DNA from: a virus
IMG/VR virus record: IMGVR_UViG_3300009168_000062
Span: 1 to 43,425 of that record
Strand: one strand, 5' to 3'
DNA length: 43,425 nucleotides
Part shown: one piece after another, positions 1 to 43,425 of the stretch
Position numbering within the stretch: the stretch's first letter is position 1
Layout of the letters: every line of letters starts with the position of its first letter
Notes under the pieces: model-generated
Seen by the model: only the letters and a program-made list of their open reading frames with translations
The model's database searches: none
Told to the model about the DNA's origin: nothing
Position numbers and translations under genes: made by a program

Positions 1-36
1 CGCGAGCAGGAGGACGGCGAGTAGGAGGCGGGTCAT
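1..36 (-). CDS. Junction-spanning exported SH3-like protein, N-terminal part
   Basis: First 12 codons (MTRLLLAVLLLA) of a gene whose frame leaves the left edge and continues from 43425 at the right edge. The ATG at 36-34 overlaps the stop of the gene at 33-185 as ATGA, which suggests translational coupling. The residues form a positively charged start followed by a hydrophobic core, as in a signal peptide. The rest of the protein is described at 43147-43425. Confidence 0.8.
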   Translation of the reverse strand, partial: MTRLLLAVLLLA

Positions 37-185
37 TTACTACCCAAACCATCTGGCTTGATCCAGTGAGTACCAAACAGGAAAACGTGCCTGAATCCGT
101 ACTCAACATCTTGTGCAAAAAAGAAATATCCTTTTTCGCAGCGCCAGGGCGGCTCCCATCCTAAATAATGCCATTTGGTTGCCAT
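33..185 (-). CDS. Small protein of 50 aa, aromatic-rich
   Basis: Not a family I recognise. It starts at ATG 185 behind AGAAAGG and ends in a TGA that overlaps the next ATG by one base. The protein is rich in Trp, Phe, Tyr and His (begins MATKWHYLGWEPPW, later GYFFFAQDVEYGF) and has no membrane segment, so it is probably a small folded cytoplasmic protein. It sits four bases after the 83-aa gene in the same minus-strand series. Confidence 0.7.
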   Translation of the reverse strand: MATKWHYLGWEPPWRCEKGYFFFAQDVEYGFRHVFLFGTHWIKPDGLGSK

Positions 186-188
186 TCG

Positions 189-440
189 CTACTCGCCTTT
201 CTCTGCCGGGACGGTGCCGCTTTCGGCTGCCAGCGGACAGGGGGCAATGTGTAAGTCCGCAACGTCGGGTGCAGAACTATCGAGCCAACAGGTACAAGCA
301 TCGTCAATCGGACGACTCAGTTGTTTGTCGATCAATTCCGCCAGCCGCAAGACCTCTGCCTTAACTGCCAACTGTACCTGTTTGTTGTCTGTTGGCAGGG
401 CTTTTACAGCCGTTCGTAATTCGATAATTTTTGTATCCAT
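189..440 (-). CDS. Hypothetical helical protein, 83 aa
   Basis: Starts at ATG 440 behind GGAAGGATGAAGA. The N-terminal ~55 residues (MDTKIIELRTAVKALPTDNK and following) look like amphipathic helices with heptad-like Leu/Val spacing. The C-terminal part is Pro/Ala/Cys-rich and less ordered. No family recognised. Its gene contains members of the GCCAACA/TGTTGGC repeat cluster (284-290 and 390-396). Confidence 0.7.
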   Translation of the reverse strand: MDTKIIELRTAVKALPTDNKQVQLAVKAEVLRLAELIDKQLSRPIDDACTCWLDSSAPDVADLHIAPCPLAAESGTVPAEKGE

Positions 441-443
441 TCT

Positions 444-710
444 TCATCCTTCCGATATTGCCAACAGGTTGTTGCTTGTTGGCTGTACACCGTAGACGAT
501 TATCAGAGTGCCAACAGCCCCGTCAAAACGCCCCGTTCCGAGTATCTTTGCCTGTTGGCTGTTTATCATTGACGGCAGGACGTTGTTCAAGAGTGCCAAC
601 AGCATATCGGGCGGCTCTTTGCCATCGCTCATAACTGGCAAGGATCCCGTCCCACCCTGGGCTTCGGCTGTCAATCCATCCAACTGGTTTTCGTCCTTTG
701 TTTCTTTCAC
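444..710 (-). CDS. Hypothetical acidic protein, 88 aa
   Basis: Begins with GTG at 710, 9 bases after a clear AGGAG. The N-terminus is acidic and Gln/Gly-rich (KETKDENQLDGLTAEAQGG), and the middle is hydrophobic-helical (PPDMLLALLNNVLPSMINSQ). No family recognised. Its last third is encoded across the GCCAACA-type repeats, giving the oligo-Asn/Leu stretch SNNLLA. Another open frame overlaps on the same strand (523-849), but it lacks a ribosome binding site and is Arg-rich, so I prefer this frame. Confidence 0.6.
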   Translation of the reverse strand: MKETKDENQLDGLTAEAQGGTGSLPVMSDGKEPPDMLLALLNNVLPSMINSQQAKILGTGRFDGAVGTLIIVYGVQPTSNNLLAISEG

Positions 711-716
711 GTATAC

Positions 717-791
717 TTACTCCTCGTAATTCGCCTGTTTTCTTCTTAATTCGCCATTCTCTGCGAGTTCCAACAGGTTGTTGGCTGTCAT
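717..791 (-). CDS. Possible 24-aa peptide
   Basis: ATG at 791 opens a 24-codon frame (MTANNLLELAENGELRRKQA plus four residues) that stops inside the ribosome binding site of the next gene. It has no good binding site of its own and starts within the GCCAACA repeat cluster, so it may be chance. The rest of 711-887 holds only the repeats. Confidence 0.22.
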   Translation of the reverse strand: MTANNLLELAENGELRRKQANYEE

Positions 792-887
792 TGTGGCTTG
801 TTGGCACTCCTGAATACGGTACAAAATCAGTAATCCCAAGTGCCAACAAGGTGTTGCTTGTTGGCTGTCCCGCCTCCCCGTCCCCTG

Positions 888-1781
888 CTAGGGTTGGCGG
901 GACTGAGGGTTTCCGAACAATTCGACATACAGCCGCTTGATATTACCTCCGCTGATGTAGTCGAATGATTTGGAGGCGAATGCACCGAACGCGTCCCGGT
1001 CGCTATACTGGCTCTTGATCTGCGCCATGCTCAGGTTTGACGCGGCGCAAAGATCATTGATGCTGTAGCTCGTGCCCCGTGGCTGTTGGGGTGGCTGGTT
1101 TTTCGTCTGGTTTTGATTTTGTTGGCGGACCTGCTGAACGTCCACCCCGTACATATTCAAAGCGGCATCCAGCGCAGCGCCGTGATCCTTGCGGTAACTG
1201 TCTGCAACACCTTCTCGGTTTTTGATCGTGTCAACGTATCGGGCGGCGCGATGTACTCCCCGGATCTGACGCAAGTTCTCTTCCTCGCTCCGAGCCTCTT
1301 CGTTTGCCGCTACAACTTCATCGTCAACTGAATGGTATTGGTAGGACTGCCAGACATGGAAGAAAAACAGGACAACTGCGGTAACTTCCATGACCGCGTT
1401 CAGCCAGACATACTGAACCTTTGTTACCCAAATCGTACCGACCAAAAGAGCCATGAGTACAACGGCAAGGGCTGATGCCTTTACGCCACGTTCCCCGATC
1501 TTTCCTTGTTCGGCATTGTTGCCAATGCGCTCTTTGAGGCGCTCAGAATAAAGCAATCCACCCGCCCCCGCGAAGATCCAGATAACGGCATAGGGAAGGT
1601 AGGTTGTCAGCGTCCAGATGAGCCACGCCGTAAGCGCGTCAATCAGGAACACGCCCGCCATCCAGACAAAGCGCGCCTCGTCTACCTGCTTTTGCGTAAC
1701 CTTTTTGGGTTTGTTCTGGTCGGCTTCGCGCCGTGCCTTTTCTGCTTCGATCTGTTTTGCGATTGCGTTATTGTCGCTCAT
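888..1781 (-). CDS. Membrane protein with four predicted TM segments, 297 aa
   Basis: Charged N-terminal ~38 residues (Lys/Glu/Gln-rich) are followed by two pairs of hydrophobic segments at about residues 39-58, 62-80, 101-120 and 124-144. A long soluble region follows, with a Gln/Asn/Pro-rich linker (about 215-235) and a compact C-terminal domain of about 60 residues. No enzyme motif is visible. The ATG overlaps the stop of the small winged-helix gene upstream (ATGA), and the pair is transcribed from the promoter at 2029-2058. It could act in exclusion, membrane sensing or a signalling pair with that DNA-binding protein; this is inference from co-transcription only. Confidence 0.75.
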   Translation of the reverse strand: MSDNNAIAKQIEAEKARREADQNKPKKVTQKQVDEARFVWMAGVFLIDALTAWLIWTLTTYLPYAVIWIFAGAGGLLYSERLKERIGNNAEQGKIGERGVKASALAVVLMALLVGTIWVTKVQYVWLNAVMEVTAVVLFFFHVWQSYQYHSVDDEVVAANEEARSEEENLRQIRGVHRAARYVDTIKNREGVADSYRKDHGAALDAALNMYGVDVQQVRQQNQNQTKNQPPQQPRGTSYSINDLCAASNLSMAQIKSQYSDRDAFGAFASKSFDYISGGNIKRLYVELFGNPQSRQP

Positions 1782-1993
1782 TTTCCACCTCGTTCAAATG
1801 CCCGCGCGACTTCAAGTGACATATACCGTCCATCGCGTTGCACGATAAGCCCCTCGCCAACTGCCCGCTGTAAGTACGCTCGAGCGGTGATTGAGCTGCA
1901 ACCAGCCTGCTCCGCTATCTCTTTCACTGAAGGGGAGAAGCCAAGTTCTGTCTCAAGAGTTTTCAACGATCCTACGATTTGTTTGACATCCAT
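1778..1993 (-). CDS. Small winged-helix DNA-binding protein (LexA N-domain-like)
   Basis: 71 aa, essentially only a winged helix-turn-helix: GFSPSVKEIAEQAGCSS is the helix-turn-helix and GLIVQRDGRYMSL fits the wing. This resembles the N-terminal DNA-binding domain of LexA-type repressors, but there is no S24 peptidase domain. It is the first gene after a strong promoter (2029-2058), and a perfect palindrome covers that promoter's -35, so autoregulation is likely. It overlaps the membrane protein gene downstream by 4 bases. A transcription regulator is well supported; its target is inferred. Confidence 0.75.
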   Translation of the reverse strand: MDVKQIVGSLKTLETELGFSPSVKEIAEQAGCSSITARAYLQRAVGEGLIVQRDGRYMSLEVARAFERGGK

Positions 1994-2028
1994 AATAAAC
2001 GCCTTTCTACATTGGGTTACTACACCGA

Positions 2029-2058
2029 ATTATACACCCAAAATAATCAGCCCGTCAA
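2029..2058 (-). promoter_or_regulatory. Sigma-70-type promoter for the winged-helix/membrane operon
   Basis: On the minus strand: TTGACG (2058-2053), an 18-base spacer and TATAAT (2034-2029). The start site would be near 2022, about 30 bases before the gene at 1993. Confidence 0.7.
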
Positions 2059-2065
2059 CTGACGG
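2052..2065. promoter_or_regulatory. Palindromic operator candidate over the -35
   Basis: CCGTCAACTGACGG pairs CCGTCA with TGACGG around two bases. It overlaps the -35 hexamer at 2053-2058, placing a dimeric repressor, most simply the adjacent winged-helix protein, where it would block the promoter. Confidence 0.5.
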
Positions 2066-2081
2066 CACGTACACACCCAGC

Positions 2082-2369
2082 CTAGAATCCTGGCAATGCT
2101 TCCAGCGCGCTCAGATCAAACGTATCCTGAAAGTGATCCTCCAAACATCGCGCCGCCTGGGTTGCGGTCATTGCCTCAGTTTGCCGTACGCATTTACCGA
2201 AGCCAACGTAATAATATTCATTGATCTCGTCCTTCATCAGCTTTACGGTCTCGCCCTTGATTTCGACTTCGTACTGGTGCAACTGTCCCGGCTCATGGCA
2301 TTTGCAGGCGTTGTGCCCTGTGTTGTATTTCTCTACGACGTTTGTAATATCACCGATCCTGATTGTCAT
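2082..2369 (-). CDS. Hypothetical protein, 95 aa
   Basis: Start chosen at ATG 2369 (MTIRIGDITNVVEKYNTGH) because AGAAAGGA precedes it; the frame is open upstream without a site. A central KCHEPGQLHQYEVEIKGE stretch looks like beta-strand, then an acidic helical end (ARCLEDHFQDTFDLSAL). There are two Cys in the N-terminal half, too few for a clear zinc site. It overlaps the upstream gene by 20 bases. Confidence 0.7.
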   Translation of the reverse strand: MTIRIGDITNVVEKYNTGHNACKCHEPGQLHQYEVEIKGETVKLMKDEINEYYYVGFGKCVRQTEAMTATQAARCLEDHFQDTFDLSALEALPGF

Positions 2370-2550
2370 TTTGCTTTCCTTTCTCGAATAATTTCGGGTT
2401 TGTTTCTTGGAATTTGTACGCACGCTCTAACGCTTGCTCGAGCGTTTCTGCGGGTTGGGAAAGTTTAGCAACTGCTACGCCGTCACAATTCAGTAGGACA
2501 CCCACTAACTTGTTATCTTTCGTAAGCCGCGTAACTAGGGAAAAGCCCAT
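2350..2550 (-). CDS. Hypothetical protein, 66 aa
   Basis: ATG 2550 follows AGAAAGGATAATGAC. The sequence (MGFSLVTRLTKDNKLVGVLL...) suggests a small beta-strand unit followed by a helix (TLEQALERAYKFQE) and a charged tail. No family recognised. The stop of the previous gene lies in its ribosome binding site. Confidence 0.65.
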   Translation of the reverse strand: MGFSLVTRLTKDNKLVGVLLNCDGVAVAKLSQPAETLEQALERAYKFQETNPKLFEKGKQNDNQDR

Positions 2551-2563
2551 GTCATTATCCTTT

Positions 2564-2698
2564 CTATTCCAAATATCTCTCATCGCAAATACGCGAATGT
2601 TGATCGCGCTCCACCGGGCGCACGGTCAGCAGCCTGCCCAGCCCGAGAACAGCGAACACCGCGACGGAAACAGAGAAGGGGGTGAGCAGGTCGATCAT
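2564..2698 (-). CDS. Small membrane protein, 44 aa
   Basis: ATG 2698 follows GGAAAGGTGAAC. One hydrophobic segment (LLTPFSVSVAVFAVLGLG, about residues 4-21) is followed by a charged tail rich in Arg, Glu and Asp. The stop overlaps the AGAAAGGA of the next gene. Confidence 0.65.
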   Translation of the reverse strand: MIDLLTPFSVSVAVFAVLGLGRLLTVRPVERDQHSRICDERYLE

Positions 2699-2742
2699 GT
2701 TCACCTTTCCGCAATTGTCGCCGCTATGCAGCAAAAGACAAT

Positions 2743-2802
2743 CAGCACGAAAAACAAAAACAACAGCGGGAAAGCCACAAATATGATAAGCAGCGTTTTC
2801 AT
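2743..2802 (-). CDS. Possible 19-aa hydrophobic peptide
   Basis: MKTLLIIFVAFPLLFCFSC, with ATG at 2802 overlapping the stop of the 23-aa gene as TCATGA. It looks like an isolated signal/TM segment ending in Cys. There is no strong ribosome binding site, so it depends on coupling if real. Positions 2699-2742 hold nothing else I can call. Confidence 0.35.
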
Positions 2803-2870
2803 GACAATCCCACCGCGACTAGCCCCGCAAATATCAGCAGGACGATAGCAACGATCAACAGTACACTCAT
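2799..2870 (-). CDS. Possible single-TM microprotein, 23 aa
   Basis: ATG 2870 behind AAGGTGATGAG, overlapping the stop of the 46-aa gene upstream. The peptide (MSVLLIVAIVLLIFAGLVAV...) is one transmembrane helix with almost no soluble part. Confidence 0.5.
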   Translation of the reverse strand: MSVLLIVAIVLLIFAGLVAVGLS

Positions 2871-3007
2871 CTCATCACCTTCGCGATCTCTGCCGCAACC
2901 ACGCCGCAGGCGAATATCATGCCGAGTGCCACCCATACGATCTGCTCAAGCGTCCCAGGCTCTCCAACTTTATCGGCTTCCTCAGCCTGCTTGTCGTCTT
3001 GTACCAT
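2867..3007 (-). CDS. Small membrane protein, 46 aa
   Basis: ATG 3007, acidic N-terminus (MVQDDKQAEEADKVGEPG) followed by one TM helix (IVWVALGMIFACGVVAA, about 24-40) and a short basic end. The N-terminus is expected inside. It overlaps the gene after it and almost touches the one before it. Confidence 0.6.
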   Translation of the reverse strand: MVQDDKQAEEADKVGEPGTLEQIVWVALGMIFACGVVAAEIAKVMR

Positions 3008-3008
3008 G

Positions 3009-3170
3009 TCAGTCCTCGGCTTTCTTTTCGGGTGTCCAGATAAACAGCAAAAATCCAGCGTAAACTATCGCAGCGATAATTATCTGCGAAAGCGCATCAT
3101 TGGGTTCGCCTGGGAAATACTTCCACGCCATAATAAAAACAACTAAACCGGTTTTGTTCCACTTGCTCAT
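3009..3170 (-). CDS. Small membrane protein, two TM segments, 53 aa
   Basis: ATG 3170 follows GAGGACAA and overlaps the upstream stop as ATGA. Hydrophobic segments at about residues 7-15 (weak, TGLVVFIMAWKYF) and 28-44 (IIIAAIVYAGFLLFIW), ending in a charged EKKAED. Function unknown. Confidence 0.65.
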   Translation of the reverse strand: MSKWNKTGLVVFIMAWKYFPGEPNDALSQIIIAAIVYAGFLLFIWTPEKKAED

Positions 3171-3346
3171 TTGTCCTCGTTTCTCTTGTGGCTGTTGTTG
3201 ACTTCCAGCCGTTCGCCGCGCGTCATGCGTTCGCCGTCGTGCTTCGTCAAGCTGATGGGTAACTGTTGCCGCGCGCAAGTTGCACAGTATTCACCGGGGC
3301 GGCTTACGCGGTTGTTGCAGCGGGTATTGGCACATTGATGTTTCAT
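3167..3346 (-). CDS. Small zinc-ribbon-like protein, 59 aa
   Basis: ATG 3346 behind GATAGGAG. Two Cys pairs, C5-x4-C10 and C23-x2-C26 (CANTRC...YCATC), fit a minimal zinc knuckle. The C-terminal half is basic and polar. A nucleic-acid or protein-binding role is plausible from the motif only. Confidence 0.65.
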   Translation of the reverse strand: MKHQCANTRCNNRVSRPGEYCATCARQQLPISLTKHDGERMTRGERLEVNNSHKRNEDK

Positions 3347-3355
3347 TGTCTACTC

Positions 3356-3574
3356 CTATCTATCCCATTTCAACAGGATCGCCAACGACAACAATATCAA
3401 TTCGATCCCGTTCCAACCTGCGTAGGACTTCACCATCCGCAGGCTTATTAAGTCGGTTTGCGTGCATCGGTTCTTCGGAGGCTCAAACTCATTGCGCCAC
3501 AGCCACCCGTCGCTTCCGTCTGGAAACGCAAAAACTAGCGTGAACATAAAAACAGGAATGTATAACTCTTTCAT
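3356..3574 (-). CDS. Exported or membrane protein, 72 aa
   Basis: ATG 3574. Residues 4-18 (LYIPVFMFTLVFAFP) form a hydrophobic segment consistent with a signal anchor. A polar central part with several Trp and a second hydrophobic run near the end (GIELILLSLAILL) suggest both ends lie in the membrane. Confidence 0.6.
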   Translation of the reverse strand: MKELYIPVFMFTLVFAFPDGSDGWLWRNEFEPPKNRCTQTDLISLRMVKSYAGWNGIELILLSLAILLKWDR

Positions 3575-3578
3575 TGTC

Positions 3579-3821
3579 TTACCACTCCCTTTCTTCCATC
3601 ATTTCTTCGTGTGCGCTATCCAAATGCTTGCGAAGTTTCGCGTTCTCGGCTTCCAGCGCGGCGTTACGAACCTTTTCGTTCGCAAAATCGGCATACAAAG
3701 TCGATATGTCGTCCACCTTGATTTGATGACGAATCGCTCTATCAACCCCGCCTGTGTAGTAGGTCAGCCACAATTCTCCGGCATCGTCTCTTGAAACACC
3801 TGCAAGATTTACGGCGCTCAT
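3579..3821 (-). CDS. Hypothetical protein with C-terminal coiled coil, 80 aa
   Basis: Residues about 43-76 (ADFANEKVRNAALEAENAKL and beyond) have heptad spacing typical of a coiled coil; the first 40 residues look like a small beta unit (DDAGELWLTYYTGGVDR). Its ATG overlaps the stop of the upstream gene (ATGA). The neighbour at 3818-4216 carries a similar AENARL coiled-coil run, so the two may pair. Confidence 0.65.
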   Translation of the reverse strand: MSAVNLAGVSRDDAGELWLTYYTGGVDRAIRHQIKVDDISTLYADFANEKVRNAALEAENAKLRKHLDSAHEEMMEEREW

Positions 3822-4216
3822 TTGTCACCATCCAGCGCAGAGAGGGCGGCAAACCAAACACAATCTTTTTCATGCGAATCACTCGGGTTATCCGCGCGCA
3901 TATCGTATTCGTGTTTGCAGACAACGCACTCATACAAAAGCGGTCTTTCGCTTTTCAGTACCCACGGGTCACACGCAGCCAACGCCTCCCGCGCCTGGGC
4001 GACTTTACCAGACAGCCGCGCGTTCTCGGCACGCAGTTCTTTAGCCTCGTCACACTCTTCAAGCATCGCTGCAATTTGAGCAAACACCATCAGCATCAGA
4101 GAGTCCCGCCCGCACGTGCATTTCCCCTGCTGTTCGCAAATCCGATCCCCGTGCGGCAACTTGCTCATTCTTCTGGTAATGTCCGTTGTCATTTTGTCGG
4201 TATCAATTTCACTCAT
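3818..4216 (-). CDS. Cys-containing coiled-coil protein, 132 aa
   Basis: Start chosen at ATG 4216 (MSEIDTDKM) behind AAGGAATTGACG. A CEQQGKCTC cluster near residues 28-36, a coiled coil around 55-80 (LEECDEAKELRAENARL), then a C-terminal zinc-finger-like part: YECVVCKHEYD with DSHEKDCVWFAAL. That CxxC...H...C pattern recalls small phage zinc fingers. Function unknown; protein or nucleic-acid binding is likely. Confidence 0.65.
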   Translation of the reverse strand: MSEIDTDKMTTDITRRMSKLPHGDRICEQQGKCTCGRDSLMLMVFAQIAAMLEECDEAKELRAENARLSGKVAQAREALAACDPWVLKSERPLLYECVVCKHEYDMRADNPSDSHEKDCVWFAALSALDGDK

Positions 4217-4218
4217 CG

Positions 4219-4437
4219 TCAATTCCTTTCTATACTCAAAAACAGCGTCTCATCCAGCGGGCGCTTGTTCCGGCAGGTCAGCTTGTAGCCGGTCAGCAGT
4301 TCGCCTGCCCAATACAAACCCTTGCCGCAGCCACATTTGCGTTTCGGCGCGTCCTCGGTGTAGCGGTGATACTCCTGCGCCTCGGGGATAAACGATATTT
4401 GCTTTGCCATACCAACTTGAAAGCGCGGTTTCGGCAT
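4219..4437 (-). CDS. Hypothetical protein with CxC-G-G motif, 72 aa
   Basis: ATG 4437 follows AAAGGAGTCAAT. Contains RKCGCGKGLYWAGEL and a later Cys (KLTCRNKRP), a possible small metal site. The open frame extends upstream, but the good ribosome binding site fixes this start. Two bases separate it from the next gene. Confidence 0.65.
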   Translation of the reverse strand: MPKPRFQVGMAKQISFIPEAQEYHRYTEDAPKRKCGCGKGLYWAGELLTGYKLTCRNKRPLDETLFLSIERN

Positions 4438-4465
4438 ATTGACTCCTTTCTTGTAATAGCCGTTT

Positions 4466-4633
4466 TTATACAACGCCTGCGGGCTTCGTGATCTGTACCG
4501 CCCGCTCTGCCCAGCTTTCGCTTTCGTGGTCCTGAAAGTTGTCCAGCAGTTCAACGGCTTGCGCCTGTGTCAGTTCGCCGTTCTGGACTGCACTTGTCAG
4601 GTTTACTATGATTACTTCAAGTTCTGTCTGCAT
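4466..4633 (-). CDS. Small acidic helical protein, 55 aa
   Basis: ATG 4633 behind AGAAAGGACAGGCTA. Sequence (MQTELEVIIVNLTSAVQNGE, then LTQAQAVELLDNFQDHESES) predicts two helices. Family unknown. It lies 13 bases after the helicase gene, so it is co-transcribed with replication genes. Confidence 0.65.
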   Translation of the reverse strand: MQTELEVIIVNLTSAVQNGELTQAQAVELLDNFQDHESESWAERAVQITKPAGVV

Positions 4634-4646
4634 TAGCCTGTCCTTT

Positions 4647-5663
4647 CTATTTTTTGTACACGTCGTAGTATTCGTGTTTTTGGTAGTCGATCCGCAATTC
4701 CCAAACCCTACCGGATGGGAGCCCGCCGCGTTGTTTGTTCACTTTCAAAAAGCATTGATCTTCTTTGACTTGGAAGTTTACAGAGCCATCCTTGCTTGAC
4801 ACCGTACTTCCGATAACGTCCGACATTTTAGGCATCCAGAGACTAATCATTCTGTCAAAACGGGTAGCGATGGTGGATGTCTCGAGCCCATCGTACACGC
4901 CGGGGATCTTGAAGGGGTAGTTTGCGCCCTGTAATTCCTGCTTTGCCTGAAGCGGTACAATGATCGGCGCTTGCAGGTGCGTGGTCATTTCGCGAAGTCG
5001 GAAAACGTCCTGCGCTACCTGTAACCGCCGCTGGTTGTCTCGAGTGGCTTGCTTGACTTCCGGGTCAACTGGCAGGGCTTGGAGGTAATCAACAATCACG
5101 ACGGCAGGTTTCCATTTATCGCCTGTAATCTTCCCCTCAACCAATTCACGAATAGCCCGGTAGATGTTTGACAAGTACAACTCTGGAGCATCGTCAGGAC
5201 GTTCGGCGCTATCGCCAATCCGCCAAACAGGTACGCCGTCAATCTGCGACATTGCCCACTGCATACGAGCCCAGTCGGTAAACTGTCCCCTTGCAAAGTC
5301 GGCGGGGCGCTGGTTGAGAATGCGCCCGTAATCCTGAAACGCCATCGCCTCAATACTCTCCTCGAGCGAAACGTGGATAATGATCTCATCCCGTTCCTGC
5401 CGCTTCAGTTGCGCGGCGATCTGCCTCTCCCACCAGTTTGTGAAGTAGGTTTTGCCGTTCCCGGTCTGCGCCTGTACCGCGCATATTTCCCAGGGGAGCA
5501 GGGGTGCAAAGTATTCTTTTACCGCCGGGTTCGTTCCTTCAATGTCTAATTCAATCCCGAACTGCGCATGTTCGGCGGCGCGTTTGGCTTGTTCGTATCC
5601 AAGCATTGCCGATTCGTGCGGGCTGTAAACATTGGCGGCGTGGTTGGTTTTTGCATTAGGCAT
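4647..5663 (-). CDS. Replicative helicase, RecA-fold (DnaB C-domain-like)
   Basis: 338 aa. Walker A is in QTGNGKTYF (about 68-76), a motif-1a-like HVSLEES near 97-103, Walker B in VVIVDYLQAL (about 188-197) and a QAKQEL sensor-like stretch near 239-244. This is the ATPase core of DnaB/KaiC-type hexameric helicases that unwind DNA at the fork. The usual N-terminal primase-interacting domain of DnaB (~150 residues) is absent; only about 45 residues precede the core, as in several phage helicases. The ATG at 5663 overlaps the end of the initiator gene by 8 bases, giving the order primase, HNH, initiator, helicase. The initiator probably loads it at the origin inside the initiator gene. Confidence 0.9.
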   Translation of the reverse strand: MPNAKTNHAANVYSPHESAMLGYEQAKRAAEHAQFGIELDIEGTNPAVKEYFAPLLPWEICAVQAQTGNGKTYFTNWWERQIAAQLKRQERDEIIIHVSLEESIEAMAFQDYGRILNQRPADFARGQFTDWARMQWAMSQIDGVPVWRIGDSAERPDDAPELYLSNIYRAIRELVEGKITGDKWKPAVVIVDYLQALPVDPEVKQATRDNQRRLQVAQDVFRLREMTTHLQAPIIVPLQAKQELQGANYPFKIPGVYDGLETSTIATRFDRMISLWMPKMSDVIGSTVSSKDGSVNFQVKEDQCFLKVNKQRGGLPSGRVWELRIDYQKHEYYDVYKK

Positions 5664-6444
5664 AGAAACTCGATGACCTCTTTTCGTCAGGGTTTGCGGG
5701 GGCGGCGGGGAAGGCTTGCATCCAGTCGCGTTTTATCAACTCAATGTCTTTATGGTATATCCAAGAAAACGAGGCGGATTTTTCGTCACGCATTGCCCAT
5801 TGAATAAAACGCTCGAGCGTCTGACCGCTTTCCTCTTTCTTGAGGATCCATTTGTACACGACCTGCGCCTTCGGTGTCTGGGGGAACTCGCCACGGCGCA
5901 GCCCGGTTTCCAGCTTTGCCGCAATGGTTTTGTAACCCTGCTCGAGTTTGATGTTTTCGTTATCCTCTTCCGTAAACTCAGGAGTCTTTCCGTGCTGTAG
6001 GTCCCACAGGGGATTACTAAACTTTTTTTTGCCCGAGGGGTGGTTAATCTCATGGTTAATTGATGGTTTAACTCTAGCGGCTGGAATCGTCTTGCTTTGA
6101 TGGCTAGAATCGTCGGATTCTAGTGGCTGGAATCCTAGCGGCTGGGATAGTTTGTCGAGGTTGACCGTGTAGTTATTGGTTCCTGCCTTGCTCTTGCCCT
6201 CGTATGTTGTGTACCCGTTTGTTCTTAGTGCGTTCAGAGCGTTGCAAACTGTCTGGCTGGACATACTGGTTTTCTTACATATGCGCTTCACGCCTATATA
6301 GGCACTTTCTCCATCGTCATTACAGTGATCCGAAAGAGCAAGTAGCACAAATTTCGCCGTACTGTCCGGTACGGTTTTTCCGTCGTCAGTTTTCAGTTCC
6401 GGCATATCGTATTCAAATACTAGAGACATGGTTCTGACACTCAT
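5656..6444 (-). CDS. Replication initiator with N-terminal winged helix
   Basis: 262 aa. Start set at ATG 6444, which overlaps the HNH stop (ATGA) and has GGAGG seven bases upstream. Residues about 25-90 form a helix-turn-helix domain of the kind in phage and plasmid replication initiators (TAKFVLLALSDHCNDDGESA, then VKRICKKTSMSSQTV). A polar linker (about 98-135) is encoded by the iteron-like repeats at 6041-6149. The C-terminal part (about 150-262) is helical and likely contacts helicase or primase. The layout (DNA-binding N-domain, origin repeats in the linker, helicase-contacting C-domain, helicase gene next) matches lambda O and similar initiators. Confidence 0.85.
   Translation of the reverse strand: MSVRTMSLVFEYDMPELKTDDGKTVPDSTAKFVLLALSDHCNDDGESAYIGVKRICKKTSMSSQTVCNALNALRTNGYTTYEGKSKAGTNNYTVNLDKLSQPLGFQPLESDDSSHQSKTIPAARVKPSINHEINHPSGKKKFSNPLWDLQHGKTPEFTEEDNENIKLEQGYKTIAAKLETGLRRGEFPQTPKAQVVYKWILKKEESGQTLERFIQWAMRDEKSASFSWIYHKDIELIKRDWMQAFPAAPANPDEKRSSSFYA
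6041..6149. other. Putative replication origin: iterons plus AT-rich repeats
   Basis: Four copies of a GGCTGGAATC core start at 6079, 6102 (GGCTAGAATC), 6125 and 6140 (GGCTGGGATA), three of them within CTAG(C/T)GGCTGG. Spacings are 23, 23 and 15 bases. Directly beside them lie three AT-rich repeats, TGGTTAAT at 6041 and 6053 and TGGTTTAA at 6064, and a run of eight T at 6023-6030. Iterons next to an AT-rich unwinding element inside the initiator gene is the lambda-type origin plan. Confidence 0.7.
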
Positions 6445-6722
6445 CTCCACCCCTCCAGCCCCATATCTTTGAGTTCGTCATCCGTTGGGTTGTATTTTCC
6501 CCGCTTGCTTTTGTTGTAGTCGCTGTGTTCCTTGATGTGGCATGCGTCGCAAACTGTTTTGAGGTTGTCAAGTGCATCCGCTCCGCTTTCGGTTCGCGGA
6601 ATCTTGTGGTGAGCTGTCAGCCTTTTGCTCGAGCCGCACCGCTGGCACTTATGACCATCACGACTGACGGCGAGGTCTCTAAGTTCTTTCCATTCATTTG
6701 TTGCGTAGTAATTCATGCTCAT
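6441..6722 (-). CDS. HNH endonuclease
   Basis: 93 aa. Zinc-binding CQRCG (about 26-30) and CDACH (about 58-62) flank the HNH core LTAHHKIPR (about 36-44), with a middle-Asn candidate in DALDNLKTV. Compact free-standing HNH nucleases like this nick or cut double-stranded DNA. ATG 6722 overlaps the primase stop (ATGA); a second ATG two codons later is an alternative start. Lying between primase and initiator it could act in replication or recombination, or be a homing-type passenger; a second HNH protein sits by the terminase. Confidence 0.9.
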   Translation of the reverse strand: MSMNYYATNEWKELRDLAVSRDGHKCQRCGSSKRLTAHHKIPRTESGADALDNLKTVCDACHIKEHSDYNKSKRGKYNPTDDELKDMGLEGWR

Positions 6723-7702
6723 GCTCTCCGCGCCATTCTGACTTGGCTCTTCAGCCAGTCGCCATCTAGGTTATTGGTTAGGATGTAATCGTCAATCTTT
6801 TCCGGCAGTCTCATCACTCTGACCTTGTTCCCGATCTCATGCGCCACACTTACAACATCGGCGTCTGGGTCCAGGCACAAAACCAAATCGTCACAGGCTG
6901 CCAACTGCTTGATAATTGATTCGCTTGGGTTCTTGCTTGGAAGTCCTACAATCTGTATGTTGGGATCTGCAAGTGTGATGTAAGTCACCATTGCCTTGAT
7001 TTCCCCCTCGACTGCAATCACGCGCCCAGAGACGGGCATATCTGGTGAAGCAGGGAACAGCACCGCAGGCAGTCCGCTTTTCTCGGGTCGGTATTTGCCA
7101 ATCTTGTCTGACGCATCGCCTAAAATCCTGTGCTTGACGTTCGACACTTCCCATGTTTCGGGCTCATAGATGGGGATTGTCAGGGTGGGGGATTGGTATT
7201 CCTGTCCTGCCCAAAAGATGTGAGACGGGTCATAGCCCAACTTAATCCAGTCCTGATACCAGCAAGGCACGCCGCGAGTTTCCCACATCACACGGGAGGC
7301 ATCGTCTAGGTTATCGTGATAACGAATCCATGATTGCACTTCGCGCAGTTCTGTAAGCGCCTGCTGTGCCTTCTGGATTTCCGCCTCGAGTCGTTTGGCG
7401 GCGTGTTCGGCATACTCTTGCTTGCGTTGGATTTCTGCCATCGGGTCAACGTCGTGAGCTTTGAGAATATCGCCAAGTGTCTGCTTGCGCCAGTATGCAA
7501 ACCAGTCGAAGCAGTCACCTTTTGCGCCGCATCCAAAACAGTAATATCCTTCCTCATACACATTGAACGATGGGGTTTTGTGATCCTGATGGAACGGGCA
7601 ATTCCAAGCCCATGATTTCCCGCTTCTGTGCTTGGGTTGTCCTAAAGCCTTTTCGACCTCGAGCCTACAATCGTACTGTGATCGCGCGCTCTTGATGTCC
7701 AT
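6719..7702 (-). CDS. DNA primase (CHC2 zinc finger and Toprim)
   Basis: 327 aa. N-terminal zinc-binding CPFHQDHKTPSFNV...YYCFGCGAKGD (about 35-67) is the CHC2-type template-recognition domain of DnaG primases. Toprim motifs follow: VIAVEGEIKAM (about 222-232) with the catalytic Glu, and CLDPDADV (about 275-282) with the Asp pair. It makes RNA primers for phage replication. Start set at ATG 7702 behind GAGGCAAAGGATAGC; the frame is open from a GTG at 7738, but that lies within the structured leader. First gene of the replication operon driven by 7867-7896. Confidence 0.92.
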   Translation of the reverse strand: MDIKSARSQYDCRLEVEKALGQPKHRSGKSWAWNCPFHQDHKTPSFNVYEEGYYCFGCGAKGDCFDWFAYWRKQTLGDILKAHDVDPMAEIQRKQEYAEHAAKRLEAEIQKAQQALTELREVQSWIRYHDNLDDASRVMWETRGVPCWYQDWIKLGYDPSHIFWAGQEYQSPTLTIPIYEPETWEVSNVKHRILGDASDKIGKYRPEKSGLPAVLFPASPDMPVSGRVIAVEGEIKAMVTYITLADPNIQIVGLPSKNPSESIIKQLAACDDLVLCLDPDADVVSVAHEIGNKVRVMRLPEKIDDYILTNNLDGDWLKSQVRMARRA

Positions 7703-7861
7703 GCTATCCTTTGCCTCCCTCGGCATAAAACGAGTCACCCAGTCTGCAAATCGCTTTGTTGTTCAGGCAAAGGGATTGGACTGGGTGACAGTGGGAATTA
7801 TATAATGAATTGTTGTTTTTAAACAGTTTCGCGATTTGCATCTTTTACCTTTGCCTGAACT
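7703..7861 (-). promoter_or_regulatory. Structured leader of the primase operon with interleaved complementary pairs
   Basis: In RNA order from the predicted start near 7860: A (7860-7848, GTTCAGGCAAAGG), B (7840-7831, TGCAAATCGC), C (7789-7779, GTCACCCAGTC), A' (7773-7761), B' (7754-7745), C' (7744-7734), then the ribosome binding region (7716-7708, AGGCAAAGG). A/A' (13 bp), B/B' (10 bp) and C/C' (11 bp) are perfect complements. The order A-B-C-A'-B'-C' makes them mutually exclusive or pseudoknotted. The ribosome binding region repeats nine bases of A, so A' can pair with either. A conformational translation switch, or a set of protein sites in DNA, are the two readings. Confidence 0.65.
7821..7830. 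promoter_or_regulatory. Possible repressor half-site in the primase leader
   Basis: AAACAGTTTC shares nine bases (AACAGTTTC) with the operator arm at 13011-13020 beside the repressor gene. A single short match in an AT-rich stretch, so it is tentative. Confidence 0.3.
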
Positions 7862-7866
7862 TCTGT

Positions 7867-7896
7867 ATTATAAACCCGCACCCGCCGCCGTGTCAA
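7867..7896 (-). promoter_or_regulatory. Consensus sigma-70 promoter of the replication operon
   Basis: On the minus strand: TTGACA (7896-7891), an 18-base spacer and TATAAT (7872-7867), both hexamers perfect. The predicted start near 7860 coincides with the first base of leader element A. The promoter overlaps the end of the methyltransferase gene. Confidence 0.85.
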
Positions 7897-8621
7897 GCCC
7901 GCAACGCGGGTTGCGCCGCGGAAACGCTAGGGGCGCGCGGCTTTACGAACTTGATAACGCTCTCGTATTCGACGCGTTTTTCGGAGTTCTGACCGAACCG
8001 CATTGATGGGGTGTTGATCTTCTTGTGCTCGACGAGTTTGAAGCCAAGCGACAACAGGGTTTCGATGTGCCACTCGGTTACGTGTTGCTCTTTTCCTGCT
8101 CTGATATGGTTCTTGATATTCAGGACAAAACAACCGCTAGGACATAGTACCCGCGCTGCCTCTTTCCACGCCTTGACATGAAACTCTTTATAAGCATTTC
8201 CCCACTGCATAGCGCCGGAGTTGTCGGGGTGTAGTTGTTTTTGCAAAGCCGCCGCGTAAGTGCGCCGATATTCCCAGCCTGCCTCTATTGTCCCCTCGTC
8301 GTGATCTGCCATCCTGTTTCCATAGGTAGGGGATGTGCAAACCGCATCAAAATACCCATCCATCCACGGTAAAGCCAGCGCGTTGCCAAGTGTCATTCTT
8401 GGGTGGATCTTCGCCCACTCGGGTTCAATCTCTACTGCTTGAATCTCAACGCCTGGAAGCCATCGCTCGACGAGAAATATTTTCCCTGTCCCGCCGAACG
8501 GATCAAGGATGCACTTGCTACCGCGCAGCATATTTACAAATGTCCCAAGTAGGGCGTCTGTATACTTCGCTGGATGCTGCGGGTTTGCTAACGGCAAACT
8601 AAAAAGCGTCAATTCTTCCAT
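7893..8621 (-). CDS. DNA adenine-N6 or cytosine-N4 methyltransferase
   Basis: 242 aa. AdoMet-binding motif I is DPFGGTG (about 40-46) and the amino-methyltransferase catalytic motif IV is TSPTYGN (about 91-97), a TSPPY variant. In this beta-class-like order the enzyme methylates an exocyclic amino group, so it is N6-adenine or N4-cytosine; which one cannot be read here. No restriction partner is adjacent, so it is an orphan methylase, likely shielding phage DNA from host restriction. The C-terminus is short and Ala-rich and overlaps the replication promoter. Confidence 0.85.
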   Translation of the reverse strand: MEELTLFSLPLANPQHPAKYTDALLGTFVNMLRGSKCILDPFGGTGKIFLVERWLPGVEIQAVEIEPEWAKIHPRMTLGNALALPWMDGYFDAVCTSPTYGNRMADHDEGTIEAGWEYRRTYAAALQKQLHPDNSGAMQWGNAYKEFHVKAWKEAARVLCPSGCFVLNIKNHIRAGKEQHVTEWHIETLLSLGFKLVEHKKINTPSMRFGQNSEKRVEYESVIKFVKPRAPSVSAAQPALRA

Positions 8622-8628
8622 ATCTCTC

Positions 8629-8865
8629 CTAATCCGCGTCCACGCGCTCGCCGTCAGCAGTGAACAGGGCGGTGGGCTTGCCCCATGTTTTCGTTACGGG
8701 GTCATATCCTTTCGCGGGCTTGCCGCGTCCAGGCTTCTGCTTCTTTGTGTGACTGCGCTTGACGATCTGCTTACGGTTGGCGACAGCTACGGTTTGTTCG
8801 CTGTGTTCCACGCCAGCGAGTGCCAGCGTGAAGGCGGCTAACGCCGTGGGGCTTATGTGTTTCAT
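8629..8865 (-). CDS. Hypothetical basic protein, 78 aa
   Basis: The N-terminal ~20 residues are helical (MKHISPTALAAFTLALAG) and the middle is strongly basic (RKQIVKRSHTKKQKPGRGKP), then KGYDPVTKTWGKPTALF. The basic run suggests nucleic-acid binding. Its ATG at 8865 overlaps the upstream stop (ATGA). Confidence 0.6.
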   Translation of the reverse strand: MKHISPTALAAFTLALAGVEHSEQTVAVANRKQIVKRSHTKKQKPGRGKPAKGYDPVTKTWGKPTALFTADGERVDAD

Positions 8866-9059
8866 CGCTTCTCCGTCAGCACTTCGATAACTTCATACGT
8901 GACGCCGCGGCGTGGGTCTGGGTCGGCGCTCTCGACCGGGTACGCATTGCCGATGTACACAGGTTGCTTACATTTGCAGACGCCCCAGCCGCGTTTGTCG
9001 GCGGTGTTTTGCCTGTGGCACTTTTTGCATGTGCCGAGATAGCGGGTTGTTGTTGTCAT
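8862..9059 (-). CDS. Small zinc-ribbon protein, 65 aa
   Basis: C11-x2-C14 (CKKCHRQN) and C28-x-C30 (GVCKCKQP) form a likely zinc ribbon; the rest is a short beta unit (GVTYEVIEVLTEKR). ATG 9059 follows AAAGGAAACACACG. A strong hairpin (9079-9101) sits 20 bases upstream in the message. Confidence 0.65.
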   Translation of the reverse strand: MTTTTRYLGTCKKCHRQNTADKRGWGVCKCKQPVYIGNAYPVESADPDPRRGVTYEVIEVLTEKR

Positions 9060-9078
9060 CGTGTGTTTCCTTTCGTGT

Positions 9079-9101
9079 GGCTGGCTCCCCCTGTGCCAGC
9101 C
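9079..9101 (-). other. Intercistronic RNA hairpin
   Basis: GGCTGGC (9101-9095 in RNA order) pairs perfectly with GCCAGCC (9085-9079) around nine bases. No T-run follows, so it is not a terminator; a stability or processing element is more likely. Confidence 0.5.
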
Positions 9102-9111
9102 GGGAGGGGGG

Positions 9112-9330
9112 TTATCCTTCGTAAACCGTGTACCCGTTCGCCTTCAATTCAGCGAGCGCCTTGTTGTATTCTTCAAGGCTGGGGTATTCGAGCATTACGT
9201 TGTTACCGTAAAGAGAGTCGCTTTTCTTATCTGCCGCCCTCTTGGAGAGTTGACCGCAGGCGGTGTAGTACGGTTTATCAAATTGCGGGTTGTGCCGTTC
9301 TTTGATCCAATAGCTTTTATTCGCCTTCAT
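9112..9330 (-). CDS. Hypothetical protein, 72 aa
   Basis: Lys/Tyr-rich small protein (MKANKSYWIKERHNPQFDKP) with a C-terminal helix-turn (PSLEEYNKALAELKANGYTV). No family recognised and no membrane segment. A hairpin at 9342-9367 precedes its start. Confidence 0.65.
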   Translation of the reverse strand: MKANKSYWIKERHNPQFDKPYYTACGQLSKRAADKKSDSLYGNNVMLEYPSLEEYNKALAELKANGYTVYEG

Positions 9331-9341
9331 CGTGTTTCTTT

Positions 9342-9367
9342 CTCGCCCGTATTACGGGACGGGCGAG
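9342..9367 (-). other. Intercistronic RNA hairpin
   Basis: CTCGCCCG and CGGGCGAG (8 bp) enclose ten bases, with an alternative inner hairpin CCCGT/ACGGG. No T-run follows in either direction. Confidence 0.5.
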
Positions 9368-9372
9368 CCCAG

Positions 9373-9963
9373 CTATGCCAACAGTTCGCGCAGTGCCCGA
9401 ACGTGCGGTAGCGCCTGCGCCTTCTTTCCGTTCCAGTCGAATGTTTCCATCCATTCCAAGTGACCAGTAGCGCGGGCGTATTCGTCAGGCGGTTCCGGCG
9501 GGTCAAAGTGTTGCCGCATCTCGTCAGCGGTGTACCTCTGCTCTGCCGCTACTGCCAGCGCGTAAGCCGGGACAGATACCTTGCCTTTGTTTGCAAGTAC
9601 ACGCGCCAGCCGGAAGTGTTCAAACGACAGATGCTCGCGCATAATTTCGATCCCCGGCATGTTCTCGAATGCCGCGACCACTTCACACCAGCGCCGCAGC
9701 GTTTCGCCGGAAGCAGACACGATGGGAAAATCAGCCTGCTCGTTTATCAGCCGGGAACATTCGACAAAGAACATTTCCCGCGAGACTTCCGCTGTTACAT
9801 CTTCTGGTAGATTGTCCCAAGTCTTATTGACCAACTCGCCAAACTTCCATTCGCGGCGGTCTTTCGCGTGCCCGAGTGCGGCAAGCCTGGAAGCCTGCCG
9901 CCGCAGGTTGTCAACGGCGGCAGGGGGGATGAAGGGGTGTTGGTGGACTTTACCGGAGGTCAC
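9373..9963 (-). CDS. Hypothetical helical protein, 196 aa
   Basis: All-helical, charged protein starting with GTG at 9963, which overlaps the upstream stop (GTGA). A stretch near residues 85-100 (SASGETLRRWCEVVAAFE) reads like a helix-turn-helix, and LSFEHFRLARVLA follows. It resembles in character, not by a firm motif, HTH proteins of the ParB/KorB kind, but no ParB nuclease motif is present. Co-transcribed with the 194-aa protein, so possibly a DNA-binding replication accessory. Low certainty on function. Confidence 0.7.
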   Translation of the reverse strand: MTSGKVHQHPFIPPAAVDNLRRQASRLAALGHAKDRREWKFGELVNKTWDNLPEDVTAEVSREMFFVECSRLINEQADFPIVSASGETLRRWCEVVAAFENMPGIEIMREHLSFEHFRLARVLANKGKVSVPAYALAVAAEQRYTADEMRQHFDPPEPPDEYARATGHLEWMETFDWNGKKAQALPHVRALRELLA

Positions 9964-10544
9964 GCCCGAAACTCCACTACATCGGCGTATTTACTGTCAC
10001 CCTTCGGGGCGCGAATAACAACCTTCATTCCGCCTTCTTTCGGTCCGTATTTTGTGTCAACGGGCCAGTTCTTGAAGTCCTTATATATAGCCGGGGCGTG
10101 AAAGCACTTCACTCCATACTTTCGGCTAATAAACTCCTCTTTTTCAACAGTGAACACGCACAAAACATCTTTACCGCTTTGGGTTGTTCCGTGAGATACG
10201 CCCTCAACGGTGTAAACATTTGCGCCGTCGATCTTCTCTTTTACGGGCTGTTGGTTCTCGTCTACCAACGGGAGACCAGTCGCAGGTTCGTACACCTGCG
10301 CCATAACTGGCTCGCTTGCGGGAGCAGGTTGCAAAACGGGGCGAGGGTAATTCTTGCGGAGTTCCTTGAAAGCCTCGATAGCCGCGTCGGTCACCTTGAC
10401 GATCTTCTCAGCGGTTGAGCCGTAGCGACTCGTTACCTGAAAGCGGACCGTCTCCCCTTCGATGTCCACATCCAAAGACCCATTAACGCTGACTTGCTGG
10501 TCTACTTGATACACGTACTCTTGCTCTTTCGGTTGTGTTGCCAT
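9960..10544 (-). CDS. Hypothetical early protein, 194 aa
   Basis: N-terminal beta-rich domain (about 5-65: VDQQVSVNGSLDVDIEGETV) followed by a helix, then a Pro/Gln-rich linker (about 85-120) and a second beta domain (about 122-190) with SHGTTQSGKDVLCVFTVEK. Position among replication genes and the two beta domains would suit a single-strand DNA-binding or recombination accessory protein, but no diagnostic motif is seen; this is a guess from context. No other SSB candidate is obvious in the genome. Confidence 0.7.
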   Translation of the reverse strand: MATQPKEQEYVYQVDQQVSVNGSLDVDIEGETVRFQVTSRYGSTAEKIVKVTDAAIEAFKELRKNYPRPVLQPAPASEPVMAQVYEPATGLPLVDENQQPVKEKIDGANVYTVEGVSHGTTQSGKDVLCVFTVEKEEFISRKYGVKCFHAPAIYKDFKNWPVDTKYGPKEGGMKVVIRAPKGDSKYADVVEFRA

Positions 10545-10589
10545 TTTTTATTCCTTCTCCCTGCCTATTCGGTCAGGGGTTGTTTGTAC

Positions 10590-10616
10590 GTCCCACGCTG
10601 GGACGGTAATCACCGT
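10590..10616 (-). other. Two overlapping RNA hairpins between genes
   Basis: ACGGT/ACCGT (10603-10616) and GTCCC/GGGAC (10590-10604) share two bases, so they cannot form together. They sit after the stop of the 63-aa gene and 46 bases before the ATG at 10544. Confidence 0.4.
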
Positions 10617-10801
10617 TTATAAATAATTTCGTAGTCTGTTGACTCGATCTGATACACGTCATCGCAAGCCTCGCACCGTTTACAATAACAAGGCGAATGG
10701 TAGTCATCCGGCATGTAAGCAGACGAGTACCAGCGAAGTTCGCAGCCCTTCACAAGACAGACAATTCTTTTGATGTAGCGAGTAAAGAGATATTTGAGCA
10801 T
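10610..10801 (-). CDS. Small Cys-rich protein, 63 aa
   Basis: A basic N-terminus (MLKYLFTRYIKRIVCLVKGC) is followed by CYCKRCEACDD (about 38-48), with further Cys at 15 and 20, suggesting a zinc site. Its ATG follows the previous stop directly (TAAATG). Confidence 0.6.
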   Translation of the reverse strand: MLKYLFTRYIKRIVCLVKGCELRWYSSAYMPDDYHSPCYCKRCEACDDVYQIESTDYEIIYKR

Positions 10802-10999
10802 TTATGACTCCTGTTTCTGTTTCATCTCGATCAGCGCCGCATGGTGCATCAGGTGAGGCGAGGCGAACACGATCCTTACGCGGTTCTTCGCTTCGATCTG
10901 CTTCCGGTACTTCTCGCGCCTCGCCATCAGCAACGGCTCGGGGTACTCGTCCAGCAGCGGGCAGACACGCAGACAGGCAAGCAGGCGGTAGGTGTTCAT
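10802..10999 (-). CDS. Hypothetical protein, 65 aa
   Basis: Basic, helical protein (MNTYRLLACLRVCPLLDEYP, then REKYRKQIEAKNRVRIVFA). The ATG overlaps the upstream stop (ATGA). No family recognised. Confidence 0.55.
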   Translation of the reverse strand: MNTYRLLACLRVCPLLDEYPEPLLMARREKYRKQIEAKNRVRIVFASPHLMHHAALIEMKQKQES

Positions 11000-11157
11000 T
11001 GTTTGCCTTCCTGTAACTTCTCGTGTAGCTTTGCGATAACTTCCTCGTGTGCCGCCTGTGCCCGTTCGCGTTCAAGCTGGGCGCGGTTCTGCTCGTCGGC
11101 GGTTTCCAGTTTGCGGGCTGCCTCGTCTGCGCGTTCCTGTGCCTGCTGCGCGTTCAT
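10996..11157 (-). CDS. Small coiled-coil protein, 53 aa
   Basis: Almost entirely Ala/Glu/Gln/Arg (MNAQQAQERADEAARKLETA...), a single long amphipathic coiled coil. Start set at ATG 11157, which overlaps the upstream stop as ATGA. Possibly a dimerising partner of a neighbouring protein. Confidence 0.6.
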   Translation of the reverse strand: MNAQQAQERADEAARKLETADEQNRAQLERERAQAAHEEVIAKLHEKLQEGKQ

Positions 11158-11423
11158 TTCGGCTCCGGCTTGGCGGGGGTCAGGAGGGCGCGGGCGGTAT
11201 CGCAGTTTTTGCATTTGCATTGTCCAACGTTCGATTCAAATGCGTGATCTATCATGTAATCTTCGACAATGCTCTTCAGTTCCCGGTTGAATTTCTCAAG
11301 TTCCCGTATCAGCGCCGCCAGTTGCAGGGCTTCGCTCGCCTGTCGCGGGTTGCCCATCGCGCGCCACTTCTGCGAGTGGCTTTCTGCCGTGTGTGCTGTT
11401 ACCTGTTCGTGTTTTGCGTTCAT
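11154..11423 (-). CDS. Hypothetical helical protein with C-terminal CxC-x2-C, 89 aa
   Basis: Start set at ATG 11423, overlapping the upstream stop (ATGA). Helical middle (ALQLAALIRELEKFNRELKS) and a C-terminal zinc-knuckle-like CKCKNCDTA. One of three consecutive early genes linked by ATGA overlaps. Confidence 0.6.
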   Translation of the reverse strand: MNAKHEQVTAHTAESHSQKWRAMGNPRQASEALQLAALIRELEKFNRELKSIVEDYMIDHAFESNVGQCKCKNCDTARALLTPAKPEPK

Positions 11424-11617
11424 TTCAAACCACCGTTTGCTACAGCCTCGTCCAAAACGATCCGCGCAACGCGGCGGGCGATAGCAGCAATGGTTTCCCA
11501 GCAAGATCCGCAAACATACTGGCTCCATTCTTCTTCTGCGTCTGTTTCGTTGGCTTCAAACCTCAACTCAAACAGGTCGTGGGACTTTCCGCAAATTGCA
11601 CATTTCCTATTCATCAT
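11420..11617 (-). CDS. Small zinc-finger protein, 65 aa
   Basis: Two CxxC pairs, CAICGKSHDLFEL (residues 6-9) and YVCGSCWETIA (about 36-39), form a typical four-Cys zinc site separated by an acidic loop. The rest is helical (AIARRVARIVLDEAV). ATG at 11617, with a second ATG right after. A plus-strand short transcription unit (11632-11703) lies just upstream. Confidence 0.7.
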   Translation of the reverse strand: MMNRKCAICGKSHDLFELRFEANETDAEEEWSQYVCGSCWETIAAIARRVARIVLDEAVANGGLK

Positions 11618-11631
11618 TAGCCTTCTTTCTA

Positions 11632-11640
11632 TGTTACAAT
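11632..11640 (+). promoter_or_regulatory. Extended -10 promoter on the plus strand
   Basis: TGTTACAAT is an extended -10 (TGn then TACAAT). There is no good -35. It points away from the neighbouring minus-strand genes and towards the hairpins at 11657-11703. Confidence 0.4.
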
Positions 11641-11646
11641 TCCGTT

Positions 11647-11703
11647 CGCATTAGCCGCGGCGTTTAGCCGCAGACGCCTAGCCGTGAGGTTGGGCGTTTT
11701 TTA
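11647..11703 (+). ncRNA. Candidate ~55-nt plus-strand RNA ending in a terminator
   Basis: A hairpin GCGGC/GCCGC (11657-11671) is followed by a ten-pair stem, ACGCCTAGCC with GGTTGGGCGT (11674-11697), closed by a GTGA tetraloop and followed by six T. Two pairs are G-U in plus-strand RNA but would be C-A mismatches in minus-strand RNA, so the structure belongs to a plus-strand transcript. It is antisense to the early minus-strand operon. Confidence 0.5.
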
Positions 11704-11979
11704 TTGCGCCTGTGCCAATATTCGTTCTTTGATCGCGTCGCGGTCTTTCTTCGCAAGCGCGAGTTGCAGGGCGGCATCATCCTCGGCTCCCCACAAATCA
11801 CGTCTGACTTCTATTGGCTCGCCTGCGTCGATTGCGTCACCTGCAAGTTCGTGCGCCCAACTCAGCGCATAAGCCGCGTTGCCGACGATCTGCTCTGCCT
11901 GTTCGAGCGCCCATGCGAGCTGGGTATGTTCCGAGATAGTGACAGGCTCAAGGGTGTTGATCTGTGTCAGGGTAGGCAT
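11701..11979 (-). CDS. Hypothetical helical protein, 92 aa
   Basis: Acidic, Ala-rich and helical (LAWALEQAEQIVGNAAYALS, later ALQLALAKKDRDAIKERIL). No Cys, no membrane segment. The stop lies in the T-run of the plus-strand terminator. Family unknown. Confidence 0.65.
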   Translation of the reverse strand: MPTLTQINTLEPVTISEHTQLAWALEQAEQIVGNAAYALSWAHELAGDAIDAGEPIEVRRDLWGAEDDAALQLALAKKDRDAIKERILAQAQ

Positions 11980-11998
11980 TGCATTAGCCCTTTCGTGT

Positions 11999-12211
11999 CT
12001 ACGCCGCTACCGTGGCGGCTTGCTTGACCTTGCGGTCTATCTGTACCCGTTCGCACCCAAGCAGTACAAGCACTTTCTTGCTTACGGGTCGCTTGCCCCT
12101 CAGCCAGCGGTTGAGACTGGCGGGGTCTGTGCCTAGCTTGCTGGCGGCGGCGGCTTGCGTGCCTGCTTCCGCCACCAGCTTTTGCAGTTCGATAATTGCC
12201 GGATTTGTCAT
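11999..12211 (-). CDS. Small Cro-like helix-turn-helix protein
   Basis: 70 aa, almost only an HTH: residues about 15-42 (GTQAAAASKLGTDPASLNRWLRG) match the Cro/YdaS-type pattern, where the host-like sequence Q-A-A-A-x-x-L-G leads into S-x-N-R-W. It is the third gene from the early promoter divergent from the repressor gene, the usual Cro position, so it probably competes with or shuts off the repressor side. The role is inferred from place and fold. Confidence 0.75.
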   Translation of the reverse strand: MTNPAIIELQKLVAEAGTQAAAASKLGTDPASLNRWLRGKRPVSKKVLVLLGCERVQIDRKVKQAATVAA

Positions 12212-12224
12212 AGTTCTCCTTTCT

Positions 12225-12803
12225 CTAGTTGCCCCATTGCGTCATCGCCTGCGCAATTCCGGGGTAGGTTTTACTTCGTTCGCGTTGTCTTTCAGGTCCG
12301 GGCGTCATCTGCCAGATGCGGTGTCTTTTCTTTTTTGGCAGAGTGAGCATCAGTTCGTAAACATTGTCTGTCTCTTCGAGGGGCGGAAGTCCCCACAACC
12401 ACAGCCATGTTTCTTTTGTTTCCGGGTGTCCAAACATCCACGGTTGGATTATTTGTGATCGCTTGCCAATGTACCGTTGCATGATCGTCTTTGGTTGTTC
12501 AAGTGCAACTTTCGGGGACCACTTCCGCGCCTCGTTCCATGCGTGGGCGCAAAGTTCCGCACCTTCTAATCTCAATGGGCTATTCCAGTACCAGCGGTTG
12601 CCAGAAAGTGACGTATAGGTGCAGGGTGGATGGATAATGATTAAGTCCCATCGCTTGCAAAGCAGGTCAAAGAAATCACCTTGATAGTGGGGGAGTCCTT
12701 TAGCGCCGGGATAGTACAGGTCGCAACTCATGGCGTTATGCCCGGCGGCGATAAACGCGGCGGCGACTTCCTGACTTTGCTCGAAACCAACAAGGACGTT
12801 CAT
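12225..12803 (-). CDS. Cytosine-C5 DNA methyltransferase-like protein (short)
   Basis: 192 aa. VLVGFEQSQEVAAAF at the start matches motif I of C5-methyltransferases in degenerate form (E for F/G-rich loop), IIIHPPCTYTS (about 54-64) carries the catalytic-type PC, and VALEQPKTI (about 96-104) sits where motif VI ENV is found. It lacks the target-recognition domain and motifs IX-X of full-length enzymes (usually over 300 aa). Such short forms are common in phages; activity is uncertain. ATG 12803 overlaps the upstream stop (ATGA). Confidence 0.7.
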   Translation of the reverse strand: MNVLVGFEQSQEVAAAFIAAGHNAMSCDLYYPGAKGLPHYQGDFFDLLCKRWDLIIIHPPCTYTSLSGNRWYWNSPLRLEGAELCAHAWNEARKWSPKVALEQPKTIMQRYIGKRSQIIQPWMFGHPETKETWLWLWGLPPLEETDNVYELMLTLPKKKRHRIWQMTPGPERQRERSKTYPGIAQAMTQWGN

Positions 12804-12937
12804 TTTGGGAGTGTGTTGTAAACAAAAAAGAATTGTTCTGCTTCTTCGTAGGTGTCGAATAACAGCCCGCCGCCGCCAAGAATTGCACCATTCTCTGTTA
12901 TTGCCCATTTGCCACAATCAAGTAGTGATATTTTCAT
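12800..12937 (-). CDS. First early gene, small protein of 45 aa
   Basis: ATG 12937 follows AGGAGATGAAACG, about 25 bases after the predicted start of the early promoter. Sequence (MKISLLDCGKWAITENGAIL, then FDTYEEAEQFFFVYN) reads like a miniature beta-beta-alpha unit similar to small phage proteins that describe a sheet plus an EEAE helix. Function unknown. Confidence 0.7.
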   Translation of the reverse strand: MKISLLDCGKWAITENGAILGGGGLLFDTYEEAEQFFFVYNTLPK

Positions 12938-12950
12938 CGTTTCATCTCCT

Positions 12951-12969
12951 AAACTGTTGTTGATGTACC
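12951..12969. promoter_or_regulatory. Operator arm 1 near the early start site
   Basis: AAACTGTTGTTGATGTACC; its reverse complement recurs at 13001-13019 with 17 of 19 matches. It overlaps the predicted start of the early promoter. Confidence 0.65.
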
Positions 12970-12970
12970 G

Positions 12971-12999
12971 ATAATAAACCCGTTGCCAAAAAATGTCAA
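12971..12999 (-). promoter_or_regulatory. Early promoter (lambda PR-like position)
   Basis: Minus strand: perfect TTGACA (12999-12994), 17-base spacer, TATTAT (12976-12971). Both operator arms flank it directly. Confidence 0.8.
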
Positions 13000-13000
13000 G

Positions 13001-13019
13001 GGTACAGAAACAACAGTTT
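13001..13019. promoter_or_regulatory. Operator arm 2 upstream of the early -35
   Basis: Inverted copy of 12951-12969. Within it GAAACAACAGTTTC (13007-13020) is itself a palindrome (GAAAC/GTTTC), a plausible site for the repressor dimer. Confidence 0.65.
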
Positions 13020-13082
13020 CCCCATCGAAACAGCAACTGGTGTAAACTACCTGAAACCACGGAACACGAAAGGAAATTGATA

Positions 13083-13460
13083 ATGGAGAAGATTGCAAAC
13101 CGCATCTTGGAGGGGATGAAACAAAAAGGATATACCCCCGCGGACCTGTCACGCGCCGCGAAGGTATCAAAGTCCACAATATCGAAATTGCTCAACAACC
13201 AGCCACAAGTCGGCTCGCCGGAGTCGCTCGCCAAGATCGCCCGCGCGCTGGGGATACCGGAGCAGGAATTTTTTATGGACAAGGGGATCATGAAAGACAC
13301 GCCCGAACGCCGCCGTGACGCCGAACTGCTCAGGCTCGAAAAGCTACACAGCCGCCTACCCAAAGAAGATAGGGAGGTACTGTTTGACTTTGCGAATATG
13401 TTATTTTCGAGATCCCAGGGACAAAAAAGGAAACCGATCTATGAACGCGAGCACAGGTAA
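13083..13460 (+). CDS. Xre-family repressor (CI-like)
   Basis: 125 aa. Residues about 1-65 are an HTH_3/Xre domain: RILEGMKQKGYTPADLSRAA, then SKSTISKLLN as the recognition helix, and SLAKIARALGIPEQEFF. The C-terminal half is helical and charged (AELLRLEKLHSRLPKEDREV), with no S24 protease domain, so induction by RecA self-cleavage is not expected. Start set at ATG 13083 behind AAAGGAAA; the frame runs open upstream through the operators. Divergent from the early promoter; it likely maintains repression and autoregulates through 12951-13019. Confidence 0.85.
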   Translation: MEKIANRILEGMKQKGYTPADLSRAAKVSKSTISKLLNNQPQVGSPESLAKIARALGIPEQEFFMDKGIMKDTPERRRDAELLRLEKLHSRLPKEDREVLFDFANMLFSRSQGQKRKPIYEREHR

Positions 13461-13605
13461 TTCATCGCACCGTATTCCGAGTAATTGGGAATTGTACATC
13501 CACGCCCCGCTGTGGCAGGTGATCGCCGTCCGCTTGCTGGCAGAGTTGCTACTGTGGCGGCGGCAGGTTGCGTTGCTGCTGGTGCCGTCCCCCAAGCGGA
13601 CATAA
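13441..13605 (+). CDS. Small protein with hydrophobic helix, 54 aa
   Basis: ATG 13441 lies inside the end of the repressor gene, nine bases after AAGGAAA. Polar N-terminus, then IHAPLWQVIAVRLLAELLLW (about 26-45) and a second hydrophobic patch (QVALLLVP). Likely membrane-associated. It would be expressed with the repressor, as lysogenic-conversion or exclusion proteins are. Confidence 0.5.
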   Translation: MNASTGNSSHRIPSNWELYIHAPLWQVIAVRLLAELLLWRRQVALLLVPSPKRT

Positions 13606-13606
13606 C

Positions 13607-13765
13607 ATGATTTCATTCGCCTACGCATGGGCTTATAAAGCCGCGCTGGAATACGAGGGCACCGAAGAACTCTCAAAGCGATTTCGACCGGAATACTTTT
13701 TTGTGACCGGATTCATTGACTTCGCTATAGTCGCCCTCGTTGCTTGGTTGCTTCGGCGGACATAG
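13607..13765 (+). CDS. Small membrane protein, 52 aa
   Basis: ATG two bases after the previous stop. Soluble aromatic N-terminal part (MISFAYAWAYKAALEYEGTE), then one TM helix (GFIDFAIVALVAWLL, about 34-48) and a basic end. Transcribed with the repressor. Confidence 0.5.
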   Translation: MISFAYAWAYKAALEYEGTEELSKRFRPEYFFVTGFIDFAIVALVAWLLRRT

Positions 13766-14313
13766 CCCCCAGCGTGCCCACAGTCGCCCGGCGCAGGCTG
13801 GGCGGTTTCGCGTGTAGGTACAGAATCAACGCCTTGCCACTTTCTAGCCGTCGCAAAACGAAATTGGCGGCAAAGTTGACCCGCAGGACGTTGCGGCGCG
13901 GAAACGGGGGTTTCTGACCCCCTACAAAAGTACTATTGAAATCCGTTTCAGTATCGAATACAATGTTTCTGTAGGTGTAGCTGGTTCCCCTTGCGAGGTA
14001 CCCCAAGGTGTAGTCGGTTCCCCTGAAGCCTGCCGTGTTGCTGGGGTCGCCGCGCAAGGAAGAGCGACCCAATCAAAACTGAAATCGTGCGTGGGGAAGA
14101 TCCACGAGCAGAAGCGGCAGGCAATGGGCGGCGGCGTGGGCAATCACGCCACGAGAACGGCATCCTAGCGAAGAGCCAACGCTGACCACCAGGAGCCAAC
14201 AGGTAAGAGTGTCAGCCCGCCCACGATCAAAGCCCGCCGTGACCGAGACAACGAAGAAGCACCTAAGACGTGCTAGACGGCACGGTGGGCGACTTTACCA
14301 GAAAGGCGACGCA
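13766..14313 (+). ncRNA. Hairpin-rich region in the repressor operon; candidate structured RNA
   Basis: No well-started gene in ~550 bases. Perfect stems: GGGGGT/ACCCCC (13906-13922); TACT plus GAAA with TTTC plus AGTA (13931-13953) nested inside CCTAC/GTAGG (13921-13975); GGGTCGC/GCGACCC (14044-14070); CGTGG/CCACG (14090-14106); GGCGTG/CACGCC (14133-14150); and CGCCCAC/GTGGGCG (14218-14291) enclosing CGTG/CACG (14238-14284) and AGCAC/GTGCT (14258-14274). Several frames are open but lack starts: one runs 13848-14168 over 106 codons without a usable start, so a decayed gene is the competing reading. Confidence 0.45.
13973..14024. repeat. 33-bp-period direct repeat
   Basis: AGGTGTAG(CT/TC)GGTTCCCCT occurs at 13973-13991 and 14006-14024, 17 of 19 bases identical and exactly 33 bases apart, hence in frame if translated. 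Confidence 0.7.
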
Positions 14314-14754
14314 ATGGAATTATCAGACCTCAAAGTTGGCGATACCGTAGTGATAGACCCGTATACTGGTAGTTTTTATGCTCGCGTCTATCAGTTTGCT
14401 ACCGTTACAAAGGTTGGTTCAAAAAAGATTACAACGGATAAAGGCGAGTTCTCAGCGAGACACGGCGGCACGTGGGGCGGCAGTCCATATCATGGTGCGT
14501 GCATTGAAATAGGCGTGACAATACAGGACGCAGAAGCGCACAACCTCGAAGTGAAAGCCGACGAGCATAAGCGCGGTCTGGTTGCAAAACTCAGTAAAGT
14601 AACGTGGCGAAAATTGCCGCTCGAGACGTTGGAAGCAGTGACGAGCCTTGTTGACAAGCCCGCCGTGACAGCCGAAACAGCGGCGGCGGGCGAGGATAGT
14701 AGCGTTATTAAACAGCGCGGAGGCGCTGAATTGGGAGTTAGAAGGCTCTTATGA
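14314..14754 (+). CDS. Small protein with SH3/KOW-like start, 146 aa
   Basis: ATG 14314 follows GAAAGGCGACGCA; a GTG 105 bases upstream is in frame but lies within the hairpin region. N-terminal beta-rich part (MELSDLKVGDTVVIDPYTGS, then YQFATVTKVGSKKITTDKGE) looks like an SH3/KOW-type barrel, then a helical part (KRGLVAKLSKVTWRKLPLET) and a disordered tail. Possible lysogenic-stage gene; function unknown. Confidence 0.65.
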   Translation: MELSDLKVGDTVVIDPYTGSFYARVYQFATVTKVGSKKITTDKGEFSARHGGTWGGSPYHGACIEIGVTIQDAEAHNLEVKADEHKRGLVAKLSKVTWRKLPLETLEAVTSLVDKPAVTAETAAAGEDSSVIKQRGGAELGVRRLL

Positions 14755-14999
14755 AACTTGAAGTAAACCAAATTGTCTATTATCAAAATCAGCCCGTCCG
14801 CGTTGTTCGTGGTGCGCCCGTTCGCTTTGGTGAAAAGCGGGTCGTTATTGAGCGCCGTGACAGAAGGCGTCTTGCTGTCAAAGTAAGCCTTCTAACAAAG
14901 CGTGCAGTTGACGGGGCTACGGGCTGCGCGTCGTGTGCTCATGCTGATGAATGTCCAGGCGGTTTTGAAGATTGCCGCATATTCACGCCCCGCAACTAA
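14751..14999 (+). CDS. Small basic protein with four Cys, 82 aa
   Basis: ATG overlaps the previous stop (ATGA). N-terminal beta barrel-like part (LEVNQIVYYQNQPVRVVRGA) with a basic run (IERRDRRRLAVKV), then CASCAHADECPGGFEDC, a likely zinc or disulphide cluster. Last gene before the convergent terminator. Confidence 0.65.
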   Translation: MKLEVNQIVYYQNQPVRVVRGAPVRFGEKRVVIERRDRRRLAVKVSLLTKRAVDGATGCASCAHADECPGGFEDCRIFTPRN

Positions 15000-15024
15000 C
15001 GCAAGCCGTTCCCCCGCAAACAGA

Positions 15025-15047
15025 AACCGCCCCGGTGTGGGGCGGTT
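15025..15047. terminator. Bidirectional hairpin between convergent operons
   Basis: AACCGCCCC pairs with GGGGCGGTT (9 bp, loop GGTGT). On the minus strand it is followed by a T-rich stretch (TTTCTGTTTG), so it ends the tail operon best; it also stands 26 bases after the plus-strand operon. Confidence 0.7.
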
Positions 15048-15065
15048 GTGGGTTAATGGGTCCAG

Positions 15066-15755
15066 TCACAAACAAATCAAAGCACCAATCCTCGGATAGA
15101 TTATTTTTACTGGATGGCTTGAAAATGTCGGGCTTGCTGTAGGAGATAGGTTCGGGTATCCTCCACCCATCCGGTTATTATCATCTCCCAGGAGTGGATA
15201 CCAGGCTCGGATATTTGCAACTGGAACACATGCGTCAATCGGGTGGATACCCTTACTTAATAATGCTATCTCGGCGTCTGTTGGTGCGTAGTCGAACACA
15301 AACACCTCCGCAATGTCGCCATCAAAAAATCTACTGACCGATGAGCGCCTCATTGCCCCAATTGCTATATAGTCGGGAGTTGGGTCTGTTCTACTGGTTG
15401 TATTAGAGCCCTTACTGCCCCCATCTAAATAAGCGTCACGGCTGGTGTCGCTCCTGAATACCGCGCTACTAGAGTACCACGTTGTTGCAGAAAACCCTGC
15501 GCTTGATACCGCTATAACTTCACCGGAATCAGCGTCGTTATTTTTAATTGCTCTGATGGGATCGCTCGCCACCGCACCGGACCATCTAAGTTCGTATCCG
15601 CCGGATGTGGCCCCACCGTTGCCGAGTCCCACGGCGGTTTGCTCATCTGCTACGCTGTCGCTCTTGCCGAAGCAGTGCAATGCAATAGGTTCATTGGCAA
15701 GCAGTGTACTCGCTACGCTAAGATATTGGGAAGATCCGTTAAACGTTCTCGCCAT
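15066..15755 (-). CDS. LamG/concanavalin-A-like lectin domain protein, tail tip
   Basis: 229 aa. MARTFNGSSQYLSV, then FDGDIAEVFVFDYAPTDAEI (about 145-165) is the signature of LamG-type jelly-roll domains, which bind surface sugars. The last ~35 residues (YPLLGDDNNRMGGGYPN...) are the usual ending of such phage domains. It is the final gene of the tail module, where receptor-binding proteins lie; a carbohydrate-binding adhesin is the likely role. Nine bases from the fibre protein before it. Confidence 0.75.
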   Translation of the reverse strand: MARTFNGSSQYLSVASTLLANEPIALHCFGKSDSVADEQTAVGLGNGGATSGGYELRWSGAVASDPIRAIKNNDADSGEVIAVSSAGFSATTWYSSSAVFRSDTSRDAYLDGGSKGSNTTSRTDPTPDYIAIGAMRRSSVSRFFDGDIAEVFVFDYAPTDAEIALLSKGIHPIDACVPVANIRAWYPLLGDDNNRMGGGYPNLSPTASPTFSSHPVKIIYPRIGALICL

Positions 15756-15764
15756 TATCGCTCC

Positions 15765-16757
15765 TTACGCCGGTACGCCATTCGCCACAATCCCAAGAGA
15801 TGTGATCATCCGCAACGCGTCTGTAGCGGTCCCGGTGGTGCCGCGTCGTACCCGCAATACAAAGAAATCATTGTTTGCCAGGTTGTCCATATCAGCCCCG
15901 GAAGTAAAAAGGATTACAAAGCTCATCGGTATTCCAGCGTTTGGAGGACCGGCTGGGATGGTAATATTTCCACTGGTGTTGTAATCATACGTATGGGACG
16001 CCCCCAAATCCTCTGCCCCAGCCTCAATACGGCGAATAGCCGCCTCAACTGTGTAGGTTTCGCCCGCCGCGCCGGTGGTACGCATTACAAGACCGTTCAG
16101 GCGTAATTGGGCCCCATCAGTGTAATTTTCAATCCTACATAAGAAGTCCCTGTAGGTGTTGGATCCGTTTACAAACTCATAGTACGGGAATTGCTCCGCG
16201 GGCGTTGACGCCCCGGCCATAACATTCATTGGCGCGCCGGTTGTTGCTGGCGGAACGGCGGCGAGGAAGTGAACAACACACTGCGTTGGTGCCGTCCAAC
16301 TTGGATTCCCCCCGGTCCCTCCGCTTCTCAGAATATATCTTGAGTCTCCTGCCCCGAGCGCAGCCCATGAGGACGCACCCCTGTACAATATCGCCCCTTG
16401 TGTGCTTGAGATACCATCCAAAAGAGTTTGAATATTTGACCCCCCGCCCCCGGAACAAAAGACCTTTGTGCCATCAGAATACCAAAATATAGATCCATTG
16501 CTTAATGGTATATCTATACCGCTGGGGCAAATGATGTTCCCGGTGCCGTGCTTAAACGTAATTGTATCTGTCCCAAAATCAGACGCATATAAAACACCGA
16601 ATTGCCCTTCTGATGTTCCGCTGATCGTGGTCAGGTCGTCTGTTGTGCTACTCTCAGGTTGTAATTTGTGGTTTCCCTGCGTGACCGTAATTGCACCCGA
16701 AGCTATGGTTAATTCAGATGCCGTCAAGAATGTGATTATTGCATTTCCAATTTCCAT
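15765..16757 (-). CDS. Tail fibre / receptor-binding structural protein
   Basis: 330 aa, beta-rich and Gly/Thr/Ser-rich with low Lys. N-terminal part (ASGAITVTQGNHKLQPESST, then FGTDTITFKHGTGNIICPSG) resembles repeat units found in phage tail fibres and appendages; the C-terminal half (GAPMNVMAGASTPAEQFPYY...) forms a separate jelly-roll-like domain ending NNDFFVLRVRR. It sits between the baseplate protein and the LamG adhesin. The fibre role rests on position and composition. Confidence 0.65.
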   Translation of the reverse strand: MEIGNAIITFLTASELTIASGAITVTQGNHKLQPESSTTDDLTTISGTSEGQFGVLYASDFGTDTITFKHGTGNIICPSGIDIPLSNGSIFWYSDGTKVFCSGGGGSNIQTLLDGISSTQGAILYRGASSWAALGAGDSRYILRSGGTGGNPSWTAPTQCVVHFLAAVPPATTGAPMNVMAGASTPAEQFPYYEFVNGSNTYRDFLCRIENYTDGAQLRLNGLVMRTTGAAGETYTVEAAIRRIEAGAEDLGASHTYDYNTSGNITIPAGPPNAGIPMSFVILFTSGADMDNLANNDFFVLRVRRGTTGTATDALRMITSLGIVANGVPA

Positions 16758-16766
16758 TATGCCTCT

Positions 16767-17300
16767 CTATATGACGTATAAAACGCCAGTCCCATTGATC
16801 GTAATCGTGTGTCCGTTAGTGTTGACACAATCGACATAGATTTTTGTTTCTCCATTTCCAACAACCACGTCGCCCGCCAAATCGGGGCAAACTTCCAGAC
16901 TGTCGCCGTTCCAGTTATCCCAAATTGCATCAACAGTGCTTTCCCACAGGTTGACATTTATGTAATCGGGAGCGGGTTGTGTTGGACCTGCTACATAGTC
17001 GTCTTTAATCTCCGCCGTCGTGCCGGGGATAGATTCACCAGCAACAGCAAGGCGCAAAACTTCAATGTTGCCAAGTAGTGTATTCAGGTCTGCAAGGATA
17101 GTCGTCGCGTTTTTGGTAGTCGTTGGTACAGCAATGACCGTAAACGCAATAGGAGTTCCCAGCATCGCCGCCGCCAGCCCGCTTGCCAGCTTTGCGTTGC
17201 CATAGATTCGCGTGAAATCGGCGACGTTGAAATAACCCTTACTCGTTGGCGTAGTAACATCGGATAAAGCACGATCTTTGATGGGGGGTACGTAACTCAT
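16767..17300 (-). CDS. Baseplate/tail appendage protein, 177 aa
   Basis: Begins MSYVPPIKDRALSDVTTPTS, an opening common to small baseplate or upper-fibre proteins that follow the tail hub gene. Helical N-terminal half (about 20-80) and a beta-rich C-terminal half with NGETKIYVDCVNTNGHTITI. Overlaps the hub gene by 4 bases (ATGA). Likely joins hub to fibre. Confidence 0.6.
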   Translation of the reverse strand: MSYVPPIKDRALSDVTTPTSKGYFNVADFTRIYGNAKLASGLAAAMLGTPIAFTVIAVPTTTKNATTILADLNTLLGNIEVLRLAVAGESIPGTTAEIKDDYVAGPTQPAPDYINVNLWESTVDAIWDNWNGDSLEVCPDLAGDVVVGNGETKIYVDCVNTNGHTITINGTGVLYVI

Positions 17301-19042
17301 GGTACGACTACTCCAATAACTTCAATATCCTGCACCATACCGCGCGCCAGGTCTGTCGTTATTTTCTCCACAATCCCGCCTATCTGCCCACCTTGTGAGT
17401 CGATCAAAACACTATCTCCGGGCGCAACCAGAGAGGCGAATAGCTTTGTTTTTTGCCTGTACCTTTGCTGTAGGTAATCATAAACGCGCTGGGCAATAAC
17501 TCCCGCACTTGCACGCGGAACGAGTGTCACATCAATCTTAACTACGTTGGATGGAGTACCCGCCGGGGGAGATCCGTAAAAACCATTAATAAATTGAGAG
17601 TCAACCCACCCTTGCCCCGTGATAGTTAAGGCAACTATGGCGTCTGTTGATACCCGTGTCCATGTGCTGCCGCGCGTTACAGCCGTAACGTGTCCGCCGG
17701 GGACAGTGGTCTGGCTGAGGTTCACGTGAGGCTCATTGAATACTATCGTATGGGTACCAACTGGCACGTTGACATTTACAATCGTTTCAGCGGTTATATC
17801 AAGGAACGCGTAATCGTGTGATGTTATTTCGGCTCCGGTGACAAGCGGTTTTAGTTCCACCGGAGACTCCATCCCTTTCTCTGCATTGGTTAGGGTGTGA
17901 TCGAATGAAACAAGGTCAGATGCCAACTCAATCGGCTTGATCTCAATAACGCTACTTCTAGAACACGTGGCATATGCGCCAATCCTGAACAAGACCCACT
18001 GCAAACACTCGCGGCAGCTCGCCACGGGCAGCCAACTTTCCCCTATGAGGTCGTGTGCGCCAATGGTTATTCCTTCCAGGCTTGCGTCAAGGGTGTAGTT
18101 CGTTCCCCCTTGCAACATAATATCTTCGATCAAATCCTCAGACAAAACCGCGCTGTAGGAATTGATTGGATCCACGTGGTGACTACTGGTGCCCTCGGGT
18201 AAATAGTCTATGCCGTCAAGCAACCCTATTGCGTCGGTTGCCTTGAATGTCGCTACATTTTCAGACAGGCTTTTCCATTCACTCAAATAAAACCGACCCA
18301 TGTAGACCGAGGCACCGTCAACGCTTTCATAAACATCAATCGGCGCTTTGTCTGTTAGTTGCGCATACACCCCGGACGGACTAATGACGTTAAACTCGCC
18401 GTTATCCGAATATAGCGTGAAGTCCAATGTGTTGCTTGGAAGCTCGACGGATAACGGGCTGATTTCCTCAACCAAGCGTGCTTCCTTGATGTCGGCACTG
18501 GTAAAACGTGATACCGTGTCCAGGTCGATTCCAACTAGCCTGAGATGGCGGTAAGCCCTATTTGTAGAGTTGAATGTGATAATGATTTTCTTGAAATCGG
18601 CAACCGCTAACCCGGTGGAAAAATCCCAATCCGCGGGGGTGTAGTTGTTGGTACCAATAAGTACGTTCGATGCGTCGTAATATGCAACATCAATGTCGTC
18701 GGCATAGTCTACCGAGTACCGAGCGAAGCGTAATGTAAGATCGTCCGAGGAATGCACCGACGCAAATGTAATCGTGAGAGTTGGCGGAACGGCAAACGCG
18801 CCATCAGAGCCGCTCATTACCAGGCTCATCAACCCGACGTGTGGAGTTGCAGACATGAACTTATAGTTACCATCCAGAATCCAGAAATCCGGCTCATAGG
18901 TAGCATATCGCTGCTGGGGTGTCTCTACTTTCAAGTCGTCAAGGTCCGAAAATGTTTGTTTGCTCGACGCGGCAAAAGTCGCATCCGCCTTAATAACTAA
19001 CGCGTTAGAGCCAAACAGTATTGACGGGGAAGTCACTGTCAT
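17297..19042 (-). CDS. Tail hub protein (Tal / prophage tail-endopeptidase type)
   Basis: 581 aa, right after the distal tail candidate. A discoidin-like N-terminal beta domain (about 60-180) precedes a hub-like region, including LSVELPSNTLDFTLYSDNGE and IDVYESVDGASVYMGRFYLS (about 210-260), and a C-terminal VYDYLQQRYRQKTKLFASLV with VAPGDSVLIDSQ, as in gp27-fold hub proteins. No lytic motif is seen. It would close the tail tube and carry the fibres. Confidence 0.7.
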   Translation of the reverse strand: MTVTSPSILFGSNALVIKADATFAASSKQTFSDLDDLKVETPQQRYATYEPDFWILDGNYKFMSATPHVGLMSLVMSGSDGAFAVPPTLTITFASVHSSDDLTLRFARYSVDYADDIDVAYYDASNVLIGTNNYTPADWDFSTGLAVADFKKIIITFNSTNRAYRHLRLVGIDLDTVSRFTSADIKEARLVEEISPLSVELPSNTLDFTLYSDNGEFNVISPSGVYAQLTDKAPIDVYESVDGASVYMGRFYLSEWKSLSENVATFKATDAIGLLDGIDYLPEGTSSHHVDPINSYSAVLSEDLIEDIMLQGGTNYTLDASLEGITIGAHDLIGESWLPVASCRECLQWVLFRIGAYATCSRSSVIEIKPIELASDLVSFDHTLTNAEKGMESPVELKPLVTGAEITSHDYAFLDITAETIVNVNVPVGTHTIVFNEPHVNLSQTTVPGGHVTAVTRGSTWTRVSTDAIVALTITGQGWVDSQFINGFYGSPPAGTPSNVVKIDVTLVPRASAGVIAQRVYDYLQQRYRQKTKLFASLVAPGDSVLIDSQGGQIGGIVEKITTDLARGMVQDIEVIGVVVP

Positions 19043-19413
19043 TATGCGGGCGTCCTTGTTGGGGAGATGGGTATCACTGTCACGGATAAATCACGGTAAT
19101 AGTACGTGCTTCCGTTCTTGATCTTGACTACCTTATCTTTCGGGTCGGGGAAGTAACAATCGTATGTATCCCCGAGCAGGGTGATCTCGTGCGACTCTGC
19201 GGCTTCCGTTAGTTTCAGCCACAGCGCAGCATAATCTGTCACGTTGTTCAAAGACATGCCGAACTCAAGCTTGTAAATGAAATAAACACCGATAAGCTCC
19301 CGGTGCAAAACTCCATCTTCTGTGCGCTCGGCGTACTTGTCCACCGTACTGGCACTGCGGTCTATGACCTTGAATGGCACATCGTATGTAGTGCTGTCAA
19401 TTACCACGCTCAC
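19042..19413 (-). CDS. Distal tail protein candidate (Dit-like, small)
   Basis: 123 aa, beta-rich, with VIDSTTYDVPFKVIDRSAST at the start and DYAALWLKLTEAAESHEITL in the middle. It sits between tape measure and hub, the usual place of Dit, but lacks the C-terminal galectin-like domain of full-length Dit (about 250 aa). A short N-terminal-ring-only Dit, or a separate tail accessory, are both possible. Confidence 0.6.
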   Translation of the reverse strand: MSVVIDSTTYDVPFKVIDRSASTVDKYAERTEDGVLHRELIGVYFIYKLEFGMSLNNVTDYAALWLKLTEAAESHEITLLGDTYDCYFPDPKDKVVKIKNGSTYYYRDLSVTVIPISPTRTPA

Positions 19414-20873
19414 TCCATACCTCCTGCAAGCAAACTCTTGCCATGTCTCGCGCCCACTCGCTTTTGATTGCGATAGATAACCTCACCGTCAAGGTAGATT
19501 GTTACGTCGCCTCCTCCGCCTTGCTGCATTACTTCCGAGAGCGCTTGCTTGATCGTCTCAAGCGGAGCCTCGACGTTTGTCCCGCCCTTTTGATCGCCAA
19601 GCACCGCCATGAATTTCGAGTTGGGCGGAATGACTGCCCCAGTTGCGAGGTGTGGAACAGACGCGGACGCGCCGCCCACGTTGGGAGTCTGCACCACAAG
19701 CCCGGTCAGTCCTGTGATTGCATTGAAGGCTGCCGTAACTGCGTCGATGAGTGTGTTTATAAATCCAATAACGGTATTGACGACTGTTAGCGCGATTTGC
19801 TGCACGGTAAGAAATACGGCGCGGAACTTGTCCGCTAGGAAGTCCAGAACACTACCAACTGCCCCGACTGCAAGTACAGACAGCTCCATTGCCGCCTTGA
19901 ATGCCGCAACTACCGAGCCAACCAAGAATAAGACAAGTCCTAGCCCCGCCTTCCACGCGGCGGATATACTCAACGCCGCCTCTACTCCTACGACTTGGGC
20001 AGTACGGAAAGCCGCTTCTGCTCCGCCTTTCGCCAGGTCAAACTCGATTTGCAGCGTGTCGGTAACAACCTTGATCGCGTTTTCGCCGAGTCGTTTCCAG
20101 TTGTCCCAATAAACGAATTGCTTGAGCGCCCCGATGGGATCGTTCCATATCGCTAAAATAGCGTCTTTAATTTCCTGAATTTTGTCCTTGATCTTCTCGG
20201 CAGTAGCCAGCGCGTCGTCCGTTACCGGGACTATTTGCGTTTCAACCTTTGGGGTCAGTGCGTCTGATTCGTTCGTCTTTTGCGTCAGGACGTTTATCTG
20301 GTCGAATGCCGCTAAAGCGCCCTCTGCCGCCTTCTTTGTTTTCTCGGTATTCTTTGCCAGCTTCGCGGCAGACCCGACCACAACCTGCATGACTGTTTTT
20401 TGTCCGGTCAGCGCCGCGGTGATCATGGCGATTCTGTTGAACATCTGTATAAGCCAATCCACCGCCTTTTGTATGTAGGGGATCGCAAACTCTACCAGTG
20501 GCAGGAACGCCGCGGCAATTGAGGCTTTCAGTTCGACAAAGCTGTTTTTCAACTTCTCGAAATTCTTCTGCGTGTCTCCACCCTTCAGTTGAATTGCCTC
20601 TTGAATAGATTCGCGAAGAGCTGCAAATATCTTTTGTGCGCTCAAGGCAAATATCAAAAGCGAACCAACAAGGAGTTTCTTGAAGATGTTACTAACCGCC
20701 GAACCAATCTTGGAAAACGCCGACCGAATGCCAGCCGAAACCTTAACGGCGCTATCCAGAGTGCGCGCGAACGTTTCTCCGGCTTTGATCCTCAGTTCAT
20801 CCATGCCCTTCTTAAATCCTTTGGTATCCAGGCGGGTATCAATGCGAACAGTACCATCCGAGCCGTTAGCCAT
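19410..20873 (-). CDS. Tail tape measure protein
   Basis: 487 aa, largely helical. N-terminal GTVRIDTRLDTKGFKKGMDE is typical of tape measure starts; hydrophobic stretches near 70-90 (LLVGSLLIFALSAQKIFAAL) and about 310-400 are typical TM-like segments. At about 0.15 nm per residue it would set a short tail near 70 nm. Follows the two chaperone genes. The C-terminus contains GGDVTIYLDGEVIYRNQKR, found at the end of many siphovirus tape measures. Confidence 0.85.
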   Translation of the reverse strand: MANGSDGTVRIDTRLDTKGFKKGMDELRIKAGETFARTLDSAVKVSAGIRSAFSKIGSAVSNIFKKLLVGSLLIFALSAQKIFAALRESIQEAIQLKGGDTQKNFEKLKNSFVELKASIAAAFLPLVEFAIPYIQKAVDWLIQMFNRIAMITAALTGQKTVMQVVVGSAAKLAKNTEKTKKAAEGALAAFDQINVLTQKTNESDALTPKVETQIVPVTDDALATAEKIKDKIQEIKDAILAIWNDPIGALKQFVYWDNWKRLGENAIKVVTDTLQIEFDLAKGGAEAAFRTAQVVGVEAALSISAAWKAGLGLVLFLVGSVVAAFKAAMELSVLAVGAVGSVLDFLADKFRAVFLTVQQIALTVVNTVIGFINTLIDAVTAAFNAITGLTGLVVQTPNVGGASASVPHLATGAVIPPNSKFMAVLGDQKGGTNVEAPLETIKQALSEVMQQGGGGDVTIYLDGEVIYRNQKRVGARHGKSLLAGGME

Positions 20874-21447
20874 TTTTGTTTTGTCCTTGAGAAATCAACT
20901 TATAGAACAACTCTTCTGCCTCGCGTTCTTCCAGCGTCCTATCGTCAGGATCTTCGATGTCTATCAGGTCGCGTATCTCCCGCGCCGCGGCTCGTTCTTC
21001 TTTTGTTGCTTTGCTAGTCTTGAGCCTGTAACGCAGTCCTACCAGTTGTCTAAAGTCGGATTCGTTGTCCAGTCCACGCATGAGGGCAAGGAATTGCCAC
21101 CAGTGGAGAGGGGCAGTAGTCAGGTCAATACCGTGCGTCTGTCTGAATGCGGCATAGATCGCCTCGGCGTCCTTCTGGAAGTCAAATGTCCGTGGACCGC
21201 TATCGCCTTCGTGTGTCTTGCCGCCATTCAGGAATATTTGAGCCTGCTTAAGCGCCTCTTCTGTGTTGGTGGGCGTGTCTATGTAGAAATATCCCAACAC
21301 CACCCTGTAGACTTTTTCCAACTGCGTCAGGTCCGGTGCTTCACATGCCGTCAGGACACGAATACAATCTCGAAAGTCAGTCCGCACGCGGTACGCCTCG
21401 CCGTCAATTGTTATCGTTTCGGGCGGGGCGTCGGTGAGCAGTGTCAT
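20866..21447 (-). CDS. Tail assembly chaperone, Gp15 family
   Basis: 193 aa. Matches the Gp15-type protein of A118-like phages in length and in features: early beta strand with DAPPETITIDGEAYRVRTDF, then FRDCIRVLTACE, and LHWWQFLALMRGL (about 108-120) followed by SDFRQLVGLRYRL. It binds the tape measure before tube polymerisation. Overlaps the preceding chaperone gene as ATGA instead of by a visible slippery site. Confidence 0.8.
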   Translation of the reverse strand: MTLLTDAPPETITIDGEAYRVRTDFRDCIRVLTACEAPDLTQLEKVYRVVLGYFYIDTPTNTEEALKQAQIFLNGGKTHEGDSGPRTFDFQKDAEAIYAAFRQTHGIDLTTAPLHWWQFLALMRGLDNESDFRQLVGLRYRLKTSKATKEERAAAREIRDLIDIEDPDDRTLEEREAEELFYKLISQGQNKNG

Positions 21448-21872
21448 CGTTTACGCGGTTTCCTCGTCCGCCTGGGCGGTTTCTGGCTTGTTGGGATGTA
21501 CTTATTCAAAGCAGAGGCGCGGGCGGGTTCGATGATCTTGTTGATCTGGTCGATAAACTGGATGTAGATACCGAAGTCGTAACTAACCACATCGCCAAAG
21601 GCAATCTGAGACGCCCCAGCACCAAAAGCGTAATCAATGCGTTCACGCATGAAGGCATTGATCCCCTTGATCAACTCAAACTGCTTTTCGATGTCGGGCG
21701 CTTCGTCTGTTCTGTGCGATTCCAGCTTATTGGTTATGTCTCCAAACGCTTTATAGAAACGTTCCATAAAAAGCGTGTCGCCTGGGTTTATGGTAATCTC
21801 GCCAGTAGAAACTCCGTCACGCTCAATCGGTATCTGCTGCTCTCCTGATTCGATCTTGATGGGTTCCACCAA
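21444..21872 (-). CDS. Tail assembly chaperone (first of pair)
   Basis: 142 aa. Starts TTG 21872 or GTG 21869, about seven bases after AAAGG. Acidic N-terminal domain (INPGDTLFMERFYKAFGDIT) followed by helices and a basic tail (PTSQKPPRRTRKPRKR). Position before the Gp15 gene and the INPGDTLF-type start fit the tail chaperone family (Phage_TAC). Confidence 0.75.
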   Translation of the reverse strand: MVEPIKIESGEQQIPIERDGVSTGEITINPGDTLFMERFYKAFGDITNKLESHRTDEAPDIEKQFELIKGINAFMRERIDYAFGAGASQIAFGDVVSYDFGIYIQFIDQINKIIEPARASALNKYIPTSQKPPRRTRKPRKR

Positions 21873-21889
21873 GCACTGCCTTTCTGTCG

Positions 21890-22663
21890 CTATGCCGCGG
21901 CGCGCGTAATGTCGATCTTGTAAATGCTTACTTCTGCCCCAACTGTAACGCTTATGGTCAAATGATTAACTCCCACGGCGAGAGAAGCCGCGCCGCTCTG
22001 CGCCACCTCTGCTGCTTCGTCATACTGCACGATGGTAGCGCCTACCAGTGTTGAGGTCATATTGGTACTAGTAACGCCATTTGCTACACTTGCGGTATAG
22101 AGCAGGTTGGACGGGTCAGTTGCAAACAGTGGCGAAAGCGTCACGCCCGAGCAGGCAAGGGTTGTCAAAACAGTTGTGACCGGGTTTGCTTCCCATGTTG
22201 CTGTCGCTGCTGGTTTGAAAACGCCTAATGTGGGATCGCCAAGATAATTGACGGTGTAGTTGATCTTTGCGCTCGATCCACCTTCCCCGCCAAAACCATC
22301 AAACTGGACAGAACACGCCATTTTTTCAGCGTAGTAATATCCGCCCGAGGGGGTCTCGTAAAGCCACACGTTGACAATCTCTGTCTCTGCGTCGGCTAAC
22401 ACCGCACGCGCAATCCGCTTTGCGTCAAGCCACTCAAAGACCGCGTCGCCGTTGTTGGCAGTCATTTCGATGGGCATGACAGGCGCGTAAGACTCGACCG
22501 AGAAAGACGCGTTACTGTTTCCAATATAGGTTTCTTCGAGCGTCTTGGGGTTCATCTGGACGACGCCGGAGGTTACACCCTCACTGACCAAAGACCATGT
22601 AGGGCTTCCCAGTGTCCCGGTGTTGAGAAACGATTTGAACTGATTGCGCTTGATCTTTGCCAT
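21890..22663 (-). CDS. Tail tube protein with C-terminal cadherin-like sandwich domain
   Basis: 257 aa. Residues 1-150 are a paralogue of the protein at 22672-23151 (both start MAKIKR, share MNPKT(L/T)EETYI, SYAP(V/T)MPIEMT, DAETEIVNVW). Residues about 165-255 form an extra domain: LTTLACSGVTLSPLFATDPS, then NHLTISVTV and YKIDITRA, the pattern of cadherin-like beta-sandwich domains that decorate tail tubes. Probably the decorated tube subunit. Confidence 0.8.
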   Translation of the reverse strand: MAKIKRNQFKSFLNTGTLGSPTWSLVSEGVTSGVVQMNPKTLEETYIGNSNASFSVESYAPVMPIEMTANNGDAVFEWLDAKRIARAVLADAETEIVNVWLYETPSGGYYYAEKMACSVQFDGFGGEGGSSAKINYTVNYLGDPTLGVFKPAATATWEANPVTTVLTTLACSGVTLSPLFATDPSNLLYTASVANGVTSTNMTSTLVGATIVQYDEAAEVAQSGAASLAVGVNHLTISVTVGAEVSIYKIDITRAAA

Positions 22664-22671
22664 AGCGCCGC

Positions 22672-23151
22672 CTAGCTCGGAGTAAACGCCGGAGTCGTTG
22701 TGTTGAACGTTCCCGCTGTCGGATCGCCCACAAAGTTGATCGTGAAATTGATCTTGGTTGCCTGTCCGCCATCCCCACCAAACGAATCGATCTGGATACT
22801 GACGGCTTGTTTCTCTGCCGGTGCGGCCGTGGGTCCGCCGGTCTCGTAATTCCAGACGTTGACGATTTCGGTTTCGGCGTCACCAAGCACAGCGCGGCTT
22901 TTGCGTAATCCGTCGATGTACTCAAAGACCGGATCGCCCGTGACACACGTCATCTCGATGGGCATGGTGGGGGCGTAGGAGTCTACCGTAATCGTTGCGT
23001 TGTCGTCTGTAATATAGGTTTCTTCTGTGGTCTTTGGGTTCATGTTGATAAGACCCGTAGTAACGCCATCTCCAAGCAGCGACCATGTTTCACTTGCCGC
23101 GGGAGTGGTGTCCAGGTAGGTCAAAACTAATGACCGTTTGATTTTTGCCAT
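22672..23151 (-). CDS. Tail tube protein, paralogue without decoration
   Basis: 159 aa, sharing most of its length with the N-terminal 150 residues of its neighbour (see 21890-22663) but ending after a short Thr-rich tail (FNTTTPAFTPS). Both carry the beta-rich core FVGDPTAGTF / YLGDPTLGVF. Follows the tail terminator gene, the normal tube position. Two tube proteins side by side could mix in one tube or serve different zones. Confidence 0.8.
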   Translation of the reverse strand: MAKIKRSLVLTYLDTTPAASETWSLLGDGVTTGLINMNPKTTEETYITDDNATITVDSYAPTMPIEMTCVTGDPVFEYIDGLRKSRAVLGDAETEIVNVWNYETGGPTAAPAEKQAVSIQIDSFGGDGGQATKINFTINFVGDPTAGTFNTTTPAFTPS

Positions 23152-23162
23152 TATTTCTCCTT

Positions 23163-23597
23163 CTAGGGTGCGTCCTGATCGTACAGTAGCGCACAGTTCA
23201 TTTGATAGATTGCCGTTTCACTCTCGCCCTGCTGATACAAGAACGGTTGCCCCGTAGCCCTAATGTCTGTGGGGTGCTGGTTGGTGTTGAGCGTCGGGAA
23301 TGTACCTGCTTCGCTTTGCGATTCAAGCCAAGCCGCCACGCCTTCAAAAAAACCACTGTTGGCAATCCGGGCGGCGTCATCTGCGGTATATGCCATCATT
23401 TGCAGGGCAAAGTTGAATTGACGTTCAGTTGCGCCGGTCAGGTAGGTTTCAAGCACAACTGTCCCAGGTTGCTGGGACACGGCATATTCACTTGGGTTTC
23501 CACTGAGGTAATCCACCAAAACAACGGCACTGGACCCAATACCTGAATAGGTTTTGAGATACGTTTTGACAGCTTCTGAGATTACAACGGTTGTCAT
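23163..23597 (-). CDS. Tail terminator / minor capsid protein 3 family
   Basis: 144 aa. Features of the Minor_capsid_3 (tail terminator) family: VDYLSGNPSEYAVSQQPGTV, then FALQMMAYTADDAARIANSGFF (read in two parts) and LYQQGESETAIYQM. It would cap the tail at the head side. Overlaps the upstream gene as ATGA. Confidence 0.75.
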   Translation of the reverse strand: MTTVVISEAVKTYLKTYSGIGSSAVVLVDYLSGNPSEYAVSQQPGTVVLETYLTGATERQFNFALQMMAYTADDAARIANSGFFEGVAAWLESQSEAGTFPTLNTNQHPTDIRATGQPFLYQQGESETAIYQMNCALLYDQDAP

Positions 23598-23986
23598 TCT
23601 CTGCCTGCTATCTTTCTGGCTCCGGCGACAATCTCTTTACCGCTTACGGATTTCATGCGCTCGAACCATTGCGGACCCCTTAGCGGTCCTGTGCTACTAC
23701 CGGGCTTGCGAGGGCTGTAGTACTGCGCCTTTGCGTATGGTGCTATCCATTGAACAGTACCCGAGCCTACGTCAGTTCCTAAAATCCCCGACTTGATGAG
23801 CATCGAGGTAAGCAGGGGGATATACGGCTCACACAGCCTCAACACTTCCGAGTCGACAAACTTCTGCGCGGCGCTGTAGTTACTTTGCCAGCGGTTGCGA
23901 AACTTAGAATTGAACTTCAACTCCGCTTTGCCGTTAGCGTTGATCGTAATGGTTCCGCGCGGGGTTTCGATAACAGGTCCGCTCAT
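23594..23986 (-). CDS. Neck protein, minor capsid protein 2 type (PF11114-like)
   Basis: 130 aa. KFRNRWQSNYSAAQKFVDSE, then YIPLLTSMLIKSGILGTDVG and APYAKAQYYSPRKPG (about 83-97) are the hallmark of small neck proteins that precede the tail terminator in A118-like phages. Probably part of head-tail joining. Confidence 0.8.
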   Translation of the reverse strand: MSGPVIETPRGTITINANGKAELKFNSKFRNRWQSNYSAAQKFVDSEVLRLCEPYIPLLTSMLIKSGILGTDVGSGTVQWIAPYAKAQYYSPRKPGSSTGPLRGPQWFERMKSVSGKEIVAGARKIAGRE

Positions 23987-24399
23987 CGCCCACTCACTTT
24001 CCAGTGTTGAAGGGAAACGCTGCCCATGTCAAAGGTATCCACGCTTGAGACTTGCAGAACGTCGTCATACTTGGCTTTGAGTTGCGAAATCGTAAAGCTT
24101 GCACTAATTGTGTCAGTTACCAGTCCCTTAACAACGTAGTCGCCATTTTGCAGGGTCCATTTGCCTGTCTTGGACGAAAGCGCCTGCCATGCCTTCGGCT
24201 TGGTGTAATTCTCGCTCCCATCACACGTAAACGGAATGTAGACAACCGCGCTATCGGCTGCCATATTTCCACCACTTGCAATCACGTTGGACGCCTTGCG
24301 GTTCTCCCACTCCACGGCAGGGATCTGTGTGCGCTGGTAGGCTTCCGAGCCCGAGGACGCATATCTATTGTAGACAGTGATCCCGGTGTTAGTCCTCAT
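23983..24399 (-). CDS. Head-closure protein, minor capsid protein 1 type
   Basis: 138 aa with start at ATG 24399, preceded by AGGAGA and overlapping the connector stop; an in-frame start 36 bases upstream lies in the connector gene and is less likely. TGITVYNRY near the start and KWTLQNGDYVVKGLV with the C-terminal SVDTFDMGSVSLQHWKVSG match small head-completion proteins of this module. Confidence 0.75.
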   Translation of the reverse strand: MRTNTGITVYNRYASSGSEAYQRTQIPAVEWENRKASNVIASGGNMAADSAVVYIPFTCDGSENYTKPKAWQALSSKTGKWTLQNGDYVVKGLVTDTISASFTISQLKAKYDDVLQVSSVDTFDMGSVSLQHWKVSGR

Positions 24400-24796
24400 C
24401 TGAGGCGCTTTCTCCTGAATACTCCCCAGCGGCAAAGCCAGGGAACATTAAGCCAGTGGAGCCAAGATAGACCGCGGCAGAGGCGATATACTTTTCGTTT
24501 GCCGTCCTTTGCTTGGCACTGTTCTCTGTATAGGTCACAGAGTTGGAGCCGATGGACTCGCTGGCTATCCCGTCCGCGTTGCCGTCCAGTTCCACGCGCT
24601 GATACTCTTCGGCTACCGCACACGTTGCCATTTCGATGGCGTCTGTATTGTCTGTGTCGGTTGCAGCGCGCCCAAACGTTATGGAATCAATGACGGCAGA
24701 TGCGCGCAACGCCAGCCGCGCAAAGTCGGCGGAGGCAATGGATGTACCCAGGTATGTGGTCGTGTAATAGGTATAGTCGGTGTACGCAGTTGTCAT
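24389..24796 (-). CDS. Head-tail connector (adaptor) protein
   Basis: 135 aa. Helical start with YYTTTYLGTSIASADFARLA and ASAVIDSITFGRA, then ATCAVAEEYQRV, the arrangement of Gp6/Gp15-type adaptor proteins that bind the portal. First gene of the neck block, 39 bases after the beta-helix gene. Confidence 0.8.
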   Translation of the reverse strand: MTTAYTDYTYYTTTYLGTSIASADFARLALRASAVIDSITFGRAATDTDNTDAIEMATCAVAEEYQRVELDGNADGIASESIGSNSVTYTENSAKQRTANEKYIASAAVYLGSTGLMFPGFAAGEYSGESASDED

Positions 24797-24835
24797 AAGT
24801 AGATGGGGCAGGGGTTTATTCCTGCCCCGTTTGCT

Positions 24836-25639
24836 TTAGTCGGGTCGGGCGGTGTTTACGCCCTCTTCCGTTGTATTGCCGGTGTACAGCACGCCAGCTG
24901 CCAGTTCAATTGAGGCGCTTGCGTGAGTCGTAAGAGCGAGGTTGCATCCTGAAATCATCCCGGTCGTCCCGGTGAAGTTGGCGGTAATTCCCTTTGTTGC
25001 CGGTGCCGCGCCTGCTTCGGTTGGCAGGAAGTTGCAATTTTGCAGGAACAAGCCGGTAACATGAATACCGTCCAAATGAACCCAGCGACCCGTACAATAC
25101 TGGAAATCGCAATTCTTGAAATAGATTTGCGAAGCAGGATCGCCGCCACCCGCAGTGAAATGCACACCGGCGGTCCCTTCAAAACGGCAGTTCTCAAAGA
25201 GAACGTCAACGACCTGCCCGCCGCTTGACGCTTCGATCAATACGCCATCAGCGCCACCGGCAAAGCGGCAGTCCTTCGCGTGGAGGCGTCGAATCTGCCC
25301 GGTCAGCTTCAGCCCCGCGCCAGTCGAGCGCCCGGAGATGTTCAAGTTTTCAAGCTTCACATCATATGCGCCGTTGACCGTCAGTCCGGTGCCAGCAGGG
25401 GAGAGTCCAGTGATACGAGTTGAGTTATGAGCACCTACACCCTCAAGCGTTACCTTGTGCTGTGTAAGCGTCAGAGTTTCGTCCCATTCAGCCGCGTTGT
25501 CGATCATGATCTTTGTGCCAGCCTGTGCGGCCGCCAACGATGCGGCAGCGGTAGCAAAACCACCATTACCAGCAGACGCGACTTGCTGGGCGTTCAGGGG
25601 GATGCGCTGAACCCAATCAGCGCCGTGTGTGTTACCCAT
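24836..25639 (-). CDS. Right-handed beta-helix protein in the head module
   Basis: 267 aa. Repeated turns such as VKLENLNISGRSTGAGLKL, RLHAKDCRFAGGADGVLIEA, VLFENCRFEGTAGVHF and IYFKNCDFQYCTGRWVHL fit a pectate-lyase-type beta-helix. There is no catalytic Asp triad obvious. Such folds are usually tail spikes, but here it sits between major capsid and connector, where decoration or head-fibre proteins lie. Begins within the stop of the 54-aa gene (overlap 8 bases). Confidence 0.8.
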   Translation of the reverse strand: MGNTHGADWVQRIPLNAQQVASAGNGGFATAAASLAAAQAGTKIMIDNAAEWDETLTLTQHKVTLEGVGAHNSTRITGLSPAGTGLTVNGAYDVKLENLNISGRSTGAGLKLTGQIRRLHAKDCRFAGGADGVLIEASSGGQVVDVLFENCRFEGTAGVHFTAGGGDPASQIYFKNCDFQYCTGRWVHLDGIHVTGLFLQNCNFLPTEAGAAPATKGITANFTGTTGMISGCNLALTTHASASIELAAGVLYTGNTTEEGVNTARPD

Positions 25640-25796
25640 TCTTCACCGCCTTTTTGCCGCCCTGCTTCTCGGCGGGTTGTTCCTCCGCTTTTTCGGGTTT
25701 CGGCAACTTGACTTCTTTCCAACCCAATGACTTGAGGTGCTCAATATCAATGGGGTTTACTATCTCCATGCGAATGCCAACATTTTCAAGCAACAT
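25632..25796 (-). CDS. Small head-module protein, 54 aa
   Basis: ATG 25796 starts two bases after the capsid stop. MLLENVGIRMEIVNPIDIEH, then LKSLGWKEVKLP and a Lys/Glu/Gln-rich tail (KPEKAEEQPAEKQGGKKAV). Short proteins of this form follow capsid genes in many siphoviruses; possibly an inter-gene virion or assembly peptide. Confidence 0.7.
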   Translation of the reverse strand: MLLENVGIRMEIVNPIDIEHLKSLGWKEVKLPKPEKAEEQPAEKQGGKKAVKNG

Positions 25797-25798
25797 GG

Positions 25799-26698
25799 TT
25801 AGCTCGCTTTGATGTGGCTGTAAACGCCGTTCACCTTTGAGGTGTAAACGAATGCGTCGTGATACAGCCGGTACTGGATCTTCCAGCCGTCTTTGTCCTG
25901 GTTGGTGTCGGGATCGAAGATTTTCAGGTTGTCATGTTTCTTGACCTGCAAAACCGCGGATGGGTGAACCATCAGGAAGTTGATGTCGCGGCCGGTTACA
26001 GAGGTCTTAGAGAATCCGCCTGCCGTTGCTCCGCTGCCAGCATCCAGGGTAATGCCCTTGTAGAAGCGGGTTTGTGGGACCATGATTACATCCATGTTGT
26101 TGTAACGATTGACCATCGTACTGATTGACGAGTCGTTACCGTACATGCGGGTTACGGACTGGTCCAAGAAGGTCTGAACGCTGTCAGACACATACAGGAT
26201 ACGCCCATCGGCGGGAACTTCCGCGGCGTTCATTGCGGCGGTGGCTGTGTCAATCGCGGACAACACTGTCGAGGCACTGAGGGTCGTCGGACTTGCGACT
26301 TCCTGAATACTCGCCCAGGATGCGTACTTGCTGAAACGGTAGGCGTCTACTTCGGGGACAACCAGTGTCCGCATATACTCGCCAACAAGAGTTCCAAACG
26401 CCATACCCAGCGTCTCTTCGTCGTCCTCGCGGTCAACGAATAATTCGCGTCCGCGCTCGGTCGCCAGGGTGAGAGTTTCCCACGTGCCAGTAACGTCGCC
26501 AGCGGCATAACCAGCGGTTCGGCTGTAGGTGCCAAGACCGATCAATGAGGTCTTGAACACTTTCACAACATTAGCACCCGCAAAACTGACAGGCTTCGTC
26601 ATTGCGTCCATACGAGCCGTCACGGATGCGGCTTTGTAGATTTCGTCAAGAATGGGCTGAAACTTGGTTACAAGTTGCCCGGAAAATCCTTGTGTCAT
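25799..26698 (-). CDS. Major capsid protein
   Basis: 299 aa. Position directly after the Gp20-type scaffold and length match HK97-fold capsid proteins of A118-like phages. Sequence signs include the N-terminal SGQLVTKFQPILDEIYK, KVFKTSLIGLGTYSRTAGYA, RGRELFVDREDDEETLGMAF (spine-helix region) and the C-terminal DAFVYTSKVNGVYSHIK. No N-terminal delta domain is seen, in line with a separate scaffold. Confidence 0.85.
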   Translation of the reverse strand: MTQGFSGQLVTKFQPILDEIYKAASVTARMDAMTKPVSFAGANVVKVFKTSLIGLGTYSRTAGYAAGDVTGTWETLTLATERGRELFVDREDDEETLGMAFGTLVGEYMRTLVVPEVDAYRFSKYASWASIQEVASPTTLSASTVLSAIDTATAAMNAAEVPADGRILYVSDSVQTFLDQSVTRMYGNDSSISTMVNRYNNMDVIMVPQTRFYKGITLDAGSGATAGGFSKTSVTGRDINFLMVHPSAVLQVKKHDNLKIFDPDTNQDKDGWKIQYRLYHDAFVYTSKVNGVYSHIKAS

Positions 26699-26707
26699 TT
26701 CTTACTC

Positions 26708-27262
26708 CTATTTAGGAGGCGTCAAGCCTGCGCCGGTCCTGATGGCGTCGCCAATCTTGTCGCCAATGATTGAGTGGTTTTGCCCGCCCGTCACAATGAC
26801 GGGGGTCTTTTCGTCGCTTGCGAACAGATAATCTTTCGAGGTCTTGAGTGGCTCGACCTGCTCCTTGAGTCCGATGAATTTGCCATCTTCCCCGAGTTTG
26901 AGCATGTCGGCTTTCAGATGAGGGATAACGTCAGACGGGTCTTTGACCTTGTACTCTTTCAATTCCTTTTCGAGAGCGATGTCGAAACGGATCTTGGCAA
27001 CCTGCGCGTCGGCATCTTTCTGTGCTTGCTCGGCTTTCTGCTTCCATTCGTCGGCGGTTTTCTTTACACCTTCGATGTCCATTCCTTTGAAGGACTCAAT
27101 TTGCTTGTTAGCCTCTTCGAGTTGTTCCCTCGCGGTTTTGGCTTCAGCTTCTGCCGTGGTTATCTTGCTCTTTTGTGCTTCCACGTCCTCGCCGTGCATC
27201 GCCATGATCTTGTCGATCTGTTCGTCTGACAATTCGAGTTTCTTGAGTTGTTCCCTTTTCAT
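26708..27262 (-). CDS. Capsid scaffolding protein, Gp20 type
   Basis: 184 aa. Start MKREQLKKLELSDEQIDKIM, a long coiled coil (about 25-95: SKITTAEAEAKTAREQLEEA...), then KVRFDIALEKELKEYKVKDP style region and DVIPHLKADMLK, all typical of the Gp20 minor structural/scaffold family (PF06810). It helps shells assemble and leaves before packaging. Lies 101 bases downstream of a strong terminator and has no clear promoter of its own. Confidence 0.85.
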   Translation of the reverse strand: MKREQLKKLELSDEQIDKIMAMHGEDVEAQKSKITTAEAEAKTAREQLEEANKQIESFKGMDIEGVKKTADEWKQKAEQAQKDADAQVAKIRFDIALEKELKEYKVKDPSDVIPHLKADMLKLGEDGKFIGLKEQVEPLKTSKDYLFASDEKTPVIVTGGQNHSIIGDKIGDAIRTGAGLTPPK

Positions 27263-27362
27263 GGTTTATCTGTCCTTTCCTTTGATCGCGCTACGCTTAG
27301 TCACGTGGTTGCGTCCACTTGCGCCCGCCTTTTTGTACGTGTTGCGGTTCACGAATTAAGAC

Positions 27363-27397
27363 AAAAAAGCCCATGACTCTCGAAAGAGTCACGGGCT
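27363..27397 (-). terminator. Strong intrinsic terminator before the scaffold gene
   Basis: Thirteen-pair stem AGCCCGTGACTCT / AGAGTCATGGGCT with a four-base loop (TTCG) and six T following on the minus strand. One pair is G-U in minus-strand RNA and would be C-A on the other strand, fixing the direction. Confidence 0.9.
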
Positions 27398-27461
27398 GGG
27401 TCTACTTGTGTCGCTCGATATTACACGGTTTTATCCGTTAGATTGTTTGCCCCCAAACTAT
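27363..27461 (-). ncRNA. ~99-nt terminated RNA or late leader, locus 1
   Basis: Runs from the promoter at 27468-27496 to the terminator. Two small hairpins lie in between: GTTTG/CAAAC (27445-27458) and ACGG/CCGT (27425-27438). No reading frame of note. Either a small RNA or the short transcript expected of an antiterminated late promoter. The remaining bases 27263-27362 contain no gene or consensus promoter that I can see. Confidence 0.6.
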
Positions 27462-27467
27462 AAAATA

Positions 27468-27496
27468 ATTATATCACGTGTTTCGTTGTCGCGCAA
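27468..27496 (-). promoter_or_regulatory. Extended -10 promoter, locus 1
   Basis: TGATATAAT (27476-27468) with TTGCGC (27496-27491) 17 bases upstream of TATAAT. The same TGATATAAT recurs before the lysis genes at 41789-41797. Confidence 0.75.
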
Positions 27497-27505
27497 ATAG
27501 TTTCG

Positions 27506-27643
27506 TTACGGCGTCGGTGTTCCTGCAATCGCTACCACAACGCCTGAGCCGATCACGCAAGCCATGATAGACATAAAGCCACAAAACACAATCGCCAGGA
27601 TAACGCCAAGAGTGCCGGAGAAGAATTGCAATAGAGTTTTCAC
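27506..27643 (-). CDS. Small membrane protein, 45 aa
   Basis: GTG 27643 behind AAAGGAACAGC. Two hydrophobic stretches (LLQFFSGTLGVILAIVFCGF, then SIMACVIGSGVVVAIAG) make it largely membrane-embedded. Found between minor capsid genes and the late leader; function unknown. Confidence 0.6.
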   Translation of the reverse strand: MKTLLQFFSGTLGVILAIVFCGFMSIMACVIGSGVVVAIAGTPTP

Positions 27644-27657
27644 GCTGTTCCTTTCAC

Positions 27658-27843
27658 TTATGTACTCATATTATATACGCTTTGCGGCGCTTCTGGTTTC
27701 TTCTCGCCCTCAAGTTTGACAGGTTCCTTTTTCACAAACCAAAAGCCGATAGTCTTTTCCGGCGTGATATACACCACAATCTCGTACAAAGACGATGGGT
27801 CAAGAGCCTTGATCCTTGCAATCAACTTCTCCTCTTGTGTCAT
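27658..27843 (-). CDS. Hypothetical protein, 61 aa
   Basis: ATG 27843 directly overlaps the minor capsid stop (TGATG). MTQEEKLIARIKALDPSSLY, then a beta hairpin (IVVYITPEKTIGFWFVKKEP) and a polar tail. Small head-module protein of unknown role. Confidence 0.65.
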   Translation of the reverse strand: MTQEEKLIARIKALDPSSLYEIVVYITPEKTIGFWFVKKEPVKLEGEKKPEAPQSVYNMST

Positions 27844-28964
27844 CAAGTCTGTTCCCTCACTCTCTGCCTGTTGAGCTTCGTTTGCTCGATAAATTCACGC
27901 ATTCGCCGCTGCCATTCTGCAACTTTCGCAGCCTCCCTCATGTTGTCCAGTTGCGCCGCCTTGAGTGCTTCCGATTGTCGCTTCCAGTAACGGATCTTGC
28001 GCTCAATCTCCCTCTGCATCTGAGTAGCGTCGTACATCGGCACTCTTTCGCCTTCCAGATTGACGGATGACCGCGCCAATTGCCCGCGGGTCGCGCTGTT
28101 GTATGCGTTACGCGATATGCCCTCGAAGTACGGATAGAATGAGTGACGGCAATTCCAGCCACCCAAACCCTCGCCTGTCCCGTATCCAGTTACCTCAACA
28201 AATGACGGGTATCTCTTGGATGTACCCGAACGGCTGTAAATCTTACCCTGCCAGCTTTCATGATTTGCAGGTCCAATGCCGGTATTGCGTGCGCCTGCGT
28301 GTGCTGAAACCTGTACAAGATCCTGCCCCATCTCGTCGGCGCGCGCTTCCTGTAGCTTCCCCGCCGTTTGGGATACACCCGTCAGGACCGTTCGCCGCAT
28401 GGCTACGTCCAGTTTGTCGCGCGCTCCGCCTGGGTACGTTACCTCCAATCCACTCGCCCCAACGCTTTTGATCGCCGACCGAATCGCTTGATCATAGGAC
28501 ATTGCGCCGCTACTCACCTGCATATAAGCCTGATCTGCCGCCGATATAAATAACTGTTGGGAGTTGGTCGCCGTGGTCAGCGTCAGGTTGTTCATAACGC
28601 CCTGCGTCTTTTGCAGACCGATAGCCAGCACGCGAGACATAGCAGGGGAGAGGTTCAGTGGTAACGGATTCAGCCCTGCCGCCTTATAAATGCTGTCATC
28701 AAAGCGAATAGACTTGACGCCTGCCGCCTTGAATGCGGCGCGCAGTTCTGCCTCTGATTTGCCTGTCAGTTTTGACAGTTCCTTGAGTGCGTTCTCGAAC
28801 GTCTTGCCGCTTTCCGTGAGTCGCTGCATCTGCCACGCGGCTGTACTCGTCATGTCCATCCCGGCAAGGCGACGGGCAATATCACGGATAACGGATAGCG
28901 TGTACTCTTCGTACACATCAAGCACGTTATTAGGCAAAACGTCGAATTGATCTTCTGTCAGCAC
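27843..28964 (-). CDS. Minor capsid protein 2 (Phage_min_cap2 family)
   Basis: 373 aa, GTG start at 28964 that overlaps the portal stop (TAGTG). Shows the family's landmarks: helical N-terminal half, RRTVLTGVSQTAGKLQEARA (about 205-224), VQVSAHAGARNTGIGPANHE, a KIYSRSG stretch, and the closing GLGGWNCRHSFYPYFEGISR (about 280-299) followed by a helical tail. It joins the portal vertex region and is thought to enter the head or eject with DNA. Confidence 0.9.
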   Translation of the reverse strand: MLTEDQFDVLPNNVLDVYEEYTLSVIRDIARRLAGMDMTSTAAWQMQRLTESGKTFENALKELSKLTGKSEAELRAAFKAAGVKSIRFDDSIYKAAGLNPLPLNLSPAMSRVLAIGLQKTQGVMNNLTLTTATNSQQLFISAADQAYMQVSSGAMSYDQAIRSAIKSVGASGLEVTYPGGARDKLDVAMRRTVLTGVSQTAGKLQEARADEMGQDLVQVSAHAGARNTGIGPANHESWQGKIYSRSGTSKRYPSFVEVTGYGTGEGLGGWNCRHSFYPYFEGISRNAYNSATRGQLARSSVNLEGERVPMYDATQMQREIERKIRYWKRQSEALKAAQLDNMREAAKVAEWQRRMREFIEQTKLNRQRVREQT

Positions 28965-30397
28965 TATGCGCCTGCGTCACCAAATAAATCATTCGGCTCG
29001 GGTTGCTCGGCTTGCGTCTCTGTAATCCACTTCTTAGCCGTCGCCTCGTCTAGTCCACGGTTGCGCATCAGGAACATATAACCCGGCATCATTCCGCCTG
29101 CCTTGAGTTGCATATCCTGGGCAAACTGCAGTTCTTTGTCTGTAATGACGGAGTCATCAAACTCATAATTGGCGGCATACGTACCGCGCGGCGCAAGACC
29201 GCCAAGCGTCGCCCATACGTCCATTGCATAAAGCAAACTATCAAGCGCCGTTTGTCGGGACTTCTGGCAATCGGTCACGGTGGAGTAAGACCGCTGCTGG
29301 GATATTTTTATCTCTGTGGCTGTCTTGTCAACGGTTTGCGGGTCGCTAAGGGTGCCGTACGCCAAGCCGCAGACAAACTCAATCTCGCGCATGGTGTCGT
29401 TCAGTCCAGACTTGATCGCAGCCTCACGGAACTCAGGCGACCATTCGTCAAACAGTTTGTTTTGTTTTCCGCCAATGTCTCCTGTAGATTTCAGGGTACG
29501 GTAAAGCCGCTTGTCTGGTAGTTTTGGCTTTCCGTCCGTCCCTAACTCAAAGGCAAGCTCGTCTGCATATATTAGCCGCTTACCGCTCGAAAACTCCCAC
29601 ATGAGATTCGAGAATATTTCATCGGCACGTTGGATCAACTTGACGTTACTGCCATCCTGCGCGCGCGAGTAGCACGACACAGACAAGGGAGAGGTGGTGT
29701 CTATGTTGTTCGCAATGGGATAGCGAAAGTATCCAAACAGCGGCGCGGTCACGTTTAGGATCGTCGCCTCGGGTTGAATGTCTGCCCACTCCTCGACCTC
29801 TGTAAGCTGGATAGGCTGCCCGAGTGAACTGGTGTCAGATGACCTAAAGGCGGCATTGCGAATGTTGTAACTCGTACCAACCAGGCTATGATATTCAAGC
29901 CGTGTGTACCAATACTGCCTGATCTTGCGCTGGTCGCTGAACACGCAAGCCGTCATTTTGCCGCTTGAGTCAAACGAGACGGGATACCCCTGGTCGGCTT
30001 GCACAGTATCCACGGCAATCACACTGCCTTTGATATACGGCTTCCACCACAAACCACCCTTTGCGCAGCCCTTTTCCACGTCCTGCCGAATGCGAGTCAA
30101 TACTGGCCTCATTTGTTCCGCCAGAAACACGGCGCGCGGGCTGCCGGTGACATCCACCTGCATTTCGATTGTCACGAGGCGCGCAATCTCTCCCGCAATG
30201 GTCGCTGGTAGGTTGAGGCTTTCCGTGTCGGCACTCAGCCACGGCGAGCGTCCCTCGTACATATCTGACCATCTTTGGAGAGCGTCGCCCATCAATGGGC
30301 TTATAGCAATATCGACGCCAAGCGCCTGTTTTACGTTTTGAGTCGAAAACATCTTAGAAAGTACCTCCCGAATCCATCGCAGGATTTTTTGAAACAT
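28964..30397 (-). CDS. Portal protein, A118/SPP1 type
   Basis: 477 aa. N-terminal ALGVDIAISPLMGDALQRWS and WLSADTESLNLPATIAGEIA followed by RLVTIEMQ are characteristic of A118-like portals. Later IREIEFVCGLAYGTLSDP-like stretch (read MREIEFVCGLAYGTLSDPQT) and TEIKISQQRSYSTVTDCQKS mark the stem/crown helices. Forms the dodecameric DNA gate at one capsid vertex and docks the terminase. Its C-terminus ends EQPEPNDLFGDAGA, typical for the family. Confidence 0.92.
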   Translation of the reverse strand: MFQKILRWIREVLSKMFSTQNVKQALGVDIAISPLMGDALQRWSDMYEGRSPWLSADTESLNLPATIAGEIARLVTIEMQVDVTGSPRAVFLAEQMRPVLTRIRQDVEKGCAKGGLWWKPYIKGSVIAVDTVQADQGYPVSFDSSGKMTACVFSDQRKIRQYWYTRLEYHSLVGTSYNIRNAAFRSSDTSSLGQPIQLTEVEEWADIQPEATILNVTAPLFGYFRYPIANNIDTTSPLSVSCYSRAQDGSNVKLIQRADEIFSNLMWEFSSGKRLIYADELAFELGTDGKPKLPDKRLYRTLKSTGDIGGKQNKLFDEWSPEFREAAIKSGLNDTMREIEFVCGLAYGTLSDPQTVDKTATEIKISQQRSYSTVTDCQKSRQTALDSLLYAMDVWATLGGLAPRGTYAANYEFDDSVITDKELQFAQDMQLKAGGMMPGYMFLMRNRGLDEATAKKWITETQAEQPEPNDLFGDAGA

Positions 30398-30417
30398 GGT
30401 TTACCTCACCCGCGCCA

Positions 30418-31047
30418 TTAGTCTTGCGCTACGTTTAGTCGCACCGTCAACCCTGTACTTGTCAGTGTTCCGCGCGTCACAAGACAGCCAAACAGATTTT
30501 TGGAAGCTGCGCCACACGTAAACGGAATAGCATAGACCGCTGATCGACAAACGGCATTCAGCGCGCTTTGCACCCAATCGGCGGCAGGGAACTTGATAAC
30601 CCCGATACACTTCTTTGCGTCGGCGTCTGATATTGACCATGCGGCGCTATCTGCTGGAGGGGTAACGGTGGCGTCAAACAGCCACAACTCGCAAGCAATC
30701 GCCTCGGCAACATCGTTTTCGAGCAGTGCCCCGATTACCCAGCCTGTCCCGGCATTCACGCGGGCGGCGTCTGTAAAAGTAATGGGGGTTCCTGATGTGC
30801 CAACGAAGTCTCCCGTCACATAATCTGCGTGTACGGTCAGGGTGGGGGTTACATCAATGTTCTTTGTGTTTCCTCCAACTTGCCCAACGTGCGCCTCGCC
30901 CGCCAACAGCGTCACGTCGCCAATGTCAATTGTTGGCGTAGTTTGCAGCGCAACAGGCAACGGATTCGACGCGCTAACCGCCGCCCCGTCCACATCGTAC
31001 AGCGTCACTTCCTGGGCGATTATCCCGTTTGAATTTGCATCAGACAT
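30418..31047 (-). CDS. Virion structural protein candidate, 209 aa
   Basis: Beta-rich, low in Lys, starting MSDANSNGIIAQEVTLYDVD with SNPLPVAL, then TPITFTDAARVNAGTGWVIG and a C-terminal part YAIPFTCGAASKNLFGCLVT. Proteins of this pattern occur beside head genes of many siphoviruses as decoration or head-associated proteins. Start follows AAAAGGAG. Exact role uncertain. Confidence 0.65.
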   Translation of the reverse strand: MSDANSNGIIAQEVTLYDVDGAAVSASNPLPVALQTTPTIDIGDVTLLAGEAHVGQVGGNTKNIDVTPTLTVHADYVTGDFVGTSGTPITFTDAARVNAGTGWVIGALLENDVAEAIACELWLFDATVTPPADSAAWSISDADAKKCIGVIKFPAADWVQSALNAVCRSAVYAIPFTCGAASKNLFGCLVTRGTLTSTGLTVRLNVAQD

Positions 31048-31065
31048 TTTATATTCTCCTTTTAT

Positions 31066-31398
31066 TTACCACTCACAAACCGCGCGCATTGGAATCCAAC
31101 GCGCGACCCCGATCATTATCCATGTGTTATCGTGGGAGGCGTCGCGCACCCACACAACCTCGCCGACCCGTACCGATCCGTGCTCTACACCTATGCTGGG
31201 ATTGCCGTACACAGCAGTAGCCTCACAGACAGTCACCCAATCAGGGATCTGCCCGCCCATAAATACATCGTTCTCAATCACAGGCGTGGGGTGTAATTCG
31301 CGCACAGCCGGAGGCGTAATCTCTTCGAGCGCCAAAGCGGGCACAGCAAACCCCAACAGTACAACAACGAAAGCAGCAACGATCAAACACTTACGCAT
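31066..31398 (-). CDS. Secreted SH3-like protein, 110 aa
   Basis: A clean signal peptide (MRKCLIVAAFVVVLLGFAVPALA, split after about residue 23) precedes an SH3-like domain (TVCEATAVYGNPSIGVEHGS, then VGEVVWVRDASHDNTWIMIG). Bacterial SH3 domains bind cell wall. Odd between terminase and portal. The junction gene (43147-43425 plus 1-36) encodes a second exported SH3-like protein. Confidence 0.7.
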   Translation of the reverse strand: MRKCLIVAAFVVVLLGFAVPALALEEITPPAVRELHPTPVIENDVFMGGQIPDWVTVCEATAVYGNPSIGVEHGSVRVGEVVWVRDASHDNTWIMIGVARWIPMRAVCEW

Positions 31399-33024
31399 TT
31401 ATTGTCCTCTCATTCTCCATATTAGGTTTGTTCTGTAACGCACTTCATCAATGAAGTGGTCGTCATGTTCGGGGTATTCTGAAATATAGTTACCGTCTTT
31501 ATCCTGCTCGTACTCACAATTCAAGAACTCCTCAAGATGGAACGGCGCGCGGACGGGATCTATAACAATCTCCGCAAGCGACTGCAACCACTTGTAAGAA
31601 TAACCTCGGCTATCCGGTCCCTTTTCGGCTCCGCGGATGTTTGCACCATAAGCCCTGAAATCGCCTATGCTCTTTGGCTCGGCAGAGTCGGCAATGATCA
31701 ACTCGCCAGGATGCAACCTGCCCGCCTTTTCAAGTTCCTTGTAAACAGCCTCGTTGCCCATCTTCTGCGCTCTGTATTCATCGAAAACATACAGTTTATG
31801 CCGTGCCGGGTCGTAATGACTGCGCCCCCACGCAAACGGATCCGGGTAATAGCCCCAGTCTATGCCCTGTCCGATGTGGTCAAACTGCGCTATCTCCTCA
31901 TCTGTGATGGTACGAGATACGGCATTCTCAAAGACTGTCCCGCCCAAACCATTGACCACTCCTAAATACTCATGTTCGTATGCGGGAGGGTTGACTGCTT
32001 TCAGGTATTCAGCTCGATCAATAAACGCCTTACCCAGCCACTCAATAGGAACATTCAGGTAGTTTGATGAGTGGTGCCAGGTCTTTTCGCCAAGCGTCTT
32101 GATGTACTTATTCGCCCAGTTGTTTGACGTTCTCGGCGGGTTGAATGATTTGAATATGAATGCCTCGTCACCGCCGCGGATCGCCGACTGCTCAATGTTA
32201 CGCACGACTTCAGGACCACGAAAACTATCTAACTCCTCAAACCATAAGACAGCAATATACCCAAACGGCGGCTTGATTGATTTGATCTTGCCTGGGTCAT
32301 CCGCTCCTCTAAAATATATCTTTTGTCCCGTTGGCAGGTATTCAATCTCTAGTGGGGAGGTGGTGCACTTGAATGAATCCGTAAGCCCTAGTTGCTCAAT
32401 TGCCCAAACGAACTGAGCATAGACCGAATCCCGCAGCGTGTCCTTTACCTGTCTTGTGGCGAGTGCGTGCCAGGTGGGGTGATTGACAAGCAACTCAATA
32501 ATCTCAACACTGATAAATGACGACTTTGTACTGCCGCGCCCACCATCCTCGACAAACTCGTTGTACTTGCCGCTATGTATAGCCCTGTGCGAAGCGAAGA
32601 AATCGGGCGCTATCAAGTCGGCGGGAATAATGAGTGAGTGCGGCTCGCCGTCCTTGCCGGTGAGTGGCTGGTCAGCCTTGCCGAGCTCCCATTCGATAAT
32701 TTCACTCGCGGCTTTCTGTCTCACTACTTCATTGTCGCTATCCAGCCCGCCTGCTTTCACCATCATTGCCTTTACGAGGTTCTTCCGGCGAATTGCCCGC
32801 GCACCATCCAGGGCTTCGAGCGCCATGAGGCGGGCGGCTTCGTCTACCTCTTCCCCCCATTTGTAGACCGTGTTAGGCTTTATTCCAACAGCCTCACACG
32901 CATCTTTTTTGCTGGGGTAGTCCTGAAGCGCGACGATATACCGCAACTGGTCTTTACTCAGTTTCGGTAATATCTCAGAAAGTCGCTCAGATGTGGATTT
33001 TTCTTCCATTTCCTGTAGTTTCAC
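31399..33024 (-). CDS. terL: Terminase large subunit with N-terminal HTH extension
   Basis: 541 aa. ATPase: Walker A GGRGSTKSS (about 167-175) and Walker B IAVLWFEELDSF (about 257-268). Nuclease acidic residues lie in GIDWGYYPDPFAW (about 391-403), IIADSAEPKSI (about 447-457) and HDDHFIDEVRY (near the end), the PBSX-family set. Residues about 20-60 (DQLRYIVALQDYPSKKDACE, then GIKPNTVYKW) look like the DNA-binding HTH of a small terminase subunit fused in front. It cuts and pumps DNA into the head. Start GTG 33024; ATG 33009 is an alternative. Confidence 0.93.
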   Translation of the reverse strand: MKLQEMEEKSTSERLSEILPKLSKDQLRYIVALQDYPSKKDACEAVGIKPNTVYKWGEEVDEAARLMALEALDGARAIRRKNLVKAMMVKAGGLDSDNEVVRQKAASEIIEWELGKADQPLTGKDGEPHSLIIPADLIAPDFFASHRAIHSGKYNEFVEDGGRGSTKSSFISVEIIELLVNHPTWHALATRQVKDTLRDSVYAQFVWAIEQLGLTDSFKCTTSPLEIEYLPTGQKIYFRGADDPGKIKSIKPPFGYIAVLWFEELDSFRGPEVVRNIEQSAIRGGDEAFIFKSFNPPRTSNNWANKYIKTLGEKTWHHSSNYLNVPIEWLGKAFIDRAEYLKAVNPPAYEHEYLGVVNGLGGTVFENAVSRTITDEEIAQFDHIGQGIDWGYYPDPFAWGRSHYDPARHKLYVFDEYRAQKMGNEAVYKELEKAGRLHPGELIIADSAEPKSIGDFRAYGANIRGAEKGPDSRGYSYKWLQSLAEIVIDPVRAPFHLEEFLNCEYEQDKDGNYISEYPEHDDHFIDEVRYRTNLIWRMRGQ

Positions 33025-33211
33025 TCTTAATCTGCTTGTCTATTGCCACTGCTGCCACTTCCAGTACACAGCCTCTTTGTTTCGCTTCCATCAGTTTCGC
33101 CGCCGTTGCTACTTTGTCGGCGGGCAGGTCCAGCGTTATCCTGATAGCGCCGTCCTGCATGGTCTGGACCTTGATTATCTCTGCCGGGAAGGTGATCGCC
33201 TCTTCAGCCAT
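32987..33211 (-). CDS. Hypothetical protein, 74 aa
   Basis: Beta-strand-rich start (EEAITFPAEIIKVQTMQDGA, then IRITLDLPADKVATAAKLME) and a C-terminal basic tail. This reads as a small ferredoxin-like or regulator-like fold; no family recognised. Lies between the HNH protein and terminase and overlaps both, so it belongs to the packaging block. Confidence 0.65.
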   Translation of the reverse strand: MAEEAITFPAEIIKVQTMQDGAIRITLDLPADKVATAAKLMEAKQRGCVLEVAAVAIDKQIKSETTGNGRKIHI

Positions 33212-33521
33212 TTACAAAATCAATCCTTCTCGAATATGTCAGCTTTACAGGCAAGCTGTTCACCCAATCTTCCATGTGTTCCACGCCGTACCTTGCGCAT
33301 TGGATCTGCCAGAACTTGACGCGCACATCGTAGCCGTTCAATACACATTCTCCACGGTGACACACTTCACACGCCTGCATGATGTTCTCTTTTACTGTCA
33401 GAATATCGTGCCAGCGTTTTATGTCGTGAATCAGGGCGTGATGACGTTCGATAGCTTCCCGCTCCCCGCACCACTCACAAAGGACACCTCTCTCACGGCG
33501 TAGATCAAATATCGTTATCAA
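33204..33521 (-). CDS. HNH-like nuclease next to terminase
   Basis: 105 aa. CEWCGEREAIERHHALI (about 15-31) and CEVCHRGEC (about 51-59) supply the zinc Cys pairs and the HH of an HNH fold. HNH proteins beside terminases stimulate or carry out DNA packaging cleavage in cos phages such as HK97, so the same role is inferred. Cysteine arrangement is slightly shorter than in canonical HNH, so catalysis is not certain. Confidence 0.75.
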   Translation of the reverse strand: MITIFDLRRERGVLCEWCGEREAIERHHALIHDIKRWHDILTVKENIMQACEVCHRGECVLNGYDVRVKFWQIQCARYGVEHMEDWVNSLPVKLTYSRRIDFVNG

Positions 33522-33676
33522 TTCACGTTATCCTTTCGCCTCGGCGCTTCCACGTCCAGCATCCCGCCAGCGCAGCGCACCGGATAGCCGATGTATGGAC
33601 TTTCGTATCTGTGCCAGAACGCCCACAGCAGCAGGGCGAGCGGGAAGAGGCAGAGTTTGACAAGACGTTGGTTCAT
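33518..33676 (-). CDS. Small membrane or exported protein, 52 aa
   Basis: ATG 33676 follows AAAGGAACACGC. MNQRLVKLCLFPLALLLWAF is a signal anchor, followed by a soluble end (VRCAGGMLDVEAPRR). Overlaps the HNH gene by 4 bases. Confidence 0.65.
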   Translation of the reverse strand: MNQRLVKLCLFPLALLLWAFWHRYESPYIGYPVRCAGGMLDVEAPRRKDNVN

Positions 33677-33891
33677 GCGTGTTCCTTTCCAGTGGGGGAG
33701 GGGTGTCGCTTCTCCCAAATCAGATAAGCCTTCGCCGGTATCTGTGCGTTTCTGCCTTTCGGCTTGCGTCCTTCGTACATTCTCATTAGCCACCGTAGTT
33801 CGTCGTCTGTGAACAAATCAGGGGAGTGGCTGAGGCGCTCATAAATCGGACTCTCTTGGTTGGTTTCGATAAGATACAATGTCGCAAACAT
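33673..33891 (-). CDS. Hypothetical protein, 72 aa
   Basis: ATG 33891 behind AGAAAGGGAATTTG. Begins MFATLYLIETNQESPIYERL, then LFTDDELRWLMRMYEGRKPK; helical with a basic end. No family recognised. Bases 33892-33970 hold only its ribosome binding site and no other gene. Confidence 0.65.
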   Translation of the reverse strand: MFATLYLIETNQESPIYERLSHSPDLFTDDELRWLMRMYEGRKPKGRNAQIPAKAYLIWEKRHPSPTGKEHA

Positions 33892-33970
33892 CAAATTCCC
33901 TTTCTGCAACGTGCCAGGTACCATTCGCGCCGCGGCAGGAAGAAGCGGGAGAGAAAGACAGAAACGGTGT

Positions 33971-35893
33971 TCATAGACCTAATAGCGTTTTCCATGCCGC
34001 CGCCTTCAAAACATAACCGTCATGGTTTGGATGAACTCCCATTACTCCACCATCCATCAACTCAGGATGACCCGTAAAAATCGGGACGTTATCTATACCC
34101 TCGAAACAGAAGGATGAGCGCGCCGCAATGACAGCCTGTTGCCATGTCCACAGCGTTGCAATTCTCGAAAGCTCAGTGGCTCCGTCACGGAACGTTTTAG
34201 CTAAATAGACTTTCGTAGCCGGGAACGCTGTATGAATAGCGTCAAGGTCGCTTCCGAGTGTTGCTTTCCACTCCGATTCTGTGTATCCAGCCGTGCCCCA
34301 ATACGTGTCTGTAATGTCGTTCGCTCCAATCTCGAATAAGATGTAAGCGGGGTCCTCGCCTGAATATCCAGCCAGCCATGCCGCTAAACCAGAATGTACC
34401 TGTAATAATGTCCAGCCACCGGTTGCCAGCTTGGTGGGTAATTCATTGATGTACTCGCCACGCTCAGAGCGTAAATCGGTGATCAATATGCCAATGTGCC
34501 CACCCGTTCCCTCTTCATCTGTTGCGGCTGCCGTGATGCTGTCGCCAATGCCAGTAATAAACAGGTTATCAAAAAAAGGCGCCAAAAACGCGTCGCTCCC
34601 TCCTGCGCCTCGAACCGTTTCGCTCCAACTATCAAATGTATTTGCGGAATAGGTCGAGAATATCCCGGCGTACTGGTTGTCTTTGATCGCCGCATCTGAT
34701 ATTGTTTGCGTGTCAATCACCACAATATCAGACTTGAACACACGCACGCTTGTACCCTGCTTTGCAACGCGTAAGACCCCTGTCCCTAAACCACCTGAGG
34801 CATCTATAACTTTAGATAAGACCCCATTCAGGGCTTTATACAGCCGCAGGTATTTACCATTGTCTGCAATAAGTAAATAGTTGAGTGGATTGGCGGGGTT
34901 GTCCAGCGCAAATATGATCCCCGCCATCGTGCCAACTTCGCGCGCCGTGACATTGACTTCCACGACATAATCCGCCGTTGGGTATTGCGGGCGGGTCAGT
35001 GTTATCGTTGATCCGGTAATTGCTTTGATGGAAACGTCATCCAGCCACAGACTCTCTGACGCCTGGTTGCCCTCGAATATGCGTAATTGCCTCAGCCCTG
35101 TATTACTCTTGAGCGCGCACTTGAAATTTACCCAACTTGCACCCGGCTTGAAGCTCTCATCATTTGCCACGATTGTTGCTATGCTGTCAATGAACGGGTT
35201 TACATATCGGGTCCCGACTGACTTCGCCCAAAAATCAAGGTGCAGCCATTGGTTATCCCCACCCACCGCTAGCGTTTTGCGTATGCCTGCCGTGCTTGAG
35301 GATGCGTCCACATCCATTCGGCACGAACTCGATCCGCCGTGCTTGTCAGTCGTGTCCTGATTAATTGAAGATGTGCCAGCAAGAGATAAGTCCCAGTTTG
35401 TCGGTGTGGTGGGGTTTGTCCAGTTCTCGATACCCACGTCGGGGGATAATTCTGCCCCAAGTGTTGGGGTGTTGAGTACCGCACCACTGGCTATGGCATA
35501 TGTTGCGCCAACCCAATCATTACCTACTGCCCCATCAGCACGCGTGAATGTGTCCGCGAACTCAATAGCCGAGTCGACCACAACCGTAACGGGGGTTCCG
35601 AACTCCGCTGATATATTTCCAGCCGCATCTTTTACCCACGGGTACAGGGTATAAGTAGCATCCTCCGTTAACACATATTCGGTTTGTGCTGCTTCGCTCC
35701 ACCCAGCCGCATCTACCGCCGGAGGCGTTGACGATTCAGTGATGATAAATGCCGCCGCGTCTGCATCGGCGGTAAACGCCGTGATGGTGATGGTCAAGCT
35801 ACTCGACGGCGAAGTTGCCGTAAATGACAGCACCGCGGGCGCAGTCAAGTCCGCCCCTCCTCCGCTCATCAGCATGATAAATTTACGTCTCAT
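33971..35893 (-). CDS. Virion-associated SGNH/GDSL hydrolase with carbohydrate-binding domains
   Basis: 640 aa. N-terminal Ig-like domain (about 17-110, ending WVKDAAGNISAEFGTPVTVV), a carbohydrate-binding-module-like jelly roll (about 150-295, NWDLSLAGTSSINQDTT, WLHLDFWAKSVGTRYVN), a second beta domain (about 300-430), and a C-terminal SGNH esterase (about 440-640) with block I TGIGDSITAA (catalytic Ser), block III IGANDITD and block V GVHPNHDGY (catalytic Asp or His region). It would deacylate a host surface polysaccharide during adsorption. It lies apart from the tail genes, near packaging. Confidence 0.85.
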   Translation of the reverse strand: MRRKFIMLMSGGGADLTAPAVLSFTATSPSSSLTITITAFTADADAAAFIITESSTPPAVDAAGWSEAAQTEYVLTEDATYTLYPWVKDAAGNISAEFGTPVTVVVDSAIEFADTFTRADGAVGNDWVGATYAIASGAVLNTPTLGAELSPDVGIENWTNPTTPTNWDLSLAGTSSINQDTTDKHGGSSSCRMDVDASSSTAGIRKTLAVGGDNQWLHLDFWAKSVGTRYVNPFIDSIATIVANDESFKPGASWVNFKCALKSNTGLRQLRIFEGNQASESLWLDDVSIKAITGSTITLTRPQYPTADYVVEVNVTAREVGTMAGIIFALDNPANPLNYLLIADNGKYLRLYKALNGVLSKVIDASGGLGTGVLRVAKQGTSVRVFKSDIVVIDTQTISDAAIKDNQYAGIFSTYSANTFDSWSETVRGAGGSDAFLAPFFDNLFITGIGDSITAAATDEEGTGGHIGILITDLRSERGEYINELPTKLATGGWTLLQVHSGLAAWLAGYSGEDPAYILFEIGANDITDTYWGTAGYTESEWKATLGSDLDAIHTAFPATKVYLAKTFRDGATELSRIATLWTWQQAVIAARSSFCFEGIDNVPIFTGHPELMDGGVMGVHPNHDGYVLKAAAWKTLLGL

Positions 35894-36225
35894 TCAGCCT
35901 CCGTTTGTTCGCGCTTCTGCCATTCCCGCCACACCTTGCGGGTCCAGCCGTCAAACATTTCTGCAATCCGTTCCTCGTTGTACACGTTGATCGTTGCCTC
36001 TCGGTGTCTCAGATAGTCGCCCAGCAGGTGTATAAGTTCATGCGCTACCGTATCAGGTCGCGCCCCCCTGCTGGTGAGGATGTGCAGGCTTCCGAATAGT
36101 CCTTTACTCTTGAGTCTGCCTTCTTCGCCCAGGTAGTACGCCCACCGCCCCGCGTCCCACGCTGCAAACGTGTTGGGGTGAACATCGTAAAAGTAACCAT
36201 CCACCCACTGACGCCGATAATTCAA
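35890..36225 (-). CDS. Small HExxH zinc peptidase-like protein
   Basis: 111 aa from a TTG at 36225. The motif VAHEL-IHLLGDYLRHREATI (about 59-79) contains HELIH, where two His and a Glu bind and activate zinc; a third ligand could be E in NEERIAEMF. Ends in a charged helix. The start is uncertain: there is no clear ribosome binding site before 36225, and the frame opens upstream without ATG. Overlaps the SGNH hydrolase by 4 bases, so it is probably co-translated with it. Confidence 0.65.
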   Translation of the reverse strand: MNYRRQWVDGYFYDVHPNTFAAWDAGRWAYYLGEEGRLKSKGLFGSLHILTSRGARPDTVAHELIHLLGDYLRHREATINVYNEERIAEMFDGWTRKVWREWQKREQTEAE

Positions 36226-36242
36226 GTAAAGGCGAAAGTCTG

Positions 36243-36395
36243 CTATTCGCTATCCTTCCACTCATCAAGCCAAAAGCCGCGTTTGATATACGCCTTCTTG
36301 ATTCGCCGCCGGACCTGCTCGATCTTCTTTGCCGACCGCGACCCGAAGCGTTTCATGTACCCTGCCCTGCTGTTCTGCTTGCAGACCGATGACAT
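36243..36395 (-). CDS. Small basic protein, 50 aa
   Basis: ATG 36395 after AGAAAGGATAGCGA. Strongly basic (MKRFGSRSAKKIEQVRRRIK inside), likely nucleic-acid binding. Stop at 36243. No family recognised. Confidence 0.65.
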   Translation of the reverse strand: MSSVCKQNSRAGYMKRFGSRSAKKIEQVRRRIKKAYIKRGFWLDEWKDSE

Positions 36396-36470
36396 TCGCT
36401 ATCCTTTCTCTGGTAGACTTCTGGTAAAGTCCACCGACACTTATACGCAGTATCACTACTGGTATCGCTA

Positions 36471-36499
36471 TTGCCATAATTCAGAGACTGAATTATAAT
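36471..36499 (+). promoter_or_regulatory. Sigma-70 promoter on the plus strand
   Basis: TTGCCA (36471-36476), 17-base spacer, TATAAT (36494-36499), running opposite to every gene within 20 kb. Start site near 36506. Confidence 0.75.
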
Positions 36500-36505
36500 T
36501 ACCTC

Positions 36506-36662
36506 AGCAGCCCGCACCTGCTAGTTGCAACAGCCAGGGCGCAACCGGGATCGTGGTGCCGCCAGCACCAGCCCCAAGCGCAGCGCCCGCTCTCGCGCTT
36601 CCCTCGTGTAAGCGAGTAGCGCAAAATGTCCACCGTGCAGACCACCCCAAAAGGGTGGTTTT
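36506..36662 (+). ncRNA. Candidate structured ~157-nt plus-strand RNA
   Basis: Fills the gap between minus-strand genes. Hairpins: GTTGC/GCAAC (36524-36545), TGGTGC/GCACCA (36554-36570), AAGCGC/GCGCTT enclosing AGCG/CGCT (36576-36600), CTCG/CGAG (36603-36616), then an intrinsic terminator ACCACCC/GGGTGGT (36641-36659) followed by TTTTGCTT. No protein frame of note. A complete promoter-RNA-terminator unit; function unknown. The 36396-36470 part of the gap holds nothing else I can identify. Confidence 0.6.
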
Positions 36663-36670
36663 GCTTATCG

Positions 36671-36979
36671 TCACACTTCCAGCCGTTGCTTGATGTCTAC
36701 CAGAGCCGCAACCACAGACGCCAACCGCCCGCGGATATTGTTGATATGGTTGTACACATCGGAATGAGGCTGTTGGACGTTGGGGACAGGGTTGTCTTTT
36801 TGCGGATATTCTGGACCCATCACAGGCACAAGCCGCGCCACAAGTCCCTGCAAGCTTTGTTCAAGCTCTTCCAGCACTTTATCCATTTCTTTGAGCGCTA
36901 CCTGCACCTCTGGCGTTTTCTGCGCCTCGGTCTGCGTGCCAAATTCCGACCTGTAAATGTCATTAGTTGTGTAGTTCAT
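36671..36979 (-). CDS. Helical protein, 102 aa
   Basis: ATG 36979 after AGAAAGGAAATT. Long amphipathic helices (EVQVALKEMDKVLEELEQSL and IRGRLASVVAALVDIKQRL) with a Pro-rich middle (MGPEYPQKDNPVPNVQQPHS). Coiled-coil assembly likely. Unknown family; its stop lies just past the plus-strand terminator. Confidence 0.7.
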   Translation of the reverse strand: MNYTTNDIYRSEFGTQTEAQKTPEVQVALKEMDKVLEELEQSLQGLVARLVPVMGPEYPQKDNPVPNVQQPHSDVYNHINNIRGRLASVVAALVDIKQRLEV

Positions 36980-36989
36980 AATTTCCTTT

Positions 36990-37124
36990 CTATCTCGTAA
37001 GTTCCTGAAACATCTCCTCAACCTGCGCCCGCCACTCCGCCACGTCTGCTTGATACTCCGGCGAGTTTACAATCACGCCTGCCAAGTTTACAAAGCGGGT
37101 TGAGCATCGCAAGGTAGTTGGCAT
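36990..37124 (-). CDS. Small protein, 44 aa
   Basis: ATG 37124 after AAGGTACTTAT. MPTTLRCSTRFVNLAGVIVN, then SPEYQADVAEWRAQVEEMFQ, a short beta-then-helix protein. No family recognised. Confidence 0.6.
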   Translation of the reverse strand: MPTTLRCSTRFVNLAGVIVNSPEYQADVAEWRAQVEEMFQELTR

Positions 37125-37133
37125 ATAAGTACC

Positions 37134-38378
37134 TTATGCCTCTGCCGGGAACTGCGCTTCTAGTCCCGTTTCCTTGTGCCACAACATACCCTCGGCGGCA
37201 CTCATCGAATCAAATCCTTTATCGAACTCCCAAACGCTTTTGTCTGCAATACTCCTAAATATCCTAACCATTACGCCGTTCTTGAGTTCATCCGTTTTGA
37301 CGAACGTTTCCTTTTTGTGATGCTTATCTCCTAAGTGACACTCGTGGTACTTCGTGTTTGCCCACATCTGCGGAGCTTCTCCGGGCATGAGTGCGCCAAT
37401 CCGCTCTACATTCTCGTAATACCCATGAGCAAATAACCACATGACCTTGCCGTATTGGTAATATTTGCGCCCTATTGGTCTGTGATCAATCACAACATTT
37501 TTATTATTGTGAAACCACGAGGCGAGAGTATCGCCAAAATAGAAAATCCGCTCTTCGTCATGGTTGCCTTTCACGATCAGAACCTCGACAGGCGCAATGG
37601 TTGTCATGGTGTCAATCAGCCCTATAATCATTTTCTTTCCCAGGCTGTACGTTCTCTGCCAGCGAGGATCTTCCCTTTGCGGTGTTCCGTGGGCGGTTGT
37701 GTTCCCGCCGTTGTTGACGTTGAAGAAGTCATTACCGATAGGGAATAAAATCTTCTCAATTGGATAATGGGACGCCCTAGCCAAAAGACCATTCACCGCG
37801 CTTTCTGCCTTTTTAACGTACAAGTCAGGGCTTGACTCCTTGCCTACTTCGTCGCTATCTGTCAGCCGCCCGAGGTGCAAATCAGGGACCATAAACTCGT
37901 ACAGTAATCCATCCTTGATTTTCGGGTATCGAATCAATTTGTATTTCGGCGCGTATGCAATAGCCTCTTTCCTGATTAACTCGACTTCGTTACGCGCGGC
38001 TTTCTCTTCCAGTTTCGGGCGGAGCGTTACCCGTACCGAAAACATTTGCTCAACAAGCAACCTCCCCGAATCGCGCACGTGACCATCTACCACTTTTCCG
38101 TTTTTAACGTGCCATTCAACCTGTCTGTCTTTTCGGTAGCCCTCAGATTTTCCGGGTTCAATCTTTACGATTTCCCAATCCGCAGAACTCAACTTAAGGA
38201 ACTTCAACAAATCCTTGTGCCCCATAATTCTTGGGATTGTCACATTGATTACAATTCGCCCGGTTGCTTTGTAGTCTGTTTTTTCTGCCTTGCACCGAGA
38301 TCCACAATCCAAACACTCTGTTCTATCGCCTCTCGGTCTGGTGTTTCCTGATCCACATTTTTTACAAAGTAACTCCAT
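37134..38378 (-). CDS. Metallophosphoesterase (Mre11/SbcD-like) with zinc ribbon
   Basis: 414 aa. N-terminal zinc ribbon CKKCGSGNTRPRGDRTECLD plus CG (about 5-27). Calcineurin-type motifs follow: VPDLHLGR (about 165-172), GNDFFNV (about 214-220), VKGNHDEER (about 267-275, the diagnostic GNHD), FAHGYYEN (about 315-322) and LGDKHHKKE near 347. Phage proteins of this class are nucleases or phosphatases related to Mre11/SbcD; DNA processing in replication or packaging is inferred. No SbcC partner is present. Confidence 0.85.
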   Translation of the reverse strand: MELLCKKCGSGNTRPRGDRTECLDCGSRCKAEKTDYKATGRIVINVTIPRIMGHKDLLKFLKLSSADWEIVKIEPGKSEGYRKDRQVEWHVKNGKVVDGHVRDSGRLLVEQMFSVRVTLRPKLEEKAARNEVELIRKEAIAYAPKYKLIRYPKIKDGLLYEFMVPDLHLGRLTDSDEVGKESSPDLYVKKAESAVNGLLARASHYPIEKILFPIGNDFFNVNNGGNTTAHGTPQREDPRWQRTYSLGKKMIIGLIDTMTTIAPVEVLIVKGNHDEERIFYFGDTLASWFHNNKNVVIDHRPIGRKYYQYGKVMWLFAHGYYENVERIGALMPGEAPQMWANTKYHECHLGDKHHKKETFVKTDELKNGVMVRIFRSIADKSVWEFDKGFDSMSAAEGMLWHKETGLEAQFPAEA

Positions 38379-38390
38379 GCAGTTTCCTTT

Positions 38391-39092
38391 CTATGGATAG
38401 TAGCAACTGCGCTTGCTATCACTGACGTACTTCTCAAGGTCTGCCAGCGGGTAATACACATCCCGCGAAGCAATGAACGGGACAGGTACGTCGTAACCGT
38501 CCAACTGGTCAAACCTGTACACCCGATAACCGCTTGCGCCCTTGCCGATGATCGTGGCAAAGAACACGCGCGGGTCGGTGTACGGGTCAATTGTGGAAAC
38601 GTCGGGCGGCGGCTGGGTCGCATCGAAGTGCGCAACTTTCAGCATGTTCCCGACCTCCGCCCCACCCAGGCTTGCGCCGGTACAAATCAGCGTGTAAATC
38701 CCTGGTTCGTCTGCGGTACCGTTCTCGCCTGTCAGGTGGTTTCTGTGTGTCGTCAATCCCTTACCGTTGCAAAATGCCGTTGTGCTTCCGTAGACTTCCG
38801 TGAGCCTGTTGGCAAGCCAGCGGTATTGATCTCTCGTCAGTTCATCGTGATACTTGCCAAATACAATCTTTGACGCCAAGTCCATTGCGAAGAACTGCCA
38901 GCCTAAGCCGAAAGTTGAAAAGTGCCCGTTGAGGTGATCGCTGTATTCGCCAACACGCTGCACGGCTGGGCGGCTGCTAATGTCGGCCTGCGCCCATTCG
39001 TGCTTTGCGAAGTAGCGGACGGTTCCGGCTTGCACCTTCACCAGCGGCGATGTCCACGTACCCGAGGTGGTATCAATAGTGATACTAGGCAT
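38391..39092 (-). CDS. Hypothetical protein, 233 aa
   Basis: Beta-rich start (MPSITIDTTSGTWTSPLVKV), central FFAMDLASKIVFGKYHDELT and TEVYGSTTAFCNGKGLTTHR, and a C-terminal YRVYRFDQLDGYDVPVPFIA with a Cys/Tyr end. No family recognised, no signal peptide. It overlaps the following 99-aa gene by 8 bases and lies between endolysin and metallophosphoesterase. Confidence 0.7.
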   Translation of the reverse strand: MPSITIDTTSGTWTSPLVKVQAGTVRYFAKHEWAQADISSRPAVQRVGEYSDHLNGHFSTFGLGWQFFAMDLASKIVFGKYHDELTRDQYRWLANRLTEVYGSTTAFCNGKGLTTHRNHLTGENGTADEPGIYTLICTGASLGGAEVGNMLKVAHFDATQPPPDVSTIDPYTDPRVFFATIIGKGASGYRVYRFDQLDGYDVPVPFIASRDVYYPLADLEKYVSDSKRSCYYP

Positions 39093-39384
39093 GAGAATTT
39101 GCGTCTAACTCTTCGTAGGTCGCGGCGAATATATCTAGTTTACATGGATAGATTTCGCCTTTCACTCCAGTGATGAGCATATCTTGTGGAGTAAAATTCA
39201 TTAAGCCTTCGCTTGTTGGAATAAGATAGCACTCATCGTTTTCTTGTGTGATTGGTTGACCTTGATACTCGAACGACCACGCCATACCGTCATAAAGAGG
39301 CGCGCCGCTCGCCCTTCCAATTTCAACTAATTCATCAAAATTGATAGCATCAATTACAACTGGTTTCTTACGATATTTCGCCAT
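39085..39384 (-). CDS. PGDYG-type phage protein, 99 aa
   Basis: Starts MAKYRKKPVVIDAINFDELV, the well-known opening of a widespread small phage family (PGDYG/DUF-type), and contains the matching ending MLITGVKGEIYPCKLDIFAA with TYEEL. Function not established; found in many tailed phages of Gram-positive hosts. Two bases separate it from the endolysin gene. Confidence 0.8.
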   Translation of the reverse strand: MAKYRKKPVVIDAINFDELVEIGRASGAPLYDGMAWSFEYQGQPITQENDECYLIPTSEGLMNFTPQDMLITGVKGEIYPCKLDIFAATYEELDANSHA

Positions 39385-39386
39385 TA

Positions 39387-39785
39387 TTACTCCAATTGCT
39401 TCGTAAACTGCGTCCCTGTAAACTGCTGCGTTGTCCCGTCGCTCATTTCGGCGTCGATCAGCACGCGCTTGATCGCGGCGATGGTAGGCTCTACCGGAGG
39501 CACTACCCCGTTATCCGTGTACGTGCAAAACGGCTTGCCCAGGTGGATGATTGCCACCCAGCCTTTTTTCGGCGCGCCGTTGATGTCTGTGACTTGCAAC
39601 CACATATCACCGACCTCTTGAATGACCTTGCCGAAACCGTCGCGCAACTGCTCTGTAGCCACGAACATATAATTTCCATGCCACTTCTGCTCCGCTGAGT
39701 ACAAGCCAATTCTGACGTTATCCGTATTGTGGTCTGGACGAAACGCCATATTGCTGTACAAGTTCGTTGCCTCGTATCTCGTCAT
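39387..39785 (-). CDS. Internal start in the endolysin gene: binding domain alone
   Basis: An in-frame ATG at 39785 has AAGGAG five bases upstream, far better than the site before the main start. It lies exactly at the junction between the GH25 domain and the C-terminal domain (QEGES before MTRYEATNLYSN) and would give a 132-aa wall-binding subunit. Several characterised endolysins, for example CTP1L and Lys170, are complexes of a full-length chain with such internally started subunits. Confidence 0.55.
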   Translation of the reverse strand: MTRYEATNLYSNMAFRPDHNTDNVRIGLYSAEQKWHGNYMFVATEQLRDGFGKVIQEVGDMWLQVTDINGAPKKGWVAIIHLGKPFCTYTDNGVVPPVEPTIAAIKRVLIDAEMSDGTTQQFTGTQFTKQLE

Positions 39786-40454
39786 ACTTTCTCCTTCCTG
39801 GTAGACTTGCCCAAACATCTGCTCAAATGCGGTGTCTGTCATCAGGTCGTAATCAATATCTTTTGACTCAACCCCTGCCGCCAACCCGATAGCAGGTGTC
39901 CCGCTTTGCAGGATCTCGTATTTGTCCCACGGAGGCGGGATAAGAATGTTTTCATAGTCAGGCTCAAATGGGTTTTCCGGGTAACTAGCAAGCCACAATT
40001 TGAACTGCTTCCAGTATTCAATCTGCGCCTCGGTCGCGTATGCCATGCGCTCAACCCAATAATAAAACCCCGTATAAATTCCAATCTCACGCCCCAACAA
40101 ACGCTGAAACTCAACGATGAAGTCGTACCACTTGCGCCAGCCTGCGTAACTGCCGGACTGCCTATCTTCCAAGTCAAGCCAGCAGATACCTTCGGGGTCG
40201 TCCCTGATAATGTTCCAATAAAGTTGCGCCTGCTCTTTGGGGTCATAGCGGTTATCGTAATACCAGTAACTCGCCCGCGGCAGTACACCTTTGGCGTTCG
40301 TCCACGAGACAGGGAAATCCTGGTCCATCCAGTCACCCTGCCCCGCTTTGATAATGACAAACGACGCACCGTAATCCCGCATCTTGTGGAAGTCTACATT
40401 TCCAAAGATGACAGTGGAATCCTGGTACGTCGAAATGTCAAACCCGAATTTCAT
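39387..40454 (-). CDS. Endolysin: GH25 muramidase with C-terminal binding domain
   Basis: 355 aa from ATG 40454. The GH25 lysozyme fold (about 1-215) shows MKFGFDISTYQ with the catalytic-site Asp, WLDLEDRQSG carrying the paired acidic residues, and DIDYDLMTD near its end. It cleaves N-acetylmuramic acid linkages of peptidoglycan. The C-terminal ~130 residues (TRYEATNLYSNMAFRPDHNT...) look like a wall-binding SH3-type domain. ATG overlaps the stop of the 29-aa gene (ATGA). No signal peptide, so a holin is needed. Confidence 0.92.
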   Translation of the reverse strand: MKFGFDISTYQDSTVIFGNVDFHKMRDYGASFVIIKAGQGDWMDQDFPVSWTNAKGVLPRASYWYYDNRYDPKEQAQLYWNIIRDDPEGICWLDLEDRQSGSYAGWRKWYDFIVEFQRLLGREIGIYTGFYYWVERMAYATEAQIEYWKQFKLWLASYPENPFEPDYENILIPPPWDKYEILQSGTPAIGLAAGVESKDIDYDLMTDTAFEQMFGQVYQEGESMTRYEATNLYSNMAFRPDHNTDNVRIGLYSAEQKWHGNYMFVATEQLRDGFGKVIQEVGDMWLQVTDINGAPKKGWVAIIHLGKPFCTYTDNGVVPPVEPTIAAIKRVLIDAEMSDGTTQQFTGTQFTKQLE

Positions 40455-40540
40455 CCAACCATCCCAGCCAGCCAGAAACAGTAACTTGACATGCAAGCCA
40501 GCACCCAGCAAGCCTTTACAATGTCGGTGTCGTCGATCAT
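40451..40540 (-). CDS. 29-aa hydrophobic peptide coupled to the endolysin
   Basis: ATG 40540 overlaps the upstream stop and its own stop overlaps the endolysin ATG, so it is coupled at both ends. MIDDTDIVKACWVLACMSSY with a hydrophobic end (CFWLAGMVG) could span or dip into the membrane. Translation through it would couple the weakly started endolysin to the upstream gene, which may be its only role. Confidence 0.45.
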   Translation of the reverse strand: MIDDTDIVKACWVLACMSSYCFWLAGMVG

Positions 40541-40791
40541 TTCGCCGCCTGCGCTGTATAACAAGCCGTGTTGTTTTCTGGATAGCACGGTGCGCCGGAT
40601 TGGTGATATTGATGACACGCAGCGCAGTAAACGTAAACAACCGGGACATACCTGTACGTGAAAGTGTTTGGTGAAGTAGTAACCTTCGGTTCTTCAATTT
40701 TCTTCCCGCAGTTGGGGCAATAGTTCAGTGGGGTTTGCCAGTACCCGCAAATACATTGGATTTGGTCAGAGACATTTTTTACTTGAATCAT
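40537..40791 (-). CDS. Zinc-ribbon protein in the lysis block, 84 aa
   Basis: ATG 40791 after AGGAAGGTGACAAG. Cys pairs CICGYW (about 13-15), CPNCG (about 25-28), then CAACHQYH (about 55-62) and CYPENNTACYTA: up to two zinc sites. A soluble small protein of unknown role between holin-like and endolysin genes. Confidence 0.7.
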   Translation of the reverse strand: MIQVKNVSDQIQCICGYWQTPLNYCPNCGKKIEEPKVTTSPNTFTYRYVPVVYVYCAACHQYHQSGAPCYPENNTACYTAQAAK

Positions 40792-41054
40792 CTTGTCACC
40801 TTCCTGTGTGGTCTCCGCGTCGCCGTCTTGATATCCCCTACTACCTCGCGTTCCCACTTGTCATGAGAAATCCACAGCGTTTCCAGTCCAGCCATGCGCT
40901 CAACGATCTTGTCCATTTGTGACAAAAACATCTTGTCGCGCTCCGCCATCAACTGATCACGCTTTTCAATTGCCTTGAGAAATAATATTGTGATTGCTAA
41001 CCCAAATGCCAAACCGGGCGCCTGGTCTGTGAGTGCCGACCAAAAACCCTCCAT
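40788..41054 (-). CDS. BhlA/XhlA-like holin-associated protein, 88 aa
   Basis: One N-terminal TM helix (LAFGLAITILFLKAIEK, about 15-31) followed by a charged coiled coil (QLMAERDKMFLSQMDKIVER) and a basic tail. This is the layout of BhlA/UviB- and XhlA-type lysis proteins that work with a holin. ATG 41054 follows TAA directly; the stop overlaps the zinc-ribbon gene (ATGA). Confidence 0.7.
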   Translation of the reverse strand: MEGFWSALTDQAPGLAFGLAITILFLKAIEKRDQLMAERDKMFLSQMDKIVERMAGLETLWISHDKWEREVVGDIKTATRRPHRKVTR

Positions 41055-41306
41055 TTATTGCCCCCTCTGCTGCGATGTGATTTGTGATAAACTCGTCATA
41101 CTGTAGCCTCCTAGCGGGCTGCGGTTTCTCCCGCGTTTCGGCGCGGGAGTTTTTGTTGTAGAAACACGCGGCGCAAGACTGTGGACACTTGTCCCACTGT
41201 GGCGGTCTGTGCGCTGCGTCAACCCAGACCCCCATTGACCTGTGAGCATCGCATCAATATCCCGCGAAAGAAAAAGTTTTGTCACTGCTTGCGCCGCGTT
41301 TTTCAA
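41055..41306 (-). CDS. Unresolved frame between holin and BhlA-like genes
   Basis: Two long frames share this stretch: a TTG start at 41306 giving 83 codons that end at TAA 41055, and an ATG at 41235 whose frame runs far into the next gene. A 14-codon frame at 41097-41055 (MTSLSQITSQQRGQ) has the only strong ribosome binding site (AGGAGG, eight bases away) and ends immediately before the next ATG. I cannot tell whether any of them is a true protein or whether the stretch mainly holds the hairpin at 41128. Confidence 0.35.
   Translation of the reverse strand: MKNAAQAVTKLFLSRDIDAMLTGQWGSGLTQRTDRHSGTSVHSLAPRVSTTKTPAPKRGRNRSPLGGYSMTSLSQITSQQRGQ
41128..41154 (+). terminator. Plus-strand intrinsic terminator without an assigned gene
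   Basis: CTCCCGCG pairs perfectly with CGCGGGAG (8 bp, loop TTTCGG) and five T follow on the plus strand. On the minus strand no T-run follows. No plus-strand gene lies upstream, and I see no good plus promoter in the preceding 200 bases. Confidence 0.6.
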
Positions 41307-41318
41307 TGGATTTCCCCG

Positions 41319-41630
41319 CTATCCTGAAATTTCAGCGGGCTTCTGGAACGGCTGAACCAGCAACACGAAAGAGGCTTGATTCGCCACGAGAGCCGCAATC
41401 AGAATACCCAGCAGGTCTTTTGCGCCTTCCACGGTGCAGGCGACCAGCATAAAGACGTTGGCGCAACTCAGACCAAACACACCGAGAGCCGCAACCACAA
41501 GCAGGATGCCCATCACGCGCGCCTTGCCTGCCGTGTCAAACTTGCCGTACCATTCCGCGAGCTGGGGAATGTACGCGATAGCGAGTGAAAGAATTACACC
41601 AGCGATAGAGCCTAACTGTTCAACGGTCAT
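41319..41630 (-). CDS. Holin candidate, three TM segments
   Basis: 103 aa from ATG 41630 with AGGAGAAATCTA before it. Hydrophobic segments at about 8-22 (SIAGVILSLAIAYIP), 38-60 (VMGILLVVAALGVFGLSCAN) and 68-90 (AKDLLGILIAALVANQ), N-terminus outside or inside not resolved. Size, topology and position after the late leader and before endolysin support a class I-type holin that lets endolysin reach the wall. Confidence 0.75.
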   Translation of the reverse strand: MTVEQLGSIAGVILSLAIAYIPQLAEWYGKFDTAGKARVMGILLVVAALGVFGLSCANVFMLVACTVEGAKDLLGILIAALVANQASFVLLVQPFQKPAEISG

Positions 41631-41654
41631 TAGATTTCTCCTGTATATTTTGAC

Positions 41655-41699
41655 AAAATAAAAAGCCGTTTCAACTCTGTTGTCAGAGTCAAAACGGCT
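41655..41699 (-). terminator. Strong intrinsic terminator before the lysis genes
   Basis: Sixteen-pair stem at 41664-41699 (minus-strand arms begin AGCCGTTTTGACTCTG and CAGAGTTGAAACGGCT), four-base loop, then TTTTTATTTTG. Two pairs are wobbles in minus-strand RNA and mismatches on the other strand. Confidence 0.9.
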
Positions 41700-41782
41700 A
41701 CATTTCTGCTTCCGCGCCGCCTTTCAGCGGTCTACTGTCACCAACGCTTTTGCGCGCCTGTGATTCTTAAGTTGTTTGTTAC
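41656..41782 (-). ncRNA. ~127-nt terminated RNA or late leader, locus 2
   Basis: From the promoter at 41789-41797 to the terminator. Contains a CCGC/GCGG hairpin (CCGCTGAAAGGCGG) and no reading frame. Shares the short runs CAAACAA and AGTAGACC and a GACTCT/AGAGT terminator stem with the RNA at 27363-27461. It lies 25 bases before the holin gene. Confidence 0.6.
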
Positions 41783-41788
41783 TTGCCT

Positions 41789-41797
41789 ATTATATCA
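41789..41797 (-). promoter_or_regulatory. Extended -10 promoter, locus 2
   Basis: TGATATAAT, identical to the promoter of locus 1 (27468-27476), with no clear -35. It overlaps the end of the gene at 41795-42052. Confidence 0.65.
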
Positions 41798-42052
41798 CCT
41801 GTTCTTTTTTCGTGCGTCTTTTCTTGCAGACCACTCCGCTACGAACTGCCCCAAGCCACTGATAAGGGCATCCATAAGATCGCGCTTTGGCTCGGCGGCT
41901 TTATGCTCCGCGTCCCACGCATCCGCCACGCGCCGCGCCAGGGTTGCCGCCTCCTCGCTGTTTGCGATGGCTATCTTGAGCCTGCGTAGCACCTCTTCAC
42001 GGAATTGTCCGGTATCCAACTGCAATCCAATGACTTCGGTTTCTTCTTTCAT
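41795..42052 (-). CDS. Helical protein, 85 aa
   Basis: Charged, helical (GQFREEVLRRLKIAIANSEE, then LARRVADAWDAEHKAAEPKR) with a basic C-terminus (SARKDARKKNR). Last gene before the late leader: a conceivable place for a regulator of that leader, by analogy with phage Q genes, but no motif supports this. Confidence 0.65.
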   Translation of the reverse strand: MKEETEVIGLQLDTGQFREEVLRRLKIAIANSEEAATLARRVADAWDAEHKAAEPKRDLMDALISGLGQFVAEWSARKDARKKNR

Positions 42053-42065
42053 TCGTTCTCCGTTG

Positions 42066-42164
42066 TTACATCAGCCATTGTATGAGCCCAATTAAGTACC
42101 ACAACAAAAGACAAGACACCACTAAGAATAAAGCTACGAGCCAAAAATCCCTGTCACCATTCAA
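42066..42164 (-). CDS. Small membrane protein, 32 aa
   Basis: TTG 42164 with GGGAG eight bases upstream. Nearly one TM helix: WLVALFLVVSCLLLWYLIGL (about 8-27). First frame after the promoter at 42183-42211. Confidence 0.45.
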   Translation of the reverse strand: MNGDRDFWLVALFLVVSCLLLWYLIGLIQWLM

Positions 42165-42182
42165 CAACCGTCTCCCGCCCCT

Positions 42183-42211
42183 ATTGTACGCCGTTTCCGC
42201 GCTGCAAGCAA
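42183..42211 (-). promoter_or_regulatory. Probable promoter before the 32-aa gene
   Basis: TTGCTT (42211-42206), 17-base spacer, TACAAT (42188-42183) on the minus strand. An inverted repeat GTTTCCG/CGGAAAC (42193-42199 and 42222-42228) overlaps it. Confidence 0.45.
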
Positions 42212-42241
42212 TCGCTGGGCACGGAAACTATTGCAAAAGCG

Positions 42242-42487
42242 TTACTGTTTCGCCTTCAGCATAGCAGCAACGTACACATCACGGCTCGCCTGAAATAGAG
42301 CCGACCGCAGTTCGGCAGGAGTGATCCGCCCGCCAATAGCCCTCTCGATCTCTAGCAGGTGCCTCGTCATTAGTTCGCTCTTTCGCTTTGCCTTTGATGG
42401 CGGCTTTTTAGGATCTGCCTGCCCGCCGTTCAAATTCTGCTTGTATTTTTTGAATTGCCTGCTAGTTACCTTGAGTGGGTTTGTCAT
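42242..42487 (-). CDS. Basic protein, 81 aa
   Basis: Lys/Gln-rich N-terminus (TSRQFKKYKQNLNGGQADPK, then PSKAKRKSELMTRHLLEIER) and a helical C-terminal half (ELRSALFQASRDVYVAAML). Possibly DNA binding. Overlaps the upstream gene as ATGA. Confidence 0.65.
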   Translation of the reverse strand: MTNPLKVTSRQFKKYKQNLNGGQADPKKPPSKAKRKSELMTRHLLEIERAIGGRITPAELRSALFQASRDVYVAAMLKAKQ

Positions 42488-42765
42488 TGCTTCACCTCCA
42501 CTACGATTGCAAATACCTCAACTGGCGAGTTTCCAAAATGTGGGTGTGTGATTGTCTTGCGGGTATATCCCTTCCAAGATCGCACAATTCGCCGCCTGCG
42601 ATCTTCTCTCGCCGGATAACCGCACAACAAAACGACAAAATCATAATGCCGATCTTCGAGGCGCTTTGTCCAATACGGATTTGCGAGGCGGTACTCCTCG
42701 GTCTTTTCACCGCTAACAATCTGGTCAAAGTATTCCCTTTTGAGGTGCAAAACCAAGTCTGTCAT
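42484..42765 (-). CDS. ASCH/PUA-like domain protein, 93 aa
   Basis: LHLKREYFDQIVSGEKTEEY (about 5-24) is the standard ASCH-domain opening, followed by DFVVLLCGYPAREDRRRRIV and GNSPVEVFAIVVEV, the beta-barrel strands. ASCH domains bind RNA or modified nucleosides; phage versions are of unknown role. Its start overlaps the stop of the 62-aa gene. Confidence 0.8.
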   Translation of the reverse strand: MTDLVLHLKREYFDQIVSGEKTEEYRLANPYWTKRLEDRHYDFVVLLCGYPAREDRRRRIVRSWKGYTRKTITHPHFGNSPVEVFAIVVEVKQ

Positions 42766-42950
42766 AGTTGCCTCATAATAAACTCTCTCGACATTCGGTC
42801 GATTGGTTCCAGTCCATACTGCGCCGCATCCACAGTCGCCACCTTCCCGCGCTCCCGCTCGCGGTCTGCGATAAACGACACCAGCGCCAACAGGTACACG
42901 GCGGCAAACGGCGCTTGCAGGAGCAGGATAACGGGGTCAGTCGTCGGCAT
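42762..42950 (-). CDS. Small membrane protein, 62 aa
   Basis: Start set at ATG 42950, inside the end of the previous gene. One TM helix near the N-terminus (VILLLQAPFAAVYLLALVSF, about 7-26), then a charged helical tail (DRERERGKVATVDAAQYGLE). The ribosome binding site is weak, so coupling is likely. Confidence 0.6.
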   Translation of the reverse strand: MPTTDPVILLLQAPFAAVYLLALVSFIADRERERGKVATVDAAQYGLEPIDRMSREFIMRQL

Positions 42951-43134
42951 TGATAATTCGCAGGGCTTCGTCAAGGTTAGCGTTATCTTCCACAAGACCG
43001 CACCGACACTCGCCAGAACCATCTACACCGAAATAGTCAGGGTGCGCCGGACAAGAATAAAAGCCATCTTCACACTCTGTATGTTTAAAGCGACGCATCA
43101 GTTCAAGTATTTCGATTAACCTTTTTTTATCCAT
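42937..43134 (-). CDS. Small Cys-containing protein, 65 aa
   Basis: ATG 43134 behind AGAAAGGATAGCAA. Helical start (MDKKRLIEILELMRRFKHTE), then CEDGFYSCPAHPDYFG and SGECRCG: four Cys and a His suit a zinc site. C-terminal helix (DNANLDEALRIIN). No family recognised. Confidence 0.65.
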   Translation of the reverse strand: MDKKRLIEILELMRRFKHTECEDGFYSCPAHPDYFGVDGSGECRCGLVEDNANLDEALRIINADD

Positions 43135-43146
43135 TTGCTATCCTTT

Positions 43147-43425
43147 CTATCGGCATCCGAGCCCCGCATTGTCTGAACTGCATCCCCGCCAGAAGTGTCC
43201 AGAACTTCCAACGATGTAGCAGTAGTTACCGTCACATTCCGCCGCTATCTCGCTGCCTCTGTTCAGCCAGTAGCCAGTATTCGCGCCAGCTGCGTTGCGT
43301 ATCCAGACGTTGCCAGTCACGGTCACACGCGGGGACGCCGTTGGCGTGGTGGTGATATGCGTCACTGTGTTCACAGCAGCGGTAGGCTTTACCGGAAGCG
43401 TGGAACAGGCGAGGGACGCGAGCAG
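43147..43425 (-). CDS. Junction-spanning exported SH3-like protein, main part
   Basis: From the right edge the minus strand reads LLASLACSTLPVKPTAAV and on to a stop at 43147. Joined to the 12 codons at 36-1 (the first and last nine bases are the same, CTG CTC GCG on this strand) it gives about 101 aa: a signal peptide ending SLAC, an imperfect lipobox, then a small SH3-like domain (VTVTGNVWIRNAAGANTGYW, then GSEIAAECDGNYCYIV and GHFWRGC). Such exported proteins may modify or bind the host envelope in lysogeny or infection. Confidence 0.8.
   Translation of the reverse strand: MLASLACSTLPVKPTAAVNTVTHITTTPTASPRVTVTGNVWIRNAAGANTGYWLNRGSEIAAECDGNYCYIVGSSGHFWRGCSSDNAGLGCR

Follow-up and report, generated by a model that had tools for sequence, protein, structure and literature searches.

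The primase operon of an uncultured phage is headed by a leader that we read, with a probability of about 0.6 and with its function deduced entirely from sequence, as an autoregulatory antisense-RNA control element of the C4/CI kind. The leader lies on the minus strand of the IMG/VR record IMGVR_UViG_3300009168_000062, whose 43,425 nucleotides were analyzed at full length and are referred to here as the window. In the direction of transcription, the leader includes a predicted promoter, a target formed by two arms (A and B), a hairpin in which the complements of both arms are enclosed by a stem (C-A'-B'-C'), and a proposed second target (A2) placed on the ribosome binding site (RBS) of the primase gene.

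The original prediction described three perfect complementary pairs in this leader, and both a reading of the minus strand and a repeat search reproduced every arm as well as the order A-B-C-A'-B'-C'. Arm A (7860-7848) pairs with A' (7773-7761) over 13 bp (GTTCAGGCAAAGG), B (7840-7831) with B' (7754-7745) over 10 bp (TGCAAATCGC), and C (7789-7779) with C' (7744-7734) over 11 bp (GTCACCCAGTC), all on the minus strand and with helix energies of −21.6, −14.1 and −20.2 kcal/mol, respectively. The nine-base copy of A that had been noted over the primase RBS is also present (A2, 7716-7708, minus strand), and A' complements it over these nine bases; the pairing energy of the whole hairpin loop with the primase RBS region was matched by 12% of the shuffles and is not exceptional. 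What had been overlooked is that A' and B' are both enclosed by the 11-bp C/C' stem. The resulting hairpin (7789-7734, minus strand; 56 nt), which we propose as a C4-like antisense unit, has a predicted fold of −24.4 kcal/mol that includes a basal stem and one inner stem. The crossing arrangement of the arms is not due to chance: a crossing pair of helices of at least 9 bp appeared in 3 of 20,000 dinucleotide shuffles of the leader, and the ABCABC triple in none of 20,000. In the whole window the leader is the sole place with crossing helices of at least 10 bp, and any such helices were observed in 1 of 60 whole-window shuffles.

Upstream of the arms, the sequence TTGACA-18-TATAAT (7896-7867, minus strand) agrees with the sigma-70 consensus at 12 of 12 positions and is the best consensus match in 15 kb; this promoter, identified by its consensus match alone, puts the predicted transcription start at, or a few bases from, the first base of A, in agreement with the earlier proposal that A lies at the 5' end of the message. 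On the plus strand, a promoter-like sequence (TGGACT-18-TATAAT, 10/12, positions 7777-7806) is directed through B and A, and an antisense transcript initiated there would bear the complements of both targets.

The leader also carries a short ORF (7841-7704, minus strand) of 45 codons (MQIAKLFKNNNSLYNSHCHPVQSLCLNNKAICRLGDSFYAEGGKG) that the original prediction had missed. Its Shine-Dalgarno sequence, AAAGG, is contained in A six bases ahead of the AUG (7841-7839), the AUG abuts B, which begins at its U, and the UAG stop codon (7706-7704) is located one base ahead of the primase AUG at 7702. By its codon score the leader ORF is comparable to real 45-codon stretches and exceeds the 98th percentile of those read off frame; approximately 10% of the shuffles are open over an equal extent, and no relative of the peptide was found in the phage collection or in PHROGs. 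The initiation region of the leader ORF is better read as the primary target of A' and B', the primase RBS not being the sole one.

The primase gene (6719-7702, minus strand) encodes a DnaG-type zinc ribbon, and the genes after it match HNH, a replication initiation protein and a DnaB-like helicase. The assigned start of the primase is not certain, since translation could also begin in frame at an ATG at 7726, where the layout C'-TTTT-ATG resembles that of L007 and L099, two of the elements described below. The record, which may be incomplete, yielded no integrase, serine recombinase or ParA, and so gives no indication that lysogenic immunity is involved; a role of the leader in lysogeny is possible given the presence of an XRE-type regulator. 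The ORF of this regulator (HTH_3; 12993-13460, plus strand) faces a near-consensus promoter (12999-12971, minus strand) that is flanked by an 11-bp inverted repeat (13019-13009/12961-12951), and the region 12951-13460 has the appearance of a repressor/operator switch acting on the early operon that runs leftward. An 18-kb contig, IMGVR_UViG_3300027743_000110, carries a terminase 100% identical to that of the window and apparently represents the same or a near-identical phage; the primase region of the window has no match within these 18 kb.

Close relatives of the leader or of the primase were not found, the best primases being 30-39% identical; named phages yielded no close relatives at the DNA or protein level, and a search for the exact arm pattern in IMG/VR gave no match. 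Nevertheless, eight further elements of the same layout, mostly with unrelated arms, were detected in what we count as six other uncultured phage contigs, at the loci L153, L098, L099, L007, L167, L006 (two elements) and L009; the hosts are unknown and most of the elements are single. The arm lengths given here were obtained with a scanner tuned to perfect helices. Additional contigs and thresholds were picked during the search, so the following enrichment figures are descriptive and do not amount to a test planned beforehand. In the 230 kb formed by the window and its relatives, two perfect helices that cross were detected at about seven distinct places, compared with 0.2 in shuffles. When the scan was anchored on promoters, the primase phages plus L167 yielded 7 matches (789 promoters, 0 expected), and the phages sharing only the terminase yielded 6 (2.0 expected). 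A tie between the leader and the terminase lineage was rejected, enrichment being slight or absent (2 matches against 1.0 expected in 716 kb of terminase relatives, besides the promoter-anchored figure just given), as was a tie to HNH genes as a rule, since an HNH gene 59% identical, in L163, lacks such a leader. Scanner matches in L004/L158, which lie inside an open frame, in L047, and in P1 (RepA iterons) were not adopted.

The order ABCABC is kept in six of the nine elements, window included: L153 (1940-1803, minus strand), L098 (16012-15868, minus strand), L007 (10750-10890), L099 (7782-7929) and L167 (17934-18078), B being of only 6 bp in L007 and L099. The two L006 elements (5824-5923 and 7062-7171) show the order ABCBAC, and the L009 element (6698-6797) is devoid of B. 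Promoter-like sequence was observed upstream of all eight, the hairpins range from 56 to 81 nt, and A starts at about +1 in the window and most relatives; in L009 it starts some 20 bases in. Regarding the genes behind the elements, the first L006 element precedes a primase gene, the second L006 element and that of L009 precede replication-type genes, and endonuclease-type genes follow the elements of L153, L098 and L099 (Pfam or domain match) and of L007 (assigned by zinc-ribbon/HNH-like sequence only). In the distant relatives that have the leader, the arm sequences are changed and the pairing is kept; several other primase relatives are without such a leader.

The position of the leader ORF relative to the arms also recurs. 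Its AUG is again at the edge of B in L153 and L167; in L098 there is an AUG at the end of A. As in the window, L167 has the Shine-Dalgarno sequence in A and a following RBS that repeats part of A; its leader ORF overlaps the start of the next gene. The L153 element has arms of 14, 8 and 11 bp and a B-C gap of 41 nt, equal to that of the window; given that 9% of shuffles were as good, homology between the two spacers was discarded and a common layout alone is claimed. Downstream of the L153 element (minus strand, after 1803) there is a terminator-like hairpin, AGCCGC..GCGGCT followed by ATTTCTGTTT, which sits within the leader ORF and ahead of an HNH gene.

Strict covariation is limited to the L007-L099-L098 group and the two L006 copies, and the case for the window relies on the improbability of its arms and on the shared layout. 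The leaders of L007, L099 and L098 are related in sequence (z from 5.5 to 13.3); between L007 and L099, 4 of the 14 A/A' pairs are changed on both sides with pairing kept, that is, in a compensatory manner. In the three of them C' carries or abuts the RBS, and an upstream hairpin (GGGCG..TTT with AAA..CGCCC) that competes for C shows compensated changes. In this group C can pair either upstream or with the RBS arm C', which may constitute a second, built-in switch. The predicted hairpins of L007 and L099 include a basal stem and two inner hairpins. A weaker ABCABC arrangement (score 59) heads a primase operon at 2164-2278 of L099 (about 5303-5417 of L005); a loose triple scan is at background level at scores of 56-63, so this leader is a candidate only. 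The phage that carries it is the one whose helicase is closest (47% identical), and the arrangement possibly includes a six-base kissing-loop pair, TGCCAG/CTGGCA.

The mechanism that we propose for the window would operate from a single transcript, in which the target (A,B) lies over the Shine-Dalgarno sequence and the start codon of the leader ORF, the C-A'-B'-C' stem-loop complements this target, and the further copy of A stands at the primase RBS. A'B' would pair with A-B, either in cis or, after processing into a small RNA, in trans, leaving the leader ORF untranslated. Coupling to the primase would then be lost, and A' would also be able to cover the primase RBS, so that the replication genes would be held down; the untranslated leader might in addition be terminated early, as in P4. 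On the other hand, ribosomes that have entered the leader ORF by the time A' is synthesized would traverse the hairpin and deliver translation to the primase. The UAG-C-AUG coupling and the A2 site would be the means to pass the shut-off of the leader ORF on to the primase. We infer the transcription start, the translation of the leader, the processing and trans action of the small RNA and the direction of control from the sequence features described above. The leader had been proposed to be a translation switch that controls replication; an expression switch at the head of the replication operon is well supported by the layout and by its recurrence with replaced arms, but an antisense hairpin embedded together with its targets is a better description of the three pairs than one three-helix fold, because P1 and P4 share this plan. 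Nothing was found in favour of the other suggested role, a protein-binding DNA element.

Several features count against the C4/CI-like reading: the window has no Rfam C4 match, its A'-B' order is unlike the b'-a' order of P1, the pairing energy of A2 is unexceptional, the genes that would point to lysogenic immunity were not found in the record, and arms of 13 and 10 bp could act purely in cis. The latter is the substance of the main rival, a minority possibility that deserves serious attention, in which the helices A/A', B/B' and C/C' are combined in every molecule into a single ABCABC pseudoknot with no trans-acting RNA involved; the start of the leader ORF would be closed with the primase RBS left free, or A' would be exchanged between A and A2. 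The helices are strong, and by our estimate their sum exceeds the best nested fold even with a large loop penalty. The predominance of the ABCABC order among the elements is also in line with such a pseudoknot; nonetheless, the order of the complements is flipped in L006 and P1, so a fixed single fold is not conserved, and L009 does without B. Folds of the ABCABC type are known but rare, with 51 RNAs against 1688 of the simple ABAB type in one survey (PMC3390330). To judge from the inverted order of L006 and P1, selection acts to keep the complement inside a stem. A related proposal, likewise a minority possibility, is that these leaders represent a separate and widespread class of phage early-operon leader RNA, not descended from C4, in which three long crossing helices would form a pseudotrefoil that gates the leader ORF and the next gene, its topology being conserved and its sequence not. 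Compared with HDV-like ribozymes, group I introns and type III toxin-antitoxin RNAs, the leader differs in helix order and in the absence of repeats, and these classes were set aside.

An action at the transcriptional level seems improbable. In this case competing hairpins or a contact with RNA polymerase, as in the put sites of phage HK022, would bring about attenuation or antitermination of the early operon. The location of the element at the extreme 5' end of early operons, the presence in several elements of T-rich stretches downstream of C', and the terminator-like hairpin that follows the L153 element are consistent with this idea, and P4 CI works by premature termination (PMC4825925); however, no convincing terminator was seen after C' in the window, and the arm sequences are not conserved, as a polymerase-contacting RNA would need. 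Still less probable is that the leader is primarily a stabilizer, which would protect the message from 5'-end-dependent decay by holding its initial bases in a 13-bp helix, with regulation being secondary. The start of A at about +1 in most elements would be explained in this way, although A begins farther in within L009, and B/B', C/C', the leader ORF and A2 would be left without explanation. Chance repeats in an AT-rich gap, for which nothing speaks beyond the absence of close relatives, are excluded in practice by the shuffles, none of which held the triple, and by the promoter-anchored scan, the layout being found again in other phages.

The C4/CI-like reading is based on the comparison with characterized systems. 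It had been stated that no phage leader with this arrangement was described; from the public sequences and their annotation, c4-icd-ant of P1 and CI-alpha of P4 share its plan, that is, an upstream target, a stem enclosing the complement, and a second target downstream, which in the window is a candidate. The window leader is not a member of Rfam C4: RF01695, which matches P1 at 68.8 bits and P4 at 74.9 bits, had no match in the window at the gathering threshold or at E values up to 10, nor in the L007 and L099 elements searched permissively, and the long basal stem enclosing two inner hairpins that characterizes the family has as its counterpart in the window a predicted fold with one inner stem. 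In contrast, the antisense hairpin and its target stand on one transcript from one predicted promoter, and the upstream targets are complementary to sequence inside the hairpin stem. We therefore call it a divergent C4/CI-like element by layout, and not a C4 RNA. C4 is recognized through a sequence-structure model and is listed for Proteobacteria and their phages (PMC2864571). The window leader and its eight look-alikes suggest that the C4-like design extends well beyond this sequence family to phages whose hosts are unknown, where the replacement of the arms would hide it from Rfam.

In the P1 record the promoter is located at 48195-48223, a1 at 48255-48261, b1 at 48269-48276, c4 at 48343-48419, a2 at 48423-48429 and b2 at 48452-48459, and icd begins at 48470, which gives the layout a1-b1-c4[b',a']-a2-b2-icd. 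The C4 RNA of P1/P7 (RF01695; upstream targets c4-a1b1, RF03163) resembles the window leader in having, on one transcript, a promoter, a pair of upstream targets and a complement-enclosing hairpin; it also has a downstream target at the RBS of the gene that follows, for which A2 is the candidate counterpart in the window. The ant message is blocked by C4 in the region of its RBS (PMC12197685). The systems differ in the length of the complements (13 and 10 bp in the window, 7 and 7-8 in P1), in their order, which by sequence is b'-a' inside the c4 stem, as in L006, and A'-B' in the window, in the number of downstream targets (one proposed in the window, two in P1), and in the gene controlled, primase in the window and icd-ant in P1. 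The P1 c4 hairpin, of 77 nt, falls in the range of the new elements.

The CI RNA of the satellite phage P4, whose seqB pairs with seqA and seqC and causes premature transcription termination, is an antisense hairpin with one complementary site upstream and one downstream (PMC4825925). The P4 C4 match at 8507-8420 includes the sequence complementary to both sites. As in the window, the hairpin leads an operon that includes a primase gene, alpha; in contrast with the window, control is exerted through termination, several genes separate the leader from alpha, and no sequence similarity was detected. In the isrK-orf45-anrP region of Gifsy-1, a leader ORF for a variable peptide lies over the antisense region and stops at the start of the next gene, to which its translational coupling has been proven, whereas the upstream small RNA activates translation in trans and the target is an antirepressor (PMC4825925).

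In the repZ system of IncI/IncB plasmids, a replication protein is controlled through a leader peptide, long-range pairing and coupled translation; in contrast to the window, activation there is due to a pseudoknot, and the antisense RNA is transcribed separately. The clearest new elements (window, L153 and L167) suggest as a rule that the upstream target corresponds to the site where a leader ORF is initiated. In P4, a 46-codon ORF (8637-8497) starts six bases after seqA. In P1, a 66-codon frame (48267-48467) ends just before icd, and the G of its AUG is the first base of the b1 site, for which the annotation says no more than putative; both frames are possible leader ORFs that lack an annotation.

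Follow-up and report, generated by a model that had tools for sequence, protein, structure and literature searches.

The window, that is the whole 43,425-base record analysed here, contains a gap of 275 nt (36396-36670) between two genes that both run leftward (Table 1). Gene calls around this gap were taken from a codon-usage gene model. ATG 36395 is the most likely start of the downstream gene; a 70-aa minus-strand ORF beginning at ATG 36477 lacks a ribosome site such as GAAAGGAT, is unlikely to be a gene and was considered the poorer choice. Since the downstream gene likely starts at 36395, the claim of an earlier note on this DNA that a plus-strand RNA unit exactly fills the gap is inexact: starting from the 50-aa gene, 75 nt form the leader of this gene and the plus-strand unit follows, with about 8 nt between the end of its terminator and the upstream gene's stop at 36671. 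Minus-strand proteins within the gap (36504-36674 and 36353-36517) were rejected as low-complexity or for lack of a ribosome site. The small hairpin in the leader is one copy of a dispersed motif, GGNNGACTTTACCAGAA, which occurs on both strands at 3997, 4171, 9802, 9942, 14287, 36419 and 43381 (7 matches versus 0.8 expected).

Table 1 Features in and around the gap between the two leftward genes
Feature	Position	Strand	Basis or remark
50-aa downstream gene with GAAAGGAT ahead of its ATG at 36395	36243-36395	-	codon-usage gene model
Small hairpin GGTGGACTT..AAGTCTACC	36412-36435	-	just 5' of the ribosome site of the 50-aa gene
Sigma70-type promoter TTGCCA-17-TATAAT	36471-36499	+	11/12 consensus match
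Perfect inverted repeat ATAATTCAG-AGA-CTGAATTAT	36476-36496	strand-neutral	end of -35 into -10
Predicted noncoding RNA, about 157 nt, 64% G+C (window 52%)	36506-36662	+	start inferred 7 nt after -10
Hairpin GCGCT/AGCGC plus CUCGU/GCGAG, GUAA closing loop	36595-36622	+	folding
Intrinsic terminator ACCACCC-CAAAA-GGGTGGT, then TTTGCTT	36638-36666	+	hairpin search, folding
102-aa upstream gene in the leftward string, matching phrog_30094 weakly	36671-36979	-	gene model, profile match

The near-consensus promoter described in the earlier note was borne out, with the -35 element TTGCCA at 36471-36476, a spacer of 17 bases and the -10 element TATAAT at 36494-36499 on the plus strand. Sites matching the consensus at 11/12 or better numbered five in the window versus 0.37 expected from dinucleotide shuffles; three of these five were entirely noncoding and one was 87% noncoding. 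As noncoding DNA makes up only 11% of the window, this concentration suggests that consensus promoters of this kind are genuine here.

The promoter spacer is spanned by a perfect 9-3-9 inverted repeat that contains most of TATAAT, and the fitting -35 lies almost entirely outside it. This repeat is present in a single copy in the window. Perfect repeats with 9-base arms were found three times in the window versus 1.8 times in shuffles, so that the repeat is not unusual as such, and it is its placement that suggests a putative operator. The palindrome also gives TATAAT on the minus strand, but a minus-strand promoter within the same gap was rejected as no fitting -35 was seen by eye. Three matches to the inverted repeat elsewhere in viral contigs were AT-rich, showed no promoter or RNA similarity and were judged to be chance. 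Xer/dif-type sites consist of two 11-bp arms around a centre of 6-8 bp. Against what we take to be the dif consensus, the dif-like arms recognised by eye in the sequence of the region are 13 bp apart, and an attachment site of this type was rejected as an explanation of the inverted repeat for its wrong spacing. Likewise, a replication origin at the unit was rejected because the skew does not change at the site.

At the other end of the unit, the hairpin GACCACCC-CAAAA-GGGTGGTTTTGCTT (-13.7 kcal/mol) is followed by a modest, short U tail, which confirms the intrinsic terminator of the earlier note; written as AGACCACCCCAAAAGGGTGGTTT then TTGCTTAT, it starts 139 bases past the -10. The output of a consensus scanner did not include this terminator. 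To judge the two elements jointly, promoters of at least 10/12 with a terminator within 300 nt were searched for on both strands of the whole window, with 100 shuffled windows as control. The unit at 36471-36662 (+) was the only one in the window on either strand. In the shuffles the mean was 0.01 per window, a value that whole-window shuffling makes somewhat lower than the true chance because local composition is ignored, and none of the 100 shuffles produced a unit with an 11/12 promoter. At the sequence level the complete plus-strand unit that the earlier note had proposed is thus well supported, and we consider it probable that the unit is real and that a plus-strand RNA is made from it.

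The predicted RNA has a folding energy of -65.5 kcal/mol with a z of -2.65, which is only moderately special, and yields the four hairpins expected from the earlier description: the first stem is weak, the second is branched, the third bears a GUAA loop and the last is the terminator. A slightly larger stretch of the complementary strand folds as strongly (z -2.72), and the fold thus supports structure but not direction. Only one frame of at least 20 codons lies entirely inside the unit, a 28-codon TTG frame for which no ribosome site was seen by eye. Two others begin inside and extend beyond the terminator: one of 46 aa opens with GTG, and one of 124 aa opens with the ATG at 36626 and is antisense to a real gene that matches a PHROG. 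The unit therefore holds no convincing protein frame, in agreement with the earlier note. No tRNA or tmRNA was found in it, and the predicted RNA matched no family of the Rfam 15 covariance models above gathering, nor any at relaxed thresholds.

For the genomic setting, the ends of the record (1-9 and 43417-43425) overlap by 9 bases, CGCGAGCAG, and when joined they give an intact 101-aa lipoprotein gene; the record is therefore very likely a complete circular map of about 43.4 kb. The ends were rejected as evidence for cos sites, since they join through the lipoprotein gene with this overlap. Leftward from 12999, the gene order on the circle is primase, replication initiation protein and helicase, then across the joined ends endolysin, exonuclease, the gap, terminase, portal, head and tail, to 15066. 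In the gene model, plus-strand genes are confined to 13083-14999, which makes the earlier statement that all genes for 20 kb on either side run opposite to the unit about right. From this order it follows that a single transcription direction reaches the gap.

A C1-type repressor gene (13083-13460, +) faces the leftward promoter at 12999-12971; on this account the phage looks temperate and probably is. Neither a tyrosine nor a serine integrase was found in the phage genome, which leaves lysogeny itself uncertain. The leftward early promoter is flanked by a long inverted pair, AAACTGTTGTT / AACAACAGTTT (12941-13022), whose arms are probably the operators of the repressor. The terminase is 60% identical to one from a Chloroflexi assembly, and, as a weak hint, the host may belong to the phylum Chloroflexi.

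Two further regions drew attention. Directly before the primase gene, 7896-7700 (-) comprises a promoter that matches the consensus perfectly (TTGACA-18-TATAAT) and a leader in which three perfectly complementary pairs, 13, 10 and 11 bp long, interlock as A B C A' B' C'. Since A' (CCTTTGCCT) is also able to pair with AGGCAAAGG, the ribosome site at 7716-7708, A would compete with the ribosome site for A', and the leader looks like a translational RNA switch. The second region, 13936-14313 (+), lies in a 548-base gap beside the repressor. With its repeated GGTGTAG..GGTTCCCCT motif and a promoter of 10/12 (TTGAAA-17-TACAAT), it possibly encodes another noncoding RNA.

We then compared the unit with relatives. 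A near-identical contig of 18 kb starts at the same base as the record and carries the unit with 100% identity over 321 bases. As the two differ at only about 5 positions in 14 kb, this identity is uninformative on selection. It was the one copy, besides this record, among the viral contigs, phage records and relatives searched. Relatives of the exonuclease exist, but neither these nor the terminase relatives contained DNA similar to the unit, and phage records showed no DNA similarity to the unit region. In 396 genomes of the class of the Chloroflexi assembly only short matches appeared, with E-values too weak for 396 genomes; RNA pieces in viral contigs beyond the near-identical one were chance 18-mers, located in repeats or present as single short matches. 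No searched relative other than the near-identical contig keeps the unit, and the comparison thus gives no sign of selection on it. The neighbouring 640-aa and 116-aa proteins were likewise found among viral contigs only in the near-identical one, the 116-aa protein also matching Pseudomonas phage KPP25 and its kin weakly, at 31%.

Near the same genes, several terminase relatives nevertheless have promoter-terminator units, as does the present phage. In Rctr41k, a phage that stems from a DAMO/AAA enrichment culture, a promoter (TTGACA-17-TAAATT) directly follows the same exonuclease gene and is paired with a strong terminator, the two lying at 7283-7403 and along the gene direction. The units of Rctr41k and most others run with the genes and share no sequence with the present one, which runs against them; they recall leader transcripts before late genes, the opposite of what is seen here.

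The geometry of the locus offers a reading that was not among the three roles named in the earlier note. Any message that reads through leftward would include a perfect complement, about 157 nt long, of the predicted RNA, so that pairing in cis would be possible whenever both RNAs are made. We tentatively favour a phage cis-antisense RNA gene directed against the leftward polycistronic message and active mainly when the operon is silent. In favour of this are the status of the unit as the sole promoter-terminator unit of the window, far above chance, its position in a true noncoding gap and opposite to all surrounding genes, the lack of a plausible protein, tRNA, tmRNA or Rfam family, the temperate-looking phage with one transcription direction reaching the site, and the precedents STnc6030, aQ and OOP described below. 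The reading is weakened by the RNA facing intergenic message rather than a coding start, by the short U tail, and by the lack of conservation and of an integrase. As the pairing lies between genes, its effect may be slight if a cut made there leaves the genes on either side undisturbed.

A role in trans, through pairing with host or other phage messages during lysogeny or infection, is doubtful. The unit is complete and independent, having a promoter and a terminator to itself and a body that is GC-rich and structured, as would suit such an RNA, but the short U tail and missing conservation speak against it and no anti-ribosome-site motif was found among those tried. Target prediction, which the earlier note had suggested, was run on 72 phage start regions and gave a best duplex of -48.1, no better than the mean for shuffled RNA (-46.9). 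With duplexes at the level of shuffles and no Rfam match, positive evidence for the trans-acting role that the earlier note had listed did not emerge, nor did any for a decoy.

It is unlikely that rightward transcription itself is the functional element, acting as a roadblock that opposes weak leftward read-through and keeps the late genes off until leftward transcription is strong. The opposed orientation amid a leftward string, the strong promoter and a product without recognisable content are consistent with this; however, a roadblock needs no structured and terminated product of 157 nt. Read on the minus strand, the terminator hairpin lacks a U tail and is therefore no terminator for polymerase transcribing the leftward operon. 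Of the previously suggested guard against read-through, opposition by the promoter can thus be entertained, whereas termination of the operon cannot.

Improbable, finally, is the absence of any transcription unit, i.e. an operator-like palindrome that creates a -10 by chance beside an unrelated hairpin and serves leftward control, DNA packaging or nothing: the overlap of TATAAT with the repeat, the equally strong folding of both strands and the missing conservation would fit, but the rarity of a joint promoter and terminator in shuffles, the location of the genome's other strong promoter matches in gaps, a fitting -35 almost entirely outside the repeat and the lack of a skew turn marking an origin argue otherwise.

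For the cis-antisense RNA, transcription, timing, pairing and effect may be envisaged as follows. Host RNA polymerase would initiate near 36506 and terminate near 36662, releasing a stable structured RNA, while the leftward operon (endolysin, exonuclease, terminase, portal, head, tail) would give a long message containing its exact complement. While the operon is silent, for instance in a lysogen, the small RNA alone would be produced and would accumulate; leaky or superinfecting leftward message would be paired and then cut or blocked, and opposed polymerases would collide head-on. Once the operon is fully on, leftward traffic would overrun the small promoter. A repressor bound to the inverted repeat in the promoter spacer may turn the RNA off. 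A more specific version appears decidedly improbable, namely a lineage-specific immunity RNA that is switched by a protein at the promoter repeat and destroys the late message of superinfecting sister phages by intergenic pairing.

Phage cis-antisense RNAs such as aQ, OOP and STnc6030 form a functional class and not a sequence family. By its sequence, the present unit shares with them an own promoter opposite the target transcript, but it does not share the perfect overlap with a coding or start region of the target, as 36506-36662 is entirely intergenic; at most it would work like these RNAs, and it is not a proven member. The nearest tested case, STnc6030 of the Salmonella prophage BTP1, is antisense to BTP1 structural genes and blocks BTP1 superinfection but not spontaneous induction of BTP1 (PMC7067206). 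Like it, the present RNA runs against late structural genes, has no convincing protein frame and occurs in a probably temperate setting; yet STnc6030 measures about 500-786 nt, overlaps coding sequence and was tested for function (PMC7067206), whereas the RNA predicted here has about 157 nt and lies in a gap. The lambda aQ RNA (220 nt, promoter paQ) overlaps the Q regulator gene and acts as antisense in cis (PMC12197685). It likewise has a promoter of its own, set against the operon leading to the late genes, although no Q-like gene was identified under the present unit. Lambda OOP (77 nt), antisense to the cII gene (PMC12197685), is similar as a short RNA that runs against the operon direction and has a promoter and a terminator to itself, but no sequence relation to it was found by Rfam.

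The unit is a candidate for a known type of phage control, in which antisense RNA dampens the phage's own late messages, without a recognisable relative. If transcribed, it would represent an orphan antisense RNA in a phage without a close isolated relative, and it would suggest that RNA guards over late operons reach beyond enterobacterial prophages and can occupy the gap between genes.
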